This document shows, piece after piece, positions 1 to 64,000 of a stretch of 64,000 nt of DNA (its first letter is position 1; each line of letters opens with the position of its first letter). The DNA comes from Lentzea tibetensis (lineage in GTDB: Bacteria; Actinomycetota; Actinomycetes; Mycobacteriales; Pseudonocardiaceae). Location: contig NZ_VOBR01000009.1 in assembly GCF_007845675.1 (NCBI RefSeq), positions 186,001 to 250,000 on the forward strand, read 5' to 3'. The translations under genes and the position numbers were made by a program. The notes beneath the pieces are model-generated. The model worked only from the letters and a program-made list of their open reading frames with translations, was not told where the DNA came from and did not search any database.

Positions 1-844
1 GGTCGCGGATCACCGACGGCTGTAGTGCCAGCCCGAGCGTGAGTGCTGGGCGGTCGACGTGCTCTTTGCCTCGGACCTGGCGGCCGATGCGGAGCATGTC
101 GCCCGCGTGTCCCTTGAGGAACACCTCGAAGTTGGGCACGCCGGAGTAGCGCCCGGCGAGCGTGGCGAAGATGCCGCCCTCTGCCGAGAGCACCGCGAGT
201 CGTCCGCCCTGTTCGGCGAGCAGCGTGGCCGCGTACTCGCTCGTGACGTCGTCGGCCACGAGCTGCGGCAGCACCGGGACGGTGATGGCCTCGGCGACCA
301 TCGCGGCATCGGTCGCGGCCGCCACCGCTTCGTGCTGCTGCAGGGCGTCCGCTTTCGTGGCGGTAACCGCGGCTTTGTCCGCTCGTGCTTGGGCAATCTT
401 GCGTTCTAGTTCGGCCGTGGCGATGAGTGGTGCGGTCTTGTCCACCAGCTCGCGTTCGACCTGCAGGAGGGGCGCGGTCATGGCGGAGAAGACCGGCGAC
501 TTGCGGGCACCGGGCGGCAACGCCACCACGACGTAGAGGTTGACCGGCTCGCGCCACAGACCACGTACCGCGACTTCCGCACGGCCACCGGCAGCGGTCG
601 ACAACGCGGCCAGCCCGATACACCCGGCTAGATCTGGCGGGGTCTGGGTCTCGGTGGCGATACCGGCCACCTGGTCGGCGACCCAGCCCGGCAGCACCTC
701 GAGCGGGAACGGCGGAAGGTGCGCGGCGCTGCGCCCCATGAGCGGCGCCGGGTCTTCCCACCCCTCGCCCTGCACGAGGTGCAGGCCGTGCGCTCGGACG
801 GCCTGGTCCACGATCGCGGCGGCGGCTGCGTTCGTGTTGCTCAT
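1..844 (-). CDS. DUF3987-type replication-associated protein (5' part; continues past the window edge)
   Basis: Starts at ATG 844, overlapping the prim-pol stop as ATGA, and stays open to base 1, about 281 codons. The N-terminus reads MSNTNAAAAAIVDQAV. Next comes a globular region (PPFPLEVLPGWVADQV, then LYVVVALPPGARKSP) that matches my memory of DUF3987/YfjI-like proteins, in which the PPGARKSP stretch is a Walker-A-like loop. A charged, Ala-rich helical segment follows near residues 135-185. Such proteins usually sit beside prim-pols in phage and AICE replication modules and probably supply helicase-like or accessory functions. The C-terminal part and stop are not visible. Confidence 0.7.
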   Translation of the reverse strand, partial: MSNTNAAAAAIVDQAVRAHGLHLVQGEGWEDPAPLMGRSAAHLPPFPLEVLPGWVADQVAGIATETQTPPDLAGCIGLAALSTAAGGRAEVAVRGLWREPVNLYVVVALPPGARKSPVFSAMTAPLLQVERELVDKTAPLIATAELERKIAQARADKAAVTATKADALQQHEAVAAATDAAMVAEAITVPVLPQLVADDVTSEYAATLLAEQGGRLAVLSAEGGIFATLAGRYSGVPNFEVFLKGHAGDMLRIGRQVRGKEHVDRPALTLGLALQPSVIRD

Positions 845-1731
845 GCCGCGTCCACTCGCCGGGGACGTTCCGCGCCGGCCTTCATGCCGGACTCGATGGT
901 GTTGCGTACCTCCCAGTGCGACAGGCCCACGGCCACCCCTGCTTGCTCCAGCGCGGTTTCCGCGACATCGGCATTCAGGGAGCCGCCCGCGACGAGTTGG
1001 CCCAGTGCCACGGTGGCGGCGAACAGGGTGTGGTTGCGGGTGCCTTCCTCGGCTGCCAGCACCTTGGCGATCTCGCCGTGCATGGCGGCCGTGACGTAGC
1101 GTCCGGCGCGGCTGCCGCTGAGATCGACGGTGACGGGCTCGCGTGGCGGCAGGGGTGCGGGTGTGAGCCGGTCGGTCAGCCAGCCGGGCAGGGGCAGCAC
1201 GGGCGCGTTCTCGGCGACCTCGTAGCAGCGTCCGTCCACAACGGAACCAGCGGCGGCGACGTAGCCGCCCCACGCACGGGTGTCGATGCGCCAGCCGAGA
1301 CCACGGCCCCGGCTGCCCGCTGTGTTGCGCAACTGCACGCCGTCGGGGGCGGCGAAGTAGAGGTGCAGTCCCCCGGAGGGGGTCGTCACGGTGTAGGTGT
1401 CCAGGGGTAGCTGCTGGCCTGCCTGCTCGCACAGCACGGCCAGCACGTCCAGTCCGCAGGTGATGCCGGGCTGGTCCCACGGCGGTGGTGGCTTCTCGCC
1501 GGGCTTGGCGGGGTCCAAGTCGATGACGACGAGCCCGGACGGGCCGGCCGCGATACCGATGTTGTAGGGGCCCGCCGACCAGCAGCGGCGGATACGGGCC
1601 GGGTCGGTGGTGGCGCGCTGCTCGTACTGGCGAATCGCGGTGACCTTCTCGCCCGGTCGAACCGGGAACACGCGCCAGCCGCGTGCGGCCAGGTTGAGTG
1701 CGGTGGTGAGCAGGTCGGTGCTGGCAGGCAT
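841..1731 (-). CDS. Bifunctional DNA primase/polymerase (prim-pol), AICE replication
   Basis: A 296-residue protein with an N-terminal prim-pol domain. It shows RGWRVFPV near residue 18, an acidic DLDP motif (residues 71-74, metal binding), the TPSGGLHLYF motif near 117-126 and RIDTRAWGGYVAAAGS near 148. These are the conserved blocks of archaeal/plasmid-type primase-polymerases. The C-terminal ~90 residues are helical and may bind DNA or the helicase partner. The gene is coupled by ATGA to the DUF3987 gene. AICEs replicate transiently after excision, and this protein is the likely initiator or primer. There is no separate RepSA-like rolling-circle initiator in the visible part. Confidence 0.88.
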   Translation of the reverse strand: MPASTDLLTTALNLAARGWRVFPVRPGEKVTAIRQYEQRATTDPARIRRCWSAGPYNIGIAAGPSGLVVIDLDPAKPGEKPPPPWDQPGITCGLDVLAVLCEQAGQQLPLDTYTVTTPSGGLHLYFAAPDGVQLRNTAGSRGRGLGWRIDTRAWGGYVAAAGSVVDGRCYEVAENAPVLPLPGWLTDRLTPAPLPPREPVTVDLSGSRAGRYVTAAMHGEIAKVLAAEEGTRNHTLFAATVALGQLVAGGSLNADVAETALEQAGVAVGLSHWEVRNTIESGMKAGAERPRRVDAA

Positions 1732-1825
1732 GGTGATCTCCGTTCGCGGGACGTGCGGGGTTGTCCGAAGTGGGCTGTGGGACTCACGCCGGGGACGGCG
1801 ATGTCACGTCCCCGGCGCGAGCTGG

Positions 1826-2815
1826 CTAGTCCTCGTCGGACCAGGGGCCGATGCTGCGGCCACCGCTGACGGTGTTGCCGTTGCCACGGACCACTTGTGT
1901 GGTGCTGCCGGGCCGGTTCGGGTGGCCGCTGACGGTGTTGCCGTTGCCGGTGACGACCTGGACGTGGTGGGGCCCGTCGTGCGCGACGTCGCGGCCGGAC
2001 CGGCCGGTGGGTGCGGGTGGCGGGGTCATGTCCCTGGCGGGGACCGGTCGGCCGTTGACGATGTCGCCGCTGGACACGACGTTGCCCGTGCCGGTGACGT
2101 GCGCGTCCTCGGTGCCGGAGCGGTGATCGCTCATGGAGATGCGGCCGTTGATCTGGCCTGCCTGCACGACCATGCCGGAGGTGGTGCCGGTGAACTGGTT
2201 AGTGACGTGGCGCGCACCTGGACGGCCGACCTGCACAACCGGCCCGGTCATGTCCCCGTCGAACCGGTTGACCGTGACGTCACCGGTCCCTGTAGACCTC
2301 CTGACGGGCGGGGTTTCGCGTGGCAGGGCACCGAGCCTGTCCAGCGCCGCTCCGTACGCCACGCCGTCGCCGTTCTCCAGCGCCGTGCGCGCCGCGGCGA
2401 GGGCGGAGTCACGCTCCCGCTCCAAGGCGGTCACGTCCCTGTGGTGACCAGCGTTTCCGATGGACACGCGACCGTTGCTGATGGTGACGCCGCCGTCGAT
2501 GGTTCCGGCCTGCACGCCGTGGTTCTGGCCATGCACGATGTTGGTCACGTCCCCCTCCGGAGTGCTGAACCTGCTGATGTGCAAGGGGCTCTGCGGTTCG
2601 ACCTGGGGCTGATCGTTGTGCTGCAACGGTTTCTCCTGACCGGTCGGGCTGGTGAGCTGGTTGAGGCGGGCTTGTGCGGCGTCGATCGCGGCGGTGTCAC
2701 CGCTGGCCTGAGCCGCGTTGAGTGCCTTGCGGGCACGTGAGACGCGTTTGCGGTGGGTTGTGCTGGTCCGTTGGCTGCTGCTGCCGTTGCAGCGGCGTCC
2801 GCCTGCTCTGCACAT
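1826..2815 (-). CDS. Protein with repeated RHIM-like (V-Q-A/V-G) motifs, unknown role
   Basis: I place the start at ATG 2815 (329 residues), one base after the upstream stop and behind an AAGGGGAC ribosome site. Residues 1-60 are basic and helical. Three motifs of the form NxxxGxxxGxVQ(A/V)Gxxxx follow: around 91-112 (VQAG 101-104), 183-204 (VQVG 194-197) and 205-227 (VQAG 217-220). Three more Gly/Asn-rich blocks lie at 240-253, 285-297 and 306-318, the last two containing GNGNTVSG. The V-Q-x-G core resembles RHIM-type bacterial amyloid-signalling motifs known from Actinobacteria. No enzymatic domain is visible. It sits between the prim-pol and the transfer genes; a scaffold or decoy role is only inference. 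Confidence 0.6.
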   Translation of the reverse strand: MCRAGGRRCNGSSSQRTSTTHRKRVSRARKALNAAQASGDTAAIDAAQARLNQLTSPTGQEKPLQHNDQPQVEPQSPLHISRFSTPEGDVTNIVHGQNHGVQAGTIDGGVTISNGRVSIGNAGHHRDVTALERERDSALAAARTALENGDGVAYGAALDRLGALPRETPPVRRSTGTGDVTVNRFDGDMTGPVVQVGRPGARHVTNQFTGTTSGMVVQAGQINGRISMSDHRSGTEDAHVTGTGNVVSSGDIVNGRPVPARDMTPPPAPTGRSGRDVAHDGPHHVQVVTGNGNTVSGHPNRPGSTTQVVRGNGNTVSGGRSIGPWSDED

Positions 2816-2816
2816 G

Positions 2817-3080
2817 TCACGTCCCCTTGCTGTGCTGGGATTTCCGGCGGAGTGGCCGCCAGCGGCGGCAGGTCGCCCGCCAGACAACGGCGAGATGAGG
2901 GGCCCGGCTGAGCTGGATCAGGTCGGTGGCGGTGACCCGTCCGCACGCCAGCTCGGTGTCTCGGAGTGGAACGAAGACGGCCCAGGTGTCTTGTTGCTGG
3001 TCGGATGGTTGGACGCTGATCAGGTAGTAGGTCCGCGCCAGGTAGTTGCGTTCGTAGGTGGTCATGAATCGGTCGGTCAT
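2817..3080 (-). CDS. Hypothetical protein of the AICE operon
   Basis: An 87-residue protein, start chosen at ATG 3080 (MTDRFMTTYERNYLAR) behind GGGACGTGACCAC. It has a mixed polar N-terminus, one central hydrophobic stretch (YYLISVQPS, then WAVFVPL) and a strongly basic C-terminus rich in Arg (WRATCRRWRPLRRKS). Its stop is one base from the start of the RHIM-motif gene, so the two are probably translated together. I do not recognise the family. The basic tail would fit nucleic acid or membrane contact. Confidence 0.6.
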   Translation of the reverse strand: MTDRFMTTYERNYLARTYYLISVQPSDQQQDTWAVFVPLRDTELACGRVTATDLIQLSRAPHLAVVWRATCRRWRPLRRKSQHSKGT

Positions 3081-3111
3081 GTGGTCACGTCCCTGTTGTG
3101 TGCTGGGGTTT

Positions 3112-3414
3112 TCAGCGGCCACGGCGGGCGTGGCGGCGCAGGGAGTTGAGGAACTTGCGGCCGGCGCGGAGCTTCAGGCCGCTGCCGTCGCAGCGTTTGC
3201 ACAGCCGGATGCCGCCGAGTCCGCCGTGGAAGCGGCCCATTCCCTTGCACGGGCGGCATTTGCCGTACGGGAATGCCCAGCAGGCCAGGCCGTAGACCAG
3301 GGCTAACGCGGTGAGCGCGAGCCAAGCGTGTCCACGCGCCTGCGGAGCGACATCACTCACAGCGACGATCGCGAGGGCAACGGCGGTGAGGCGGACGACG
3401 GTTGCGGGGGTCAT
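3112..3414 (-). CDS. Small membrane protein with DnaJ-like zinc motif
   Basis: A 100-residue protein, start at ATG 3414 behind an AGGAGGG ribosome site. Two hydrophobic helices (VVRLTAVALAIVAV and AWLALTALALVYGLACW) are followed by a CxxC pair in CRPCKGMGR and a second in CKRCDGSG. These resemble the CxxCxGxG knuckles of DnaJ and would bind one zinc on the cytoplasmic side. The C-terminus is very basic. Small membrane proteins of this sort accompany TraB in actinomycete conjugation loci and may help spread the element through the mycelium. That role is inferred from position. Confidence 0.7.
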   Translation of the reverse strand: MTPATVVRLTAVALAIVAVSDVAPQARGHAWLALTALALVYGLACWAFPYGKCRPCKGMGRFHGGLGGIRLCKRCDGSGLKLRAGRKFLNSLRRHARRGR

Positions 3415-3507
3415 CAGAAGGGCCCTCCTGGGCTGTTTTTGGGTGCGCGAGACCAAGCCCCCTAGGCGCTAGGGCGCTGATCAGCAGGTATGTGGAGGTC
3501 TAGTGGG

Positions 3508-3547
3508 GGCTCTAGGTCTAGAGGGGGAAGGCTCTAGACCTAGAGCC
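3508..3547. repeat. CTAG-rich perfect inverted repeat next to traB
   Basis: GGCTCTAGGTCTAGAG (3508-3523) and its exact reverse complement (3532-3547) form a 16-bp stem around an 8-base loop. Each arm is itself nearly palindromic. About eight CTAG tetramers crowd 3461-3560, which is striking because CTAG is rare in high-GC genomes. The site follows the traB stop codon. It may be a terminator, or a clt-like recognition locus for the translocase, since Streptomyces TraB proteins bind short repeats near their own gene. Confidence 0.6.
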
Positions 3548-3557
3548 GTTCGCGGGC

Positions 3558-5828
3558 CTAGCCGCGCTTCATCTTCTTGTCACGCTCAGTGAGAGCGTCG
3601 GCGATGTGGGCGCGTTCGACGCCCATCCGGTTGGCGCCTTTGCCGGTGGCCGGGTCGGTGCCCCACACCTGTTTGGTGGCGATACCGAACGGCTTGAGCG
3701 CTGCGGCCAGTTGCGTGGCCTTGGTGGTGCCGTTGGGCAGCTCGCCCCAGGTGCCGTACTGGTCGGGCTTGTAGTCGGCCAGCGCGTCCACAAGAGACTC
3801 TGACCAACGCTTGTCGTTGCCGCCGAACACGTTGAGCAGATCCGGCAGCAGCGTGTTCACCGCGGCGCTGGTCTCGTCCACGGCGACGTCCAGACCGGCG
3901 GCGTAGCCGGTGACCCTGCCCGCTGCGACGCGGTGCGCGAGCGCACGGTTCACCAGGGCTTCAGCGGCCGGGCCGTCGCGGTAGACGGTCTTGACCGTGG
4001 TCGTCTCGTCCACGACGCCCTTGAGGAGGCCGACTCCCTTGTCCCGCTTGAAGTTGAACTGCGTCGCACGCTCGCCGTTCTGGTAGCTGGAGGTCCCCAG
4101 CACCATGTCGTTGGGCACCTGACCGGACACCTTGAGGCAGAACCGCATGATGGCGTTGTCGCTGATCTGCGTAGGGATTGACTTGGAGTCCGGGCGCTGC
4201 GTGGCAAGCAGGGTCACGATGCCGGTGGCCGGGCCTCGCTTGACCAGGTCCGTCACGATCGCTTCGATCTCTGCGCCGTACTTCTCGTGCTCGAACCAGA
4301 TCTGCACCTCGTCAGCACCGATGACGATCGGGTGCAGACCGAGCGACTTCTTCGACGCAAGCTCGGTGGTGAGCTGGTTTTCCGGGCACAGCTCCTTGGG
4401 CAGTTCCCGGATCACCTTGGCGCGGCGGCGCAGCTCCTTCTGCAACTCCCGCAGGCTGACCAGCGCATACAGGATGTCGTCGTCCTCGTCACTGGCGCGG
4501 TAGCGGTGCGCGACGCGCTCCAGGGGCGAGAGGTCACCGGTTCCCTTGAGGTCGTAGACGTGCAGCTCAGCACGCGGGTCCAGGGCGGCGATGAGCAGCA
4601 GCAGCCGCAGGGCGAACGTCTTGCCCATGCGCGGCACGGCACCGATCACGCCGGACACGAACATCAGCACGAACGAGACCCAGTTGCCGCGCACGTCGGT
4701 GCCGAAGGGCTGCGGGTCGAACAGGTCGATGGGCGTGCCCTTGCGCAGCGGCCACGCGGGTTGCTTGGCCTGGCTCATGTCCTCGTTGCCCACCCACAGC
4801 ACGAGGCGTGCCGGGCTGATGTCCGCGCGGCCTTCCGGCCACACGGAGCCCAAAGGCCGGCCGAGCGCGGAGGCGAGCTTGGAGCGGTTCTTGATGACGT
4901 CCTCGGCCGTGGCACCGCCCGGCAGGTCGATCTCAGCGCGCCAGCCGGGGCCATCCTTGTGGATCGGCGAGACGAACCCGATGGCCTTCGGATCGGCCTT
5001 GAGCGCCTGGTTGATCGAGGCGATACCGAGCGACGCCAGCGCCTGAGTAACCGCGTCGCTGGTGAGCTTGGCGAAGCGGCTGGCCACCACGGCGGGTGAG
5101 ACGACGGGCTTATCGCCCGGCGTGCCGAGCTTGCCCAGCAACGCCACCGCCAGCGTGGTGCACGCCCACATCACCCAGCCCGGCAGCGCATCGGGCAGCA
5201 GGATCAGCGTCGGCACGCCGATCAGCAGTCCCACGATGAGCAGGATCGACCGGAACCGCACGCGGGCATCCCGTTGCGCGGACAACCGCAGGTAGGTGAC
5301 GGCATCCTCTTTGGACACTGTTGCTGAGCGCACCTGGCGGCCTTCCGCGTCGCTGACCCACCGGCCGGTCGCCGCCGCCAGCAGCAGCACACCGCGCGGG
5401 GCACGCACCGCCAGCCGCAACCCGTACAGCGGGGACCGGACAGCGTGGTAGCCGGTGGTGTGGGCGTAGTAGCCCGCCACCCACTTCGTCGTAGTCCGTG
5501 CCTCGCTCCACGACCGCAGGTAGGCCGGCACGATCGGTTCCCTCCGCGCCTGCTGAAGCCTGCGCACCCAGTGCACCGAGTCCCCGCCCGGCTGGTCGAC
5601 GAGCGTCACCGCAGCCACGGCATCGATGTCGCCGTCGCGGTCGGCGGCGGTGTCGTCCACGATCTCGGCGTCGATGACCTCCGGAGCCACCTCAACCTCG
5701 GCACCTGGAAGCGTCCGCGCGTCGTCCTCGGACGCGGGCTGGGGCCGCAGGTGCACCACGTTGTCGGTCACGCTGCTCTCCTGTCCGGTCTGATCGGCGG
5801 GGGTGCTGGGGTTCTCGCTGGTGGTCAT
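3558..5828 (-). CDS. traB: FtsK/SpoIIIE-type conjugative DNA translocase (TraB-like)
   Basis: A 756-residue hexameric-type ATPase that would pump double-stranded DNA between mycelia. A hydrophilic N-terminus is followed by a membrane region at about 194-235 (RSILLIVGLLIGVPTLILL, then WVMWACTTLAVALLG). The motor domain has Walker A GAVPRMGKT (about 396-404) and Walker B PIVIGADE (about 500-507). The C-terminus from about residue 680 looks like the winged-helix DNA-recognition domain seen in AICE TraB proteins. The start ATG 5828 overlaps the upstream stop (TGATG); an in-frame GTG lies one codon earlier. One such protein usually suffices for AICE transfer. Confidence 0.92.
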   Translation of the reverse strand: MTTSENPSTPADQTGQESSVTDNVVHLRPQPASEDDARTLPGAEVEVAPEVIDAEIVDDTAADRDGDIDAVAAVTLVDQPGGDSVHWVRRLQQARREPIVPAYLRSWSEARTTTKWVAGYYAHTTGYHAVRSPLYGLRLAVRAPRGVLLLAAATGRWVSDAEGRQVRSATVSKEDAVTYLRLSAQRDARVRFRSILLIVGLLIGVPTLILLPDALPGWVMWACTTLAVALLGKLGTPGDKPVVSPAVVASRFAKLTSDAVTQALASLGIASINQALKADPKAIGFVSPIHKDGPGWRAEIDLPGGATAEDVIKNRSKLASALGRPLGSVWPEGRADISPARLVLWVGNEDMSQAKQPAWPLRKGTPIDLFDPQPFGTDVRGNWVSFVLMFVSGVIGAVPRMGKTFALRLLLLIAALDPRAELHVYDLKGTGDLSPLERVAHRYRASDEDDDILYALVSLRELQKELRRRAKVIRELPKELCPENQLTTELASKKSLGLHPIVIGADEVQIWFEHEKYGAEIEAIVTDLVKRGPATGIVTLLATQRPDSKSIPTQISDNAIMRFCLKVSGQVPNDMVLGTSSYQNGERATQFNFKRDKGVGLLKGVVDETTTVKTVYRDGPAAEALVNRALAHRVAAGRVTGYAAGLDVAVDETSAAVNTLLPDLLNVFGGNDKRWSESLVDALADYKPDQYGTWGELPNGTTKATQLAAALKPFGIATKQVWGTDPATGKGANRMGVERAHIADALTERDKKMKRG

Positions 5829-6988
5829 CACGCGGCCTCCGTCCTGAGCAGGTCACGCACTTCGCTTGCGGTCTCGGTAGCGCCCTTGAACGCGGCGAGG
5901 ATCGCGCGGGCGGACGGCCGTGCGGGCAGCTCACCGGCCGCGATCGCACCCCGCACCTTGATCAGGAGATCAGCCGCCTTCAGCGACAGTTCCGGCTGTA
6001 CGATCCCGGTTTCGGTCTCGTCGGCAGGCCCATCGGGCACCTCGACTGCGGGCACGTCCGAGGACACGCCGGCCGGATGCAGCACCGGCACCGTCACCGG
6101 CAGGATCACGCCGCTCACGATGACCAACCCGCCGTTACGAGCGGCCTCCCGATCGGCCCTGTGCTGATGGCGCACGATGACCCGCGCCAGCGACCTGTCA
6201 CGCCGCGACGAGTCCGGGCCGACGCCGTACCGGTCGGTCCATGCCGCCGTCCACGCCTGCTCCGCCGTCACGTCCCCACCGCGAGCGGCGGCGATGCTCG
6301 CAGCCGCCCACGACAGCCGCGGGAACCGCACCCGACGCCACGCCGCCCGACGCAACTCCGCACCCGTCCGGCCCTCCACCGCCGCCCGGTCCACCGTGGA
6401 CCGGATGTGGTGCAGCAACACACCCAGCAGGCTCATCGCACCCAACGCGACCCCAGCGACCACGCCGTAGTCCACCGACGCGTGAGCGAGCTGGATCCCG
6501 GCGGCGATACCGGACAGCACCCACATCCACGTCAGCAGGGACCCGGTCGGCGCACCCCGGCGCGTGCGGCGGTGCGCCTCGAACGCGCACACCCACGCGC
6601 CGGCCTCTACCGCGAGCGGAAACAGCCACGACCAGCCCGACGGGACATGCAACGTGGTGGCCGCGAACGCCTGCTGAGCCCGCCACGCCAGCGTGATCGG
6701 CGAGACGATCACCGCCGCCCACAAAGCCGACAACAGCCAGTCCGGCACCCTCGCCAGCAGCCCCGACAACCTTGCGGACCGCTCCGCACGAGCAGCGCGA
6801 CGATCCGCGCGGCGGCGGGCGGCACGGCGCTCCACCAACTCGTCAGCAGCCAGCGCGTGCTCACGCTGCACCTGGACCAGCTTCAGCGCGGTCTCGGCAC
6901 GCTGCGCCTCAGCCGCGGCCTTGTGCTGCTCCGCCATCGCGGCGGCCATCGTCCGCTCCGCGCGGCCGGTGTAAAAGGTGGTGCTCAT
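5828..6988 (-). CDS. DUF2637 membrane protein (spread-like)
   Basis: A 386-residue protein starting MSTTFYTGRAERTM. Residues 15-75 form a charged Ala/Arg/Glu-rich coiled coil. About four transmembrane helices follow, roughly 85-105, 118-138, 150-170 and 175-195. A soluble C-terminal half ends in a short helix-turn-helix-like stretch (RPSARAILAAFKGATETASEV). DUF2637 proteins are regular members of actinomycete integrative elements beside TraB and are thought to aid plasmid spread. It is coupled to traB by TGATG and to the next upstream gene by an ATGA overlap. Confidence 0.82.
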   Translation of the reverse strand: MSTTFYTGRAERTMAAAMAEQHKAAAEAQRAETALKLVQVQREHALAADELVERRAARRRADRRAARAERSARLSGLLARVPDWLLSALWAAVIVSPITLAWRAQQAFAATTLHVPSGWSWLFPLAVEAGAWVCAFEAHRRTRRGAPTGSLLTWMWVLSGIAAGIQLAHASVDYGVVAGVALGAMSLLGVLLHHIRSTVDRAAVEGRTGAELRRAAWRRVRFPRLSWAAASIAAARGGDVTAEQAWTAAWTDRYGVGPDSSRRDRSLARVIVRHQHRADREAARNGGLVIVSGVILPVTVPVLHPAGVSSDVPAVEVPDGPADETETGIVQPELSLKAADLLIKVRGAIAAGELPARPSARAILAAFKGATETASEVRDLLRTEAA

Positions 6989-7266
6989 ACCACGTTCTCC
7001 TTACGGCCGTAGACAAAGCGAGACTCACGGGCACGCGCCGGGCGGTGGTGCGTGCCGAGCACGCGGGACAGGACGAACACGGTCGGCAGCGCCAGCACCG
7101 CGAACACAGAGATCTGAACGGCGGCGTTGTCGTCAGCAGCCTGAACGAGCAGCCACTGAGCCACACCGAGACCAGCCGCACCGATCAGGACCTTCCACAG
7201 CAGCACCACGGCGGTGAACGCCAGCAGCGCCAACCCCAGCAGCAGCGGCAACGGGATCGTGGTCAT
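6985..7266 (-). CDS. Small two-helix membrane protein of the transfer operon
   Basis: A 93-residue protein starting at ATG 7266, which overlaps the upstream stop as ATGA. Two hydrophobic segments are clear (LPLLLGLALLAFTAVVLLW and AVQISVFAVLALPTVFVLS), with a short loop between and a basic tail. Its position between the DUF2637 gene and other small ORFs suggests a spread (Spd) type role in membrane complexes. The sequence itself names no family. Confidence 0.72.
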   Translation of the reverse strand: MTTIPLPLLLGLALLAFTAVVLLWKVLIGAAGLGVAQWLLVQAADDNAAVQISVFAVLALPTVFVLSRVLGTHHRPARARESRFVYGRKENVV

Positions 7267-7523
7267 CGTCCGGCCTCCTTGTCCCGCAGGGACGTCGCGG
7301 TCCGCGCGGCGAGACGGGACATGTGCCACGCCTGCTCGTAGTCGTCGTGCCACGGGTCGGCGGTGATCGGGATCAGCAGCAAGACCTTGAGCTCGAACCA
7401 GTCGGCCAGCTCACTGATCTCGGCGTCCCAGCGAGGGGCCTGCCCGGCCCAGCGAGCCAGCAGCTCAGCCAGGTCCTGCGGGGCAGGGGTGTGGCCGTCG
7501 GGCGATGCGGGTGTGGTGGACAC
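7263..7523 (-). CDS. Hypothetical small soluble protein
   Basis: An 86-residue protein. I chose GTG 7523 (then STTPASPDGHTPAPQ) because AAAGG lies eight bases upstream; a longer reading from 7664 has an implausible Arg/Gly-rich start. A Pro/Ala-rich N-terminus is followed by an amphipathic helical domain (LAELLARWAGQ, then DAEISELADWFELKVLLLIP). Downstream it is coupled by ATGA to the small membrane protein. Function unknown. Confidence 0.6.
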   Translation of the reverse strand: MSTTPASPDGHTPAPQDLAELLARWAGQAPRWDAEISELADWFELKVLLLIPITADPWHDDYEQAWHMSRLAARTATSLRDKEAGR

Positions 7524-7630
7524 TGGGTGTGCCTTTCGGTCTGCTGATCGTTGGGTGTCAGAACCCGGTCCGGCGGGGCGTTCTTGGCGGTTCGAACCGC
7601 CGGACCGTGGTGTTGGTGGCCTGGTACGCA

Positions 7631-7987
7631 TCACGCCACCGCCGTGGTGGCCGTCGCGCCGCACGACCGTTCCTCACCGTGGTCGCAACGCTCGCACCAC
7701 CGGAACTCGTTGCCACACAAGCCGTTCGGGGTGCCGACGTGGCGCAGCACTTGGCCGTGGCAGTGGCACGGCCGCCACGGTGCCCACTGGTGTCCGTTGA
7801 GCTGGCAGGTCTGCTTCGCGACGCACACCGGGCAGGCCAACGTGCCGTCACCGAGCACCCGCCAGCCCTGCACGCACAACTGCTCGATCGCGTCGGACTC
7901 GCCGGTGTAGTGCGGGATGTAGTCGCGTTCGTTGTTGTCGCCGCACTCGTCGCAGGTCACGACAACGCACGTGATCGTGGTCAACAT
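7631..7987 (-). CDS. Cys/His-rich zinc-binding protein of the AICE
   Basis: A 118-residue protein starting at ATG 7987, coupled by TGATG to the upstream gene. At least three metal-binding pairs are visible: CDEC (12-15), CPVC (52-55) and CERC (98-101), with further Cys and His between (CHCHGQ). It probably folds as two zinc ribbons or treble clefs. Similar small zinc proteins are common fillers of AICE transfer operons; none has an assigned role that I can name. Confidence 0.68.
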   Translation of the reverse strand: MLTTITCVVVTCDECGDNNERDYIPHYTGESDAIEQLCVQGWRVLGDGTLACPVCVAKQTCQLNGHQWAPWRPCHCHGQVLRHVGTPNGLCGNEFRWCERCDHGEERSCGATATTAVA

Positions 7988-8430
7988 CAGGCAGCCCTTC
8001 CCTGGTAGTCGGTCATCTCGTCCGCGTCGAAGCACGCGGCGCACTGCTTCTTGGCGCCACGGACGCAGTGGTCCACGTAGCCCTGGTGGGTCTGGCAGAA
8101 CTGGCGGGCACGCAGCGCGGCGGCGAGCGCCACTTCCTTGGCCGGGGTCATCGGCCGCACCGGCACCGCCAGCTCCTCGCGGTACAGCGAGCACAGCTCC
8201 TGACGCCGGTAGGGCTGGCGATGCCAGAACAGCAGCAGCGCCACCGGGTCCTGACCACCAGGCCGCAACCCCTTGGCCCGCAACTGACGCCGGGTCAGCA
8301 ACCCACGCGGCGCCGCACACGGCCGGCCACGCCACCCGAACACCGGCAGCCCTTCCCACGTGCCCCGGCAGAACACCGTCCGGCCGTCCCACAGCGTGGT
8401 GGACGTGATCGGCCACTGACGCCCGCTCAC
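7987..8430 (-). CDS. RRQRL-motif zinc-binding protein
   Basis: A 147-residue protein starting at GTG 8430, overlapping the upstream stop as GTGA. It contains LLTRRQLRAKGLRPGGQDP near residues 45-63, the signature of the RRQRL-motif zinc-binding family that recurs in Streptomyces integrative elements. The C-terminus carries C-x-x-H, then C, then CAAC (about 111-132), likely zinc ligands. The family's exact role is not established; a conserved basic motif plus a zinc site suits nucleic-acid binding. Confidence 0.8.
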   Translation of the reverse strand: MSGRQWPITSTTLWDGRTVFCRGTWEGLPVFGWRGRPCAAPRGLLTRRQLRAKGLRPGGQDPVALLLFWHRQPYRRQELCSLYREELAVPVRPMTPAKEVALAAALRARQFCQTHQGYVDHCVRGAKKQCAACFDADEMTDYQGRAA

Positions 8431-8864
8431 CGCGCCACCGCCAGATCACCGGCGGGCGCCGCACCCAGGAGCTGAAGCACACGGGCAGGGCCGATGTGCA
8501 CCGGGCCGGTGCCCGCGCCCGGTGCGATGCCCAACACGGTCACCGCGGTGAGCACCTCGGGCAGGTCCAGGTACGCCCACACCTCGACCCGCGCCGGCTG
8601 CGCGAGATCGGCGGCGAGCACCTGCGCGGTGGCGGTGACCTTGACATCGGTCCCGGATTGCCACGACAGCACCACATCGGTGCGCAGGGCCTGAGCCCAC
8701 AACGCCACCGCGTGCAACTGGGACTCGTGCCCGACCGACAGGTGCAGCGAGATCCGGCCAGTACCGAACTCGGTCACGTTCACCGAGCCCAACTCCGGCA
8801 GCTCGGAGTGCTCACGCAGCAGCTGCACGGCCAGCTCCACCAGCTCAGGACTAAAACTCAACAT
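8427..8864 (-). CDS. Hypothetical protein, AICE operon
   Basis: A 145-residue protein. The start at ATG 8864 (MLSFSPELVELAVQLL) has GGGAGAG just upstream, while the longer reading would begin with TTG. The composition is balanced with alternating beta strands (ISLHLSVGHE, then VVLSWQSGTDVKVTATAQVL), suggesting a small alpha/beta fold. It overlaps the RRQRL gene by GTGA. I do not recognise the family. Confidence 0.62.
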   Translation of the reverse strand: MLSFSPELVELAVQLLREHSELPELGSVNVTEFGTGRISLHLSVGHESQLHAVALWAQALRTDVVLSWQSGTDVKVTATAQVLAADLAQPARVEVWAYLDLPEVLTAVTVLGIAPGAGTGPVHIGPARVLQLLGAAPAGDLAVAR

Positions 8865-8881
8865 GTTCTCTCCCAAGGGAT

Positions 8882-9313
8882 TCAGAGGGCGGCAGTCAGC
8901 AACGCCGCGACGAACAGACAGAAGATGTGCGCGGACTGATCCAGATGAGCCGCGCCGCCGTTGTCGTAGTAATCGAGCTTTCCGGGCTGGACCCGGTCCA
9001 CCAGCGCCGCCAGCGCCCGCAACGGATACCGGCGGTCGATCACCAAGTGCGTCGCGGCGCTCACGAGCTGGCCGACGACGAACGCGGCCGGGCTGATCGG
9101 CAGACCGATCACCACCGCGACCAGCGCGACGGCGACGGCGGTCGCGATCGTGTACGTCGCGACGTGGCGGCCGGCGGCCAACCAGCCCTCACGACCGCAA
9201 TCACCCTTGTGCTTGCCCTGGTGCGGGGTCTGCAACCAGTAGTCACCCACGTGGTGACCGGCGTAGAGCGCGGCACTCACGGCCGCGAACGTCACCGCGG
9301 TATCGAGGTGCAT
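8882..9313 (-). CDS. DUF3307-like integral membrane protein
   Basis: A 143-residue membrane protein starting at ATG 9313, coupled by TGATG to the WhiB gene. The N-terminus has a helix with HHVGDYWLQT (about 20-29), the typical DUF3307 motif. Later come two long hydrophobic helices and IDRRYPLRALAALVDR. DUF3307 proteins occur in bacteria, phages and integrative elements, mostly with unknown function. Here it is the second gene of the long minus-strand operon. Confidence 0.75.
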   Translation of the reverse strand: MHLDTAVTFAAVSAALYAGHHVGDYWLQTPHQGKHKGDCGREGWLAAGRHVATYTIATAVAVALVAVVIGLPISPAAFVVGQLVSAATHLVIDRRYPLRALAALVDRVQPGKLDYYDNGGAAHLDQSAHIFCLFVAALLTAAL

Positions 9314-9642
9314 CACGCCACCTCCGCCTGGTCCGCGACCACGGCCACCGCAGCGCGGCGGGCACGGATCAGGTCCTGCCGCTCAGCAGCGGTCAGACCA
9401 CCACGAACGCCCCACTGGTCACCCAGCCCGTGCTGCAGCTCCTGCGCCAGGCACTGCGCCATCACCGGGCACCCGGCACACACCGACTTCGCCACACCCT
9501 CACGCCGACGCCGCTCCGCCGGCGTCTCCTGCAACTGCCCCGGCAAGTCGTCAGCCGGGCCGAACCACAACTCGAGGTCCGACCCCTCACAGGGCCGGTC
9601 CTCCCACCTCGCCGGGACCGGCGTGAGCTGGAACCGCTTCAC
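9313..9642 (-). CDS. WhiB-like iron-sulfur regulator
   Basis: A 109-residue WhiB-family protein. Four cluster ligands are visible (C18, C55, C58, C64; CAGCPVMAQC), followed by the family turn motif WGVRGGLT (77-84) and a basic tail. The 4Fe-4S cluster senses redox or NO, and many Wbl proteins bind RNA polymerase sigma factor. It is the first gene of the AICE operon, behind a GGGAGGCGAAG ribosome site, so it could tie transfer gene expression to host redox or development. Confidence 0.92.
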   Translation of the reverse strand: MKRFQLTPVPARWEDRPCEGSDLELWFGPADDLPGQLQETPAERRRREGVAKSVCAGCPVMAQCLAQELQHGLGDQWGVRGGLTAAERQDLIRARRAAVAVVADQAEVA

Positions 9643-9659
9643 TTCGCCTCCCTAGTCGA

Positions 9660-9697
9660 CTATCAGTATCACGCTCAGTTTGAGCATGAATTGATAG
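9660..9697. promoter_or_regulatory. Nested palindromes in the divergent whiB/XRE promoter region
   Basis: CTATCA (9660-9665) and TGATAG (9692-9697) bracket GCTCAgttTGAGC (9673-9685), and the two share nearly the same centre. The region divides the minus-strand AICE operon from the plus-strand XRE gene. It is a plausible operator for the adjacent XRE repressor, a KorA-type arrangement, but binding is inferred from position and symmetry only. Confidence 0.5.
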
Positions 9698-9781
9698 TGC
9701 GTCAACAGTTTCTTTCGCAAATCACGCGCGGTATCGCGCTCTGTGGCTAGGCTTGCGCTGATCAGACGGCTAGGAGGGTCG

Positions 9782-10108
9782 ATGTCTCAGGACTGGACAG
9801 CGCTCGGGCGGGCGATCACCGATCGCCTCGAAGAGCAGGGCATGACCATGACCGATCTCGCGAACAAGTCAGGCGTGTCCCTGACGACCGTCCGAGAGCT
9901 GGTCCATGTGCTCAACACGAGGAAGCGCAATCCGCGTACGCTCGCCGCGCTGTCTGAGGCCTTGAGCTGGCCTTCCGACCACCTCACCAAGGTCTTGCGA
10001 GGCCAGACCAACGCCGCCGAGGCCCCAAAGTCGGAGATCACCGCTCTCCGCGAGGAAGTTCGGGAACTCCGCAACCGCGTGACCGCTCTTGAACAGGCCG
10101 GCCGCTGA
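9782..10108 (+). CDS. XRE-family HTH repressor with C-terminal coiled coil
   Basis: A 108-residue protein starting at ATG 9782 behind TAGGAGGGTCG. Residues 8-65 form a Cro/C1-type helix-turn-helix (MTMTDLANKSGVSLTTVREL). The last 30 residues (EITALREEVRELRNRVTALE) form a leucine-zipper-like coiled coil for dimerisation. It lies divergent to the WhiB-led transfer operon across palindromic DNA and is the likely master repressor of the element. Confidence 0.82.
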   Translation: MSQDWTALGRAITDRLEEQGMTMTDLANKSGVSLTTVRELVHVLNTRKRNPRTLAALSEALSWPSDHLTKVLRGQTNAAEAPKSEITALREEVRELRNRVTALEQAGR

Positions 10109-10126
10109 GATGTTCATGCGGCAGCC

Positions 10127-10327
10127 CTACTTCGACAGTGCTGAACCGAACGAGGTCAGGGCGTCGAGTACCGCGCCGCCCCACCGCGCCGCCTGCTGCA
10201 CCGCGTGCGCAGCACCAACTGGGTCCCGAAGTACCAGCACGAGCAACGCGACGGCTACCAATGCACTTATCGCCCGACGTCCGGACCCACTTCCAGGCAT
10301 CGTCGGCATCATCTGCTTGCGTCCCAT
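10127..10327 (-). CDS. Small single-helix membrane protein
   Basis: A 66-residue protein starting at ATG 10327 with a strong GGAGGAG ribosome site. A polar start with several Met is followed by one hydrophobic helix (AISALVAVALLVLVL, about 19-33) and an amphipathic tail (WGGAVLDALTSFGSAL). It lies opposite to its plus-strand neighbours. Function unknown; single-helix proteins in immunity or regulatory islands are sometimes toxins or holin-like, but nothing here proves it. Confidence 0.55.
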   Translation of the reverse strand: MGRKQMMPTMPGSGSGRRAISALVAVALLVLVLRDPVGAAHAVQQAARWGGAVLDALTSFGSALSK

Positions 10328-10482
10328 GGCTTTTCTCCTCCGTGATAGCTCCTGTGGTGATGGAGCCATTTCACGCCGCAACGGGGGACGCTTGAACCGC
10401 GTTTCCGCACACGCTTGCAGACGTCCCGGGTTGCCTCGTAGCGTCCGAAACGTCCCTGGAACGTCCTGGAGGGGGAGCAAGC

Positions 10483-11226
10483 ATGCCGAACGACCGGCTC
10501 CGATCAGCGATCCTGTCCGCAGGGCTCAAGGTCGAGGACGTTTGCGCTCGGTTGGGTGTGGATCCGAAAACCGTTGAACGGTGGATCGCCAGCGAGGCGC
10601 GAAAGCCACACCGCCGCACGCGGCGGCAGGTCGCTGAGTTGCTTGACGTGGATGAGGTATACCTCTGGCCAGACCTCGCTGAGGACGTTAAGACGCCACC
10701 CAACACTCGAAGCGAAGTTGCACACGTTTTCCCCACACGGTCATCGGTTCCGTACGACACGTGGACCGAACTCATCAACGGTGTCACCAGCCACATGGAC
10801 GTCCTGGTCTATTCAGGCGCATTTCTCATTGAGCAATACAACCTGCTACCGATCGTTCGCCAGAAGACGCAGCAAGGCGCGAAGTACCGCTTCCTAATCG
10901 GCGACCACACTTCGGCCGCAGTAATTCAACGCGGCACAGAAGAGGGGACGCCGGGCGGTCTCGAAGGTCGGACACAGTTGATGCTGCGTTACCTCGAATG
11001 CATCAGCTCACTACCGGGCGTTGAGATCAGGAGCCACGGCACGATCCTCTACAACTCGATTTATCGGTTTGATGACCACATGCTTGTGAACGGTCACGCC
11101 TACGGCTCCGTAGCCGGACAGAACCCCGTGATGCATCTACGTCGAGTGGGCGGAGGAATCATGTGGGACCACTACGTGACCTCGTTCGAACGAGTCTGGC
11201 ACGGTGCAACACCAGAGCTGATATAG
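10483..11226 (+). CDS. HTH-DUF5919 protein of the AICE regulatory/immunity module
   Basis: A 247-residue protein with GGAGGGGGAGCAAGC before the ATG. Residues 1-62 are a helix-turn-helix (VEDVCARLGVDPKTVERWI), then YLWPD, and a DUF5919-like domain from about 85. The latter contains HGTILYNSIYRFDDHMLVN (about 186-204), which looks like a remote phospholipase-D-type motif with His and Asn/Asp. It sits nine bases ahead of a Nudix gene. The pair is repeated as relics at 18.6-19.8 kb, so the two genes travel together. Likely a DNA-bound sensor controlling the Nudix partner; not proven. Confidence 0.75.
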   Translation: MPNDRLRSAILSAGLKVEDVCARLGVDPKTVERWIASEARKPHRRTRRQVAELLDVDEVYLWPDLAEDVKTPPNTRSEVAHVFPTRSSVPYDTWTELINGVTSHMDVLVYSGAFLIEQYNLLPIVRQKTQQGAKYRFLIGDHTSAAVIQRGTEEGTPGGLEGRTQLMLRYLECISSLPGVEIRSHGTILYNSIYRFDDHMLVNGHAYGSVAGQNPVMHLRRVGGGIMWDHYVTSFERVWHGATPELI

Positions 11227-11234
11227 GGAGAACA

Positions 11235-11711
11235 ATGGCCCGCATCGACTATTTCAATGACGACAACGCACCTGCGATTAACAACGTCGTCCCCTCGGTG
11301 ACAGCGGCCGTCCGAGACAACAACGGTCGGATTCTGCTCATCCACAAAATCGACAACGACTTGTGGGCACTCCCCGGCGGCGGCCATGACCCCGGCGAAC
11401 GGATCACAGACACCGTCGTGCGCGAGGTACGGGAAGAGACCGGCCTTGACGTGGAGGTGCTGCGGCTCGTGGGGACGTACACAGATCCTCGGCACGTCAT
11501 GGCTTACGACGATGGCGAGGTGCGGCAGCAATTCTCTCTTTGCTTCGAGGCGCGATGGCTCGGCGGTAACCCGCGTGAGGATGGAACCGAGACGAAAGAG
11601 GTCCGCTGGGTCTCACCAGCGGACCTGAACGAACTCAACATTCACCCGTCGATGCGACTCCGAATCAACCACGCTCTTGATTCAGAACGGACACAGCCCT
11701 ACCTCGGTTGA
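11235..11711 (+). CDS. Nudix hydrolase, Pif-like immunity factor candidate
   Basis: A 158-residue protein; ATG 11235 follows AGGGAGAACA. The Nudix box is complete: G49-x5-E55-x7-RE-V-REE-TG-L (49-71), so a pyrophosphohydrolase fold with intact metal ligands is expected. In pSAM2 the Nudix protein Pif blocks redundant conjugal entry, and AICEs commonly carry such genes at this place. The substrate is unknown. A close paralog lies at 19284. The C-terminus overlaps the convergent HD gene by 13 bases. Confidence 0.85.
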   Translation: MARIDYFNDDNAPAINNVVPSVTAAVRDNNGRILLIHKIDNDLWALPGGGHDPGERITDTVVREVREETGLDVEVLRLVGTYTDPRHVMAYDDGEVRQQFSLCFEARWLGGNPREDGTETKEVRWVSPADLNELNIHPSMRLRINHALDSERTQPYLG

Positions 11712-12328
11712 GCGAGAAGCCGCGCTTCGGTACGGGAAATCGCCTCTCCAACTACGGGCCTCGCTTTGCGCCAAAACTGGTGAACGGGATGATCGGCCGG
11801 ATACCGCACAAACACCTCGTCTATGCGCTCGTCATAGCTGAAGCGTTCACCATCTGGACCGGTCGTTAGATCTGCCGTCGCAAGCGCATCTGACAATAGG
11901 TCATCTTCAAACGGATAGTCCGCCAGGATGTCTGGCATACCGCGTTCGGCCGCCTCGTACCGAGCGCCCGAATGGTGGGCAACAAGGTTGACCACCCTCG
12001 CGGGGACCCCTTGCCCGCGCAGATAGTTAGCACCATCGGCCGCATGCAGGCCGCTTTTCACGAGTGCCGAGGCATAGCCGACGTCGTGTAGCCACGCGCT
12101 GGCCACCAACAGCGTCTCGGCCGCGTCGTTCCATTCGGCCGGATCTGTCCGGACATGGACTGCGGCCCGCAGCTCCTCTGCGCGGACAGCAACCGCCTGA
12201 ACGTGGCTCCAGCGCCGCCCCAGTGGGGCCACAAGGCGTTGTGCGAGCTCTCGCGCGACTTCGATCAGGTTCCCGTTGCTGCGCTCCCACTCGGCAAGTT
12301 CACGTGCGTCCTCTGCACGGTCAGCCAT
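11699..12328 (-). CDS. HD-domain phosphohydrolase
   Basis: A 209-residue protein starting at ATG 12328 behind GGAGGTGCA, an excellent ribosome site. HD-superfamily ligands are visible: H42 (RRWSHVQAV), H81-D82 (AWLHDVGYA), H95 and H118-H119 (VAHHSGARY). The domain probably hydrolyses a nucleotide or phosphomonoester. It is convergent with, and overlaps, the Nudix gene. Nudix plus HD enzymes may both act on nucleotide signals, but a joint pathway is inference. Confidence 0.8.
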   Translation of the reverse strand: MADRAEDARELAEWERSNGNLIEVARELAQRLVAPLGRRWSHVQAVAVRAEELRAAVHVRTDPAEWNDAAETLLVASAWLHDVGYASALVKSGLHAADGANYLRGQGVPARVVNLVAHHSGARYEAAERGMPDILADYPFEDDLLSDALATADLTTGPDGERFSYDERIDEVFVRYPADHPVHQFWRKARPVVGEAISRTEARLLAQPR

Positions 12329-12430
12329 TGCACCTCCATATGCGCTCACCGCCCCCAGTCTGACACCGGCCGCGGCTGCCCCGTCTGCGGCGACAGGGGC
12401 TGCTGAAGCAACATAGAGGCGCTTGGGCTG

Positions 12431-12836
12431 CCACGAAAACCACGAAAACCACAAAAGGTCACCAGGGACGTGGCGGCCACCTTGCCAACCACACCGGGCC
12501 GGTGCCCCCGCACCGTCCACGACCATCTCAGGGCCACGTTTCCGCCGCTCAGCGGGCGTCGAGGTGGCCTCTGTCCGCCCGATGGACGCAGCCCAAGTTA
12601 GGGGCGAGGGCGGGAAAACAGCAGCCCTGGGGACGCGTGGAGCCGATTAACGTGACAGCACGCGGGGACCCTGTTTCCGCAGGTCAGCGATTTTCGTGGC
12701 ATGTCGTGGCTTTTCGTGGCGATGATCTCCGACGGGCGCCGCTGTCCTATATGGACGCAGGACGCCCAGGTCACGGCCCGTTCGAGGCAGCCGACCGCCT
12801 GGCAGGCTGACTTTCGTGGTTTTGTGGTTTTCGTGG
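12431..12836. repeat. Iteron-like TTTTCGTGG repeats in a gene-free stretch (12329-13191)
   Basis: Three clusters of three units are visible: CCACGAAAA twice plus CCACAAAAG at 12431-12457 (reverse orientation, 9-bp period), three 10-bp units at 12691-12720 (TTTTCGTGGC, ATGTCGTGGC, TTTTCGTGGC), and TTTCGTGG, TTTTGTGG, TTTTCGTGG at 12812-12836. I see no convincing gene from 12329 to the att site. Iterons of this type may mark a replication origin, an excision-factor site or a transfer site of AICE A. Confidence 0.65.
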
Positions 12837-13069
12837 CTGGCCAGTAGGGCGGCATGTCCCCGTTGGGCATGCGACGTTCGACCGCAGCGCGAGGCACAAG
12901 GTGTCGCATGCGGATGGGACCGACGCCAGAGTCGGTCGGAAGGCTGTAGGAGACCAGCCCCAGTCAGCCGCCCTAACGGGTACGAACCCACCCATGCAGC
13001 ACACCGGCCACCCTGAGCGGGATCGCCAATCCCTTGTGCTTCACAAGCGGGTCCTGGCCTACGCAAGCC

Positions 13070-13091
13070 CGTGCCAGATCCGTGCCAGATC
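13070..13091. repeat. Perfect 11-bp tandem doublet, putative arm site of AICE A
   Basis: CGTGCCAGATC occurs twice without a spacer, about 100 bp before the att core at 13192. It has the same architecture but a different sequence from the doublets of elements B and C. Tyrosine recombinases of AICEs bind such arm-type repeats, so the matching set would be expected beside the integrase left of the window. Confidence 0.6.
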
Positions 13092-13191
13092 GGGCAGCAA
13101 CATGCGGGCAACAGCGGGGACGCACGGGGAAGACAGCAGCAGACGCGCACGTAGGCATTTCCTAAGGTCATTCGCTCAATGCGGGACTCAA

Positions 13192-13233
13192 CTTCCAAGC
13201 TGGTCATGCGGGTTCGATTCCCGTCACCCGCTC
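13192..13233 (+). other. att site 1: 42-bp 3' half of tRNA-Gly(UCC)
   Basis: The sequence runs from the anticodon loop (CTTCCAA; anticodon TCC) through the T arm (GGGTTCGATTCCCG) to the acceptor stem (CACCCGCTC). No 5' half and no encoded CCA are present, so it is not a functional tRNA. It marks the junction between the right end of AICE A and the left end of element B, as made by site-specific recombination in a tRNA 3' end. Confidence 0.88.
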
Positions 13234-13308
13234 TTTGCATGTCTAGGCAGGTCAGCAGGGGTGCAATCCGATCTTGGGCAGCACCCCTTCATCGCCTCTT
13301 GATCTTGT

Positions 13309-13330
13309 CGTGCGATTGACGTGCGATTAG
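13309..13330. repeat. 11-bp arm doublet, left end of element B
   Basis: CGTGCGATTGA and CGTGCGATTAG lie in tandem between att site 1 and the integrase stop codon. The same pair, with one or two changes, occurs at 18379-18400 inside the other end of the element, as expected for integrase arm sites of matching specificity. Confidence 0.65.
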
Positions 13331-13932
13331 CCACTCGGCTCCTCAAGTCCCTCCTCCTTGGCCTGCGCCGCCTCCACCCGTGCGGACAGCGAGTCAGCGA
13401 TCTCCTTGTCTCGCTCACTTGTGGCGTGCTGGTAGATCAGCGCGGCCCGCATGCTCCCGTGCCCCATGCGATGCATCAGCTCCCGCGTGCTCGCACCTGC
13501 CGCAGCAGCAAGGTTGTTGCCCGTGTGCCTCAGGTCGTGGAAGTGGAAGCCCTTGGGCAGCTTGACTTTCGCCACGGTCGCGATCCACTTCACGGACTTG
13601 TGCCAGTTGCCACGCTTGAGCGGAGCGCCCTTCTCCCCCGTGAAGATCAGCGCTTCTGTCCCCGCCGTTACGAAAGCCATCAGGTGCCGCCGGAAGTCGT
13701 CGACTAGAACGGCCGGCATTGCGACCGTGCGGAAGCCAGCCGTGGACTTCCACTCTGGTGGGCGAACGCGCCGACTTGACGCACTCCCCCTACGCACAGC
13801 TACGCTCTGCATGACTCGAATCTCCTTGTGTCCCAACGAATGCACGGTTGTTCGAGTCGGTGTAGGTCGCCGGGGAACAGTCGAGCCCGCCAAGACTTGG
13901 ACTGTTTCCCGTGCGACACACCAACAAGGCAT
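13327..13932 (-). pseudogene. int: Truncated tyrosine-recombinase integrase (catalytic C-terminal half)
   Basis: About 165 residues at the C-terminal end match phage-type integrases of AICEs. They contain the block before the catalytic core (KSTAGFRTVAMP), the HxxR box in FHFHDLRHTGNN, MGHGSMRAALIYQHA with the nucleophile Tyr, and a typical Glu/Ala-rich tail. Homology starts only near base 13830; the first ~35 residues look unrelated, and the core-binding domain and first catalytic Arg are missing. Family members are usually near 400 residues. It cannot be active as is, but it marks the element end next to att site 1. Confidence 0.88.
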
Positions 13933-13945
13933 GTTCAGTTGTCGA

Positions 13946-14146
13946 TCAGTGCTGGTTGAGCCGTCGTTCCAGCTCTCTGCACCAGGTGCACAACGGCCGC
14001 TTCACCGTCTTGCGAAACCAACCGCCACCCAGACAGCGCACGCACTCGTGCCATTCCATCCGGACCCGACCTGTCATCGGGTGCACTGCCGTCATGTTCA
14101 TCGCGTACTTCCACCGGGCCAGCAGGCGTAGCCTCACCGGCACCAC
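13946..14146 (-). CDS. Small zinc-finger protein
   Basis: A 66-residue basic protein (GTG 14146; another GTG three codons later is equally near the AAAGGG ribosome site). Two CxxC pairs, CVRC and CTWC, are spaced 15 residues apart and would bind one zinc ion. Proteins with this shape lie near the int/xis end of AICEs. It may be an excision or DNA-binding factor, but no excisionase motif can be read with certainty. Confidence 0.5.
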   Translation of the reverse strand: MVPVRLRLLARWKYAMNMTAVHPMTGRVRMEWHECVRCLGGGWFRKTVKRPLCTWCRELERRLNQH

Positions 14147-14215
14147 CCCTTTGCAGGGCTCTGGGAGGCACGGGACGGGTAGGGGCCACCACGCATCCGC
14201 CCGTCCCGCGCCCGT

Positions 14216-14470
14216 CTATTCGGGCAAGTCGGGAGGCCTCTTCCGCACCGGTTTGGGGTCGAGCACCATCGCGAGCAGTCCCGCTTCGTTCGCGACCGAG
14301 CGCAGGAACGCGGCCAGCTGCTCCCGCCCGTTGGGGCCTTCCGGAATGTGAATGACGATCATCGACGGGTCCAGGTGCAGCCGCAGGCAGTAAGCCGCGG
14401 TGACCATGCCGGGCCACGGCACGACTTCCGCCCTGGCGTCCGGCCCCGGTGACGCCATGAGCTTGAGCAT
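14216..14470 (-). CDS. Hypothetical small protein of element B
   Basis: An 84-residue protein; ATG 14470 overlaps the upstream stop (TGATG). A hydrophobic central strand region (LRLHLDPSMIVIHIPEG) is followed by a helix (REQLAAFLRSVANEAGLLAMV) and a Pro/Lys/Arg-rich tail. It is coupled to the next gene in a small operon headed by the Pra-like gene. No family recognised. Confidence 0.55.
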   Translation of the reverse strand: MLKLMASPGPDARAEVVPWPGMVTAAYCLRLHLDPSMIVIHIPEGPNGREQLAAFLRSVANEAGLLAMVLDPKPVRKRPPDLPE

Positions 14471-14709
14471 CACTCTTCCCCCTCTCGGGTACGCGCCTGC
14501 GCTTGCGACACGAGGTCCGCCAGCCGATCCAGCTCGGAAGCCATGACTCGGATCGACACGCGTGCCGCAGCTCCACCGCCGCCGAAGACGAACGTGGCCG
14601 CACTCCGCTCAGGCCACGGCCCGTTGTCGCCAAGCCCCATGGCCCCGCCCTGGTGGACAGTTACTTGAAGGTTGATCTCGGTGAGGCCCCGAGTACGCGC
14701 CGGAGGCAC
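14470..14709 (-). CDS. Hypothetical small protein of element B
   Basis: A 79-residue protein starting at GTG 14709. The N-terminal part is polar (GLTEINLQVTVHQGG), followed by a Gly-rich turn and a C-terminal helix with many acidic and basic residues (ASELDRLADLVSQAQARTREGEE). The stop overlaps the start of the next gene. It lies ten bases after the Pra-like gene, so the three small genes are probably cotranscribed. Function unknown. Confidence 0.55.
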   Translation of the reverse strand: MPPARTRGLTEINLQVTVHQGGAMGLGDNGPWPERSAATFVFGGGGAAARVSIRVMASELDRLADLVSQAQARTREGEE

Positions 14710-14719
14710 CGGACGCCGA

Positions 14720-15139
14720 TCACGCCGCAGCCGACTCCCCCGGATCAGGCTTCGCAGCCCGCCCGACGTGTGGCGCGCGCATCCCGGTAGCGCGGAAGCT
14801 GTACGCGATCCGCCCGTTCCGCCCTGCGTACGGCGTGATCGTCAAGCCCTCGAACTCAGCAGCCGGGTACGGGAAGCCATTGGCCTTGGCCGGAGGCACG
14901 GGCTGCACCTCACAGGCGACCTTGACCTTGAACTCAGCGCCGAACCGCGCTGCCTCCCCGTTGGCGTCCAGCGCCCGGACGGTCCAGAGCAGGAGGTTCG
15001 TCTCCTTGTCCCGCTCCTGGCGCTTGGGCGCCCTGGAGTCCTCGTTGAACTCCATCGCCGGTTCGACGCCGAGCACGAAGCAACCCAGCGGGAACACGTC
15101 GCCGAAGCGCACCGGGAACCGCGAAGGGATCACAGGCAT
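14720..15139 (-). CDS. pra: Pra-like activator (SCO3933-family regulatory protein)
   Basis: A 139-residue protein; ATG 15139 follows GAAGAGGTGCGGCT. The text MPVIPSRFPVRFGDVFPLGC, later VACEVQPVPPA, EFEGLTITPY and RIAYSFRATGMRAP match the family annotated as plasmid replication, integration and excision activator, to which pSAM2 Pra belongs. Pra switches pSAM2 from integrated to replicating state. Divergent KorSA-like control and palindromic operators upstream fit that model. With int and rep decayed here it may act in trans on other elements, or be idle. Confidence 0.8.
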   Translation of the reverse strand: MPVIPSRFPVRFGDVFPLGCFVLGVEPAMEFNEDSRAPKRQERDKETNLLLWTVRALDANGEAARFGAEFKVKVACEVQPVPPAKANGFPYPAAEFEGLTITPYAGRNGRIAYSFRATGMRAPHVGRAAKPDPGESAAA

Positions 15140-15161
15140 AGCCGCACCTCTTCCTGTCTTC

Positions 15162-15236
15162 AACTCCTCATTAGGAGTTGCTCCTAGGGTTCAAGTTACG
15201 GAGATGCCTGCCTGTCGTCAAGTCCTCATGAGGAGT
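15162..15236. promoter_or_regulatory. Two palindromic operators between pra-like and korSA-like genes
   Basis: AACTCCTcattAGGAGTT lies at 15162-15179 and AGTCCTCATGAGGAGT at 15221-15236, sharing the core TCCTCATnAGGA. They lie in the divergent promoter region, the first close to the pra-like start and the second about 60 bp from the regulator start. In pSAM2 the GntR protein KorSA binds paired sites to repress pra and itself. The same logic is inferred here. Confidence 0.72.
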
Positions 15237-15296
15237 AGGGTCGACTCGCGACTCGTGGTTCAGCGTTAGTCGGTTAGTTAGGCAGGAGGAGCGAGG

Positions 15297-16082
15297 ATGA
15301 CCGAGGGGCTTGGCGCACGAGCGCCGAAGTACCACCGCGTAGCGGACGCCCTTCGACGAGAGATCCGCGACGGCGAGCTCGCACCTGGTCAGCGACTCCC
15401 AGCAGAAACCACACTGGTCGAGCGCTTCCGGATGAGCCTGCCGACGATCAGGCAAGCACTAGGCGTGCTGCGAGCCGAAGGACTCATCGAGTCCCGCCAC
15501 GGCATCGGCACGTTCGTGAAGGAACAGCGCCGCCTGCAACGACGCTCCCGCGGTCGATACGGCAGCGCCCGCGACCACCAGAAGCTTCTGACACACCACC
15601 TGCGCCACGACATCGTGTTCGCCGGACGCGGCCCCGTCCCCAGCCACATCGCCGAAGTGATGGGCATCGACCCCGGCACCGAGGTCGTCATCCGCCGACG
15701 CCACCTGTTCGACAAGGACACCAACCAGCCCGAGGAGATCGGCGCGAGCTACCTCCCCGTGGAAGTGGCCGGCGGGACCTTCCTGGAGGAGCCGACCGTC
15801 GTACCGAAAGCGCTCTTCCTGTGCGTCGAGGACCTGACCGGCCGCCACTACACCCGCGCCCGCGACCAGTGGATCGCACGCATGCCGACCGCCGACGAGA
15901 GCAGCATCCTTGAACTGCCAACCGGTGCGCCCGTGATGCACGTCGTCCACGTGGCCCGCGACGAGGACGGCGACGTGCTGGAGGTGTCGGAGTCGATCTG
16001 GCCCGCAGACCGCGTGATCGTCATCGACGACTACCCCGTCGAACAGGAAGCTGAGCAGCCCGCCGCAGCAAGCGAGGTCTGA
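15297..16082 (+). CDS. korSA: GntR/HutC-family repressor, KorSA-like
   Basis: A 261-residue protein. The N-terminal winged helix (KYHRVADALRREIRDGELAPG, LPTIRQALGVLRAEGLIE, HGIGTFV; residues 11-74) is followed by a UTRA ligand domain from about 95 to 245 (FDKDTNQPEEIGASYLPVEV, then PVMHVVHVARDEDGDVLEVSE). This is the layout of KorSA, which represses pra and keeps pSAM2 quiescent. It is divergent from the pra-like gene over two operators. The ligand is unknown. Confidence 0.85.
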   Translation: MTEGLGARAPKYHRVADALRREIRDGELAPGQRLPAETTLVERFRMSLPTIRQALGVLRAEGLIESRHGIGTFVKEQRRLQRRSRGRYGSARDHQKLLTHHLRHDIVFAGRGPVPSHIAEVMGIDPGTEVVIRRRHLFDKDTNQPEEIGASYLPVEVAGGTFLEEPTVVPKALFLCVEDLTGRHYTRARDQWIARMPTADESSILELPTGAPVMHVVHVARDEDGDVLEVSESIWPADRVIVIDDYPVEQEAEQPAAASEV

Positions 16083-16085
16083 GCC

Positions 16086-16737
16086 GTGCCGGACTACTTC
16101 ATCAGTGAGCACGCCGACCAGCTCGTCAACCACTGGTACTGGCGGCCGGGTTGGCGACCAGGTCGGCAGTTCTACACCTGGCATCTAACCTTCGAAGGCC
16201 AAGACGATGTACGTCGCTTGGTCACCCAGTACCAGGACGCACTAACCGACGTGCCTGGACTGGACATGGTGCCCCTCCCATGGTTGCACGTCACCATGCA
16301 AGGCGTCGGCTTCGTCGATGCAGTATCGGAGTCTGAAGTTCGGGCGATAGTTGCGGCAGCAAGAGCACGCCTCGCCAAAATTCCACCACAGACCCTAACA
16401 TTCCACAAACCTACGATCCGCCCGCAGGCCATCGCTTTGTGTCCAGATCCAACAGAAGCCGTGCACACGATCAGAGATGCCATCCGGCACGCCATTGCCG
16501 ATAGGTGGTCAGAAGCCGGGGGTACCGGAAGCCGAGGTCGTCTACAAACCTCATCTCAGCATGGCGCACGTAAATACAGACCGCCCATCAAGCCGAGTTG
16601 TCAAAGCCACTTCGCTCGTTCATCCAAAACAAGCCACGGTAACTATTGATGAGGCATCTCTCATCAGGCTTGAACGACGAGAGCACTCATACGTCTGGGT
16701 CAATGTGCCGAAAGCTCAACTAGGTACATTACCTTAG
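16086..16737 (+). pseudogene. Frameshifted 2'-5' RNA ligase-like 2H phosphoesterase
   Basis: The gene begins GTG three bases after the GntR stop. It reads MPDYFISEHADQL and reaches the first 2H motif (LHVTMQG, about residue 76) and WSEAG. The frame then shifts by one at a run of five G (16518-16522) and continues in another frame as VPEAEVVYKPHLSMAHVN, holding the second motif (HLS), to a stop at 16737. Removing one G restores a protein of about 216 residues with both H-x-T/S pairs. Either a real inactivating insertion or a sequencing error in the homopolymer. Confidence 0.82.
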
Positions 16738-16749
16738 ATCGAAAGTCGC

Positions 16750-17433
16750 TCACCCAACCTTTTCCCAACGGCCACATCCACGCGTTGTGAACGCGCCGTC
16801 GTTGCGACCTACCGTCACCGTCAACTGCTTGGCGGCAGTAACAAACCCGTTGTCGATGATTGACCCATCGGCGGCCGCACGCTCCCAGTAGCAGTCATGA
16901 ACCGGCTCACGCGTACGATAGGTGCCAGGCACAATTTGATCCGGAACAAAGTAGGAGCCATTTCCGTAGTACCTATTCACAGTTCCATTAACAGCATCCT
17001 TAACAAGTTGGGCATGCTCAGGACAGAACATAGGAACACCCGCCTCGAACATCGCCTTGTGCGACTTCCATTCAACTTCCATACGCTCACCCCGAGATAG
17101 TCCGGAAGGACCCTCCGGGCCAGACATCTCCTTGCAAATGAACTTTATGTAGCTAGCAGGCCCGTCGTACTCACGGCTAGACGTGCGAAAGTCTCCCGAC
17201 TTGGCCCAGCCTTCCCGAATCGCCCGGGCATCAAACTCGGCCTCAGGCGTGAGAGGTCGACTAGTAGTCGTCGTGGTGGCCGTCGTAGTAGTAGCTGGAC
17301 GACTTGTCGATTGAGCCGTGTTCTTTGTGGAGCTTCCGACGGTCGATCTCGCACCATCACCACCGTTGTTGCCACACGCGACGACACTGCTGGCAGCCAA
17401 GAGCAAGATCGACGCAAGACGAACGCGACTCAT
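16750..17433 (-). CDS. Secreted lipoprotein, unknown function
   Basis: A 227-residue protein; ATG 17433 follows GGAAGGGG. It has a signal peptide with lipobox VVAC (Cys about 20) and a Thr/Ser-rich linker (about 45-60). A globular domain has several Cys and the motif IVPGTYRT near residue 170, known from actinobacterial surface lipoproteins. It would be anchored to the outer face of the membrane. It lies convergent to the 2H gene and is cargo of element B. Confidence 0.75.
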   Translation of the reverse strand: MSRVRLASILLLAASSVVACGNNGGDGARSTVGSSTKNTAQSTSRPATTTTATTTTTSRPLTPEAEFDARAIREGWAKSGDFRTSSREYDGPASYIKFICKEMSGPEGPSGLSRGERMEVEWKSHKAMFEAGVPMFCPEHAQLVKDAVNGTVNRYYGNGSYFVPDQIVPGTYRTREPVHDCYWERAAADGSIIDNGFVTAAKQLTVTVGRNDGAFTTRGCGRWEKVG

Positions 17434-17511
17434 GATTCCCCTTCCAGACAACCAGGGATCGCAGCCACGCTCTGCTTCGTTACGACTCGCCCGCACTCGC
17501 CCGCACTAGCT

Positions 17512-17605
17512 TGCTGAATTGTGCTTTATGGGATCAAGGCGCCGCCGTCGGCGGCGCGCGCAGGGCCAGTCGCCTCCCAGCGTGGCCCGCACCCATCCGG
17601 GCACG
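17512..17605. repeat. Repeat A, copy 1 (94 bp)
   Basis: This matches 20187-20280 over the same length, from TGCTGAATT to CATCCGGGCACG, and contains the hairpin GCGCCGCCgtcGGCGGCGC. It precedes the variable cargo gene of element B. The rest of the gap 17434-17822 shows no gene that I can support. Confidence 0.72.
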
Positions 17606-17822
17606 ACGGGCTCCCGCTCCGCTCCGCCCGTCGGCCACGGCAGTGCGGTCCCGCAGCGCCTCGGCAGTGCACCGCCAACACCCATGTAGGCATGCCGGAC
17701 GGGACGATCACGTGTCTGACCAGCTTGATCGACGCCTATGCCGCCTTGCCATGGGCCAAGCAGCGCCTTGAGCAGCGTGGCTCCATGTCAGCGGCGCACC
17801 CTTGCCCTACCCTCACGGCCCT

Positions 17823-18230
17823 ATGGATTTCGACATGCTCTCGAAGATCGCGCTCGCAGCCCTTCCTGTCATTGGTGGCGGGCTACAACTCGTGCGCAGC
17901 CAGCGCGGTGCACGCAAGCAACTCAAAGAAGATCTTGAACTGTTAGCGATGATGCCTGAGGGCAGCGATGTACGCGCCACTATGTTGGAACACCTGAATG
18001 ATCAAGCGCGCCAACTAGCGACCAGCGATGACGAACTACGTAGAGATCCGTTCGGGATCGGCTTGGCGATCGTCTTCCTGGGAGCCGCAGTCGGTACAGG
18101 CATTTTCGCCGTCACCAGCAGTGGCTGGTGGTGGATTGCCACGTTCCTCCTTGCTGCTCTCGGCATGGGAGGGCTTGGTTCGTCGCTACAGAAAAAGGCC
18201 CGAGATGCGAAGGGACGAGTCATCGGCTGA
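17823..18230 (+). CDS. Membrane protein, variable cargo of element B
   Basis: A 135-residue protein; ATG 17823 is chosen, though a TTG seven codons earlier is in frame. Residues 1-60 are helical and charged. Two adjacent hydrophobic helices (about 80-98 and 102-118; IGLAIVFLGAAVGTGIFAV, then WWWIATFLLAALGMGGLG) precede a basic tail. Codon 41 is TTA (17943-17945), rare in high-GC actinomycetes and a target of BldA-type control. It lies between repeats A and B where element C carries an unrelated gene. Function unknown. Confidence 0.62.
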   Translation: MDFDMLSKIALAALPVIGGGLQLVRSQRGARKQLKEDLELLAMMPEGSDVRATMLEHLNDQARQLATSDDELRRDPFGIGLAIVFLGAAVGTGIFAVTSSGWWWIATFLLAALGMGGLGSSLQKKARDAKGRVIG

Positions 18231-18243
18231 ACTGCTGAAGCAC

Positions 18244-18355
18244 CACCCCGACACGCCATGATCGGTCACGGCCAGCGGCACCGCGTCAAGACGGGAGAGC
18301 GTGTCTTGACCCGGCACCACTGTCCGCGAGATCGGCTTCGTGTCGAGGTGATGCC
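18244..18355. repeat. Repeat B, copy 1, with a 36-bp insertion
   Basis: The first 38 bases from CACCCCGACACGCCATGATC and the last part from ACTGTCCGCGAGATCGG are nearly identical to 21004-21079. Copy 1 has an extra segment of about 36 bp holding the inverted pair GTCAAGAC and GTCTTGAC. The repeat marks the downstream edge of the cargo slot, just before the arm doublet and att site 2. Confidence 0.75.
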
Positions 18356-18378
18356 GGAGGTCTGGCAGGCCCGAGGCG

Positions 18379-18400
18379 CGTGCGATTACCGTGCGATTAG
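18379..18400. repeat. 11-bp arm doublet, right end of element B
   Basis: CGTGCGATTAC and CGTGCGATTAG lie in tandem, 83 bp before att site 2. They match the doublet at 13309-13330 near the other end of element B and differ from those of AICE A and element C. Confidence 0.65.
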
Positions 18401-18483
18401 CCCCGGTCAACAGGGGTGAACAGCGGACACCCAGGACCGCCCCAACCCCAGGTAGATCACCCCGGCCTGGTCCGGGCGCCGCT

Positions 18484-18525
18484 CTTCCAAGCTGGTCATG
18501 CGGGTTCGATTCCCGTCACCCGCTC
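18484..18525 (+). other. att site 2: second copy of the tRNA-Gly(UCC) 3' half
   Basis: It is identical to att site 1 over 42 bp, but followed by the encoded CCA and a terminator hairpin. There is no 5' tRNA half upstream. It separates element B from element C. The identical part begins at the anticodon loop, as usual for the crossover region of tyrosine integrases acting on tRNA genes. Confidence 0.88.
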
Positions 18526-18552
18526 CAGATCATCACCGCTGGTAGATCGACC

Positions 18553-18579
18553 GAAGACCGTCTCATGTAGACGGTCTTC
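18553..18579 (+). terminator. tRNA-type terminator downstream of att site 2
   Basis: GAAGACCGTCT and AGACGGTCTTC pair perfectly over 11 bp with a 5-base loop, followed by TTGCTTTTGTT. The same hairpin with another loop follows att site 3, so the duplication reaches beyond the tRNA into its terminator. Confidence 0.85.
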
Positions 18580-18597
18580 TTGCTTTTGTTGATCTTC

Positions 18598-18619
18598 CGT
18601 TCCCCTCGCGTGCCCCCTT
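18598..18619. repeat. 11-bp arm doublet, left end of element C
   Basis: CGTTCCCCTCG and CGTGCCCCCTT lie in tandem and closely match the doublet at 21112-21133 near the other end of element C. They lie immediately upstream of the truncated regulator remnant. Confidence 0.58.
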
Positions 18620-18627
18620 CTCCTGAG

Positions 18628-19275
18628 GCGTGGATCACGAAGGGTCACACGCCCTACGCGCGTCACCACAACGCGATCGCCTCACTGGTCCGGGAGACCG
18701 AGACCTACCTGTAGCCAGACGCCGTCGCGGCTGAGCGCAAGGTGGAGATCACCGAGTCCGAGCTGGCGAAGCTCTACCCGCACCGCAACAACATTCCCGC
18801 GGACATGTGGGATCACCTGATCACGAACGCGACGGAGACCGTCGAAGTGCTCGTGCACGCCGGGATCTTCCTGGAAGAGCGGCCGACGTTCGTGCGCGAC
18901 CTGGCGCGAAAGGCCGGCAACGGAGCACGGATCAGGCTCGTGTTCGGCGACCCCGCCAGCCGCGAGGTTGCGCGCCGCAGCGACGAGGAGCAGCTGGGCA
19001 AGGGCACGCTCGGGTCCCACACCCGCAACGCCCTGGCGTTCTACCGCCCGCTCGTCGACGTCGACGGCATCGAGATGCGCTTCCACAAGACGACGCTCTA
19101 CAACTCGATCTTCCGGTCCGACGACGAGATGATCATCAACACGCGCGTGTTCGGGTTCCAGGGCGCGCACGCACCTGCGCTGCACCTGCGCCGCCTCGCT
19201 GCAGGCGATCTCTTCGAGACCTACTCTGAAAGCTTCGAGCACGTCTGGAACCTGTCCAAGTCCGCGACGTTCTAG
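18628..19275 (+). pseudogene. Decayed HTH-DUF5919 gene (truncated, nonsense codon)
   Basis: Read in the frame of 18742, bases 18628-18711 give WITKGHTPYARHH and TETYL, aligning with the end of the HTH domain of the intact gene at 10483 (WIASEARKPH, then EVYLWPD). At 18712 the codon for the Trp of YLWPD is TAG. The remaining DUF5919 domain is well kept (HKTTLYNSIFRSDDEMIIN) and could be translated alone from GTG 18742 as 177 residues. The recognition part of the HTH is lost to the deletion at the element's left arm. Nine bases after it starts the Nudix gene, as in AICE A. Confidence 0.85.
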
Positions 19276-19283
19276 GGAGCCTC

Positions 19284-19754
19284 ATGGCCCGCGTGGACTA
19301 CTTCCACGACCCAAACGCCCCCAAGGCCAACAGCCTCCGCCCCGCCGTCAGTGTGTTCGTTCAGGACGACGCCGGCCGCGTACTGATGATCCGCCGCACC
19401 GACAACGACAGGTACGCGATCCCCGGCGGCCAGCAAGAAGTCGGCGAGACGCTTGCCCAAGCCGCTGTGCGCGAGGTGCAAGAGGAGACCGGCGTTGACG
19501 TAGAGGTGACCGAACTGGTCGGCCTGTACTCCAACCCCGCGCATGTCATCGCGTACGACGACGGCGAGGTCCGGCAAGAGTTCTCCATCTGCTTCCGTGC
19601 ACGGTTGCTCGGGGGCAAACTGCGGACGAGCAGCGAGTCCAAGGAAGTGCACTGGGTGTCGCGCGATCAGCTCAACGAGCTGAACATCCACCCATCAATC
19701 CGACTGCGTCTAGAGCATGGGTACGAGAACCGCGCAATGCCTTACTTCACATAG
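19284..19754 (+). CDS. Nudix hydrolase, Pif-like paralog in element C
   Basis: A 156-residue protein; ATG 19284 behind AGGGAGCCTC. The Nudix box is intact (G49-x5-E55-x7-RE-x-x-EE-TG-V). It is a clear paralog of the 11235 product: same start (MAR-DYF), AYDDGEVRQ in the middle, ELNIHPS near the end. The gene is complete although its upstream partner is broken, which suggests selection for the Nudix function, possibly exclusion of related AICEs. That role is inferred from pSAM2 Pif. Confidence 0.85.
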   Translation: MARVDYFHDPNAPKANSLRPAVSVFVQDDAGRVLMIRRTDNDRYAIPGGQQEVGETLAQAAVREVQEETGVDVEVTELVGLYSNPAHVIAYDDGEVRQEFSICFRARLLGGKLRTSSESKEVHWVSRDQLNELNIHPSIRLRLEHGYENRAMPYFT

Positions 19755-19761
19755 CCCAGCG

Positions 19762-20091
19762 TCAACCCTGGCCCGAATCAAACGGCGGCGGATTGTTGCC
19801 GTTGATGTCGAGTTCACCCCGGTCCAGATCACCCTGGTTGGCAACAGTGAAGCTGCTGTCACGGTCGATTCGTAGCCACAAGTCGTCCGCCTCGCACACC
19901 GCCCAAGCCGCGTCAGCTCCGCCATCGAGCTTCAGGTGCCCAAGCCAGCCATCGGAAAGATCTCCCACTACGTCAACGCGGCCGAAGGCGGCCGCCGAAG
20001 TCTTGTGCGACGCCCCCTTGTTCAGAGTGGCATCGCACCCGTACTCAACCCCGCCCGCCAGGACAACCGCACGTCCGTTGTAGTCAGCCAT
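19762..20091 (-). CDS. Hypothetical protein, cargo of element C
   Basis: A 109-residue protein, MADYNGRAVVLAGGVEYGCD at the start. Many short strands and Gly turns suggest a beta-barrel or sandwich (GRVDVVGDLSDGWLGHLKL). The Asp/Asn/Pro-rich tail ends NNPPPFDSGQG. It is convergent with the Nudix gene. It is reminiscent of small DUF4873-like beta proteins, but I cannot assign it. Confidence 0.55.
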   Translation of the reverse strand: MADYNGRAVVLAGGVEYGCDATLNKGASHKTSAAAFGRVDVVGDLSDGWLGHLKLDGGADAAWAVCEADDLWLRIDRDSSFTVANQGDLDRGELDINGNNPPPFDSGQG

Positions 20092-20186
20092 GACACCAGT
20101 CTGCCGTGAAACGGCACGGCCCGTTAGTTCTCGATCGTGCCCATGCGGATACGTCTTCGAACGTTCGCCCGCTGCGATTGACCTAC

Positions 20187-20280
20187 TGCTGAATTCAGCT
20201 CTATGGGATCAAGGCGCCGCCGTCGGCGGCGGGCACCGGGCCGGTCACCCACCAGCGTGGTCCGCATCCATCCGGGCACG
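20187..20280. repeat. Repeat A, copy 2 (94 bp)
   Basis: This is the same length and order as 17512-17605, including GGGATCAAGGCGCCGCCG and the GC hairpin. It lies upstream of the variable gene of element C. An open frame runs through it from 20203, but the stretch is Arg-rich and unlike protein. Confidence 0.72.
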
Positions 20281-20331
20281 GCAGCGCTCCGCTGTCGACG
20301 GTCTCACCCGAACTCGTGCGAAGCTGCGCCC

Positions 20332-21021
20332 GTGACAGATCGAGCCTGGAACGACCATGATCGTGTGGAGCTGTGCTGTGAAGCAGGCAGCATGCTTGCC
20401 GTTGTCGGCCTCGCTGTACGTTCAGTCGCTCACGGCCAGAGCGACAATCGTCGTGAGGCGACAGCCCTACTCATGCAAATCGCAGGTGACCTCATCCGAG
20501 CTGCGTTGACGGCCATCGCGGAGGAGCATTTCTACGCGGCAGCGACGCTAAGTCGTCAGATCTTGGAAGTCACCTATCTGGCGCAGTACTTCAAGATCGC
20601 GCCCGACCGCACTGCCCACTGGCTGACCGCATCAGACAATGAGCTGAAAGCCGCCCAGGACTTCAAGCTTGGAGCGCTACGCCAGACGGTCGGCGCGCAC
20701 GGGCTCCTCTACAGCCACCACTGTGCACTGGGCGGACATCCGAGGCATGCGGCTGCGCTGCTCTTGCCCGGCAGCCGCTGGCTTGAGGAAGACCTGCAGG
20801 TCCCTGGACCAGCCGGGCAGATCGCACTTGCACCGCAGAGTGCACTGGTAACCGATCTTCTTCAGCACACTAGGCCGCTCCTGATCGCATGCTTCGAGTC
20901 ACTGGCGCCTTCTGACCTTGCCCCATATATAACCCAGACAGATCGGTTGGTGAAGGCGTTCGTGAAGTGGCTCCAAGAAGATCCGCTCGCTTGGGTGGGG
21001 CCTCACCCCGACACGCCATGA
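20332..21021 (+). CDS. DUF5677-like all-helical protein, variable cargo of element C
   Basis: A 229-residue protein; GTG 20332 (then TDRAWNDHDRVELCCEAG) chosen because the upstream frame lies in repeat A. It is largely alpha-helical, with hydrophobic helices (SMLAVVGLAVRSVAHGQ), AATLSRQILEVTYLAQYF near 78-95 and a C-terminal helical pair. It resembles DUF5677-type proteins. The last codons (GPHPDTP) lie inside repeat B, so the coding end is shared with the repeat. It occupies the slot held by a membrane protein in element B. Confidence 0.6.
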   Translation: MTDRAWNDHDRVELCCEAGSMLAVVGLAVRSVAHGQSDNRREATALLMQIAGDLIRAALTAIAEEHFYAAATLSRQILEVTYLAQYFKIAPDRTAHWLTASDNELKAAQDFKLGALRQTVGAHGLLYSHHCALGGHPRHAAALLLPGSRWLEEDLQVPGPAGQIALAPQSALVTDLLQHTRPLLIACFESLAPSDLAPYITQTDRLVKAFVKWLQEDPLAWVGPHPDTP

Positions 21022-21079
21022 TCAGTCACGGCCAGCGGCACCACTGTCCGCGAGATCGGCTTCGTGTCGGGATGATGCC
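21004..21079. repeat. Repeat B, copy 2 (76 bp)
   Basis: Nearly identical to the two halves of 18244-18355 but without the internal insertion. It contains the last codons of the preceding gene and leads to the arm doublet at 21112. The rest of the gap 21022-21408 holds att site 3 and a terminator, no gene. Confidence 0.75.
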
Positions 21080-21111
21080 CGCGAAGTGGTTGAGCGCAGT
21101 ACGCCGCCGCC

Positions 21112-21133
21112 CGTGCCCCTCGCGTGCCCCATC
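21112..21133. repeat. 11-bp arm doublet, right end of element C
   Basis: CGTGCCCCTCG and CGTGCCCCATC lie in tandem, 100 bp before att site 3. They match 18598-18619 at the left end of element C. Confidence 0.6.
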
Positions 21134-21233
21134 TCAGGGGCAACAGCGGTAAACAGAGGACACGAGCGGCCAAGATTGGCGCTACGCCGCAGCTCAGAGG
21201 CCTAGCAGATCAGCGCGATGATCACTGCCAGAT

Positions 21234-21275
21234 CTTCCAAGCTGGTCATGCGGGTTCGATTCCCGTCACCCGCTC
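21234..21275 (+). other. att site 3: third tRNA-Gly(UCC) 3' half, outer right boundary
   Basis: The same 42-bp core followed by CCA and the same downstream sequence as att site 2 (AGATCATCACCGCTGGTAG). To its right only ordinary chromosomal genes follow, so this is the likely chromosomal attR of the whole array. The complete tRNA gene should lie left of the window. Confidence 0.85.
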
Positions 21276-21302
21276 CAGATCATCACCGCTGGTAGATCGA
21301 CC

Positions 21303-21329
21303 GAAGACCGTCTCTCGTAGACGGTCTTC
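21303..21329 (+). terminator. tRNA-type terminator downstream of att site 3
   Basis: The 11-bp stem GAAGACCGTCT/AGACGGTCTTC is as after att site 2, with loop CTCGT, then TTGCATTTG. It was probably the native terminator of the tRNA-Gly gene before integrations displaced it. Confidence 0.82.
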
Positions 21330-21408
21330 TTGCATTTGCGGCTCTTCCGTGCAGGCTGGGACCCGGCGGACAAGTGCTTGTCGCCACGCGAGTCACAGGA
21401 GGCACGGC

Positions 21409-21672
21409 ATGAGTGACGACGATCTGCGGAAGCTGCGCGCCCAGGCGGCGGACGGCGACCAGGACGCCGTGGACCAGCTCGTCGAGCTCGCGGGCGAGCG
21501 GGGTGACTTCGACGAGTTGCGTCGGCTCGCTGACGAAGGCAGTAGCGACGCGGTGGACGTGCTCGTCGAGCTCGCGGGTGAGCGCGGGGACAAGGACGAA
21601 CTGCGCCGGCTCGCCGAAGCCGGTAGCAGTGACGCTGCCGACGTGTTGGCCGAGCTCGAAGACAGCGAGTAG
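21409..21672 (+). CDS. Short acidic helical-repeat protein
   Basis: An 87-residue protein; ATG 21409 behind AGGAGGCACGGC. It consists of repeats: QLVELAGERGDFDELRRLAD and VLVELAGERGDKDELRRLAE, with half units at both ends, like a tiny Sel1/HEAT array. It is strongly acidic overall. It is probably a protein-binding scaffold. It is the first chromosomal gene after the att array. Confidence 0.7.
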   Translation: MSDDDLRKLRAQAADGDQDAVDQLVELAGERGDFDELRRLADEGSSDAVDVLVELAGERGDKDELRRLAEAGSSDAADVLAELEDSE

Positions 21673-21702
21673 GCAGAGGGGTGGACCGTCCTACGTGGAC
21701 GG

Positions 21703-22086
21703 TCACGCCACGCAGAACTCGTTGCCCTCCGGGTCGAGCATCACGATGTGACCGAGCTGGTCGCCGTAGGACTCCGAGCGGACCAAAGTAGCTCCAAGAG
21801 CCGCCAGCGACGCGGCCTTCGAACGGATCAGCTGTGCGCGCTCGGCCATGTCCCACGGCGGCTCGCCTGCCACGCGGATGTCGATGTGCATGCGGTTCTT
21901 GGCCGTCTTGCCCTCGGGCACGCGCAGGAAGCCGATGGCCGGGCGCAGGCCGTCCGGGTCGACGATGGACGCGCCGTCCGGGTCGTCGTAGCCCGGCTCG
22001 GGCACGTAGCCGAGTGCGGTGGCCCAGAACGCCGCGATGCGGTGCGGGTCGACCGCGTCGCAGCCGAGCGTCCAATGGGTCGACAT
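21703..22086 (-). CDS. VOC-family (glyoxalase-like) protein
   Basis: A 127-residue protein; ATG 22086. It has one VOC domain with DPHRIAAFWATALGYV, GFLRVPEGKTAKNRMHIDI and the terminal metal-side motif DPEGNEFCVA. Members include dioxygenases, glyoxalases and resistance proteins; the substrate cannot be told. The pattern is that of the large actinobacterial class of stand-alone VOC proteins. It is divergent to the nucleotidyltransferase gene. Confidence 0.82.
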   Translation of the reverse strand: MSTHWTLGCDAVDPHRIAAFWATALGYVPEPGYDDPDGASIVDPDGLRPAIGFLRVPEGKTAKNRMHIDIRVAGEPPWDMAERAQLIRSKAASLAALGATLVRSESYGDQLGHIVMLDPEGNEFCVA

Positions 22087-22160
22087 GCCCGGCAAAGTAC
22101 CCGACACCTGCGAACAAAGCAGAGGACTACGGTGCCGTCAGACCCAAGACTGGGGGACGA

Positions 22161-22718
22161 ATGCACCACTGGGGGCCTGCACCGCTGGAAGAGGTCGCCG
22201 AGCTGTTCAGCGGGTTCGGGCGGCCGTGGTGGGTCGCGGGCGGCATGGCGATCGAGTTGGCCGTCGGGCGTGCCTTCCGGGAGCACGGTGATGTCGACGT
22301 CGTGGTGCTGCGGTGTGACCACGTCGCGGTGCTCGATGTGTTGCGCGGGTGGGAACTGTGGGCCGCAGACCCGCCCGGCACGTTGCGGCCGTGGCTGGCG
22401 GGTGAGCTGCCTCAGCACGTCCACGACGTGTGGTGCCGGCCGGGACCGGACGCGCCGTGGCGGTTGCAGGTCATGATCGACGAGAGCGACGGGGACTGGT
22501 GGGTGTCGCGGCGCGACCCCGCGGTGCGGCGGCCGTTGAGTGACGTCGTCAAGCACGGCGTCGTGCCGTACCTGGCGTCCGAGGTGCAGCTCTACTACAA
22601 GTCGAGGAGTCCGAGGGCCAAGGACGAGCAGGACTTCGCGGCGGTGCGGGAGCACCTGACGGACGAACAGCGGGCGTGGCTGCGGCAGGTGCTGGGGCCC
22701 GGACACCATTGGACCTAG
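22161..22718 (+). CDS. Nucleotidyltransferase-fold protein (Lnu/AadD-like)
   Basis: A 185-residue protein; ATG 22161 with GGGGGACGA upstream. Residues 23-50 (WWVAGGMAIELAVGRAFREH, then GDVDVVVLR) form the nucleotidyltransferase core, with two Asp for metal. This arrangement resembles lincosamide or aminoglycoside nucleotidyltransferases and their uncharacterised relatives. The rest contains DAPWRLQVMID and ASEVQLYYKSRSPRAKDEQDF. Whether it modifies an antibiotic is unknown. Confidence 0.72.
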   Translation: MHHWGPAPLEEVAELFSGFGRPWWVAGGMAIELAVGRAFREHGDVDVVVLRCDHVAVLDVLRGWELWAADPPGTLRPWLAGELPQHVHDVWCRPGPDAPWRLQVMIDESDGDWWVSRRDPAVRRPLSDVVKHGVVPYLASEVQLYYKSRSPRAKDEQDFAAVREHLTDEQRAWLRQVLGPGHHWT

Positions 22719-23128
22719 AGGAACCGGCGCAGTGCAGCCCCATCAGCAGCGGTGAGCGCATCGAGCTGATCACCGGGGTGATGAGGGAACACGTGCACGT
22801 GGTAGTGCCACACCTCTTGCCCGCCAACGGGTTCGTTGTGCTGACGGATCGAGGTGCCGGCACAGCCGTACGCGCGGCGCATCGCGATCGCGACCGCGCG
22901 TACGGCGTCGTGCACGGCGTGGCCGTCGGCTGACGGCAGGTCGTACAGGTTCTCGTGGTGGGCGTTCGGGAAGACGATCACCGCGCCTGAGGACCCGTGT
23001 GACGCCACCTTCGCCGACGCCAGCGGTGTCCGCAGCACGACGTCTTCCGGGCGGTCCAGCGACGTCGAGCCGCCGGACAGCAGGTAGCAGAACGGGCACG
23101 GGTAGCCGGGTGGCTCGTGGTTGAACAC
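22715..23128 (-). CDS. HIT-family hydrolase
   Basis: A 137-residue protein with CPFCYLLSGG near the start and the HIT motif HYHVHVFPH (about 109-117), the catalytic His triad of nucleotide hydrolases and transferases. A second zinc-type CxxC is present at the N-terminus. It overlaps the convergent nucleotidyltransferase by four bases. Likely a dinucleoside polyphosphate or AMP-adduct hydrolase. Confidence 0.85.
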   Translation of the reverse strand: MFNHEPPGYPCPFCYLLSGGSTSLDRPEDVVLRTPLASAKVASHGSSGAVIVFPNAHHENLYDLPSADGHAVHDAVRAVAIAMRRAYGCAGTSIRQHNEPVGGQEVWHYHVHVFPHHPGDQLDALTAADGAALRRFL

Positions 23129-23129
23129 C

Positions 23130-23879
23130 TCACGGAATGTAAGGCGGCGCCACTCCCCAGCCCCAGTGGGGCACCGGCGCGCCGCGGAACGGAGTCGCGC
23201 CCGGTGCCGAGTTCTGCACGGCCAGGCGGGTTCCCCACTCGAGGTACGAGACGAAGGCCGCGCGGAACTCCGGATCCGCGGGCAGCCCTACCTGATCGGC
23301 GGCGTCCAGGATGAGGTTCACCCAGCGGCGTCGTTGCGGTTCGGTGATCGCCTTGCCGATGTGCTTGGCCAGCATCGCGTCGTAGCCGCCCCGCGAGGCC
23401 GTGTAGGCAGCCGGGCCGCCGAACACCTCGCCCAGCCACAGAGCGACGTGCGACGCGTGGTGCGGATCCATCCCCGCGAACACCGGCGCCAGCAGGTCGT
23501 CGGCGCCCACGAGCTTGTAGAACGCCTCGGTCAGCGCGGAGAAGGCAGCAGCGCCGCCTGCCCACGAGTACAGCGAAGGCTGGCCACCGGACAGCACGGT
23601 CTCGTAGTGCCGCATCTCCTCGATGTCCGGCACGTACGACCTGATCTCGGACAGAAAAGCCGCGAAGTGCGGACCGCCGCGGAATCCGGTCAGGTGACCG
23701 TCCACAGAGGTCCACTCGATTCGAAGGATGTAACACGAAGGCTCGTCGGTGCTGCGGCCCAGCGAGTAGGAGAGGCACTGCGGGGCGGCGTCGAGTGACG
23801 CCGCCGCACGCGTGTAGGCGGCTTCGAACGCCGGGCCGTCCTCGACCCGGTACCTGATGTACTCGATGATCACGGGCAT
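23130..23879 (-). CDS. ABM monooxygenase-like domain fused to a truncated haemoglobin
   Basis: A 249-residue two-domain protein; ATG 23879. Residues 1-100 are an antibiotic-biosynthesis-monooxygenase-like ferredoxin fold (MPVIIEYIRYRVEDGPAFEA, GRSTDEPSCYILRIEW). Residues 115-249 are a group II truncated globin (LTEAFYKLVGADDLLAPVFAGM, HHASHVALWLGEVFGGPAAYT, proximal His expected in MLAKHIG). Such chimeras have been reported in actinobacteria; a role in electron transfer or peroxide/NO handling is only proposed. It is divergent from an HxlR regulator that likely controls it. Confidence 0.85.
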   Translation of the reverse strand: MPVIIEYIRYRVEDGPAFEAAYTRAAASLDAAPQCLSYSLGRSTDEPSCYILRIEWTSVDGHLTGFRGGPHFAAFLSEIRSYVPDIEEMRHYETVLSGGQPSLYSWAGGAAAFSALTEAFYKLVGADDLLAPVFAGMDPHHASHVALWLGEVFGGPAAYTASRGGYDAMLAKHIGKAITEPQRRRWVNLILDAADQVGLPADPEFRAAFVSYLEWGTRLAVQNSAPGATPFRGAPVPHWGWGVAPPYIP

Positions 23880-23937
23880 CAGCCCAGCACCATCCCGCAT
23901 CCTGTACAAGTACGCACTTTTTGGTGAGGAGCCGCTG

Positions 23938-24231
23938 ATGTACCACTGCCCGGTGGAGCTGACGATGGACGTCATCGGCGGCAAGTGGCGCACGGTCATC
24001 CTCGCCCACCTCAAAGAAGGCACGCACACGTACGGCGAGCTGCGCCGCAAGATGCCCGGCATCAGCGAGAAGATGTTCGTGCAGCGGCTGAACGAGCTCC
24101 GCGAGGCCGGGCTCGTCGGGCGCACCGAGGTGCCGCCGCACGTCGAGTACGCGCTCACCGGCGAAGGCCGCAGCCTCGCGCCGGTGCTCCAGGCACTCTA
24201 CGACTGGGGTCTCACGCGGATGCCGACCTGA
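23938..24231 (+). CDS. HxlR-family redox-type regulator
   Basis: A 97-residue winged helix; ATG 23938. It starts MYHCPVELTMDVIGGKWRTV, the classical HxlR signature with the N-terminal Cys used as a thiol sensor in YodB/HypR-type proteins. It continues with TYGELRRKMPGISEKMFVQRL for DNA binding. The divergent ABM-globin gene is the natural target. An inducer such as a quinone or aldehyde is plausible from family knowledge. Confidence 0.88.
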   Translation: MYHCPVELTMDVIGGKWRTVILAHLKEGTHTYGELRRKMPGISEKMFVQRLNELREAGLVGRTEVPPHVEYALTGEGRSLAPVLQALYDWGLTRMPT

Positions 24232-24772
24232 CGCCGATCTGCGTGCGCGAGTGCGCCGGCCGCTCCACCTCGTCCAGCACGGCCACCGCGAAGTCCTCGT
24301 ACGACAACGAGTCCGCGGGGTCGACCGGGCCGATCGCGTGAGCACCGGCGAAAGCGCCGCCGAACTGACCGGCCGGCGACATCACCAGCCAGTCCGCCGA
24401 AGACGAGCGCAGGACGTCCACGCCGGCCGCGTGGCCGAGGCAGAACGGCTTGTGCTCGGCGGGGAAGTCCGCGGAGTCGACCAGCCGCACGCCGGGAGAA
24501 ACCTCCAGCAGCGGGTAGATCCCGACGACGATCACCCGGCGCACACCGGACGCGACCAGAGCGCGTGCCGCCGCGGTGTAGAACTCGGCCGGATCAGCGG
24601 AACTGTCGTACACCGCGCTGATCGCCACGTCGTAGCCCGCCGCCAGCGTCGCGGCCTCCCCCACGCCGGGGTCGCGCCCGATCGCCGTCACCTCGTGTCC
24701 CCGCTCGTCCGCCTGCGCCACCAGCGGACGCCCGGCCTGTCCACCCGCTCCGAAAACCACGATCTTCGCCAT
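24212..24772 (-). CDS. NAD(P)-binding SDR/NmrA-like reductase
   Basis: A 186-residue Rossmann protein starting MAKIVVFGAGGQAGRPLV with GxGGxxG for NAD(P). Later come DVAISAVYDSS, RRVIVVGIYPLLEV and a short C-terminal region. It belongs to the NAD(P)H-binding NmrA-like group that includes quinone reductases. It is divergent from a second HxlR gene, a pairing common for quinone or aldehyde stress genes. Confidence 0.85.
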   Translation of the reverse strand: MAKIVVFGAGGQAGRPLVAQADERGHEVTAIGRDPGVGEAATLAAGYDVAISAVYDSSADPAEFYTAAARALVASGVRRVIVVGIYPLLEVSPGVRLVDSADFPAEHKPFCLGHAAGVDVLRSSSADWLVMSPAGQFGGAFAGAHAIGPVDPADSLSYEDFAVAVLDEVERPAHSRTQIGVRSASA

Positions 24773-24827
24773 GGCACGACGCTAAGCTGGGCATACACGG
24801 TTACCGCAACGAAACCGGGGGCGACCT

Positions 24828-25181
24828 GTGGAGATCTGCCCGTCGAACGCGCTGCCCGTCCGCATCGGCGACAAGTGGACCGCGTGGGTCGTCCGGCTGC
24901 TGGAGCACGGGCCGCGCCGGTTCACCGAGCTGCGCAAGGACATGGGCCGGGTCACGCCGAAGGTGCTGACCGAGACGCTGCGCGCGATGGAGCGCGACGG
25001 CATGCTGACGCGGACCGAGTTCGACGAGATCCCGCCGCGCGTCGAGTACGAGCTGACCGAGCTCGGGCACTCGCTCCGCGCGCTGCTGGACCACACCTGC
25101 GCGTGGACGCGGGAGAACCTGCCGCTGATCGAGGCGGCCCGGAGAGCCAACGACGAGGCGGACCATGCGCGCACGGCTTGA
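24828..25181 (+). CDS. HxlR-family transcriptional regulator
   Basis: A 117-residue protein starting at GTG 24828. It has MEICPSNALPVRIGDKWTAW with Cys4 in the HxlR position, then RFTELRKDMGRVTPKVLTETL for DNA contact and VEYELTELG in the wing. It is divergent from the SDR gene and overlaps a VOC gene by 17 bases, so it probably regulates both. Confidence 0.87.
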   Translation: MEICPSNALPVRIGDKWTAWVVRLLEHGPRRFTELRKDMGRVTPKVLTETLRAMERDGMLTRTEFDEIPPRVEYELTELGHSLRALLDHTCAWTRENLPLIEAARRANDEADHARTA

Positions 25182-25509
25182 CCAGATCGTCCTCGACGCC
25201 AACGAACCCTCCCGCCTCGCGCGGTTCTGGGCCGAGCTGCTGGGCGGTGAGCCGGTCGACCGGGAGCACAACTGGTCGCACGTCGAGCCGCCGGACTTCC
25301 CGCGCATGTCGTTCCAGCCGGTGCCGGAGAAGAAGAACCAGAAGAACCGGCTGCACCTCGACATCGATGTCGACGACATCGAAGCGGCAGTCGTGAAGGC
25401 GGTGAGCCTTGGCGCGCAACGGGAAGGGCTCGTGCACACGGACGAGCAGGGCAGCTTCCAGGTGATGCGCGACCCCGAGGGCAACGAGTTCTGCTTCGTC
25501 CGGAACTAG
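25165..25509 (+). CDS. VOC-family protein
   Basis: A 114-residue protein, ATG 25165 inside the HxlR gene end. Single VOC domain: LDQIVLDANEPSRLARFWAE, then KNRLHLDIDVDDIEAAV and the end DPEGNEFCFVRN. It is cotranscribed with the HxlR regulator. It may take part in a small detoxification cluster with the SDR; the substrate is unknown. Confidence 0.82.
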   Translation: MRARLDQIVLDANEPSRLARFWAELLGGEPVDREHNWSHVEPPDFPRMSFQPVPEKKNQKNRLHLDIDVDDIEAAVVKAVSLGAQREGLVHTDEQGSFQVMRDPEGNEFCFVRN

Positions 25510-25525
25510 ACCGGAACCAGACCGG

Positions 25526-25645
25526 TCAGCTGGACAGCGCGCGCCAGAGCGCCTCGCCGAACTTGATGGCCAGCAGCACCATCAGCAGGCCGATCGCGAA
25601 CGTCACGAGGCACCGCACGATGACGACGAGCTTGGCGCCCTTCAT
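25526..25645 (-). CDS. 39-residue single-helix membrane peptide
   Basis: The minus-strand frame reads MKGAKLVVIVRCLVTFAIGL at the start, then a long hydrophobic run and KFGEALWRALSS. Thirty-nine residues with one transmembrane helix; GGGGTG lies before the ATG. It is convergent with the VOC gene. Such miniproteins escape automatic calling; function unknown. Confidence 0.5.
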   Translation of the reverse strand: MKGAKLVVIVRCLVTFAIGLLMVLLAIKFGEALWRALSS

Positions 25646-25770
25646 CGGTCACCCCGAAACCCATTGGTGAGAGAACTGGTACACCAGGATTACTGGGCAG
25701 TTGCCCCATCAACAACACCCATCCTGTCCATTTGTCTCCCCCCGATCGCCGCGCCCAATACGATGCGCGA

Positions 25771-26109
25771 GTGAGCGCTGACTGCCTGTTCTGCCGTGTC
25801 GTCGCGAAGCGGATCCCGGCGAGGATCGTGCTGGAGACCGATGCCGTGCTGGCCTTCCACGACATCAACCCGCAGGCTCCGACGCACGTTCTGGTGATTC
25901 CCAAAGAACATTTCCGCGCCATCGGCGACGTCGACCCGGTGACGGCTGGCCAGATCCTGGCCACCGCGCACGAGGTCGCGAAGTACGAGGGCATCGACGA
26001 ATCGGGGTACCGGTTGGTGTTCAACACCAACGAAGACGGAGGCCAGACGGTCTACCACGTGCACTGCCACGTGCTCGGCGGGCGGCACATGACCTGGCCG
26101 CCGGGTTAG
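25771..26109 (+). CDS. HIT-family nucleotide hydrolase (HINT type)
   Basis: A 112-residue protein starting at GTG 25771. It has CLFCRVV, FHDINPQAPTHVLVIPKEH and the HIT motif HVHCHVLGG (about 98-106). The compact form is that of HINT purine phosphoramidases, which cleave AMP-lysine-type bonds. It stands alone ahead of the Eis-like gene. It is a housekeeping-type protein of high conservation. Confidence 0.9.
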   Translation: MSADCLFCRVVAKRIPARIVLETDAVLAFHDINPQAPTHVLVIPKEHFRAIGDVDPVTAGQILATAHEVAKYEGIDESGYRLVFNTNEDGGQTVYHVHCHVLGGRHMTWPPG

Positions 26110-26144
26110 CGAAAATCCGGTCGCGGGGTGCGGGGAACCGGCGT

Positions 26145-27377
26145 ATGAACGTCCGTATGGCCGACTCAGCGCTGAGCATCCGCACCCTCACCGACGACGA
26201 CTTCCCCGCACTGGGCCGGGTGCTCGCAGCCGCCTTCCAGGCCGACTTCCGCGAGGACTCCGTCGAACGCGACCGGAAGTTCCTCGAAGCGGACCGCTCG
26301 CACGGCATCTTCGACGGCGACGAGCTCGTCGGCTGCGGCGGCATCCTCACCCGCGAGATCACGCTCCCAGGCAGGCTCCCGACGCCGACCGCGGCCGTCA
26401 CGGCCGTGGGGGTGAAGCCCGGCCACCGGCGCCGCGGCGTGGCCAGCCTGCTGATGAAGACGCAGCTGCACGGTCTGCACGAGGAGAACCGCGAGGCGTT
26501 CGCGATCCTGTGGGCCTCCGAGGGCTCGATCTACGGCCGGTTCGGCTACGGCGCGCTCTCGTCCGAGATGCTGATGCTGGACCTGCCGCACCGGGCGCCG
26601 TTCCACCCGTGGGTGCGGACCGGTGACGCGCGCATCCGCGAGGTGACGCGCGAGGAGGCCATGCCGGTCATGGAGGAGATCCACGACCGCGTGCGCCGCA
26701 CCCGCACCGGCTGGCTGAACCGCGTCGAGGGCTCGTGGCTGTTCCACCTCGGCGACGAGGAGCACGACCGCGACGGCCTCACGGCGTACCGCTACGCGCT
26801 GCACCCGCAGGGCTACGCCGTCTACCGCGTCAAGCACGACTGGCAGCCGCGCGGCCCGCAGAACGAGCTGCACGTGCGCGAGATCGTCGCCGAGACCGAT
26901 GAGGCGTACGCCGCGCTGTACCGCCACCTGCTCGACATGGACCTCGCGGGCGAGGTCAAGTTCTTCACCTCGTCCGACGACCCGATCCTGCACATGATCA
27001 CCAACCCGCGCCAGGCGTCCAGGGCACGCGCCGACGCGCTGTGGACGCGCATCGTCGACATCGACCGCGCGCTGCCGCAGCGGCGTTATCTGTCCGATGT
27101 GGACTACGTGCTGGACGTGACCGACGACCTGTGCCCGTGGAACTCCGGCAGCTGGCGGTTCACCACGAAGGCGGGCGAGGCGACCGTGCTGCGGACCACC
27201 GACTCCCCCGACGTGTCGCTCGACATCGCGGCACTCGGCTCGGTGTTCCTCGGCGGCGTGCGCCTGACCGTGCTCGCACGGGCACAGCGCGTGCGCGAAC
27301 ACACGCCTGGCGCGGTGGACGCACTGTCGGCAGCGTTCCTCGGCGACCGCGACCCGCACTGCCCGGAGGTGTTCTAG
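26145..27377 (+). CDS. eis: Eis-like GNAT N-acetyltransferase
   Basis: A 410-residue protein (ATG 26145 behind GGGGAA; 26157 also possible). The N-terminal GNAT domain has VTAVGVKPGHRRRGVASLLM for acetyl-CoA at about 85-105. A second GNAT-like domain and an SCP2-like C-terminal domain ending CPEVF follow. This three-part fold is typical for Eis, which acetylates aminoglycosides and host or bacterial protein lysines. The terminal carboxylate of Phe serves as general base in Eis; here the last residue is also Phe. Confidence 0.85.
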   Translation: MNVRMADSALSIRTLTDDDFPALGRVLAAAFQADFREDSVERDRKFLEADRSHGIFDGDELVGCGGILTREITLPGRLPTPTAAVTAVGVKPGHRRRGVASLLMKTQLHGLHEENREAFAILWASEGSIYGRFGYGALSSEMLMLDLPHRAPFHPWVRTGDARIREVTREEAMPVMEEIHDRVRRTRTGWLNRVEGSWLFHLGDEEHDRDGLTAYRYALHPQGYAVYRVKHDWQPRGPQNELHVREIVAETDEAYAALYRHLLDMDLAGEVKFFTSSDDPILHMITNPRQASRARADALWTRIVDIDRALPQRRYLSDVDYVLDVTDDLCPWNSGSWRFTTKAGEATVLRTTDSPDVSLDIAALGSVFLGGVRLTVLARAQRVREHTPGAVDALSAAFLGDRDPHCPEVF

Positions 27378-27430
27378 GGAACTCCCGGAGTAGCGTCGGC
27401 GTTGACCGGGCATCTACTCCGGGAGGGATC

Positions 27431-28126
27431 GTGGGCACAGCAGTCGTCCTGATCGCATTGCTCATCCTGGTGGTCGGGGGCGGCCTCTACCTCGCGAAAC
27501 GCAGCTCCGACCGCAGAGCCCGACAACTCGAGGACGCCAAGGCCGAGGCCCGCCGCTGGGTCGAACGCCTCGGCGGCCAGGTCATGAGCCTCATCGGCAC
27601 CGACGTCGCGTCCAAGCAGGCGCTGGCCGACGCGTCCGAACGCTTCACCGCCGCCGGCTCGCAGATGGACCAGGCCACCACCACGAAGCAGGCCAAGCTC
27701 GTCACCGAGACCGCCATGGAGGGACTGCACTACGTGCGCGCCGCCCGTACGGCGATGGGCATGGACCAGGGGCCCGCGCTACCGGAGACCGCCGAGCACC
27801 GCCAGGCGGGCGAGGTGACCGAGGACCGGCGGGTCACCGTCGAGGGCCACGACTACGCGGCCTCGCCCCGGCCCGGTTCCGGGACCCCGCACTACTACCC
27901 CGGCGGGATGGTGGCCGGGCGACCTGTTCCTCAGGGCTGGTACAGCGAGCCCTGGTGGAAGCCCGCGCTCGTGGCAGGCGCATGGGGTGTCGGGTCGTTC
28001 CTGCTCATGGACGCGATGTTCTCCGGGATGCACGGCATGGGGGACTACGACGGAGGCATGGGCGACATGGGCATGGGCACCGGCGACGACTTCGGCGGGT
28101 TCGACGGCGGCGGGTTCGACTTCTAG
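27431..28126 (+). CDS. Membrane-anchored protein with Gly/Met/Asp-rich tail
   Basis: A 231-residue protein; GTG 27431 behind GGGAGGGATC. One N-terminal transmembrane helix (VVLIALLILVVGGGLYLA) is followed by a helical domain (AEARRWVERLGGQVMSLIGT) to about residue 115, a Pro-rich middle and a hydrophobic stretch near 180. The last 35 residues are of low complexity, GMGDYDGGMGDMGMGTGD. It resembles conserved Streptomyces hypotheticals. Its stop codon lies in the large palindrome. Confidence 0.72.
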   Translation: MGTAVVLIALLILVVGGGLYLAKRSSDRRARQLEDAKAEARRWVERLGGQVMSLIGTDVASKQALADASERFTAAGSQMDQATTTKQAKLVTETAMEGLHYVRAARTAMGMDQGPALPETAEHRQAGEVTEDRRVTVEGHDYAASPRPGSGTPHYYPGGMVAGRPVPQGWYSEPWWKPALVAGAWGVGSFLLMDAMFSGMHGMGDYDGGMGDMGMGTGDDFGGFDGGGFDF

Positions 28127-28288
28127 TGGCGTGGCTCGAAACGTTGCCGTGCGAATTCGCGGTCAGACGGGCGCATCGTGGTGCCGCCCCCGCGTCCTCG
28201 TACTGGTTGTCCGTGGGCGCGGGGGCGGTGCCGCGAGGCGTCCTGCTGAGCGTGAATTCACCGCCAACGTTTCGGGCCACGCCACTAG
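28123..28288. repeat. 166-bp imperfect palindrome between convergent genes (MITE-like)
   Basis: It opens with CTAGTGGCGTGG and closes with the exact reverse complement CCACGCCACTAG. Pairing continues inward with changes (CGAAACGTTG, GAATTC, then CCGCCCCCGCG against CGCGGGGGCGG) to a central loop near 28198-28215. The stop codons of both flanking genes form its ends. It can act as a bidirectional terminator. The size and terminal symmetry also fit a miniature inverted-repeat element. Confidence 0.78.
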
Positions 28289-29085
28289 CCCTGGCAGGCC
28301 GGGCACCAGTAGAGGTTCCGCGCCGCCAGCTCCTTGGTGGCGACCGGAGTTCCGCAGATCAGGCAGGGCATCCCGGCGCGGCGGTAGACGTACACCTCAC
28401 CGCCGTGCCGGTCCTGCCGCGGCGCCCGCCCGGTCACCGAAGGCATGTCCTCGGGCCGGACGGTGTCGATCCGCCCGACCCGGACCCCGTCCTTCATCAG
28501 CACCACGAGGTCGGCCCACATCGCGTCCCACAGGGCACGGCTGACCTGGTTCCCCGGCAACGAGGGATTCACGTTGTGCCGGAACAACACCTCGGCCCGG
28601 TACACGTTGCCGACGCCGGCGATGAGCTTCTGGTCCATCAAGAGCACGGCGATGGACGACCGCGACCGGGAGATCCGGGCGAACGCCCGATCAGGAGAGG
28701 CGTCCCGCCGCAGCGGGTCCTCGCCGAGCCGGGCGCACACCTCGTCCGCCTCGGCGGAGGTCAGCACCTCGCACCGGGTGGGGCCGCGCAGGTCGGTCCA
28801 GTGGGTCGCGCCGACCATCCGCATGCGCACCTGCCCGACCGGCGCGAGCAACGGCAGCGACGACTCGGTGAAAGTGCCGTACAGCCCCAGATGCACGTGC
28901 ACGACCGCGTCGGGCCCGTACACGTGGAAGAGGTGCTTGCCGTGCGCCTCCGCGCGCACGAGCACGCGTCCGTCCACAAGGGACGGTGAGAACCGGCCCT
29001 GCGGGCTCGACACCGAGACGGCCTTGCCGGCGTACCGGCGCTGGTGCAGCCGGGCGAGCCGGTGCAGCGTGTGTCCTTCTGGCAC
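28285..29085 (-). CDS. nei: Fpg/Nei-family DNA glycosylase (Nei1-like)
   Basis: A 266-residue base-excision repair enzyme. It begins PEGHTLHRLARLHQ after the initiator Met, giving the catalytic N-terminal Pro2 and Glu3. The helix-two-turn-helix is around LLMDQKLIAGVGNVYRAEVLF and the zinc finger is C-x2-C...C-x2-C (CLICGT, then YWCPACQG) at the end. It excises oxidised pyrimidines. It matches the position of Rv2464c in the mycobacterial order. It starts GTG only two bases after the upstream stop. Confidence 0.93.
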   Translation of the reverse strand: MPEGHTLHRLARLHQRRYAGKAVSVSSPQGRFSPSLVDGRVLVRAEAHGKHLFHVYGPDAVVHVHLGLYGTFTESSLPLLAPVGQVRMRMVGATHWTDLRGPTRCEVLTSAEADEVCARLGEDPLRRDASPDRAFARISRSRSSIAVLLMDQKLIAGVGNVYRAEVLFRHNVNPSLPGNQVSRALWDAMWADLVVLMKDGVRVGRIDTVRPEDMPSVTGRAPRQDRHGGEVYVYRRAGMPCLICGTPVATKELAARNLYWCPACQG

Positions 29086-29087
29086 TG

Positions 29088-29573
29088 TCAGTCCTTGAAG
29101 TACTTCTCCAGCAGCAGGGCGGATCGCGGATCCACCCTGCCGAGCACGGCGAAGAGATCGGCGAGCTGCTCACCGAGGCCGGTGGCGTCGACCGTCTCGA
29201 CGCCTCGCGCGATCGTCTCGGCGAGGTCGTCGGCGACGTGGGGCAGCGTGTGCTCGTCCATGGCTTCGACGAGACCGGGCCCGAAGTACAGCTCGTCGGC
29301 GCGGCGCACCATCGCGCGCACCGCGTCCAGCCGGCGTGCCTCGGTGCCGTTGCGCAACGCGAACGGCCTGCTCGTCGCGACCGCGGCCGCGAGTGACGGG
29401 AACGTGTCGTCGCGGTGGGACGGCAGCCGGGTGCCGAACTCGGCCGCGGCGACGACGCCGCAGTAGCCAGCCGAGTTGCCCAGGCCTGCCAGCTCGCGCA
29501 TCGCCGCGACGCGGTCGGCTGGGCCGGCCGTGTCGTCGATGAGCAGCGCGACGAGCTCCGCCTCCGGTCTCAA
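29088..29573 (-). CDS. Conserved hypothetical protein between rpiB and nei
   Basis: A 161-residue protein. The start TTG 29573 overlaps the rpiB stop (TTGA). It is mainly helical: LVALLIDDTAGPADRVAAMR, a middle with Arg/Asp (LDAVRAMVRRADELYFG) and an acidic C-terminus (GLGEQLADLFAVLGRVDPRS). The tight overlap on one side and two-base gap on the other indicate an rpiB-X-nei operon. No family recognised. Confidence 0.6.
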   Translation of the reverse strand: MRPEAELVALLIDDTAGPADRVAAMRELAGLGNSAGYCGVVAAAEFGTRLPSHRDDTFPSLAAAVATSRPFALRNGTEARRLDAVRAMVRRADELYFGPGLVEAMDEHTLPHVADDLAETIARGVETVDATGLGEQLADLFAVLGRVDPRSALLLEKYFKD

Positions 29574-30043
29574 CTGGCCGGCAGTTCCGGTGCCACGCCG
29601 GTGCGCTCGTAGTCCGCCAGGATCGAGATCCGGCGGTCGTGGCGCGGCTCGTCGGAGAACGGGGTCGCGAGGAACGCCTCGACGATCGCGGTGGCCTCCT
29701 CCGCGGAGTGCATGCGGGCGCCGACACCGATCAGCTGGGCGTTGTTGTGCTGCCGGGCCAGCTTGGCCGTCTCGACGCTCCACGCCAGCGCGCAGCGGGC
29801 GCCGCGGACCTTGTTGGCCGCGATCTGCTCGCCGTTGCCGGAACCGCCGATGACGATGCCGAGGCTGCCCTCGTCCGCGACGACGCGGCTCGCGGCTTCG
29901 ATGCAGAACGGCGGGTAGTCGTCCTCGGCGTCGTAGGCGGCCGGGCCGACGTCGATCACCTCGTGGCCCTGGCTCGCCAGGTGCTTGGCGAGGTGGCCCT
30001 TCAGCTCGAAGCCTGCGTGGTCTGCTCCCAGGTAAACGCGCAC
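29570..30043 (-). CDS. rpiB: Ribose-5-phosphate isomerase B
   Basis: A 157-residue RpiB/LacAB-family enzyme that interconverts ribose 5-phosphate and ribulose 5-phosphate in the pentose phosphate pathway. Signatures: MRVYLGADHAGFELKGHLA (Asp-His for phosphate and ring opening), GIVIGGSGNGEQIAANKV for the active-site loop and HNNAQLIGVGAR. Actinobacterial enzymes use a Glu in place of the usual Cys in the loop; here GNGEQ shows it. Corresponds to Rv2465c. Confidence 0.95.
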   Translation of the reverse strand: MRVYLGADHAGFELKGHLAKHLASQGHEVIDVGPAAYDAEDDYPPFCIEAASRVVADEGSLGIVIGGSGNGEQIAANKVRGARCALAWSVETAKLARQHNNAQLIGVGARMHSAEEATAIVEAFLATPFSDEPRHDRRISILADYERTGVAPELPAS

Positions 30044-30069
30044 GTCGCGAGTCTGACACGCTGGGCACC

Positions 30070-30732
30070 ATGTTCAGCCAGGAGGGGTACCAGCTGCGCC
30101 TGGAATGGGGCCCCGAGGGCGTCACCGCACTCCAGGACTGCGCCGTGCTGATCATCGTGGACGTGCTGAGCTTCACCACGTCCGTCGACCTCGTCGTGGC
30201 GCGCGGCGGCCAGGTCCGGCCGTCCCGCTGGACCGAGGGCGTGCGGACGCTGAGGCCCGCGACGCTCGTCCAGGCCGACGGGCTCGTCGAGCTGCCGTCG
30301 CCGAACGGGTCCAACCTGTGCGCGCTGGCCGCCGAGACGGGTGCGCACGTGCTGGCCGGCTGCCTGCGCAACGCCCGCGCCGTCGCGCGCAGGGCGATGG
30401 AGCTGGGCGGGCCGATCGGGGTCGTGCCCGCGGGCGAACGGTGGGGGCTCGACATCCGGGAACAGGGTCAGCGCGAGTTCGGGCCGTTGCGGCCCAGCGT
30501 GGAGGACTTCCTGGGCGCGGGCGCGATCCTGGACGCGCTGGAGGGCAACGCCTCCCCCGAGGCGCGGCTCGCTGCGGACGCCTACCGCTTCACCGACGTG
30601 CGCGCCGCCGTGCTCAGCTGCGTCTCCGGGCGCGAGCTGATCGAGTACGGACACTCGCGCGACGTGGAGCTGGCACTGGAGATGGGCGTGAGCGAAGCCG
30701 CACCGGTGCTGGTGGACGGGGTGCTGCGGTGA
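30070..30732 (+). CDS. 2-phosphosulfolactate phosphatase (ComB-like)
   Basis: A 220-residue protein. The ComB-family pattern is seen: AVLIIVDVLSFTTSVDLVV near 26-44, SPNGSNL near 77-83, LRNARAVARRAM and GERWG. ComB hydrolyses 2-phosphosulfolactate in coenzyme M synthesis, but many bacterial members lack that pathway and may act on related phosphoacids. It is divergent from rpiB and overlaps the MBL gene by GTGA. Confidence 0.82.
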   Translation: MFSQEGYQLRLEWGPEGVTALQDCAVLIIVDVLSFTTSVDLVVARGGQVRPSRWTEGVRTLRPATLVQADGLVELPSPNGSNLCALAAETGAHVLAGCLRNARAVARRAMELGGPIGVVPAGERWGLDIREQGQREFGPLRPSVEDFLGAGAILDALEGNASPEARLAADAYRFTDVRAAVLSCVSGRELIEYGHSRDVELALEMGVSEAAPVLVDGVLR

Positions 30733-31343
30733 AGGAGATCGCGCCGGGCGTCTTCGTGAAGCGGCACGAGGAGCTGGACCTCAACCTCGGCCTCGTCGTC
30801 GGCACCGAACAGTGCCTGGTGATCGACACCGGGCTCAACGGGGACTTCGCCCGAGACGTGCGCGCGATCACCGCGCTGCCATGGCGCGTAGTGCTCACGC
30901 ACGACCACTGGGACCACGTGCTGGGCACGTCCGCGTTCCTGCCGTGCGAGGTGTGGGCGCACGAGAAGGCCGCCATCACGCCGGAGATCCTCAAGGGCGA
31001 CGCCAAGAACTACCCCGGCCTGTTCGACCCGGACGCCGAGCTGATCCCGCCCACGCACACCTTTCGCGACCACGTCAGCTTCGACCTCGGCGGGCGAACC
31101 GTGGAGCTGCACCACTTCGGGCCGTCGCACACGAACCACGACGCGATGGCGTACGTGCCCGACGCGGGTGTGGTGTTCGCAGGCGACGTCATCGAGATCG
31201 GCGCACCGGTGCAGTTCGGCCCGGACGCCACGCCGGAGAACTGGCCGAACGTGGTCGCCCAGCTCAAAGAACTGGGCGCCACGCTGGTCGTACCAGGTCA
31301 CGGCGAGCCGACGCCCGCCGCGAAACTACAAGAATGGCGCTGA
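30729..31343 (+). CDS. Metallo-beta-lactamase-fold hydrolase
   Basis: A 204-residue protein starting GTG 30729 in a GTGA overlap. The MBL metal motif THDHWDH is at about 57-63. Other ligands are HTNHDA, FAGDVIE and PGHGEP. The fold is glyoxalase II-like, with a dinuclear zinc or iron site. Coupled to the ComB-like gene, so the two may act on one organic acid or ester; the substrate is unknown. Confidence 0.87.
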   Translation: MKEIAPGVFVKRHEELDLNLGLVVGTEQCLVIDTGLNGDFARDVRAITALPWRVVLTHDHWDHVLGTSAFLPCEVWAHEKAAITPEILKGDAKNYPGLFDPDAELIPPTHTFRDHVSFDLGGRTVELHHFGPSHTNHDAMAYVPDAGVVFAGDVIEIGAPVQFGPDATPENWPNVVAQLKELGATLVVPGHGEPTPAAKLQEWR

Positions 31344-31372
31344 TGAATTAACCCGGCACCATTCACCCCAGA

Positions 31373-31645
31373 TCAGCGGAAAAATGCCCACACCCACAAG
31401 TAGTTGGTATCGGCATCGAGCAGGCACCCGGTCTCACGGCCGGTAACCCGCGCGTAATTGAATGCGTTTGCTTCGCACTCGATCTTGCCGGCCCAGTTGT
31501 TGGGGTACGGACCGGCCACAATCCGCCACCCCATCACGCCCACCTCGTCCGAGGCAGGCGCCTGGGCGTGTGCCGAGGCGGTAGCGACAGTCAGCCCCAT
31601 CAGGGCAGCAAAAAATGCAGCGACAACAACTCTGCTGAACTTCAC
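31373..31645 (-). CDS. Small secreted protein
   Basis: A 90-residue protein; GTG 31645 with GGGGGTTTG upstream. The signal peptide runs VKFSRVVVAAFFAALMGL with a cleavage site probably after SAHAQA. The mature part is about 60 residues with two Cys (KIECEA and TGCLLD), likely one disulfide, and several Trp/Tyr. Some small secreted inhibitors have this form; no homology recognised. Confidence 0.65.
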   Translation of the reverse strand: MKFSRVVVAAFFAALMGLTVATASAHAQAPASDEVGVMGWRIVAGPYPNNWAGKIECEANAFNYARVTGRETGCLLDADTNYLWVWAFFR

Positions 31646-31705
31646 ACCAAACCCCCAGAATCTGTCCACCTCCCCCAGAGGCGGACAGATTCGAGCGTAC
31701 CACGG

Positions 31706-33058
31706 TCATCGCTGAATGGATTTGACCTCGCAGAACTCGTCTAGTCCGAAACGGCCGAACTCGCGGCCGTTTCCGGACTGGCGATAACCGCCGAACGGAG
31801 CAGAGGTGTTGAAAGCGCCACCGTTGATGTCGACCTGGCCGGTGCGCAGCCGCCGCGCGACGCGCATGGCCCGGTCGGTGTCCGCGGAGAACACGCCGCC
31901 CGCGAGGCCGTAGATGGTCGAGTTGGCGATGCGCACCGCGTCGTCCTCGTCGGCGTACGGCATGACCGAGAGCACCGGCCCGAAGATCTCCTCCTGGGCG
32001 ATGGTCATGTCCGCGGTGACGCCGCCGAACACGGTCGGCGTGACGTAGAAGCCCTGCGGCAGAGGCGCGTCCGGGCCGCCCTGGGCCAGTACCGCCCCCT
32101 CCTCGACACCGCGCCGGATGTAGCCGACGACGCGGTCGCGCTGCGCGGCGGACACGGCCGGGCCGACACGGGTCGTGGCCTCGGCCGGGTCGGCGGAGGT
32201 GTACTTCGCGGCGGCAGCGGCCGCCAGAGCCAGCGCCTCGTCGTGCTGGGCGGCGGGCACCAGCAGACGGGTCCACGCGCTGCACGCCTGGCCGTTGTTC
32301 ATGAACGAGTTGGCGACGGCGATCTTCACCGCACGCCCGAGGTCCGCGTCGTCCAGGACGATGCACGCCGACTTGCCGCCCAGCTCCAGCGCGACGCGCT
32401 TGACCGTCGCGGACGCCAACTCGGACACCCGGCGGCCGGCGCGGGTGGAGCCGGTGAACGACACCATGTCCACGTCCGGGTGCGCGGCGAGCGCCTCACC
32501 GACGACCGGGCCGGTGCCGTGGACGAGCGAGAACACGCCGTCCGGGACGACGGAGGAGATGACCTCGCCCAGCAGGTTCGCGGTGAACGGCGCCAGCTCG
32601 CTCGGCTTGAGCACCACGGTGTTGCCCGCGGCGAGCGCGGGGACGACCTTCGCGACCATCTGCTGCAGCGGGAAGTTCCACGGGGTGATGGCGCCGACGA
32701 CGCCGATCGGCTCGCGCAGCACGAGCGAGTTGCCGATCTCCTCGCCGTCGAAGTAGCCCTGCTCCAGCACCGCGGCGACCCCGCGGGCGATGGCGATCGG
32801 GTTCGGCACCTGCACCTTCTGCGCGAACGTGAGAGGCGTGCCCATCTCGCGGCTCATGGTGGTGGCGAGCTCGTCCGCGCGGGCTTCGAGGCCGTCCGCG
32901 ATGGCGTGCACGACCTTCAGTCGCTCGTCGACCGACGTCTGCGACCACGCGGGGAACGCGGCGAGAGCGGCGGCGACGGCGGTGTCGACGTCGGCTGGTG
33001 TGCCCGCCGGGACGGAGCCGATGACTTCCTCGGTGGCGGGGTTGACGACCTCGATCAC
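31706..33058 (-). CDS. NAD(P)-dependent aldehyde dehydrogenase
   Basis: A 450-residue ALDH; GTG 33058 preceded by GGAGGACCA. Motifs: [11 protein letters not shown] for [14 protein letters not shown], the catalytic Glu in LELGGKSA and Cys in [12 protein letters not shown] at about 258, EEIFGPVL near the end. It oxidises an aldehyde to a carboxylic acid; the specificity is unknown. It is about 30 residues shorter at the N-terminus than typical members, so little of the oligomerisation arm remains. Confidence 0.92.
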
Positions 33059-33107
33059 TGGTCCTCCATGCGATGTGACACCAAGTTCGAATTCTGACCC
33101 CAGACTG

Positions 33108-34874
33108 TCACAGCCCTGGGGTAAGGGCCAGGAAGCGATCCAGCACACCGTCGCCGACCTTGACCGCCGTTCCCGCCTCCGCCACGAGCTTCGCAGACTC
33201 GGCGAAGCGGGCGCGATCGCCGTCGAGCCCGTCCAGCGCGGCCAGCAGCGCCCGGCCCCAGCGTTCGGTCGCGTCGAGCCACACCCGTGCCTCGCGCGCG
33301 AAGCACTCGTCCCGGATCAGCTTCGGCGCGTCGGCGATGGTCACGGCGTACGCACGAAGACCCGCCACGGCTCGGTGCCGATCACCTGAATTCCACGCGA
33401 TCTGGAAATCTGAGATCTTGCGCGCGAGCACGGGCGATCGCCGGGTGTTGAGGTCGAAGAACGCCAGCAGCGCCTCGGTCTCCCGCTGGTCACCGCCCGC
33501 CAGCGAGGACGCGTGAGCGCGCAGCGCCCGGTCCGGGTCGTACGCCGTGTCGTTCCAGGCGAAGTCGGCGAGCCCGAACAACGCGCCGCGGCTCGCGCAG
33601 GCCTGGTTCATCGGGTTGGACAGCACACCGGTCACCCCCATGCCCGCCGCGCGCCCGGTGTACGGGCCGAGCAGGAGCCGTCCCGCCGCGTCCGGGTAGT
33701 CGTTGACCGGGTAGTTGTCCCAGACCAACGGCTTGCGGCCCCACACGGCGCCCGCCGCGGCGGCCTCGTCCGCGGTGATCGCGGCCGGGACGATCGCGGT
33801 GCCGGTCCACATCAGCACGACGCGCTCGTCCAGGTTCTCCCGGAACGCCTTCTTGTACGGGCTGTCGGCGACGTCGGAGTACTCGGTCGGCACGGTCTGC
33901 AGCGGCGCGACGCCGTCCAGGCCGGCGAGCACGTCGCGCTGCACCCGGTTGAGCAGGTCGGTCTGGGCGCGAGCCGCGGCGGCCGGTCCCGGCGGGCCGT
34001 ACTTCGCGAGGTCGCCGGGGCAGTTCCACCTCGCGTACTCGATGTCGTCCAGCGGCAGCGCGAACGACCGCACGCCCGCGCCGTGCAGCAGACCGATCTT
34101 GGCGGCGAGCGCGTGCAGGTGGGCGGGGTCCGAGTAGCAGATGGTCGTGCCAGGAGCGAGCGCGTAGGTGAACCGGATCTGGACGCTCGCCGCCACGTCC
34201 GCGAGCTGCCCCAGTTCGGCCAGGCGAGCGGACGGGTACGGGTCCGCCCACCGCGCGCGGTGGTACGGGTCGTCCTTCGGTGCGTAGACGTAGGCGTTCA
34301 GCTTGACCGCGGCCGCGAACCGCAGCTGGTCGAGCCGCTCGGCGTGCGTCCACGGCCTGCCGTAGAAGCCCTCGACGATGCCGCGCACCGGCAGCGACGG
34401 GTGGTCGGTGATCCGCACACCGGGGATCGCGCCCGGCCGTGCCAGCCGCAGGAGCGTCTGCGCGCCGTGGAACGCGCCCGCCTCGTCCGAACTGGTGATG
34501 CTGACGCCGCTGTCCCGCACGTCCACGACGTAGCCCTCGGCGGGCACCGCGGCATCGGTGCGGAAGCGCACCAGGAACGCGTCGGCGTCGATCGGGCCGC
34601 CGGGCCGGATGATCTTCTGGTGCAGGACGCCCGCCTGCGACAGCGCGTCCAGTGCGATCTGCCAGGTGTGCTGGCTGATCTGTTCGCCCGCCTCGACGAC
34701 CGCCTCGCCCGGCACGGAGACGTCCGGACCGAGGCGTTCGACCTCGCGCGGGGTGGGCCACACGGTCACCTCGGACGTCGGCCGGGGTGCCGCGACGTCA
34801 CCGGAACCGGCGAAGGTGTCCGGCGTCGCCGCGGCGACCACGACCACGGCCGCCAGCAGAACGATCTTCCGCAT
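33108..34874 (-). CDS. Secreted GH84-type beta-N-acetylglucosaminidase
   Basis: A 588-residue protein with a signal peptide ([21 protein letters not shown]). An N-terminal alpha/beta domain ends near residue 155. The GH84 catalytic barrel starts with [19 protein letters not shown], and the adjacent catalytic Asp pair is in [11 protein letters not shown] near 276. A helical C-terminal domain follows. GH84 enzymes remove beta-linked GlcNAc by substrate-assisted catalysis. Bacterial members act on glycoconjugates or cell-wall fragments outside the cell. Confidence 0.9.
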
Positions 34875-34889
34875 GGCGGCCAGTGTGCC

Positions 34890-35498
34890 TCAGGAGAAGT
34901 CCAGCTCTCCGGTGCGAGTGCGCTTCAGCTCGAAGAAGTGCGGGAAGCCCGCGAGCAGCCGGGCGCCGTCGAACACGCGGCCCGCTTCCTCGCCGCGCGG
35001 GATCTTCGTGAGCACCGGGCCGAAGAACGCCACGCCGTCGACGTGGACGGTCGGGGTGCCGACGTCCATGCCCACCGGGTCCATGCCGCGGTGGTGGCTG
35101 GCCTTGAGCTCCTCGTCGTACTCGGTGGAGGTCGCGGCGTCGGCGAGCGACGCGGGCAGGTCCAGCTCCTCGAGCGCGAGCTTGATGACCTCTGCGTAGT
35201 CCGTGTTGCCCTCGTTGTGGATGCGCGTCCCCAACGCCGTGTACAGCTTGGGCAGGATCTCGTTGCCGTACTTCTGCTCGGCCGCGATCGCGATCCGCAC
35301 CGGACCCCAAGCGCGCTCCATCAGCTCCTGGTAGTTCTCCGGCAGGTCGCGGCCGGAGTTGAGCACCGAGAGGCTCATCACGTGGAAGTGGAGGTCGATG
35401 TCGCGAACCTTCTCGACCTCGAGGATCCACCTGGACGTGATCCAGGCGAACGGACAAACGGGGTCGAAGTAGAAGTCGACCCTCGCCTTGTCAGCCAT
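34890..35498 (-). CDS. DsbA-fold protein of the Rv2466c (mycothiol-dependent) family
   Basis: A 202-residue thioredoxin-fold protein: [20 protein letters not shown] at the N-terminus, a helical insertion and [18 protein letters not shown] with the cis-Pro loop. Mycobacterial Rv2466c has a CPWC active site and reduces substrates with mycothiol and mycoredoxin. Here the motif is C15-P-F-A18, so the resolving Cys is absent and a monothiol mechanism with mycothiol is more likely. It is divergent from pepN, as in mycobacteria. Confidence 0.87.
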
Positions 35499-35662
35499 GC
35501 GTGCCCCTTAAGTCACCGTCTGTGGGGAGTGTCCCCTGTTCGTCCCAACCAGATCGCCGCGCCATCTCTTCCCGAAACGCGGTTCCGTGATTGGATGCGA
35601 CTGTCATACCCATTCCCGACGAAGTCAGCGCGCACACGAGCGCGCGACAGACGAGGTGACCA

Positions 35663-38224
35663 GTGGCGGCGCCGAACCTCACCCGCGACCAGGCACAGCA
35701 ACGCGCTGAGCTGCTGGAAGTGGAGTCCTACCGGATCGAGCTGGACCTGACCGACGGTGGCGGAAAGCCCGGTTCGGACACGTTCCGCTCCACCACGACT
35801 GTGGCCTTCCGCAGTCGGACTCCGGGGGCTTCCTCCTGGATCGACATCGTGGCGGCGACCGTGCACCGGGCCGTTCTCAACGGCGTTGAGCTGGACGTTT
35901 CCGGATATCGCGAAGACGACGGGGTGGTCATCGACGACCTCGCCGAGATCAACGAGCTCACGATCGAGGCCGACTGCCGGTACATGAACACCGGCGAGGG
36001 CCTGCACCGGTTCGTCGACCCGGTCGACGGCGGTGTGTACCTCTACTCGCAGTTCGAGACGGCCGACGCGAAGCGAATGTTCGCGTGCTTCGACCAGCCG
36101 GACCTGAAGTCGGTGTACGACCTCACGGTCACCGCGCCGGCCGACTGGAAGGTCATCTCCAACTCGGCCATCACGTCCACTGTGGACGGACCGGGTGGCG
36201 CTGACGTGCACACCTACGCGACCACGAAGCCGATGTCGACGTACCTCGTCGCACTGGTCGCCGGCCCGTACGCCGAGTGGCGCGACACCTACAGCGAGGG
36301 CGACATCACCATCCCGCTCGGCATCTACTGCCGCGCGTCGCTCGCGTCGAGCATGGACCACGAGCGCCTGTTCACCGAGACCAAGCAGGGTTTCGGCTTC
36401 TTCCACAAGGCGTTCGGCGTCCCGTACCCGTTCGGCAAGTACGACCAGTGCTTCGTGCCGGAGTTCAACGCGGGCGCGATGGAGAACGCGGGCTGCGTCA
36501 CGTTCCTCGAGGACTACGTGTTCCGCAGCCGCGTCACCCGTTCGCTCTACGAGCGGCGCTGCGAAACCGTGCTGCACGAGATGGCGCACATGTGGTTCGG
36601 CGACCTCGTCACCATGCGCTGGTGGGACGACCTGTGGCTGAACGAGTCGTTCGCCACCTGGGCGTCCGTGCTCGCGCAGGCCGAGGCCACCGAGTACAAG
36701 CACGCGTGGACGACGTTCGCGAAGGTCGAGAAGTCCTGGGCGTACCGGCAGGACCAGCTGCCGTCGACGCACCCGGTCGCGTGCGACATCCCCGACCTCC
36801 AGGCGGTCGAGGTCAACTTCGACGGCATCACGTACGCCAAGGGCGCTTCCGTGCTGAAGCAGCTCGTCGCGTACGTGGGCCTGGACAACTTCCTGGCCTC
36901 GCTGCGGGTGTACTTCGCCAAGCACGCGTGGGGCAACGCGACGCTGTCGGACCTGCTGAGCGCGCTCGAAGAGGCGTCAGGCCGCGACCTGTCGTGGTGG
37001 AGCGCGCAATGGCTGGAGACGACCGGCCTGAACCTGTTGCGCCCCAAGTTCTCCGTCGACTCGGCCGGCCGGTTCACCGAGTTCGCCGTGCTGCAGGGCG
37101 GCGCCCGGCCGGGTGCCGGTGAGCTGCGCACGCACCGCATCGCGATCGGTGTGTACGACGCCGACGCGTCCGGCAAGCTGGTCCGCACGCACCGCCACGA
37201 GCTGGACGTCACCGGCGAGCGCACCGAGGTGCCGGAGCTGGTCGGCGTGCACCGCGGCAAGATCGTCCTGGTCAACGACGACGACCTGACGTACTGCACG
37301 ATGCGCCTCGACCCGGACTCGCTGGCCGGGCTGATCGACCACATCTCGGACATCGCCGAGCCGCTCCCCCGCACGCTGTGCTGGTCGGCGGCGTGGGAGA
37401 TGACCCGCGAGGCCGAGCTGAAGGCGCGCGACTTCGTGAACCTCGTGCTGAACGGCCTGCACGCGGAGAGCGAGGTCAGCGTCGTGCAGCGGCTGCTGCT
37501 CCAGGCGCAGACCGCGCTCTCGTCGTACAGCGACTCGTCGTGGCGCGACGAGGGCTGGCGCCGGTTCGTCTCGACGACCCTCGAGCTGGCCCGCGCCGCC
37601 GAGGCGGGCTCGGACCACCAGCTGGCGTTCGTGAACGCGCTGACGTCGTCCGTGCTGGACGGGGAGACGCTGGACGTGCTCCGCGGCTGGTACGACGGCA
37701 CGTCGGTGCTCGACGGCCTCACGGTCGACACGGACCTGCGCTGGCGCCTGCTGCACGCGCTCGCCGCGCACGGCAGGGCGGAACTGGCCGAGATCGAGGC
37801 CGAGGAGTCGCTCGACCCGACGTCGACCGGCAAGCGGCGCTCCGAGCAGGGCCGCGCGCTGCGTCCGACGGCCGAGGCGAAGGACCTCGCGTGGGACCGC
37901 GCGGTGAACGACGACGAGCTGCCCAACGCGGTCAGCGAGGCGATCATCGCGGGCATCCCGCACCCCGGTCAGAAGGAGCTGCTGGCGTCCTACGTCGACC
38001 GCTACTTCGCCGACGTGTCCGGCGTGTGGGAGCGACGCTCGTCCGAGCGGGCGCAGTCGATGGTCGTCGGGCTGTTCCCGGCGTGGTCGATCGCGAAGTC
38101 CACCGTGGCGGCCGCCGACAAGTGGCTCGCCGGTGACCACCCGCCCGCGCTGCGCCGCCTCGTCTCCGAGGGGCGCGCGGGCATCGTGCGCGCGCTCGCC
38201 GCGCAGGAGTTCGACCGCTCGTAG
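35663..38224 (+). CDS. pepN: Aminopeptidase N (M1 family)
   Basis: An 853-residue zinc aminopeptidase starting GTG 35663. It has the substrate-binding GAMENAG near 271-277 and the zinc motif HEMAHMWFGDLVT near 305, with the second Glu in WLNESFATW downstream. The ERAP1-like helical C-terminal domain is present, so the length is normal. It releases N-terminal amino acids from peptides in the cytoplasm. Corresponds to Rv2467. Confidence 0.96.
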   Translation: MAAPNLTRDQAQQRAELLEVESYRIELDLTDGGGKPGSDTFRSTTTVAFRSRTPGASSWIDIVAATVHRAVLNGVELDVSGYREDDGVVIDDLAEINELTIEADCRYMNTGEGLHRFVDPVDGGVYLYSQFETADAKRMFACFDQPDLKSVYDLTVTAPADWKVISNSAITSTVDGPGGADVHTYATTKPMSTYLVALVAGPYAEWRDTYSEGDITIPLGIYCRASLASSMDHERLFTETKQGFGFFHKAFGVPYPFGKYDQCFVPEFNAGAMENAGCVTFLEDYVFRSRVTRSLYERRCETVLHEMAHMWFGDLVTMRWWDDLWLNESFATWASVLAQAEATEYKHAWTTFAKVEKSWAYRQDQLPSTHPVACDIPDLQAVEVNFDGITYAKGASVLKQLVAYVGLDNFLASLRVYFAKHAWGNATLSDLLSALEEASGRDLSWWSAQWLETTGLNLLRPKFSVDSAGRFTEFAVLQGGARPGAGELRTHRIAIGVYDADASGKLVRTHRHELDVTGERTEVPELVGVHRGKIVLVNDDDLTYCTMRLDPDSLAGLIDHISDIAEPLPRTLCWSAAWEMTREAELKARDFVNLVLNGLHAESEVSVVQRLLLQAQTALSSYSDSSWRDEGWRRFVSTTLELARAAEAGSDHQLAFVNALTSSVLDGETLDVLRGWYDGTSVLDGLTVDTDLRWRLLHALAAHGRAELAEIEAEESLDPTSTGKRRSEQGRALRPTAEAKDLAWDRAVNDDELPNAVSEAIIAGIPHPGQKELLASYVDRYFADVSGVWERRSSERAQSMVVGLFPAWSIAKSTVAAADKWLAGDHPPALRRLVSEGRAGIVRALAAQEFDRS

Positions 38225-38238
38225 TCACCCGATCACGG

Positions 38239-38272
38239 AAAGGGCGCTGTTCCACCGGGACAGCGCCCTTTT
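38239..38272. terminator. Terminator after pepN
   Basis: AAAGGGCGCTGT and ACAGCGCCCTTT pair over 12 bp with a nine-base loop; flanking A and T runs make it work on both strands. Confidence 0.85.
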
Positions 38273-38377
38273 CGCGCGTGTGAGGGGGCTATGAGGCCGC
38301 TATGAGCGGTCTGTGACCAGGGCACCTCATCGTTCGCTCCATGCCATGAAGGTCATCGGAGTGAAGGGGCCTCGGCA

Positions 38378-41300
38378 ATGATGCGATGGATCGTCGGGTC
38401 GAGCCAGAGATACCGCCGTCTCGTCCTGGCGGTCGCGGTCGCGCTGATGGCCTTCGGGTTCGTGCAGCTGCGGAACACGAGCGTGGAGGCGCTGCCGGAG
38501 TTCGGTCCGGTGCGGGTGGACGTCCAGGTGGAGGCGCTCGGGTTGTCGGCCGAGGAGGTCGAGAACCTGATCACCAACCCGATGGAGAACGAGTTCTTCA
38601 ACGGGATCCCGTGGCTGCAGAAGCTGGAGTCGCGCAACATCCCCGGCCTCAGCTCGATGGAGATGACGTTCGAGCCGGGCACCGACCCCATCAAGGCGCG
38701 TCAGGTGGTGCAGGAGCGGCTCACCATGGTGCCCGCGCTGCCCGCGGCGTCGTCCAAGCCGCCGCTGGTCATCCAGCCGCTGAGCAGCACCGGGCGGCTG
38801 ATGATGATCGGGATGTCGGCGAAGGACAAGTCGCTGATCGACATGTCCCTGCTGTCGCGCTGGACGGTCGTGCCGCGGCTGCTCGGCGTGCCCGGCGTCG
38901 CGAACGTGTCCATCTGGGGCTTCCGGGACCGGCAGCTGCAGGTGCAGGTCGACCCGTCGAAGCTGGCGCAGAACGCGGTCACGCTGGACCAGGTGCTGCG
39001 CACGTCGGCCAATGCGCTGTGGGTGTCGCCGCTGACGTTCGTCGAGGCGTCCACGCCGGGGCTCGGCGGGTTCATCGACACCCAGAACCAGCGCATCGAG
39101 ATCCAGCACAACCAGCCGATCAAGACACCGGCCGAGCTCGCCAAGGTGACGGTGCAGGGCGCCGAGGACCGCGGGCTGAAGCTGGGTGACGTGGCGACGA
39201 TCGTCGAGGATCACCAGATCCTCATCGGTGACGCGGTCGTCAACGACACGCCCAGCCTGATGCTCGTCGTCGAGCGCTACCCCGGCAGCAGCGTCGGCGA
39301 GGTCACCAAGAACGTCGAGGCCGCGCTGAACGACCTGCGCCCCGGCCTGCCCGGCGTGCAGATGGACACCACGATCTACCGGCCCGCGTCGTTCATCGAC
39401 AAGATGCGGGACAACCTGACGACGACGCTGCTCGTCGGCGCGCTCCTGCTGCTGCTCGTGATCGCCGCGCTGCTGTTCGACTGGCGCGCCGGGCTGGTCG
39501 GCCTGCTGACCGTCGCGAGCTCGGTGTCGATCACGGTGCTCGTGCTGTCCTGGTTCGGGATACCGCTCAACATGATGACCACGGCGGGCCTGGTGATGGC
39601 GCTCGCGGTCGTGGTGGACGACGCCGTCGCGGGTGTCGAGAACGTCCGGCACCGGTTGCGGGACAAGGGCGAGCTGCCCGTTCACGACGTGATCGGCGAC
39701 GCGCTGCTCGAGGTGCGCGGACCGCTGTTCGTCTCGACGGTGATCATCGTCGTCTCGGTGGTGCCGGTGCTCGTGCTCGACGCCGTGCGCGGCGCGCTGC
39801 TCTCCCCCGTCGCCGTGGCGTTCCTGATCGCGGTCGGCGCGTCGATGCTCGTCGCGCTCACCGTCGCACCGGTGCTCGCGACCGTGCTGATGGCGAAGGA
39901 CTCGCTGCGCCACCGCCAGTCGCCGTTCGCGGCCTGGCTGGAACGCGGGTACGCAGCGGTGCTCGGCGGACTGCTGCGCCTCCGCGTGGTGTGCTTCGCG
40001 CTCGCCGGCGTGCTGCTGATCGCGGGACTGGCCGTGCTGCCGCTGCTCGGCGGCCGCCCGCTCGCGCCGACGCTGCAGGAACGCGACCTGCTGATCAAGT
40101 GGGAGGCCGCGCCCGGCGCGTCCAGGCCGGAGATGAACCGGATCACCGCCGCGCTCACCACCGAGCTGCGGTCGACGCCGGGCGTGCGCAACGCGGGTGC
40201 CCACACCGGACGCGCGCTGGCGTCGGACCAGATCGTCAACATCAACTCGGGTGAGGTGTGGCTCAGCATGCACCCCGACGCAGGCTACGAGGCCACGCTG
40301 AACTCCGTGCGGCAGGTCGTGGACGGCTACCCCGGCATCCGCAGCGACGTCCTCACGTACTCGGGCAGGCAGGTCCAGGACGTGATCAGCAAGGGATCCA
40401 CGTCGGACGTCGTCGTGCGCGTCTACGGCCAGGACTACGGCGTGCTGAACGACAAGGCCAACGAGGTCCTCAACATCATCAAGGGCGTCGACGGCATCAC
40501 CGACCCGCGGATCAACAGCAACGACATCCAGCCGACCATGGAGATCGAGGTCTTCGTCGACCGGGCGGCCAAGTACGGCCTCAAGCCGGGTGACGTCCGC
40601 AGGCAGTCCGCGACGCTGGTCGCGGCGACCGTGGCGGGCAACCTGTTCGACAACCAGAAGGTGTTCGAGGTCGTCGTCTGGGGCAAGCCGGAGCTGCGGC
40701 AGAACCCCACGGCCATCAGGGACCTGCTGATCGACGCACCGACCGGCGGTCCGGAGGGCGGCCCGACCCAGGTGAAGCTCAGCGAGGTCGCGGACGTCCG
40801 CATCTCGCCGAAGCCGGCCATGATCACGCACGACCGGGTGTCGCGCGCCGTCGACGTCGTCGCGAACGTGCGCGGACGCGGGCTCGACGAGGTCACCGCC
40901 GCGGTCTCCGACCGGGTCAAGGGCGTCAGCTTCCCGCGTGAGCACCACCTCGAGGTGCTCGGCGACAGCCAGGAGCGCGCGGCGACGGACTTCCGCAACT
41001 GGACCTACGTCATCGGCGCGGCGATCCTCCTCTACTTCCTGCTCCAGGCCGGGATGCGCAGCTGGCGGATGGCGACGCTGACGTTCCTGCTGCTGCCGGC
41101 GGCGCTGTCCGGCGGCGTGCTGGTGGCCGTGCTGGAACGCGACTCCGTGTCGGTCGCCGCGCTGCTCGGGCTGCTCGCCGTGCTCGCCGTGGCCGTGCGG
41201 GGCGCGATGCTCCAGGTCGCGCACTACGAGCACCTGGGTGCGCGGGACCGCGAGTCCGTCGCGCTCGGGGCGCGGGAGCGGTTCACGCCCGCTGTGACGG

Positions 41301-41497
41301 GACTGCTGGCCGCGGCCGCGGCCCTCGCACCGGTCGCGTTCTACGGCGTGGTCACGGGCCTCGAGGTCATCGCCCCGCTCGCACTGATCGTCCTGGGCGG
41401 CCTGGTCACCACCGCACTGGTGAACCTGCTCGTCCTGCCCGGTCTCTACCTGCAGTTCGTCGCGAAGGAGAAGGCAGATGCCCAGCAAACTGTCTAG
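38378..41497 (+). CDS. HME-type RND efflux permease
   Basis: A 1039-residue proton-driven permease with 12 expected membrane helices in the usual 1+5+1+5 pattern and two large extracytoplasmic loops. It begins MMRWIVGSSQRYRRLVLAVA; the EALPEFGPVRVDVQ motif follows. In helix 4 VVDDAVAGVENV (about 410) supplies the proton-relay Asp pair. Related to CusA/CzcA-like proteins. In a monoderm there is no outer membrane channel, so it probably exports to the wall space. The end overlaps the next gene by 20 bases. Confidence 0.92.
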   Translation: MMRWIVGSSQRYRRLVLAVAVALMAFGFVQLRNTSVEALPEFGPVRVDVQVEALGLSAEEVENLITNPMENEFFNGIPWLQKLESRNIPGLSSMEMTFEPGTDPIKARQVVQERLTMVPALPAASSKPPLVIQPLSSTGRLMMIGMSAKDKSLIDMSLLSRWTVVPRLLGVPGVANVSIWGFRDRQLQVQVDPSKLAQNAVTLDQVLRTSANALWVSPLTFVEASTPGLGGFIDTQNQRIEIQHNQPIKTPAELAKVTVQGAEDRGLKLGDVATIVEDHQILIGDAVVNDTPSLMLVVERYPGSSVGEVTKNVEAALNDLRPGLPGVQMDTTIYRPASFIDKMRDNLTTTLLVGALLLLLVIAALLFDWRAGLVGLLTVASSVSITVLVLSWFGIPLNMMTTAGLVMALAVVVDDAVAGVENVRHRLRDKGELPVHDVIGDALLEVRGPLFVSTVIIVVSVVPVLVLDAVRGALLSPVAVAFLIAVGASMLVALTVAPVLATVLMAKDSLRHRQSPFAAWLERGYAAVLGGLLRLRVVCFALAGVLLIAGLAVLPLLGGRPLAPTLQERDLLIKWEAAPGASRPEMNRITAALTTELRSTPGVRNAGAHTGRALASDQIVNINSGEVWLSMHPDAGYEATLNSVRQVVDGYPGIRSDVLTYSGRQVQDVISKGSTSDVVVRVYGQDYGVLNDKANEVLNIIKGVDGITDPRINSNDIQPTMEIEVFVDRAAKYGLKPGDVRRQSATLVAATVAGNLFDNQKVFEVVVWGKPELRQNPTAIRDLLIDAPTGGPEGGPTQVKLSEVADVRISPKPAMITHDRVSRAVDVVANVRGRGLDEVTAAVSDRVKGVSFPREHHLEVLGDSQERAATDFRNWTYVIGAAILLYFLLQAGMRSWRMATLTFLLLPAALSGGVLVAVLERDSVSVAALLGLLAVLAVAVRGAMLQVAHYEHLGARDRESVALGARERFTPAVTGLLAAAAALAPVAFYGVVTGLEVIAPLALIVLGGLVTTALVNLLVLPGLYLQFVAKEKADAQQTV

Positions 41498-41933
41498 CCG
41501 GCGATGGGTGGGCGCGGCACTGGTCGCGCTGAGCCTGGGCGCGGCGGGGTGCTCCGTCGCGACGTCCGCCACGGACGGCACCGCGCCGGAGAAGCCGGCC
41601 AAGGTCGAGGCGATCCAGGGCAAGAACGTCAAGAGCGTGACGCTCACCGAGCAGGCCGAGAAGCGGGTGGGCGTCGAGACGACCACCGTGACGCTCGTGT
41701 CCGGCGCGCTGAACGTGCCGTACGCCGCGGTGCTCTACACGCCGGACGGCGGGACGTGGGTCTACGCCGTCGCCGGGCCGCGCAAGTACGTGCGGGAGCA
41801 GGTCGTGGTCGCGAACGTGACCGGCTCGGTCGGCGAGATCGCCGTGCTGTCCGGTGGCCCCGCCGCGGGCACGACGGTCGTCAAAACGGGTGTCATCGAG
41901 CTGTACGGAGCCGAACTCGGCGTCGGGAAGTAG
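41478..41933 (+). CDS. Minimal RND adaptor-like lipoprotein
   Basis: A 151-residue protein with a signal peptide and lipobox LGAAGC (Cys 25). The mature part contains VETTTVTLVSGALNVPYAAV, TPDGGTWVYAVAGPRKYVRE and TVVKTGVIELYGAELG, which matches the last beta-barrel and membrane-proximal strands of HlyD/CusB-type adaptors. The helical hairpin and lipoyl domain that reach an outer-membrane channel are missing. Lies between and overlaps or abuts two RND permease genes, so it is likely a shared subunit. Confidence 0.75.
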   Translation: MPSKLSSRRWVGAALVALSLGAAGCSVATSATDGTAPEKPAKVEAIQGKNVKSVTLTEQAEKRVGVETTTVTLVSGALNVPYAAVLYTPDGGTWVYAVAGPRKYVREQVVVANVTGSVGEIAVLSGGPAAGTTVVKTGVIELYGAELGVGK

Positions 41934-41939
41934 CCCACC

Positions 41940-44900
41940 ATGATGCGCTGGATCATCGCTACGAGCCTGAAGCTGAAGTTCCTCGTCGTCGTCGGGGCGT
42001 CGATGCTGATGTTCTTCGGCATCATGCAGGTCAAGGACATGTCCATCGACGCGTTCCCCGAGTTCGCCCCGCCTCGGGTCGAGATCCAGACCATCTGCAT
42101 CGGACTGTCCGCGAAGGACGTCGAGGAACTGGTCTCCGTTCCGATGGAGCAGGGCCTCAACGGGATCGAGGGCCTCACGGCCATGCGGTCCAAGTCGGTG
42201 TCGCAGCTGTCGTCGATCGTCATGATCTTCACGCCGGACACCGACCTGATGAAGGCGCGGCTGCTGATCCAGGAACGCCTCAACTCGATCAGCCAGCGGC
42301 TGCCGAGGTGGGCCAACTCGCCGTTCATGATCCAGCCGCTGTCGTCGACCAGCCGTGCCATGAAGATCGGCATTTCCCAGGCCGACAAGTCCGACCAGGC
42401 CCACGTCGACATGGCGCTGCTGACCTACTGGTCGTTGCGGCCGAGGCTGATGCGCGTGCCCGGCGTCGCGAACGCGGCGATCTGGGGCGACCGCTGGCAC
42501 GTCAAGCAGGCGCTGGTCGACCCGGACCTGATGAAGAAGTTCAACGTCACGATGTCGCAGGTGCTGGAGTCCGCGGGCAACGCGGTCGACGTGGGGCAGC
42601 TGAAGTTCAAGGGCGGCTTCGAGATCGGCACCGGCGGCTACGTCGACACGGCCAACAACCGGTTCCCCGTGCAGCACCAGCTGCCCGCGCTGACCGGGCA
42701 GCAGCTGGCCGAGATCCCGATCGAGACCGCGCCCGACGCGCCGAAGGTGTTCCTCAAGGACGTGGCCGAGATCCGCGACGACATCATGCCGCCGTCGCTG
42801 CTCACCGGTGACGCGGTCATCAACGACGGCCCCGGCATCATGGTCATCGTCGAGAAGCTGCCGTGGGCCAACACCTTGGACGTCACGCGCGGCGTCGAAG
42901 AGGCGATCAGGGACTTCCAGCCGGGCATGCAGGGCCTGCAGGTCGACACCGAGATCTTCCGGCCTGCCACGTTCATCGAGACCTCGGTGAACAACCTGGG
43001 CCGCGCGATGCTGATCGGCTTCGGTCTCGTCGTGCTGATCCTGATCTTCTTCCTGTTCGAGTGGCGGGTCGCGCTGATCAGCGCGGTCACCATCCCGCTC
43101 TCGCTGGTCGCCGCGGGGCTCGTGCTCAACGCGACCGGCTCGACGATCAACGTGATGATCCTGGCCGGGCTGGTGATCGCCTTGGGCGTCCTGGTGGACG
43201 ACGCGATCATCGACATCGAGAACATCGTGCGGCGAATACGCCAGGCCCGCAGGGAGGGCAGCGAGCAGTCGACCGCGTCGATCATCCTCGAAGCCTCGAT
43301 CGAGGTGCGCGGGCCGATCGTGCACGCCACGCTGATCATCCTGGTGTCGACCGTGCCGGTGTTCCTGCTCGGCGGCCTGACGGGGTCGTTCTTCCGGCCG
43401 CTCGCGTTCAGCTACGGGTTGTCGATCCTGGCGTCCCTGCTGGTGGCGTTGACGGTGATCCCGGCGCTCGCGCTGATCCTGCTGCGCAACGCACCGATCG
43501 AGCGGCGCGAGTCGCCGCTGGTGCGGGTGCTGCAGGGCGGCTACGTCTCGCTGCTCGGGCGGATCGTGCTGCGTCCGGTGGTCGCCTACTGCGTCGTGGG
43601 ACTCGTCATGGTCGCCGGCATCGGGATCGTGCCGCTGCTGGGGCAGAACCTGTTCCCCGCCTTCAAGGAACGCGACTTCCTGATGCACTGGGTCGCGCAG
43701 CCCGGCACTTCCCGCACCGAGATGGTCCGCATCACCATGCAGGCCAGCAAGGAACTCCGGGCGATTCCGGGTGTGCGCAACTTCGGCGCGCACATCGGGC
43801 AGGGCACGCTCGCCGACGAGATCGTCGGCATGAACTTCACCGAGAACTGGATCAGCATCGCCCCCGACGTCGACTACGACAAGACGCTCGCCGCGGTGCA
43901 GAAGGTCGTGGACGGCTATCCCGGCCTGCAACGCGATGTGCAGACATATCTCAAAGAACGCACCAAGGAGGTGCTGACCGGGTCGAGCGACGCCATCACC
44001 GTGCGGATCTACGGCGACGACCTGAACCTCATCCGCGACAAGGCCAACCAGGTCAAGGAGCTCATCGCGGGCATCGACGGCATCATCGAGGAGCACGTCA
44101 CCCTGCAGACGAACATCCCGCAGGTCGCCGTCGAGGTCGATCTGGGCAAGGCGAGCCAGTACGGGATCTCGCCGGGCGAGGTGCGCCGCACCGCCGCGTC
44201 GTTCATCTCCAGCGAGGAAGCGGGCGACATCTGGCGCAACGGCAAGAACACCGAGGTCCACGTGTGGAGCCAGCCGAAGGCCAGGTTCAGCGTGGAGAGC
44301 GTCCGCAACCTGCTGATGGACGCCGCGGACGGCCGCAAGGTGCCGATCGGTGACCTGGCGACGGTGAAGATCGTCTCGACGCCCAACCAGATCCTGCGCG
44401 AGGACGGGTCGCGCCGCATCGACGTCGGCGCGAACGTGGGCGAGGGCAAGGCGCTCGTCGAGGTCGCGCAGGAGGTCGAACGACGGCTGGCGACGGTCGA
44501 GTTCCCCGCCGGCTACCACGCCGAGCTGCTCGGCGAGTACAAGGAGGCGACGTCGGCGCAGAACCGGTTGCTGCTGTTCGCGGGCGCCGCGCTGCTCGGC
44601 ATCCTGATCCTCCTGGTCACCGCGTTCAACAGCTGGCGGCTCGCGATCCTGGTGCTGCTGACGTTGCCGATGGCGCTCGTCGGCGGCGTGCTGGGCGCCT
44701 GGATGACGGGCGGGATCCTGTCGCTCGGCTCGCTCGTCGGGTTCTTCACCGTGCTGGGCATCGCCGCGCGCAACGGCATCCTGATGATCAACCACTTCCA
44801 GCACCTGGAACGCGAGGAAGGCGAGGCGTTCGGCCACGAACTGGTGCTGCGCGGCGCCAAGGAACGCCTCGCGCCGATCCTGATGACGTCACTGGCCGCC

Positions 44901-45104
44901 GGGCTCGCCCTGGTGCCGCTGGCGATCGCGGGCGACCTGCCGGGTCACGAGATCGAGCACCCGATGGCGATCGTCATCATCGGTGGCCTGTTCACCTCGA
45001 CCCTGCTGAACCTCTTCGTCACCCCGTCGCTCTACCTGCGCTTCGGCGGCCCCCGCCGCAAGCCCGAGCACGCCGAACCCGAACCCTCCCCCGCTCCCGC
45101 CTAG
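41940..45104 (+). CDS. HME-type RND efflux permease, second copy
   Basis: A 1054-residue permease starting seven bases after the lipoprotein. Its start (MMRWIIATSLKLKFLVVVGA) and DAFPEFAPPRVEIQTICIG mirror the first permease. Helix 4 holds LGVLVDDAIIDIENIVRRI (about 419). The C-terminus carries SLGSLVGFFTVLGIAARNGI, better conserved than in the first copy. The two could form a heteromeric pump with the adaptor. Cargo (metal, lipid or drug) cannot be inferred from sequence. Confidence 0.92.
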   Translation: MMRWIIATSLKLKFLVVVGASMLMFFGIMQVKDMSIDAFPEFAPPRVEIQTICIGLSAKDVEELVSVPMEQGLNGIEGLTAMRSKSVSQLSSIVMIFTPDTDLMKARLLIQERLNSISQRLPRWANSPFMIQPLSSTSRAMKIGISQADKSDQAHVDMALLTYWSLRPRLMRVPGVANAAIWGDRWHVKQALVDPDLMKKFNVTMSQVLESAGNAVDVGQLKFKGGFEIGTGGYVDTANNRFPVQHQLPALTGQQLAEIPIETAPDAPKVFLKDVAEIRDDIMPPSLLTGDAVINDGPGIMVIVEKLPWANTLDVTRGVEEAIRDFQPGMQGLQVDTEIFRPATFIETSVNNLGRAMLIGFGLVVLILIFFLFEWRVALISAVTIPLSLVAAGLVLNATGSTINVMILAGLVIALGVLVDDAIIDIENIVRRIRQARREGSEQSTASIILEASIEVRGPIVHATLIILVSTVPVFLLGGLTGSFFRPLAFSYGLSILASLLVALTVIPALALILLRNAPIERRESPLVRVLQGGYVSLLGRIVLRPVVAYCVVGLVMVAGIGIVPLLGQNLFPAFKERDFLMHWVAQPGTSRTEMVRITMQASKELRAIPGVRNFGAHIGQGTLADEIVGMNFTENWISIAPDVDYDKTLAAVQKVVDGYPGLQRDVQTYLKERTKEVLTGSSDAITVRIYGDDLNLIRDKANQVKELIAGIDGIIEEHVTLQTNIPQVAVEVDLGKASQYGISPGEVRRTAASFISSEEAGDIWRNGKNTEVHVWSQPKARFSVESVRNLLMDAADGRKVPIGDLATVKIVSTPNQILREDGSRRIDVGANVGEGKALVEVAQEVERRLATVEFPAGYHAELLGEYKEATSAQNRLLLFAGAALLGILILLVTAFNSWRLAILVLLTLPMALVGGVLGAWMTGGILSLGSLVGFFTVLGIAARNGILMINHFQHLEREEGEAFGHELVLRGAKERLAPILMTSLAAGLALVPLAIAGDLPGHEIEHPMAIVIIGGLFTSTLLNLFVTPSLYLRFGGPRRKPEHAEPEPSPAPA

Positions 45105-45119
45105 TCCGAGTGTCGTCGT

Positions 45120-45156
45120 GGCCACCTCGACCAACCTCGCGTTGGTCGAGGTGGCC
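45120..45156. terminator. Bidirectional terminator between RND and ABC operons
   Basis: GGCCACCTCGACCAAC pairs perfectly over 16 bp with GTTGGTCGAGGTGGCC around loop CTCGC, between convergent genes. Confidence 0.85.
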
Positions 45157-45172
45157 ATGACGTCGTACCCGG

Positions 45173-45673
45173 TCAGGCGGTGGCGCGGAGTCTGCGGCGC
45201 ACCGCGTAGACGGCCAAGCCCAGCAGCAGGGGGACGATCAGGGCGATCGGGAGTGCGCCGCCCGCGCTGAGGATGCGGCGGCCCGCGACCTCGACGTGGA
45301 TCGGAGGGCTCACGGCCAGCGCCGACGACCCGTTCGGCAGCACGACGGCGTAGACGTTGAACACACCGGCGTTCACCGCCTGGACGTCCCACGACACCTG
45401 AGCGCTTTCCCCCGGTGCCAACGGTTCCACCGACTGGGTCGGCGCGGCGGTCCAGTCCTCCAGGTCGACGTAGACGTCGTTCAACGAAGCCACGTTGAGG
45501 TGCGCGATGAGCTTGCCCGTCGGCTCCGCACCCGTGTTCGTGACCGTCGTCCTGATGTTGAGGTAGGCGCCGACGGTGCTGTCGATGCGGGTCTCGGCCA
45601 CCGCCACCTCGACGGTCGCGGACGCCGTGGCAGGCAGCAGTGCCAGCAGCAACGCGGCGATCAGCAGTCTCAT
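45173..45673 (-). CDS. Secreted, C-terminally anchored CARDB-like protein
   Basis: A 166-residue protein: signal peptide (MRLLIAALLLALLPATASA), one Ig-like beta domain with NIRTTVTNTGAEPTGKLIAHL and APGESAQVSWDVQAV (typical of CARDB or NEW3 adhesion-type domains), and a final membrane helix (PIALIVPLLLGLAVYAV) followed by Arg-rich residues. It is the last gene of the ABC operon and overlaps the permease gene by four bases. Possibly an accessory lipid- or peptide-binding subunit. Confidence 0.75.
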   Translation of the reverse strand: MRLLIAALLLALLPATASATVEVAVAETRIDSTVGAYLNIRTTVTNTGAEPTGKLIAHLNVASLNDVYVDLEDWTAAPTQSVEPLAPGESAQVSWDVQAVNAGVFNVYAVVLPNGSSALAVSPPIHVEVAGRRILSAGGALPIALIVPLLLGLAVYAVRRRLRATA

Positions 45674-46473
45674 CCCGATCCAACCCCTCCCGCTAGCCGG
45701 ACGATGCGCGGCCCCGCCACGGCCAGCGCCACGACGGCGGCCACCACGGCCACCACCGGTGAGATCAGGTACGTCAGGTCCTGCGTCCAGCCGTGTCCTT
45801 TGAGGAGCACCAGCTGGATGTAGTGCATCCCGGCCGTCACCGGGTTGATCCGCACGAGCAGGTCGCCCACCGACGACGTCGGCATCGCGGGCAGCTGCGT
45901 GGGCGCGAACAACGCGAGCATCAGGAACAGCGCCACCGCGAGGCTCACCTTGTTCGAGCTCGACACGGCGCTGATCACCAGGCCGATCGCGGCCATCGAC
46001 AGCGCGAGCACGGTCCCGATCACCAGGCCGAGCGCCACCGCCTCCCCCACCACCGCGACCCCCTTGCCCAGCACCCACAGGTACGGCACGGAGACGAGGA
46101 AAGCCGCGCCCCACAACGACATCGCGGCCACCAGCTTGCCCAGCACGATCGCGCCGCGCGACACCGGCGTCAGCAGCAGGCTCTCGAACGTGCCGCGCTC
46201 GCGTTCACCGCTGATCGCGTCCGCGGCCACCACCAGCGTCAGCAGCACGCCCACCGCGACCGCGATCTGCAGCACCAGGTTCACGGACTCGCGCTGCTCC
46301 AGGAAGTTGAGGATCTGGTTGGTGGCCGCCAGGTACGTCACCGCGCTCAGCAGCACGGCGTAGGCGAACAGCAGCAACGGCCCGCGCCCGCTCAGCCACA
46401 GGTCCCGGCACTCCTGCGCGGCGATGATCCGCCAGCCGTGCGCGCGGGTGCGCTCACCCGCCGCCGCGGTCAC
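45670..46473 (-). CDS. ABC-2 type transporter permease
   Basis: A 267-residue membrane protein; GTG 46473 in a GTGA overlap with the ATPase gene. Six helices are expected, the first near FAYAVLLSAVTYLA. The cytoplasmic motif ISGERERGTFESLLLTPVSR is the coupling helix of NosY/ABC-2 type permeases. With the ATPase it forms an exporter, probably for a lipid, peptide or antibiotic. Confidence 0.88.
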   Translation of the reverse strand: MTAAAGERTRAHGWRIIAAQECRDLWLSGRGPLLLFAYAVLLSAVTYLAATNQILNFLEQRESVNLVLQIAVAVGVLLTLVVAADAISGERERGTFESLLLTPVSRGAIVLGKLVAAMSLWGAAFLVSVPYLWVLGKGVAVVGEAVALGLVIGTVLALSMAAIGLVISAVSSSNKVSLAVALFLMLALFAPTQLPAMPTSSVGDLLVRINPVTAGMHYIQLVLLKGHGWTQDLTYLISPVVAVVAAVVALAVAGPRIVRLAGGVGSG

Positions 46474-47405
46474 GACGTGCTCCCGCGGGTCATCGCGAGG
46501 AACGCGTCGCTGAGCCGCGCACCGTCGATCTGGAACGACAGCACGGGAATCCCCGCGTCGACGACGGCCGACAGCGCGGCGTTCATCCCGTCCGTCGCGG
46601 TGATCGCGATTACGTCCCGGCGTTCGTCGGACAGCACCGACACCCCGGCGACGCCGCCGAGCACCTCCTTGGCCCGCGCGACCTGGGCGGGTGGCACGCG
46701 CAGGTGACCGGACTGCCGGTTCGCGTCGGTGCTGGTCACGTCCGCGACCGTGCCCGCGGCGAGCACCTTGCCCTTGTCCAGGATCAGCACGGTCGAGCAG
46801 ACCTGCTCGACCTCGGGCAGCGTGTGCGTGGACAGCACCACGGTCGTGCCGCGCGCCTCGGCGATCGTGCGCACCAGCGTCAGGATCTCCCGCTGCCCGG
46901 CGGGGTCGAGCCCCAGCGTCGGCTCGTCGAGGAACACGACGTCCGGGTCGTTCACCAGTGCCCGCGCGATGCCGAGCCGTTGCCGCATTCCCCTGCTGTA
47001 GGTGGAGATCCGCGACTGCGCCCGTTCGGAGAGACCGACCTGGCCGAGCAGCTTCACGGCGGTGTTGCGCGCCTCGTCGCGGGACAGGCCGAACAGCCTG
47101 CCGTGGTAGATCAGGTACTCCAGTCCCGTCTGGTGCGCCGGGTAGCCCGCGCTCTCCGGCAGCACCCCGATCCGCGCCCGGATGTCCGCGGGCCGGCTGC
47201 TCGGCACGCCCGCGACGGAGAACTCGCCCCCGGTCGGCGCGAGCACGGTCGACAGCATGCGGATGGTCGTGGTCTTGCCCGCGCCGTTGGGCCCGAGCAG
47301 CCCGATCACCTCGCCTTCGCGGGCGGTGAAGCTCACCGAGTCCACGGCCGTCCGGGAACCGAACCACTTCGACAACTCACGAGCTTCGAGAGTCACACCT
47401 GGCAT
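46470..47405 (-). CDS. ABC transporter ATPase
   Basis: A 311-residue ATPase; ATG 47405 behind GGAGGGATGCC. Walker A GPNGAGKT (38-45), signature YSRGMRQRL (variant LSGGQ), Walker B VVFLDEPT and the H-loop His in LSTHTLPEV. The last 85 residues form the accessory domain typical for the CcmA/DrrA class. The NBD is nearly the same sequence as the ABC half of the divergent SARP fusion, so one arose from the other. Confidence 0.93.
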   Translation of the reverse strand: MPGVTLEARELSKWFGSRTAVDSVSFTAREGEVIGLLGPNGAGKTTTIRMLSTVLAPTGGEFSVAGVPSSRPADIRARIGVLPESAGYPAHQTGLEYLIYHGRLFGLSRDEARNTAVKLLGQVGLSERAQSRISTYSRGMRQRLGIARALVNDPDVVFLDEPTLGLDPAGQREILTLVRTIAEARGTTVVLSTHTLPEVEQVCSTVLILDKGKVLAAGTVADVTSTDANRQSGHLRVPPAQVARAKEVLGGVAGVSVLSDERRDVIAITATDGMNAALSAVVDAGIPVLSFQIDGARLSDAFLAMTRGSTS

Positions 47406-47611
47406 GGCATCCCTCCTCAGTCGGAGCAATGCCATAAGTGGAACGGATGGAGATTAGAGAACGATGAGAACACGAAATACGAATAACGCGCGTAGCTCAT
47501 CAACCTGCAGCGATGACCCGCACACGGGCAGTGACTCACACCAATGGCGCGAAACGGAATGGGCGGTTCGACCGATTCACGGACAGGGGAAGCCGCCGGG
47601 AGGGGGGCGCC
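47406..47611. promoter_or_regulatory. Divergent promoter region of ABC operon and SARP-ABC gene
   Basis: A 206-bp gap with lower GC in the middle (AACACGAAATACGAATAACG at 47469-47488). GAAC recurs at 47441, 47459 and 47468. SARPs bind direct repeats spaced by about a helical turn near -35, so binding here is plausible. No operator can be fixed by eye. Confidence 0.4.
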
Positions 47612-49102
47612 GTGGAGTTTCAACTACTGGGCGCCGTGGAGGCCTGGGAGCAAAAACTTCAACTTGATCTCGGGCCGCGGAAACAACGATTCACGTTCGC
47701 CATACTCGCTTTGAACGTCAACCAGCTCGTGCCGGTCGAACGGCTGGTCGACCTGACGTGGCCGTCGCAGCCGCCGCGCACGGCCCACCACGCCATCCAC
47801 GTCCGGGTGTCGCGCCTGCGCCAGGCGATCAGGCAGTGCCGCTCGGGGAACAACGACGCGGACATCATCACGCGCGGCTCGGCGTACATGCTGAAGGTCA
47901 ACCCGCTGTCGATCGACGTGCACCGGTTCCGCGCCGTCGTCGCGGGCGCGCGCCAGGAGAACGACGACGCGGTGAAGGTGTCGCTGCTGCGCCACGCGCT
48001 CGCCATGTGGCACGGGCCGCCGCTGGCCGACGTGACGACACCGGACGCCGCCGCCGTCCTGTGCCACGGCCTCGAGGAGGCACGGCTCTCCGCGTTGGAG
48101 GAGTGCCTCGACGCCGAGCTGCGGCTGGGCAGGCACGCGGCCGTCGTCGGCGAGCTCACCGACCTCGTCGCGCTGCACCCGTACCGGCAGCGGCTGCAGG
48201 CGCAGCTCATGCTCGCGCTCTACCGGTGCGGCCGGGTCACCGACGCGCTGGACGCCTACCGCACCGCCCGCGCCCGGCTCGCCGACGAGCTGGCGCTGGA
48301 ACCCGAGTCGCGGCTCAGCGACCTGCAGCGGTCGATCCTGCGCGCCGACCCGGCACTCGAACCGCCTCGCGCGCACACGCCGGCGAGAACCCAGCTGCCG
48401 CACGAGATCTGGTCGTTCGTCCGGTCCGACGCGCGGTCCGAGGAGATCGCCGTCGAGGCGCACGAGCTGACGAAGTGGTTCGGCGCCCGCACCGCCGTCG
48501 ACTCGGTCAGCTTCACCGCGCGCAAGGGCGAGGTGATCGGCCTGCTCGGCCCGAACGGCGCGGGCAAGACCACGACCATCCGCATGCTGTCGACTCTGCT
48601 GGCACCGACCGGCGGCGACTTCTCCGTTGCCGGGGTGCCGAGCAGCCGTCCCGCGGACATCCGGCCGCTCATCGGCGTGCTGCCGGAGAACCCCGGATTT
48701 CCCGGCCACCACACGGGAGTCGAGTACCTGACCTACCACGGCAGGCTGTTCGGGCTGTCCCGCGAGGAGGCCGTCCGGACCGCGGTGAAGCTGCTCGGCC
48801 AGGTCGGGCTCGCCGACGCTGCACGGGCCCGCGTCGCGACCTACAGCCGCGGCATGCGGCAACGGCTGGGCCTCGCCCGCGCGCTCGTGAACGACCCGGC
48901 GGTGGTGCTGCTCGACGAGCCGACGACCGGGCTGGATCCCACCGGGCAGCTGGAGATCCTCACGCTCGTGCGCACGATCGCCGAGACGCGCGGCACGACC
49001 GTCCTGCTCTCGACGCACGCCGTGCCCGAGGTCGAGCGGATCTGCACCGGGGTGCTGATACTGGACCAGGGCAGGCTGATCTCGAGCCAGGTGATGACGT
49101 GA
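47612..49102 (+). CDS. SARP (AfsR/DnrI-type) regulator fused to an ABC ATPase domain
   Basis: A 496-residue protein; GTG 47612 follows GGGAGGGGGGCGCC. Residues 1-95 form the OmpR-like winged helix of SARPs (MEFQLLGAVEAW, HHAIHVRVSRLRQAI) and 97-243 the BTAD helical domain (LDAYRTARARLADELALEPE). After a linker, residues 281-496 are a full ABC ATPase: Walker A GPNGAGKT 313-320, signature YSRGMRQ 411-417, Walker B VVLLDEP 431-437, His 469. The ABC half is paralogous to the divergent exporter ATPase but lacks its accessory domain. Classical SARPs carry STAND ATPases, not ABC ones. Overlaps the response regulator by GTGA. Confidence 0.9.
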   Translation: MEFQLLGAVEAWEQKLQLDLGPRKQRFTFAILALNVNQLVPVERLVDLTWPSQPPRTAHHAIHVRVSRLRQAIRQCRSGNNDADIITRGSAYMLKVNPLSIDVHRFRAVVAGARQENDDAVKVSLLRHALAMWHGPPLADVTTPDAAAVLCHGLEEARLSALEECLDAELRLGRHAAVVGELTDLVALHPYRQRLQAQLMLALYRCGRVTDALDAYRTARARLADELALEPESRLSDLQRSILRADPALEPPRAHTPARTQLPHEIWSFVRSDARSEEIAVEAHELTKWFGARTAVDSVSFTARKGEVIGLLGPNGAGKTTTIRMLSTLLAPTGGDFSVAGVPSSRPADIRPLIGVLPENPGFPGHHTGVEYLTYHGRLFGLSREEAVRTAVKLLGQVGLADAARARVATYSRGMRQRLGLARALVNDPAVVLLDEPTTGLDPTGQLEILTLVRTIAETRGTTVLLSTHAVPEVERICTGVLILDQGRLISSQVMT

Positions 49103-49788
49103 CCCCGGTCGGACGGGTGCTGGTGATCGAGGACGAGGCGTCGTTCGCCGACGCGCTCGCCGAAGGCCTGCGCCAGGACGGCTTCGAGGTCGAGACCACC
49201 AACGACGGCCTGCTCGGGCTCGACGCGAGCCTCAGCCGCCCGTTCGACGCGATCGTGCTCGACCTGATGCTGCCGAGCCTGCCCGGCCTGGACGTGTGCG
49301 CCCAGCTGCGCCGCGCGGGCGTGCGGGTGCCGGTGCTGGTACTGACCGCGCGCACCGGCGAGATGGACCAGCTGCGCGCGTTGCGCATCGGCGCGGACGA
49401 CTTCCTGACCAAGCCGTTCTCCTACCGGGTGCTGCTGGCCCGGCTGCACGTGCTGCTGCGGCGCACCGGGTTGGACCGGGCGGACGTGCTGACGGCGGGC
49501 GACCTCGCGCTGGACCGGGTGACCAGGCGCTGCCGGCGCGGCGAGACGACCATCAAGCTGACGCCTCGGGAGTTCGCGCTGCTGGAGCTGCTCATGTCGC
49601 GGCCGGGTCAGGTGGTGTCCAAGCGGTTCGCGCTGGACGAGGTGTGGGACTCGGCCATCCCGACCCACTCGAACGTGCTCGAGGTCTACGTCGCGTACCT
49701 GCGCCGCAAGATCGACCTGCCGTTCGGCAGGCACGCCATCGAGACCGTCCGGGGGTCCGGCTACCGGCTGGCACCGGATGGCGGGTAG
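49099..49788 (+). CDS. OmpR-family response regulator
   Basis: A 229-residue protein starting GTG 49099, coupled to the SARP-ABC gene. The receiver domain has acidic IEDEAS, the phospho-acceptor in IVLDLMLPSLPG (about Asp 55) and Lys in LTKPFSYRV. The C-terminal winged helix includes KLTPREFALLELLMSRPGQV and VYVAYLRRKID. It acts with the histidine kinase that overlaps it. Confidence 0.94.
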   Translation: MTPVGRVLVIEDEASFADALAEGLRQDGFEVETTNDGLLGLDASLSRPFDAIVLDLMLPSLPGLDVCAQLRRAGVRVPVLVLTARTGEMDQLRALRIGADDFLTKPFSYRVLLARLHVLLRRTGLDRADVLTAGDLALDRVTRRCRRGETTIKLTPREFALLELLMSRPGQVVSKRFALDEVWDSAIPTHSNVLEVYVAYLRRKIDLPFGRHAIETVRGSGYRLAPDGG

Positions 49789-51118
49789 CCGTCGCGCCGG
49801 TGTCCGCGTCCGGCTGACCGCGCTGGCGGTGCTGGTCGTGGGGCTGGGGCTCGTCGCGGGCGGCTGGGTCGCGCTGACGCTCGTGCGGGACCGGCTGACG
49901 AGCAACGCCGAGGACGAGGCGCACCGGCAGGCCGACGCGGTCGTGCCGATGATCGTGAACGGCCTGCCGCCCGCGTTGCCGTCGCTCGTGCAGATAGTCG
50001 AACGCGACGGCACCGTCGCCGCCGCGGGCTCCGAGCTGGCGCACACCCGGCTGCTCGCGCTGTGGCCCGACGACGGCCCGGTCACCGGCACGTCCCGGCT
50101 GCCGGACGGCGAGCACCACGCCGTCGCGGGCGTCGTCGGCGCCGTGAACGGACGGCCGGTCGCGGTGTACGCGGCGGCGTCGCTGGAGCACGCCGACGAG
50201 GGCGTGGAGGCGGCGGCGTCCGCGCTCGTGATCATCGTGCCGCTGCTGCTCGTCGCCGTCGGCGGGACCGCGTGGCTGGTGGTCGGCAGGGCGCTGCGCC
50301 CGGTCGAGGCGATCCGCGAGCGGGTCACCGAGATCACCGGCAGCCAGCTCGACCGGCGCGTGCCCGAACCGGCGTCCGACGACGAGATCGGCAGGCTCGC
50401 CCGCACGATGAACGAGATGCTGACGAGGCTGGAGCAGACGCACGAGCGCCAGCGCCGCTTCGCCGCCGACGCCGCGCACGAGCTGCGCAGCCCGCTGGCC
50501 AGCCTGCGCACCCGCCTCGAGGTCGGCCTCGCGCACCCGGCCGGCACCGACTGGGTCCGGCTGGCGGGCGAGGTGCACCGCGAGGCCGTCCGGCTCGGCG
50601 GCCTCACCGACGAGCTGATCGTGCTGGCACTGACCGACGGCGTCTCGGAGCCCGTCGAGTGGGTCGACCTGGACGAGGTGGTGCTGACCGAGATCGACGC
50701 CGTCCGCGCCCGAGGCGTGGTGGACGTCGAGCTGTCGCCGTTCTCGGCGGCGCGGCTGCGCGGCCGGACGGGCGAGCTGGGCCGGGTCGTCCGCAACCTG
50801 CTGGACAACGCCGAACGCCACGCGCGGCACCGGATCACCGTCGGGCTGCGCGCGGAGGAGCGGTTCGCGGAGCTCGTCGTGGCCGATGACGGTCCGGGGA
50901 TCCCGGCGCCCGACCGGGAGCTGGTGTTCGAGCGGTTCTTCCGGTCGCAACGGGCCCGTGAACGCGACTCCGGCGGTGCGGGGCTCGGGCTGGCGATCGT
51001 GCGCGAGGTGACCGAGCGGCACGGCGGACTCGTGTGGCTCGCCGAGTCCGCTGAAGGCGCCTGCTTCCACGTGCGGCTCCCCCTCACGGCGGACGGCGGA
51101 AGTCAGCTCTCGGTCTGA
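49778..51118 (+). CDS. Membrane sensor histidine kinase
   Basis: A 446-residue kinase that overlaps the response regulator by 11 bases. Two transmembrane helices (about 12-36 and 148-170) flank a small extracellular sensor. HAMP comes next, then the H box FAADAAHELRSPLASLRTRL, N box VRNLLDNAERHA, G1 VVADDGPGIP and G2 GGAGLGLAIV. Likely senses an envelope signal and controls the neighbouring exporter and SARP fusion. Confidence 0.94.
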   Translation: MAGSRRAGVRVRLTALAVLVVGLGLVAGGWVALTLVRDRLTSNAEDEAHRQADAVVPMIVNGLPPALPSLVQIVERDGTVAAAGSELAHTRLLALWPDDGPVTGTSRLPDGEHHAVAGVVGAVNGRPVAVYAAASLEHADEGVEAAASALVIIVPLLLVAVGGTAWLVVGRALRPVEAIRERVTEITGSQLDRRVPEPASDDEIGRLARTMNEMLTRLEQTHERQRRFAADAAHELRSPLASLRTRLEVGLAHPAGTDWVRLAGEVHREAVRLGGLTDELIVLALTDGVSEPVEWVDLDEVVLTEIDAVRARGVVDVELSPFSAARLRGRTGELGRVVRNLLDNAERHARHRITVGLRAEERFAELVVADDGPGIPAPDRELVFERFFRSQRARERDSGGAGLGLAIVREVTERHGGLVWLAESAEGACFHVRLPLTADGGSQLSV

Positions 51119-51196
51119 CTACACCGAAACGGCGTTGTGGTTCCGTTGGAATCGCTACGGTCGCCGTGCTCGTTCACGTCTCAAGGGGGAGAAGAG

Positions 51197-51733
51197 ATGA
51201 GCGATCGGAAAGTGTTGGCGGTGCTCATAAAAGCCGGGGACACAGCACTGGACCGGCCACTGGGGGTAGGCGGGCTGATCAACGAGAACGTGGCGCTGGT
51301 CGTGCTCGACGAGAAGGCCGAGCTGGGCAGCCTCGCCGAGCTCGAGGTGCTGATCACGCCGGTTCCGCTGGCGGACGGCGACGTGGTCGAACGGATCAAA
51401 CCCGCGGCCGCCATGGTCGGGAAGCTGAACGGCACCAGCGAGACCATGGCAGGCATCCGGCTCGCGCACCCGTCCCGGCACGGACGCGGCTGCCCGACGA
51501 CCCGCGACGCCCTCGTGCTGGAACTGGCCGCCGAGAAGGACGTCTGGCGAGCCGGGCAGAAGCTCGGCGACCTCGGCGACCGGCTGTCCGACGTCGAGAT
51601 CACCAAGGCGCTGGAGAACGCCCGCGCCGCGGAGGAGGAGTACAGCGCACGCGAGCTCCGGTTCCTCGGCGAGCCGACCGCCGAGGAGATCGGCGCGAAC
51701 TGCGCCATGGGGTGCGGAGAGAACTGTCGTTAG
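51197..51733 (+). CDS. Unknown protein with Cys-rich C-terminal tail
   Basis: A 178-residue protein; ATG 51197 with GGGGGAGAAGAG. The N-terminal 60 residues (KVLAVLIKAGDTALDRPLGV, then GGLINENVALVVLD) recall a degenerate trypsin-like beta-barrel without the catalytic His. A helical middle follows. The protein ends ANCAMGCGENCR with three Cys spaced by three residues. It lies just upstream of a NarL-type two-component system. Metal binding, a disulfide or a modified C-terminal peptide are all possible. Confidence 0.6.
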   Translation: MSDRKVLAVLIKAGDTALDRPLGVGGLINENVALVVLDEKAELGSLAELEVLITPVPLADGDVVERIKPAAAMVGKLNGTSETMAGIRLAHPSRHGRGCPTTRDALVLELAAEKDVWRAGQKLGDLGDRLSDVEITKALENARAAEEEYSARELRFLGEPTAEEIGANCAMGCGENCR

Positions 51734-51757
51734 CCCGCCTGAGCGGAAAGGTTGGGA

Positions 51758-52927
51758 ATGAGCGTCCGCCTCAAGGACCTGGCACTGGCCACCGCCCTGT
51801 TCGTCCTCGACGTCCTCGGGTTCTGGGCGCTCAACGTCACGTCGGCGCCGACGGTGTGGGTCGCGATCGGCGCCGTCGCGCCGATCGCGCTGGCGTGGCG
51901 CAGGGAGCATCCGGTCGCGGTGTTCTGGGTCGTGTGGGCGCACACCGTCGCGCTGCTGGGTCTCATGCCCGCACCGGGACCGCGTCCGACGTTCGTCATG
52001 CTGCTCGCGCTCTACACGGTCGCGGTGTACGGCGGCCGGAAGTGGTCCGTGGTCGCGCTCGCGGTGTCCGTGGCGCCGATCGCCGGCTACCTGTGGCGCG
52101 AGTACCAGATCGCGCCGCCGGGCAAGGAGCTCACCTGGGTGATCACCAGCGGCCCCTTCTACCTGATCGTCTACGTCAGCGCGTGGGCCGTGGGGCGGTG
52201 GAGGGAGTCGCACCGGAGGTTCGTGCTCGAGTCGCAGCGGCGCGAGGAGGCGGAGGCCTACCTCGCGGTCGCGGCGGAGCGGAACCGGATCGCCGCCGAG
52301 CTGCACGACATCGTGGCGCACTCGGTGACGGTGATGGTGCTGCAGGCGGCAGGGGCGCGGCGGTCGGACGTCAGCCAGGACGTCGAGCGGGCGCTCGCCA
52401 ACATCGAGTCCGCCGGGCAGCAGGCGATGGTCGAGCTGCGCAGGTTGCTCAAGCTCGTGCAGGACGGCGGGGAACAGCACCACTTCCAGCCGCCGCCCGG
52501 TGTGCGGCAGGTGGCCGGACTGGTCGAGGTGATCAGGTCGGCGGGCCCGTCCGTCGAGCTGCTCGAGCAGGGCACGCCCGGCGAGCTGGCGCCGAGCGTC
52601 GACCTCGCCGCGTACCGGGTCGTGCAGGAGGCGCTCACGAACGTCGCGAAGCACGCCGGTGCGCACGCGCACGCCGTGGTCACGATGCGCTGGGAACTTC
52701 AGCAGCTCGTGATCGAGGTGCGGGACAATGGACGTGAGCAGCGCGCGCCCACTTCGGCCGCGTTGTCGACGGGGCACGGCCTGAGCAAGCTGCGCGAACG
52801 CGTGCAGTCGGCGTGCGGGAAGCTCACCGCGGGCCCCGCCGAGGGGGGCGGTTTCCTGGTGGCGGCCACCCTGCCCACGCAACGGGGGGACGAGACGGAT
52901 GGCGATTCGGGTCCTGCTGGCCGATGA
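51758..52927 (+). CDS. NarL-type membrane sensor histidine kinase
   Basis: A 389-residue protein; ATG 51758 behind GGAAAGG. About four or five N-terminal helices form a membrane sensor (to residue ~145). Next a HisKA_3 dimerisation box ERNRIAAELHDIVAHSVTVM with the phospho-His, and a HATPase_c domain with YRVVQEALTNVAKHAGA and HGLSKLRERV. The end overlaps the regulator gene by 29 bases. Confidence 0.93.
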   Translation: MSVRLKDLALATALFVLDVLGFWALNVTSAPTVWVAIGAVAPIALAWRREHPVAVFWVVWAHTVALLGLMPAPGPRPTFVMLLALYTVAVYGGRKWSVVALAVSVAPIAGYLWREYQIAPPGKELTWVITSGPFYLIVYVSAWAVGRWRESHRRFVLESQRREEAEAYLAVAAERNRIAAELHDIVAHSVTVMVLQAAGARRSDVSQDVERALANIESAGQQAMVELRRLLKLVQDGGEQHHFQPPPGVRQVAGLVEVIRSAGPSVELLEQGTPGELAPSVDLAAYRVVQEALTNVAKHAGAHAHAVVTMRWELQQLVIEVRDNGREQRAPTSAALSTGHGLSKLRERVQSACGKLTAGPAEGGGFLVAATLPTQRGDETDGDSGPAGR

Positions 52928-53582
52928 CCAGGACCTCGTGGGCGAAGGCATCGGGATGCTGTTGCAGCGCGAGGACGGCATCGACGTCGTCGGCGACGCC
53001 CGCAACGGACGCGAGGCCGTCGAGCTGGCCCGCGAGCTGCAGCCCGACATCGTGCTGATGGACGTCCGCATGCCCGAGCTGGACGGGGTCGCGGCGACCA
53101 GCCTGATCACCGCCGACGACTTCGCCGCCGACCCGAACCGGCCGGTCAAGGTGCTGGTGCTGACGACCTACAACGTCGGTGCGGCGGTGCGGGACGCGTT
53201 GCGCAAGGGGGCGTCCGGGTTCCTGCTCAAGGACCGGGCCAGCACCGACCTCGTGGCCGCGGTGAAGGTCATCGCGCGCGGTGAGGCGTGGCTCGATCCG
53301 GCGGTCACCCTGGATCTGATCGCGGAGCTGCGCGCGGTGCCGGAGTCGACGTTCGCGGCGCGCGACCGGCTCAGCCAGCTGACGCCGCGCGAGTCCGAGG
53401 TGCTGACGTACGTCGCGCGTGGCATGTCGAACGCGGAGATCGCGGAACGGCTGGTGCTCGGCGAGGCGACGGTCAAGACGCACGTGAGCCGGATCCTGAT
53501 GAAGCTCGATCTGCGCGACCGGGCGCAGGCCGTCGCCGTCGCGTACCAGAACGGACTGGTCAGGGTCACCGGACTCGACTGA
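52899..53582 (+). CDS. NarL/FixJ-family response regulator
   Basis: A 227-residue regulator. The receiver has LLADDQDLV and the phospho-Asp in DIVLMDVRMPELDG (about 53); Lys is in FLLKDRAS. The C-terminal LuxR-type HTH reads LTPRESEVLTYVARGMSNAEI and TVKTHVSRILMKL. It is the partner of the overlapping kinase. Confidence 0.94.
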   Translation: MAIRVLLADDQDLVGEGIGMLLQREDGIDVVGDARNGREAVELARELQPDIVLMDVRMPELDGVAATSLITADDFAADPNRPVKVLVLTTYNVGAAVRDALRKGASGFLLKDRASTDLVAAVKVIARGEAWLDPAVTLDLIAELRAVPESTFAARDRLSQLTPRESEVLTYVARGMSNAEIAERLVLGEATVKTHVSRILMKLDLRDRAQAVAVAYQNGLVRVTGLD

Positions 53583-53738
53583 GTACACCCAGAGGGTGAT
53601 GCGAAAGATCCGATTGAGGGCTGACGCGCCGCGCGGGTCCGGAGCGGACCATGGAACGTGCGGGGGATGCAGGGGGGAACAGGGGTCAGCGTCGGGTCGA
53701 GGGGGTTCGACGCTGACCTCGTCCGCCTCTGGGGTTCC

Positions 53739-54218
53739 TTACGAGCGGGGAGCGTGACCGGCCTGGTCGGTCAGCATGCGCAGGCCGCTGACGAGACCAC
53801 CCGCGAGGTCGCCTTCCTTGAAGGACGCGACCATGCTCATCACCGCGAGCTTGGCGCCTCGATCGGGCAGCCTGCGGTGCGACTCCTCACCGGTGACGAT
53901 CTCGACGACGCGCTCACCCGGCGACACGGCGACGAGCACCGCGTGCGCGGGCCTGGCCGTCTGCGCGTGCAGCTCCTCGGCACGCGCGCGGCTCTCCTTG
54001 CCGAGCTCGCCGAGGTACACGCTGAAGTCGAGCCCGGTGCTGCGGCTGGACAACGTCAGCGCCTCGTCCAAAGAGGACAGCTGCGCGGGCGTGAACGGCA
54101 GCGACGGGGCGTGCGGCTCGTACATCTTGGCGACGGACAGCCTGCCGCTGTTCGTGATCGCCTCGCCGATCCCGAGCTCGCGGTCCGGGTCGACGCGCTG
54201 AATCTCACCAGTTGCCAC
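53739..54218 (-). CDS. DUF5130 (TPM-like) protein
   Basis: A 159-residue protein; GTG 54218 behind GGGGAGGTGCCC. It belongs to the DUF5130 family found throughout mycolate and related actinobacteria (LGIGEAITNSGRLSVAKMYE, then LDFSVYLGELGKESRARAEE and RRLPDRGAKLAVMSMVASFK). The fold is probably TPM-like. In M. tuberculosis the homolog follows pepN. Function unknown. Overlaps the end of ctaJ. Confidence 0.82.
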   Translation of the reverse strand: MATGEIQRVDPDRELGIGEAITNSGRLSVAKMYEPHAPSLPFTPAQLSSLDEALTLSSRSTGLDFSVYLGELGKESRARAEELHAQTARPAHAVLVAVSPGERVVEIVTGEESHRRLPDRGAKLAVMSMVASFKEGDLAGGLVSGLRMLTDQAGHAPRS

Positions 54219-54447
54219 GGGCACCTCCCCTTGCCGTCCGTCCACCCACGACAGCAGCCTCGGCCTCGGGGGCGCGGCTCAGGCCGGCGGGGTTGGCACT
54301 CCACCACACGGGGGCGTAGCCCCACTCCTGCCCCGGCCGGTACCGGGGAATCCGGGTGGCCTTGGGCCTAATCGTCAGAAGCGTGATCACGCCGTAGATG
54401 GCCAGCGGGATCAGCGCGAAGACGAGCACGGTCTCCACGATGGTCAC
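54205..54447 (-). CDS. ctaJ: aa3-type cytochrome oxidase subunit CtaJ
   Basis: An 80-residue protein starting GTG 54447 (TIVETVLVFALIPLAIYGVI). One transmembrane helix is followed by the conserved KATRIPRYRPGQEWGYAPVW and SANPAG. This matches CtaJ, a small accessory subunit in the actinobacterial bcc-aa3 respiratory supercomplex. A TACCGT box six bases upstream of the GTG suggests a leaderless transcript. Overlaps the DUF5130 gene by 14 bases. Confidence 0.82.
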   Translation of the reverse strand: MTIVETVLVFALIPLAIYGVITLLTIRPKATRIPRYRPGQEWGYAPVWWSANPAGLSRAPEAEAAVVGGRTARGGARGNW

Positions 54448-54829
54448 GGCGGTACGGTAACCGACTTCACCCGTGCGCGAGCGGCCGGGCCAGCGTGATC
54501 GCGCGTCCCGGTGCGATGTCCGGGAGTTTCCCCACACAGGCAGCCGCGATGATGAAGCAACCGGAACTGAGGACTGCGCACGCCTGAGCCGCCGAACCTG
54601 TCGTGACGAACATCACGTTCCACCGATTCGGACGCTACGCATCGTGTCCATACCGGCCAGTAGAGGCAGTGAGCGCTCTCGTGCGGCGCAGCGGTTACAC
54701 CCGGTAGGCCTTCACCCGGACGGCGGCGAACGGGTGCCGGTTTGGGGTCTTGTCCCTGGAACAACCGGCTTCTAGCTTTTCACCTATACGGGTCTTGCGC
54801 ACCCGCCCGACAGTCCTGGAGGACACATT
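54448..54829. other. Gap upstream of the repeat protein
   Basis: 382 bp with no gene I can support. It must hold the divergent promoters of ctaJ and the repeat protein. A small hairpin CGGGTcttgcgcACCCG lies about 35 bp before the repeat-gene start, in the likely 5' leader. No riboswitch is recognised. Confidence 0.5.
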
Positions 54830-55420
54830 ATGTTCACGACGAGCCGCCCCCAGGCACGCCTCCTCACCCTTCCGAGCTACAAGGACGATTCAGTGCGTAT
54901 CACGGCCAGTGACTCCGTTCGCATCACAGCGGGTGACTCCGTTCGGATCACTGCTGGCGATTCGGTCCGCATCACGGCCGGCGACTCGGTCCGCATCACC
55001 TGCGGCGACTCCGTTCGCATCACCGCGAGCGATTCGGTCAGGATCACCGCTGGCGACTCGGTTCGGATCACGATGGGCGACTCGGTGCGCATCACCATGG
55101 GCGACTCGGTCCGGATCACCATGGACGACTCCGTGCGCATCACGGCGGGCGACTCGGTGCGCATCACCTGCGAAGACTCGGTCCGCATCACGGCTCAGGA
55201 CTCGGTCCGCATCACGATGGACGACTCGGTCCGCATCACCTGCGAAGACTCGGTCCGCATCACGGCAGAAGACTCGGTGCGCATCACGATGAACGACGAC
55301 TCCGTGCGCATCACGTGCGAGGACTCGGTCCGGATCACCGCGGAGGACTCGGTTCGCATCACCATGGGCGACTCGGTGCGCATCACGGCGCGCAAGGACG
55401 AGCTGGCCCTGGCGGCCTGA
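54830..55420 (+). CDS. DSVRIT octapeptide-repeat protein
   Basis: A 196-residue protein; ATG 54830 with TGGAGGA upstream. A short N-terminus (MFTTSRPQARLLTLPSYKD) is followed by 21 copies of an eight-residue unit, DSVRIT plus two variable residues, and the tail RKDELALAA. The six core residues are invariant in all 21 units, while codons vary freely (four Ser, Val and Arg spellings), so the protein is under selection. Position 7 is Ala (11), Met (6) or Cys (4); units 12-20 cycle Cys-Ala-Met three times. One unit (17) has nine residues. No signal peptide or known domain. A beta-solenoid is the likely shape. Confidence 0.85.
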   Translation: MFTTSRPQARLLTLPSYKDDSVRITASDSVRITAGDSVRITAGDSVRITAGDSVRITCGDSVRITASDSVRITAGDSVRITMGDSVRITMGDSVRITMDDSVRITAGDSVRITCEDSVRITAQDSVRITMDDSVRITCEDSVRITAEDSVRITMNDDSVRITCEDSVRITAEDSVRITMGDSVRITARKDELALAA

Positions 55421-55427
55421 CACCGGC

Positions 55428-55952
55428 TCAGGCCGCGGGCTCACCCAGGTACGGCAGCCACTGCGGGTCGGCTTCGGCCACCCCGGCGAGCAGCCGCCAG
55501 TGCGGCCCGCGCGGAGCGGCGGGTACCACGCGCAGCCTCCACCCCAGCTCGGACAGCAGCTTGTCCGCCTTGCGGTGGTTGCACTTCGCGCAGCACGCGA
55601 CGCAGTTGGTCCAGGTGTGGGGCCCGCCCCTGCTGCGCGGCACGACGTGGTCGATGGTCTCGGCTCGGCCACCGCAGTACGCGCAGCGGTAGCGATCGCG
55701 GTGCATCAACCCGGCACGGGTCAGCGGCACCCGGCCGCGATAGGGAACGCGAACGTAGGTGCTCAGCCGGATGACGGACGGCACGAGCACCTCGGACGTC
55801 GAGGAGTGCAGCACGAGACCCGCGGGATCACCGTGCACGACCTCGGCCTTTCCGCACACGACGAGGACGACCGCGCGTCGCAGTGACAGCGCGGTCAGCG
55901 GTTCGAACGTGGCGTTGAGCAGAAGTACCTTGCGTCTTCCCCAGGGGAACAT
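55428..55952 (-). CDS. HNH endonuclease (Rv2469c-like)
   Basis: At least 174 residues from ATG 55952; the frame is open to 56096, so a longer form of up to 222 residues is possible. KVLLLNATFEPLTALSLRRA near the start is the family mark. The HNH core is RCAYCGGRAETIDHVVPRSR, then CCAKCNHRKADKLL, with two zinc CxxC pairs. It is widely conserved in actinobacteria; the cellular substrate is unknown. Convergent with the DSVRIT-repeat gene with only seven bases between. Confidence 0.88.
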   Translation of the reverse strand: MFPWGRRKVLLLNATFEPLTALSLRRAVVLVVCGKAEVVHGDPAGLVLHSSTSEVLVPSVIRLSTYVRVPYRGRVPLTRAGLMHRDRYRCAYCGGRAETIDHVVPRSRGGPHTWTNCVACCAKCNHRKADKLLSELGWRLRVVPAAPRGPHWRLLAGVAEADPQWLPYLGEPAA

Positions 55953-56248
55953 GACCGGGGTATGTCCGGCACCTCCCCCATCGCGATCCCCATCGGGCAC
56001 GGCGTGCACGGATGACTTATTTCGGCATGCGGGGATCACCGGCGCTACCTCACCCGATATGGGGGCGCCGTTGGGGGTCGGTTGTCGGTCTGGCACGCGA
56101 CCACCTCCACCGGTTCAGGCATAGCAGACCACAGATCACCCTCAAAAATCACGTGTGATAAGCGACGCGTCATGGATGTGTGATCGAAACTCAGGTGAAC
56201 GAGCTCCCTAAACGGGGATGGTTTTCATCGCCCGCTACCCTTGACAAG

Positions 56249-58348
56249 GTGACCGAGGCTCCCTCCACATCTCCGCCCGCGACGATCACGTACCCGCTCG
56301 CGGAGCGGCTAAACCTCATCGAGCACCTGCACGGGCGCGCGGTGGCCGATCCGTACCGCTGGCTCGAGGACGCGAACGACCAGCGGACCGAGACGTGGTC
56401 GGGCGAGCAGGACGTGCTCACGCGGTCCTGGCTGGACGCGATGCCCGGCCGCGAGCGCCTCGGCACCCGGTTGCGCGAGCTGATGCGCACCGGTTCGGTG
56501 TCCACCCCGACGTGGCGCGCGGGCCGCGCGTTCTTCACCCGGCGCGGGCCCGAGCAGGACCACCCGGTCGTCTACCTGCGCGAGCAGGACGGCACGGAGC
56601 GCGTGCTGCTGGACGTGAGCGAGCTGGACCCGTCGGGCCGCACGACGCTGGACGGGTGGTCGCCGTCGCTGGAGGGCACGCGGCTGGCGTACCAGGTCTC
56701 GGTCGGCGGCAACGAGCACTCGCTGCTGCACGTGGTCGACGTCGACAGCGGTGAGCTGATCGAGGGCCCGATCGACCGCTGCCGCTACTCCCCCATCGGC
56801 TGGCTGCCGGGCGGCGAGGAGTTCTTCTACGTGCGGCAGCTCGACCCGGCCGGTCTGCCGGAGGACGAGCAGCTGTTCCACCGCCGGGTGTGGCGGCACC
56901 GCGTCGGCGCGGACCCCGTGACGGACGTCAACGTGCACGGCGACGGCCTCGACCACACCTACTACTACGGGCTCAGCGTGTCGCAGGACGGCCGCTGGCT
57001 GGTCGTCAACGGCGCGCCCGGCACCGTGCGCCGCGACTCGGTGTGGATCGCGGACCTGCACGGCACCGGTGAGCTGAAGCCCGTCATCGACGCGGAGGCG
57101 GGCGCGCAGTGCTCGGCGTTCGTCGCGCGCGACGGGATGCTGTACGTCCACACGTCGCTGAACGCCTCGCGCTTCCGCATCTGCGTCGCGGACCCGGAGC
57201 GGCCGACGCCGGAGCACTGGGTCGAGCTCGTCGGCGAGGAACCGGACTCGGTCCTGGACGGTCTGCGCTGGCTGAACGGCACCCTCGTGGTGCTGCGCAC
57301 CAGGCACGCGGTGTCCGAACTGCACCTGCACGCGACCGACGGCGAGCACCTCGGCCAGATCCCGTTGCCCGGCACCGGGTCCGTGCACGGCATGTCCGTT
57401 GTGGACGCGGCGACCCCGCACGACCGCGACGCGCTGTGGGTCGGCTGGACGGACTTCGTCACGCCGCTGTCGGTGTACCGCTTCTCGCTGTCCTCCGGTG
57501 AGACGACGCTGGCCGAGGCCGCGCCGGGCCGCATCGAGCTGCCCGCGGTGACGACCCAGCAGATCTCCTACGCCTCGCTGGACGGCACGACCGTGCGCAT
57601 GTTCGTCGTGAGCGGCGAGCAGAGGCCCGACCTGCCGCGTCCCACGCTGCTGACCGGCTACGGCGGTTTCGCGATCGGCCGCGGCCCCGGTTACAGCGCC
57701 ACGACGCTGGCCTGGGTCGAAGCGGGCGGCGTGTGGGTGCACGTGTCGCTGCGCGGTGGTGACGAGGAGGGCGAGGAGTGGCACCACGCGGGCATGCGCG
57801 AGCGCAAGCAGAACGTGTTCGACGACTTCCACGCCGCCGCCGAACGCCTGGTGCGCGACGGCTGGACCACGCCGCAGCAGCTCGCGATCATGGGCGGCTC
57901 CAACGGCGGCCTGCTCGTCGGCGCGGCGCTGACGCAGCGCCCGGAGCTGTACGCGGCCGTGGTGTGTTCAGCCCCACTGCTCGACATGGTGCGCTACGAG
58001 AAGTTCCTGCTCGGACGGTTGTGGGCGGAGGAATACGGCAGCGCAAGCGTTTCCGACGAGCTCGGCTGGCTGCTCTCCTACTCTCCGTACCATCGCGTCC
58101 GGCCCGATGTTGAGTACCCTTCGGTCCTGTTCACGGTGTTCGAGTCGGATTCCCGCGTGGACCCCAACCACGCCCGGAAGATGTGCGCCGCGTTGCAACA
58201 CGCGAGCACGAGTGATCCGACCAAGCACCCCGTGCTCATCAGGCGCGAGACCGAGGTCGGTCACGCCGGCCGTTCGGTGAGCCGGACGGTCGCTCTCGCC
58301 GTGGACCAGCTGACGTTTCTGGCCAATGCCACGGGCATGGAGTTGTAG
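56249..58348 (+). CDS. Prolyl oligopeptidase family serine peptidase (PtrB-like)
   Basis: A 699-residue S9A enzyme. GTG 56249 is preceded at eight bases by TACCCT, a fitting -10 box for a leaderless message. The N-terminal seven-bladed propeller is followed by the hydrolase domain with the Ser in [11 protein letters not shown] (about 550), Asp in DSRVDPNHA and His in VGHAGRSVS (about 670). It cleaves short peptides after Pro or basic residues in the cytoplasm. Confidence 0.93.
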
Positions 58349-58362
58349 GAGGGCACGACCGC

Positions 58363-59271
58363 GTGAGCGACTTGCAGCAGCAGTCGGTAGAAGCATTGAC
58401 CTGGTTCGAGACGAACGGCCCCAAGATCCTCGAGGGCGCCATCCGGATCGCGCTGATCGTGCTGATCGCACTGGTACTGCGCGCGGTGCTGCGCAAGATC
58501 ATCGACGGGCTCACCAGCGGCAGCCGGGAGGGCAAGAAGCCCGGCCTGCTCAAGCCGCTGCGAGAACGGGCACCGCAGGCGCTGGGCACACTCGTGTCCG
58601 AACGGCGCGAACAGCGCGCGAAGACGATCGGCTCGGTGCTGAAGTCGATCGTCACGATCCTGGTGTTCGGCATCGCGTTCATCCAGATCCTCACCGAGCT
58701 GGGCATGAACGTGGCACCGATCCTGACCTCGGCGGGCATCCTCGGCGTCGCCATCGGTTTCGGCGCGCAGAACCTGGTCAAGGACTTCCTGTCCGGCATG
58801 TTCATGATGCTGGAGGACCAGTACGGCGTGGGCGACGTCGTCGACCTGGGCCCGGCCATCGGCACCGTCGAGGCCGTCGCGCTGCGCACCACGACGATCC
58901 GCGACACCAACGGCACCGTCTGGTACGTCCGCAACGGCGAGATCCTGCGCGTCGGCAACTCGAGCCAGGGCTTCGCGGTCGCCGTCGTCGACCTGCCGCT
59001 CGGCTACGGCGCGAACCTGGCCGAGGTGTCCCAGGTCCTCGAGCGGGTGGCGCGCACGGTCACCGACAAGGAGCCGCTGTCCAACGACGTGACCGCCAAG
59101 CCCGAGGTGCTGGGCGTGGAGAAGGTCACGCCCGAGGGCATCACCATGCGGGTCACCGTCAAGACCCGCCCCGGCCGTCAGTGGGCCGTCCAGCGCGCGC
59201 TTCGCGCCCAGCTCATGCCCGCACTGGAAGAGGCCGGTTTCCGCCCCACCGCGAGCAACGGGAGCAAGTAG
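58363..59271 (+). CDS. MscS-family mechanosensitive channel
   Basis: A 302-residue protein; GTG 58363. There are three membrane helices, the first near 25-43, then a long basic linker and TM3 with [20 protein letters not shown], the Gly/Ala-rich pore helix of MscS. The beta domain follows ([33 protein letters not shown]). It opens under membrane tension to release ions. Starts 14 bases after the peptidase gene. Confidence 0.93.
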
Positions 59272-59280
59272 CGCCCAGCG

Positions 59281-59311
59281 GTGCCGCCCGGCCATCTCGC
59301 GCGGGCGGCAC
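59281..59311. terminator. Terminator-like hairpin after the MscS gene
   Basis: GTGCCGCCCG (59281-59290) pairs with CGGGCGGCAC (59302-59311) around an 11-base loop. It has no U run, like many actinobacterial terminators. Confidence 0.68.
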
Positions 59312-59472
59312 TCGCACATGCCCTCCCGCCGAGCGGCCGCCTGGCTCGTGGCTCGTCGCGTGCTGGCGGCCCGCGGACCGTCTGCCACGCATTTCGTTGT
59401 GGCGACAATCACCTGGGTGCCGGGCCGGCTTCCGCCTTCCCGTCGAGCGGGGCCCAACTAAGACAGCCAATC

Positions 59473-59501
59473 GCGGGGGCGGCCTGCGCGGCGGCCCCCG
59501 C
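59473..59501. promoter_or_regulatory. GC hairpin upstream of glbO
   Basis: GCGGGGGC (59473-59480) pairs with GCCCCCGC (59494-59501). It lies 18 bp before the glbO start, so it may be a leader structure or the second part of the upstream terminator. Confidence 0.5.
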
Positions 59502-59519
59502 GTCAGTCAGGATGGGTGG

Positions 59520-59903
59520 GTGGGCAACCCGGAGAACTTCTTCGAACAGGTAGGCGGCGAGGAGACCTTTCACCGCATCGTGGCGCGCTTCTACAAAGAG
59601 GTGAAGGCCGATGAGGTGCTCCTGCCGCTGTACCCGGACGAGGATCTCGGTCCCGCCGAGGAGCGGCTGCGGCTGTTCCTCATGCAGTACTGGGGTGGCC
59701 CGCACACGTACTCCGAGAACCGCGGCCACCCGCGGCTGCGGATGCGGCACGCGCCGTTCAAGGTCGGTCCCATCGAGCGGGACGCCTGGCTGCGGTGCAT
59801 GCGGATCGCCGTCGACGAGGCCGGCCTGTCCGAGGCGCATCGCAAGCAGCTCTGGGACTACCTGGAGATGGCCGCGAACAGCCTGATGAACTCGTGGTCC
59901 TGA
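59520..59903 (+). CDS. glbO: Group II truncated haemoglobin
   Basis: A 127-residue globin starting GTG 59520. It has [20 protein letters not shown], Tyr CD1 in [28 protein letters not shown], the proximal His in [10 protein letters not shown] and Trp G8 in RDAWLRCM, all marks of GlbO (Rv2470). It binds O2 with high affinity and may aid respiration or peroxide/NO handling. A neighbour of aglA, as in M. tuberculosis. Confidence 0.95.
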
Positions 59904-59960
59904 TCGATCATCACCCGTTCGGGTAATAACGACACGAGACGAATGGCAGGATGACCCCCC

Positions 59961-61556
59961 GTGCGACGATCCTCCGACCTCAGCCCTGAGATCGCCGAAG
60001 AGTCCGCCTGGTGGCAACACGCCGTGTTCTACCAGGTCTACGTGCGTTCGTTCGCCGACTCCAACGGTGACGGCGTCGGTGACCTGGACGGCATCCGGTC
60101 CCGCCTCGGCTACCTCGAACTGCTCGGCGTCGACGCTCTCTGGCTCACGCCGTTCTACCGCTCGCCGATGGCCGACCACGGCTACGACGTGTCCGACCCG
60201 CGCGACGTGGACCCGCTGTTCGGCGACCTGGCCGCGTTCGACCGGCTGGTCGCGGACGCGCACGAGCACAACATCCGGGTGACCGTCGACCTGGTGCCGA
60301 ACCACAGCAGCAACCAGCACGTCTGGTTCCAGCAGGCACTCGCGTCGCCGCCCGGCAGCCCCGAGCGCGCCCGCTACATCTTCCGCGAGGGCCGCGGCTA
60401 CGACGGCTCGCAGCCGCCGAACAACTGGACGTCCGTGTTCGGCGGACCAGCGTGGACCCAGGTCGGCGACGGCCAGTGGTACCTGCACCTGTTCGCACCG
60501 CAGCAGCCGGACCTGAACTGGGAGAACCCGGAGGTCCGCGCGGACCTCGAGCACACGCTGAAGTTCTGGCTCGACCGCGGTGTCGACGGGTTCCGCATCG
60601 ACGTGGCGCACGGCATGGCCAAGCCCGAGGGCCTGCCGGACATGGAGCTGCGCGGCGTGCACGCGCCCGGCGTGCTCAGCGACGACGCGGAGGACCCGCG
60701 GTTCGACAACGACGGCGTGCACGAGATCCACCGGATGATCCGCAAGGTCATGGACCAGTACCCCGGCACGATGGCCGTCGGGGAGATCTGGGTGAAGGAC
60801 GACGAGCGCTTCGCCGCGTACGTCCGTCCCGACGAGCTGCACCTGGGCTTCAACTTCCGGCTCGTCGAGGCTGGTTTCGACGCGGACGGCGTGCGTTCCG
60901 CGATCGAGCACTCGATGGCCGCGGTGGCCTCGACCGGCACGCCCGCCACCTGGACGCTGTCGAACCACGACGTCGTCCGGCACGTCACCCGCTACGGCGA
61001 CGGCGCGATCGGCGTGCAGCGGGCCCGCGCGATGGCGCTGGTCGAGCTGGCGCTGCCCGGTGTGATCTACCTGTACAACGGCGAGGAGCTGGGTCTCCCG
61101 AACGTCGAGCTGCCGGACTGGGCGCTGCAGGACCCGACGTGGGAGCGCTCGGGCCGCACCGAGCGCGGCCGCGACGGCTGCCGCGTGCCGATCCCGTGGG
61201 AGGGCGGCGTCCCGCCGTTCGGCTTCTCCACGACCGCCAACACGTGGCTGCCCGTCCCGAACGAGTGGGACGGCCTCACCGCGGAGGCGCAGCTGGAGGA
61301 CCCCGGCTCGATGCTGTCGCTCTACCGCGAGGCGCTGGAGCACCGGAAGAGCAATCCGGGGTTCGGCGGCGACGAGCTCGAGTGGTACGGCGCCCCTCCC
61401 GGCTGCTTCGCGTTCCGCCGCAAGGGCGGTGGCCTGATCTGCGCGCTGAACACGTCCGGTGCGTCGGTGCCGTTGCCGCCCGGCCGGGTGCTGCTGTCGT
61501 CCGGTCCGATGGACGGCGACCAGCTGCCGCCCGACACCGCGGTCTGGCTGGTCTGA
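59961..61556 (+). CDS. aglA: GH13 alpha-glucosidase
   Basis: A 531-residue enzyme starting GTG 59961. The barrel shows GDGVGDLDGIRSRLGYL and LGVDALWLTPFYRSPM, the nucleophile Asp in GFRIDVAHG (about 214), the acid Glu in AVGEIWV (about 275) and the Asp in LSNHDVVRH (about 337). It hydrolyses alpha-glucosides such as maltose or isomaltose. Corresponds to Rv2471. Confidence 0.95.
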   Translation: MRRSSDLSPEIAEESAWWQHAVFYQVYVRSFADSNGDGVGDLDGIRSRLGYLELLGVDALWLTPFYRSPMADHGYDVSDPRDVDPLFGDLAAFDRLVADAHEHNIRVTVDLVPNHSSNQHVWFQQALASPPGSPERARYIFREGRGYDGSQPPNNWTSVFGGPAWTQVGDGQWYLHLFAPQQPDLNWENPEVRADLEHTLKFWLDRGVDGFRIDVAHGMAKPEGLPDMELRGVHAPGVLSDDAEDPRFDNDGVHEIHRMIRKVMDQYPGTMAVGEIWVKDDERFAAYVRPDELHLGFNFRLVEAGFDADGVRSAIEHSMAAVASTGTPATWTLSNHDVVRHVTRYGDGAIGVQRARAMALVELALPGVIYLYNGEELGLPNVELPDWALQDPTWERSGRTERGRDGCRVPIPWEGGVPPFGFSTTANTWLPVPNEWDGLTAEAQLEDPGSMLSLYREALEHRKSNPGFGGDELEWYGAPPGCFAFRRKGGGLICALNTSGASVPLPPGRVLLSSGPMDGDQLPPDTAVWLV

Positions 61557-61562
61557 GAAGTG

Positions 61563-61613
61563 CCGTCAGGGGCACGCTTGCGCCGCAAAACGTCGCGAGC
61601 GTGCCCCTGACGG
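61563..61613. terminator. Bidirectional terminator between aglA and ltrA
   Basis: CCGTCAGGGGCACGCT (61563-61578) and AGCGTGCCCCTGACGG (61598-61613) form a perfect 16-bp stem with a 19-base loop; GAGAAG/CTTCTC extend the outer pairing. Confidence 0.88.
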
Positions 61614-61622
61614 CTTCTCTGT

Positions 61623-62738
61623 CTAGACCCGTTCCGCCTGCGCGTTGCGGCGAACCTCGGGGATGAGCACGATCCCGAAGACGACGGTGAGCGCCGCGAC
61701 CTGCGCCAGCGCCACCCAGAGGCCCAGCGGCACGGTGGCGAGCGCCGCCACCGCACCCGCGGTCCGCCGCCACACGGGCCCGATGTCCAGCACCTTGCGG
61801 AACGCGACCTCGCCCAGCAGGAACAGCGCGACGCCGCCGGCGAGTGCGAGTGCGTGGCTGAAGTACAGGTGGTCGGTGGCGTGGCCGATGGTCTTCTTCA
61901 CGCCCACGGCGAGCACCACGATGCCGAGCAGGATCGGCACGTGCGCCCACCCGTACGCGGCGAGCGCCTTGCGGGACTGCTTCTCGTCGGGCAGCGCCGC
62001 GAGCCGTTCCACCGCGACCTCGTCCTGGCCGCCGCCGAAGTAGCTCCACCAGAACTGGTACGCCAGCACCAGGCCGAAGACGACCGCGAGCACGAGCTGC
62101 ATGTCCACCGGCAGCCCGGCCGCGCCGACGCCGATCGCGACGATCGACTCGCCCAGCGCCACGATCACGACGAGGTTGTGCCGTTCCACGAAGTGCGCTG
62201 GCCGGATCCGCACGCGGCGCTGCGGCGTGACGTACGGCGTGATCACCATGACCGCGAGCGCCAGCGCGTAGGCGCCGTACCGGTAGGCACCCGGCAGGAA
62301 CCCGCCCACCACGACGACGACCGCCGACGTGAGGTTGAACAGCGCGATGCGCGCCATCGCCTCCGCCGAGCGGCCACCGGACGCGATGAACAGTCCGGAG
62401 TGGACCAGGTTCACGATCAGGTAGCCGATGCCGAACGCGATCCCTGAGGCGCCGAACGCGTCCGGGATGGCCAGTGCGATCAGCAGGAAGCCGCCCATGC
62501 CGATCATCAGCAGCGTGCGGCGCACCGGGTTGTCGGGCGCGACGGCGTTGGTCAGCCAGGCGTAGCCGCCGTACATCCAGAGGATCACGCACAGCATCAG
62601 CACGACCCTGGCGAACCCGCGCACGGACGTGTCCGCGGCGAGCAGCTCCGTCAGCTGGGTCAGCGTGAAGACGAAGACCAGGTCGAAGAACAGCTCCAGC
62701 GTGGTGACCCGGTACTCGGGCTCGGTGGTCTCGGACAC
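61623..62738 (-). CDS. Low temperature requirement A (LtrA) family membrane protein
   Basis: A 371-residue protein from GTG 62738 (a GTG at 62771 is in frame). About ten transmembrane helices. The LtrA signature is near the start: TTLELFFDLVFVFTLTQLTE, later FVERHNLVVIVALGESIVAI. Named after a Listeria gene for growth in the cold; its biochemical function is unknown. Confidence 0.87.
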   Translation of the reverse strand: MSETTEPEYRVTTLELFFDLVFVFTLTQLTELLAADTSVRGFARVVLMLCVILWMYGGYAWLTNAVAPDNPVRRTLLMIGMGGFLLIALAIPDAFGASGIAFGIGYLIVNLVHSGLFIASGGRSAEAMARIALFNLTSAVVVVVGGFLPGAYRYGAYALALAVMVITPYVTPQRRVRIRPAHFVERHNLVVIVALGESIVAIGVGAAGLPVDMQLVLAVVFGLVLAYQFWWSYFGGGQDEVAVERLAALPDEKQSRKALAAYGWAHVPILLGIVVLAVGVKKTIGHATDHLYFSHALALAGGVALFLLGEVAFRKVLDIGPVWRRTAGAVAALATVPLGLWVALAQVAALTVVFGIVLIPEVRRNAQAERV

Positions 62739-62792
62739 GCCGCAACTGTAGAGCGGGGACCCGATGTCCACGAAGGCGGCCCGCTCGCTCGA

Positions 62793-64000
62793 TCAGGCGA
62801 TGGTGCGGACACCGCTCCAGTTGCCCTTGATCTTCCACGTCACGCCGGCGAACGGGACGCCGCCGGGGTTCACCAGCGAACCGTTGGCGTAGACGGACAA
62901 CGAACCGTCCGCCTCGACCGCGACGACGTCGGCGTATCCGTCACCGCTGGCGTCCATCACGGTGAGCTGCCGGGTGCCAGACCAGTCGCCGCCGCGGATG
63001 CGCCACGTCTCCGAGGTGAACGGAACCCGGTTCTCACTCACCAGCGAAGCGTTGTTGTACCCGAACAACTCCCCGTTCGCGTCCACCGCGACCAGATCTC
63101 CGAAACCGTCGCGATTGAGGTCCGCGACACCCAGGTGCCGCACACCGGACCAGTTCCCGCCGATCCGCCACGTCTCCGACGAGAACGGACGACCCTGCGG
63201 ATTCACCTTGCTGCCGTTGGCGTACACCACCAACGCACCACCAGCGTCCACGAGAACCAGATCACCGAAACCATCACCGGTCACGTCCGAGACCGCCAGC
63301 TGACGCACACCTGACCAGTCGCCCTCGTACCGCCACGTCACACCGGCGAACGGCATGCCGCCGGGGTTGACCCGCGCACCGTTGGCGTACACGATCAGCG
63401 CGTTGCCTTCGACGGCGACGAGATCCGCGAAACCGTCACCGGTCACGTCACCCGACGCCAGCTTCGTGACACCGGACCAGTCGGACCCGCGCACCCGCCA
63501 CGTCTCCGACGTGAACGGAACCCGGTTCTCACTCACCAGAGAAGCGTTGTTGTACCCGAACAACTCCCCGTTCGCGTCCACCGCGACGAGGTCACCGAAA
63601 CCGTCGCTGTTGACGTCGCTCACCCGGTCCACCCGGACGGCGACCTCCGCGAGCAGGTTCTTCGCCTTGCCCTCGACCTGGTCGTACCGGTCGGGGAAAG
63701 CCGACCGCTGCACGTCCTGGGCGATCTGCCCGGAGGTCCAGCCGGGATGCGCTCGCTCGCTGTTGACGGCCCTGGTGAAGAAGCTGTTCGAGGCGTGGGC
63801 CACGTTCATGATCTGCTCGGGCGTGCCCCAGCCCTGCGACGGCCGCTGCTGGAAGACACCGAGCGAGTCGCGGTCGCCGCAGTTCAGGTTGTTCATGTGC
63901 GACTCGACCCAGCCGGTCTCGAAACCCGCGAGCAGCACGCGGTCCGAGACGCTGAGGTTGCGGCCGACCTGGTAGACGATCTTCGTGACGTTCAGGTCGC
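62793..64000 (-). CDS. Secreted muramidase-like protein with five FG-GAP repeats (5' end outside the window)
   Basis: The frame is open to base 64000. The N-terminal part seen (VSDRVLLAGFETGWVESHMN, then NLNCGDRDSLGVFQQRPSQG) is the lytic transglycosylase-like domain common in actinobacteria, with Glu in WVESH as candidate catalyst. From about 63635 five repeats of about 55 residues follow, each with a Ca-binding D-x-(N/T)-x-D-G-(F/Y)-x-D motif and a strand ending ETWR/GVTWK, a partial beta-propeller. Repeats 1 and 4 are almost the same. Likely a cell-wall or glycan-binding exoprotein. Confidence 0.82.
   Translation of the reverse strand, partial: DLNVTKIVYQVGRNLSVSDRVLLAGFETGWVESHMNNLNCGDRDSLGVFQQRPSQGWGTPEQIMNVAHASNSFFTRAVNSERAHPGWTSGQIAQDVQRSAFPDRYDQVEGKAKNLLAEVAVRVDRVSDVNSDGFGDLVAVDANGELFGYNNASLVSENRVPFTSETWRVRGSDWSGVTKLASGDVTGDGFADLVAVEGNALIVYANGARVNPGGMPFAGVTWRYEGDWSGVRQLAVSDVTGDGFGDLVLVDAGGALVVYANGSKVNPQGRPFSSETWRIGGNWSGVRHLGVADLNRDGFGDLVAVDANGELFGYNNASLVSENRVPFTSETWRIRGGDWSGTRQLTVMDASGDGYADVVAVEADGSLSVYANGSLVNPGGVPFAGVTWKIKGNWSGVRTIA

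Follow-up and report, generated by a model that had tools for sequence, protein, structure and literature searches.

A Pseudonocardiaceae-specific and apparently undescribed family of tandem short-repeat proteins whose repeated word is kept within arrays and exchanged between lineages

The array protein encoded in the 64,000-nucleotide stretch of Lentzea tibetensis DNA analysed here (the window) represents, in Lentzea, a Pseudonocardiaceae-specific protein family that appears to be undescribed. Comparison of the window protein with its relatives shows that selection acts on the repeated word itself, and that the whole array switches word between lineages.

Results

The array gene and its protein

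The reading frame consists of an N-terminal segment, the array and a tail, and nothing else. The gene, its parts and its two neighbours are placed as follows.

54205..54432, minus strand: ctaJ, a neighbour transcribed away from the array gene (NF050118, 90.8 bits against a cut-off of 43)
54830..55420, plus strand: array protein gene, 196 aa, ATG start
54830..54886, plus strand: N-terminal segment ahead of the array, 19 residues, conserved
54887..55387, plus strand: 21 DSVRIT units of 8 residues each, one of them of 9
55388..55417, plus strand: C-terminal tail ARKDELALAA, with an ssrA-like ...ALAA ending
55428..56096, minus strand: HNH endonuclease-like gene, a converging neighbour (PF14279/PF01844)

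The DSVRIT core is exact in all 21 units, which follow one another at 8 residues in 19 cases and at 9 residues in one (unit 17, MND). The units were picked by their exact core, which makes amino-acid identity a given, and the information lies in the synonymous divergence between units, with a pS of 0.491 in the core; the pN of 0.006 beside it is due to multi-step codon paths of Ser and Arg. At positions 7-8, pS and pN between units are 0.622 and 0.562, respectively. Across the family, the N-terminal segment retains a weak pattern near T3, P7, Q8/9, T13/14 and S/P16. Inspection by eye showed no hydrophobic stretch at the N-terminus of the window protein, which from its sequence looks cytosolic.

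The antisense strand of the array (window 54889-55387, minus) is largely open in two frames, and one antisense frame is open across the array in nearly all relatives; this is a by-product of codon composition, usable as a control. Elsewhere in the window, at 21463-21658, an 84-bp unit is repeated 2.3 times (TRF score 217), by appearance a coding repeat.

The Cys-Ala-Met cycle at position 7, which the first-pass annotation had pointed out, does run three times through units 12-20. It is a local 72-bp duplication: a DNA periodicity of 72 nt (TRF period 72) underlies it, and among the lags from 1 to 9, identity within units 12-21 is highest at lag 3, with 0.851, and 0.708-0.812 elsewhere. None of the 25 related arrays shows the threefold cycle; A, M and C occur there in differing orders, and the closest relative (L033) has a single C-A-M run. 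Given the duplication, and the lack of the threefold cycle in relatives, the idea that the super-repeat is designed, with columns of Met and Cys, is not supported, and neither, in consequence, is the suggested metal or redox matrix.

The window tail (...LALAA) resembles the tmRNA tag of the same genome, ATSNDQRTAYALAA (...YALAA), and in this it is like ssrA-tagged ClpXP substrates. An LAA end is found in 47 of the 121 arrays read, namely 34 of the 38 SVRIT arrays and, as a difference from such substrates, only 13 of the 83 others, many of which terminate in the core itself; the background is 27 of 443 ORF ends, with the arrays still included. Since LAA ends concentrate in the SVRIT arrays, a degron at this end is a possibility that would be limited to that lineage.

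Distribution of the family

The window protein was matched in 25 of 25 Lentzea genomes, with the homologues intact, so the refuting outcome named in the first-pass annotation, missing homologues or frameshifts in relatives, did not occur. Related loci in named genomes likewise number 25 (22 from Lentzea, two from Umezawaea and one from Nocardia sp. NRRL S-836, which places inside Lentzea in the HNH tree). Together with the window protein, these 25 have between 14 and 29 exact cores each, and 491 of the 500 core-like hexamers in the Lentzea/Umezawaea set read exactly DSVRIT. With the unit number varying to this extent among 26 proteins, the proposal that 21 units represent seven turns of a solenoid is not supported.

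A profile built from ten proteins matched 108 of 391 family genomes, in 19 of 46 genera, and the loci found in this way encode the same protein type with the words GVRIS, GTRIT, GTRVT, GVRIE and GVRIH. Arrays in genera without profile matches were reached through the start-site motif described below. After removal of one false pick (L207) from 122 collected proteins, 121 arrays were read, from 39 of the 46 genera, a count that leaves out genus g44 and in which several genera are represented by arrays of no more than 2 to 5 units. No array was found in six genera examined: g30 (four genomes), g5 and g15 (two each) and g20, g41 and g45 (one each).

Neither Pfam nor NCBIfam offers a coherent family that fits the protein, and a search of the open-licence literature by peptide strings returned no paper on the array peptides, in agreement with the initial statement that no described family of this kind was known.

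Genomic context

Within Pseudonocardiaceae, the array is the usual occupant of the gap between ctaJ and the HNH gene. The location assigned to it in the first-pass annotation is confirmed by the profile matches listed above; the added claim that it breaks a conserved gene order is wrong, the array being what this gap usually holds. Among 81 loci, which were selected by array or motif match, the start-site motif is present with up to four mismatches in 77, and in all 77 of these HNH and ctaJ lie on the expected sides, in one case (L104) with ctaJ 4.6 kb away. In 26 family genomes selected for an absent motif, the array lies beside HNH in 15 and is missing in 11; four of the 11 have ctaJ 77-141 nt from HNH with an empty gap, and in the other seven ctaJ does not adjoin HNH within the stretch examined. 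The array was also absent from four genomes from outside the family. Other named neighbours are DUF5130, a LuxR-type response regulator and an S9-like (prolyl-oligopeptidase-like) peptidase, the last of which lies at 56180-58348, two genes from the array, and is found likewise in many related loci.

Two loci have a transporter-like gene of about 400 residues, MFS by eye, between ctaJ and the array (L032, 3591-4793, minus; L084, 3540-4736, minus). In many other Lentzea loci ctaJ lies about 1.5 kb from the motif, which is not so in the window.

The four of the 81 loci that lack the start-site motif (L101, 5001-5138, minus; L113, L114 and L121), all from genus g23, encode a different protein, small and secreted-looking, with a hydrophobic N-terminus and a few DSVRITS-type units, and have neither HNH nor ctaJ near. 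Two of these four proteins end in a GVCEGPDREHILC tail. In g23, the array between ctaJ and HNH has the word GTRVT instead.

Upstream region

Ahead of the array gene, the following elements were recognised.

54750..54755, plus strand: -35-like hexamer TTGTCC, 17 nt from the -10-like hexamer
54773..54778, plus strand: -10-like hexamer TAGCTT, consensus tag.tT
54777..54797, plus strand: family-wide start-site motif, TTTTCACCTATACGGGTCTTG
54789..54805, plus strand: possible 5'UTR hairpin CGGGT-CTTGCGC-ACCCG, Lentzea only
54818..54822, plus strand: ribosome-binding site GGAGG, kept in the relatives compared

The two hexamers with their 17-nt spacing make up a putative promoter, and a CTTGT/TTGT hexamer stands at the corresponding place in the upstream sequences of relatives (consensus positions from 118 upstreams). 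Transcription would then start within or just 3' of TTTTCACC (start-site motif). The hairpin shows a compensating change (GGCT/AGCC) in L043, L048 and L051; it is absent in Umezawaea, and no Rfam match was obtained at its site.

When the 118 upstreams were aligned, the motif was exact in 45 and within two mismatches in 102. The pattern TTTTCACCTnTAnGGGTCTTG, allowing up to two mismatches, was found in 241 of the 391 family genomes and its reversed-pattern control in none; among the matches listed it is single in each genome, one genome with two copies excepted. In a class-wide sample it was found in 8 of 394 genomes, six of them outside Pseudonocardiaceae, and as the control pattern likewise matched eight genomes, its occurrences outside the family are noise. 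In genera without profile matches, the motif led to arrays directly 3' of it in 16 loci, some of these being related loci, and in 30 further genomes (28 loci read out), with words that include GTRVT (six-residue period), GIRVN, GVRVN and GVRVT. In two of the 16, L164 and L165, the array frame was missing from the start-site reading, and a search for units gave 5 and 2, respectively.

The genome listed with two start-site motifs (G357, genus g35) has array matches on two contigs.

The repeated word

The cores are specific to lineages (DSVRIT, GVRIS, GTRVT, GTRIT, GIRVN, GVRIH and others) and have the general form G/S-[V/T/I]-R-[I/V]-polar, in arrays of 2 to 48 units across the family. Of the 1887 units in the 111 arrays of six units or more, 1846 carry the core of the array they belong to without change; a unit was counted only if at least four of five core residues matched, and strongly decayed units are thus missed. 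The median pS between units of these arrays is 0.503. Exact cores over diverged synonymous sites, in the window and in the 111 arrays, bear out the first-pass annotation in regarding this as an old, selected protein rather than the product of recent slippage.

On a tree of 135 HNH proteins, the 12 word labels require 16 changes, against a shuffled mean of 78.2, and none of 200 shuffles came as low. The words thus follow the HNH tree, which indicates that whole-array word swaps are rare. By this tree the most recent switch is that of L225 (GVRVT), which lies among GTRVT relatives; its pS of 0.256 is the lowest of the 111, with L200 and L118 nearly as low. In this one case, the low value fits a collapse of the array followed by re-expansion.

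Core-to-core spacings concentrate at 6, 8 and 9 residues (545, 561 and 440 of 1758, respectively), and GTRVTx arrays contribute 476 pairs at spacing 6. Within one protein the spacing varies from 6 to 12 residues and longer, with up to 32 residues from core to core. Array net charge ranges from -11 to +60, aromatic residues are almost absent, and the array can be as short as 2-4 units (L165, L209, L216 and L196).

Four arrays (L208, L209, L092 and L165) are apparently decaying, with two or three intact units within longer frames. Outside the family, L238 and L242 contain near-perfect 24-bp DNA repeats that resemble VRIT/VRIG arrays in one frame.

Comparison with known families

The window protein scores 64 bits, against a cut-off of 30.7, with DUF2345 (PF10106), a family found in T6SS spike proteins. 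This score proves no membership, since at least seven other, mutually incompatible Pfam families also lie above their cut-offs (among the best 25 of 48 at E<=1). None of the nine reordered controls matched DUF2345 at E<=1e-6, and a unit-reversed control brought Gp5_trimer_C to 30.5, just below cut-off. Other matches of the reordered controls, to unrelated families, are strong (Fibrinogen_BP, 2.3e-18; ALTTAQ, 6.4e-20), and because such controls reach 1e-18 to 1e-20, the E-values of repeats of this kind mean little. A PDB-sequence profile search placed the T6SS spike proteins 6sjl and 8gra as the top two, weakly (E 0.0014 and 0.011), and PHROG baseplate-hub profiles score as well.

According to the passages that deal with these helices (PMC3004832, PMC4576200), gp5 has an octapeptide VxGxxxxx repeat with 8 residues per turn and its helix is capable of folding alone, and the triple-stranded beta-helix of T4 gp12 has about 6 residues per turn. 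In GVRIS arrays the residue after the core is G in 235 units, which thus read I-S-G, A in 58 and S in 49. DSVRIT arrays read I-T-A or I-T-M, with A, M or C at the place of the VxG glycine, and the VxGxxxxx motif carries little information. Judged by residue pattern, the grammar of the arrays agrees weakly with a gp5-type helix.

The likeness to the T4 gp5/VgrG (DUF2345) spike lies in the 8-residue repeat, the alternating beta pattern and the [VI]xG-like place of GVRIS arrays. In contrast to that system, the array repeats are far more exact, spacings of 6, 8 and 9 residues are mixed, and the family is confined to one bacterial family in the genomes sampled. No OB-fold, lysozyme, hub or other spike domain appeared in the 196 aa among the best 25 of 48 Pfam families, and no T6SS or phage tail genes among the neighbours scanned (ctaJ, HNH, DUF5130 and the LuxR-type regulator).

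The six-residue period of GTRVT arrays recalls T4 gp12 and the left-handed hexapeptide beta-helix (LpxD/NeuD). LpxD/NeuD-type NCBIfam profiles were weak on period-6 arrays (23.9 against a cut-off of 207), Hexapep reached 26.6 against 27 on a GVRIE array, and the hexapeptide profile stayed below its curated cut-off in all four arrays tried; unlike LpxD/NeuD, the arrays are without acyltransferase residues or partner domains. With the curli protein CsgA and with FapC, both of which stand among the weak Foldseek rows, the arrays share tandem beta-strand units. They differ from both in that they are not secreted by appearance, have Arg in each unit and apparently lack the Gln/Asn ladder pattern of those proteins.

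All known families tested fail a defining feature or give no secure assignment, and the array family is apparently new, within the known architectures of tandem short-repeat proteins and beta-helices.

Discussion

As the best reading of the array we propose, at somewhat less than even probability, a cytosolic beta-helical rod with a gp5/VgrG-like repeat grammar. Each unit would form one strand of the helix, in which V/T/I, I/V and the residue that follows point to one side and R and S/T to the other. A single chain could fold into a solenoid, or three could intertwine into a trimer of the gp5 type; the unit number would set the length of the rod, and an Arg and Thr/Ser ladder would form its surface. 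Like-on-like stacking would explain why units are identical within each protein and the word is free to differ between lineages. As a guess, such a rod may be a structural scaffold, on which one partner is held in many copies or which bundles with itself.

In this regard, AlphaFold2 (monomer, 23 rows) returned one strand per unit for the window protein, with a mean pLDDT of 76.2 and a pTM of 0.75, against 47.1 and 0.13 for an antisense-frame control (23 rows) that is a less perfect repeat and therefore incompletely matched. The three-faced beta-solenoid of the earlier proposal thus reappears in the model, with its weight reduced, since AlphaFold2 over-predicts such folds on perfect repeats: of 78 random ones, it modelled 32 as beta-solenoids with confidence (PMC11795689). 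The same study warns of implausible features, and stacked uncompensated Arg, here with a net charge of up to +60, is of such a kind and counts against the rod. So do the variation of spacing within proteins and the arrays of 2-4 units, which are too few for a monomeric rod. A Foldseek search against the PDB gave no match at E<=0.001. That the arrays constitute a new class, namely an intracellular, free-standing filament of phage-spike-type beta-helix, variable in length, with one uniform strand word replaced wholesale between lineages through collapse and re-expansion and with a dedicated family-wide start-site element, is a larger claim that we consider rather doubtful.

A close rival to the rod, and quite possible in our estimation, is a disordered multivalent array in which each unit is a short linear motif bound by a conserved partner as an added beta-strand; array length would then tune avidity, and word switches would represent co-evolution with the partner. 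The strong per-unit selection on identity, the spacers that vary in length and composition over 6 to 32 residues core to core, the scarcity of aromatics and the weak PDB structural matches all suit this explanation, and the spread of net charge from -11 to +60 implies that the word, not bulk chemistry, is kept. However, the tightest arrays (GTRVTx, spacing 6) leave scant room for a partner at each unit, and no partner was found. A conserved partner should fix the word, which instead changes en bloc, and the AlphaFold2 contrast with the antisense control also speaks against disorder. Improbable, in our view, is an amyloid-like or beta-stacked polymer, with stacking between as well as within chains to give an intracellular filament. 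The universal Arg, and in many lineages also a large positive charge, make in-register stacking less likely, and the protein is without a secretion signal or nucleator; alternating beta-branched residues, identical units and the tolerance of short arrays are in its favour, together with FapC and CsgA fibrils at Foldseek ranks 2 and 8, with scores (E 0.09 and 0.39) that are not significant.

A RiPP-like multi-core precursor, processed to short peptides, could account for an N-terminal segment followed by repeated short units and for the prolyl-oligopeptidase-like gene in the window and many related loci. We regard it as very improbable: a modifying or maturation enzyme was not recognised among the neighbours scanned, the window array has no Pro, a constant cleavage site is absent, and the units are hyper-conserved, not diversified. 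A DNA-level repeat without a protein role, either a slippage product or an array of binding sites, has next to no probability, the 72-bp duplications in units 12-20 notwithstanding, given the amino-acid identity of 111 arrays despite near-saturated synonymous sites and the joint conservation of the start-site motif, the ribosome site and the single locus.

Taken together, a single-copy gene that is found at one locus in most genera, whose start-site element of 21 bp is nearly invariant and whose units are under extreme selection, must serve a need of these bacteria, and Pseudonocardiaceae, a large antibiotic-producing family, have kept it in most of their genera. If the array does form a rod, it would offer a natural beta scaffold of near-perfect repeats that can be tuned, and one could test on it how far structure predictors are to be trusted with such repeats. 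If it is a binding array, one would expect its partner among the conserved proteins of these bacteria. On either reading, selection keeps the array uniform, and yet its word is exchanged from lineage to lineage.
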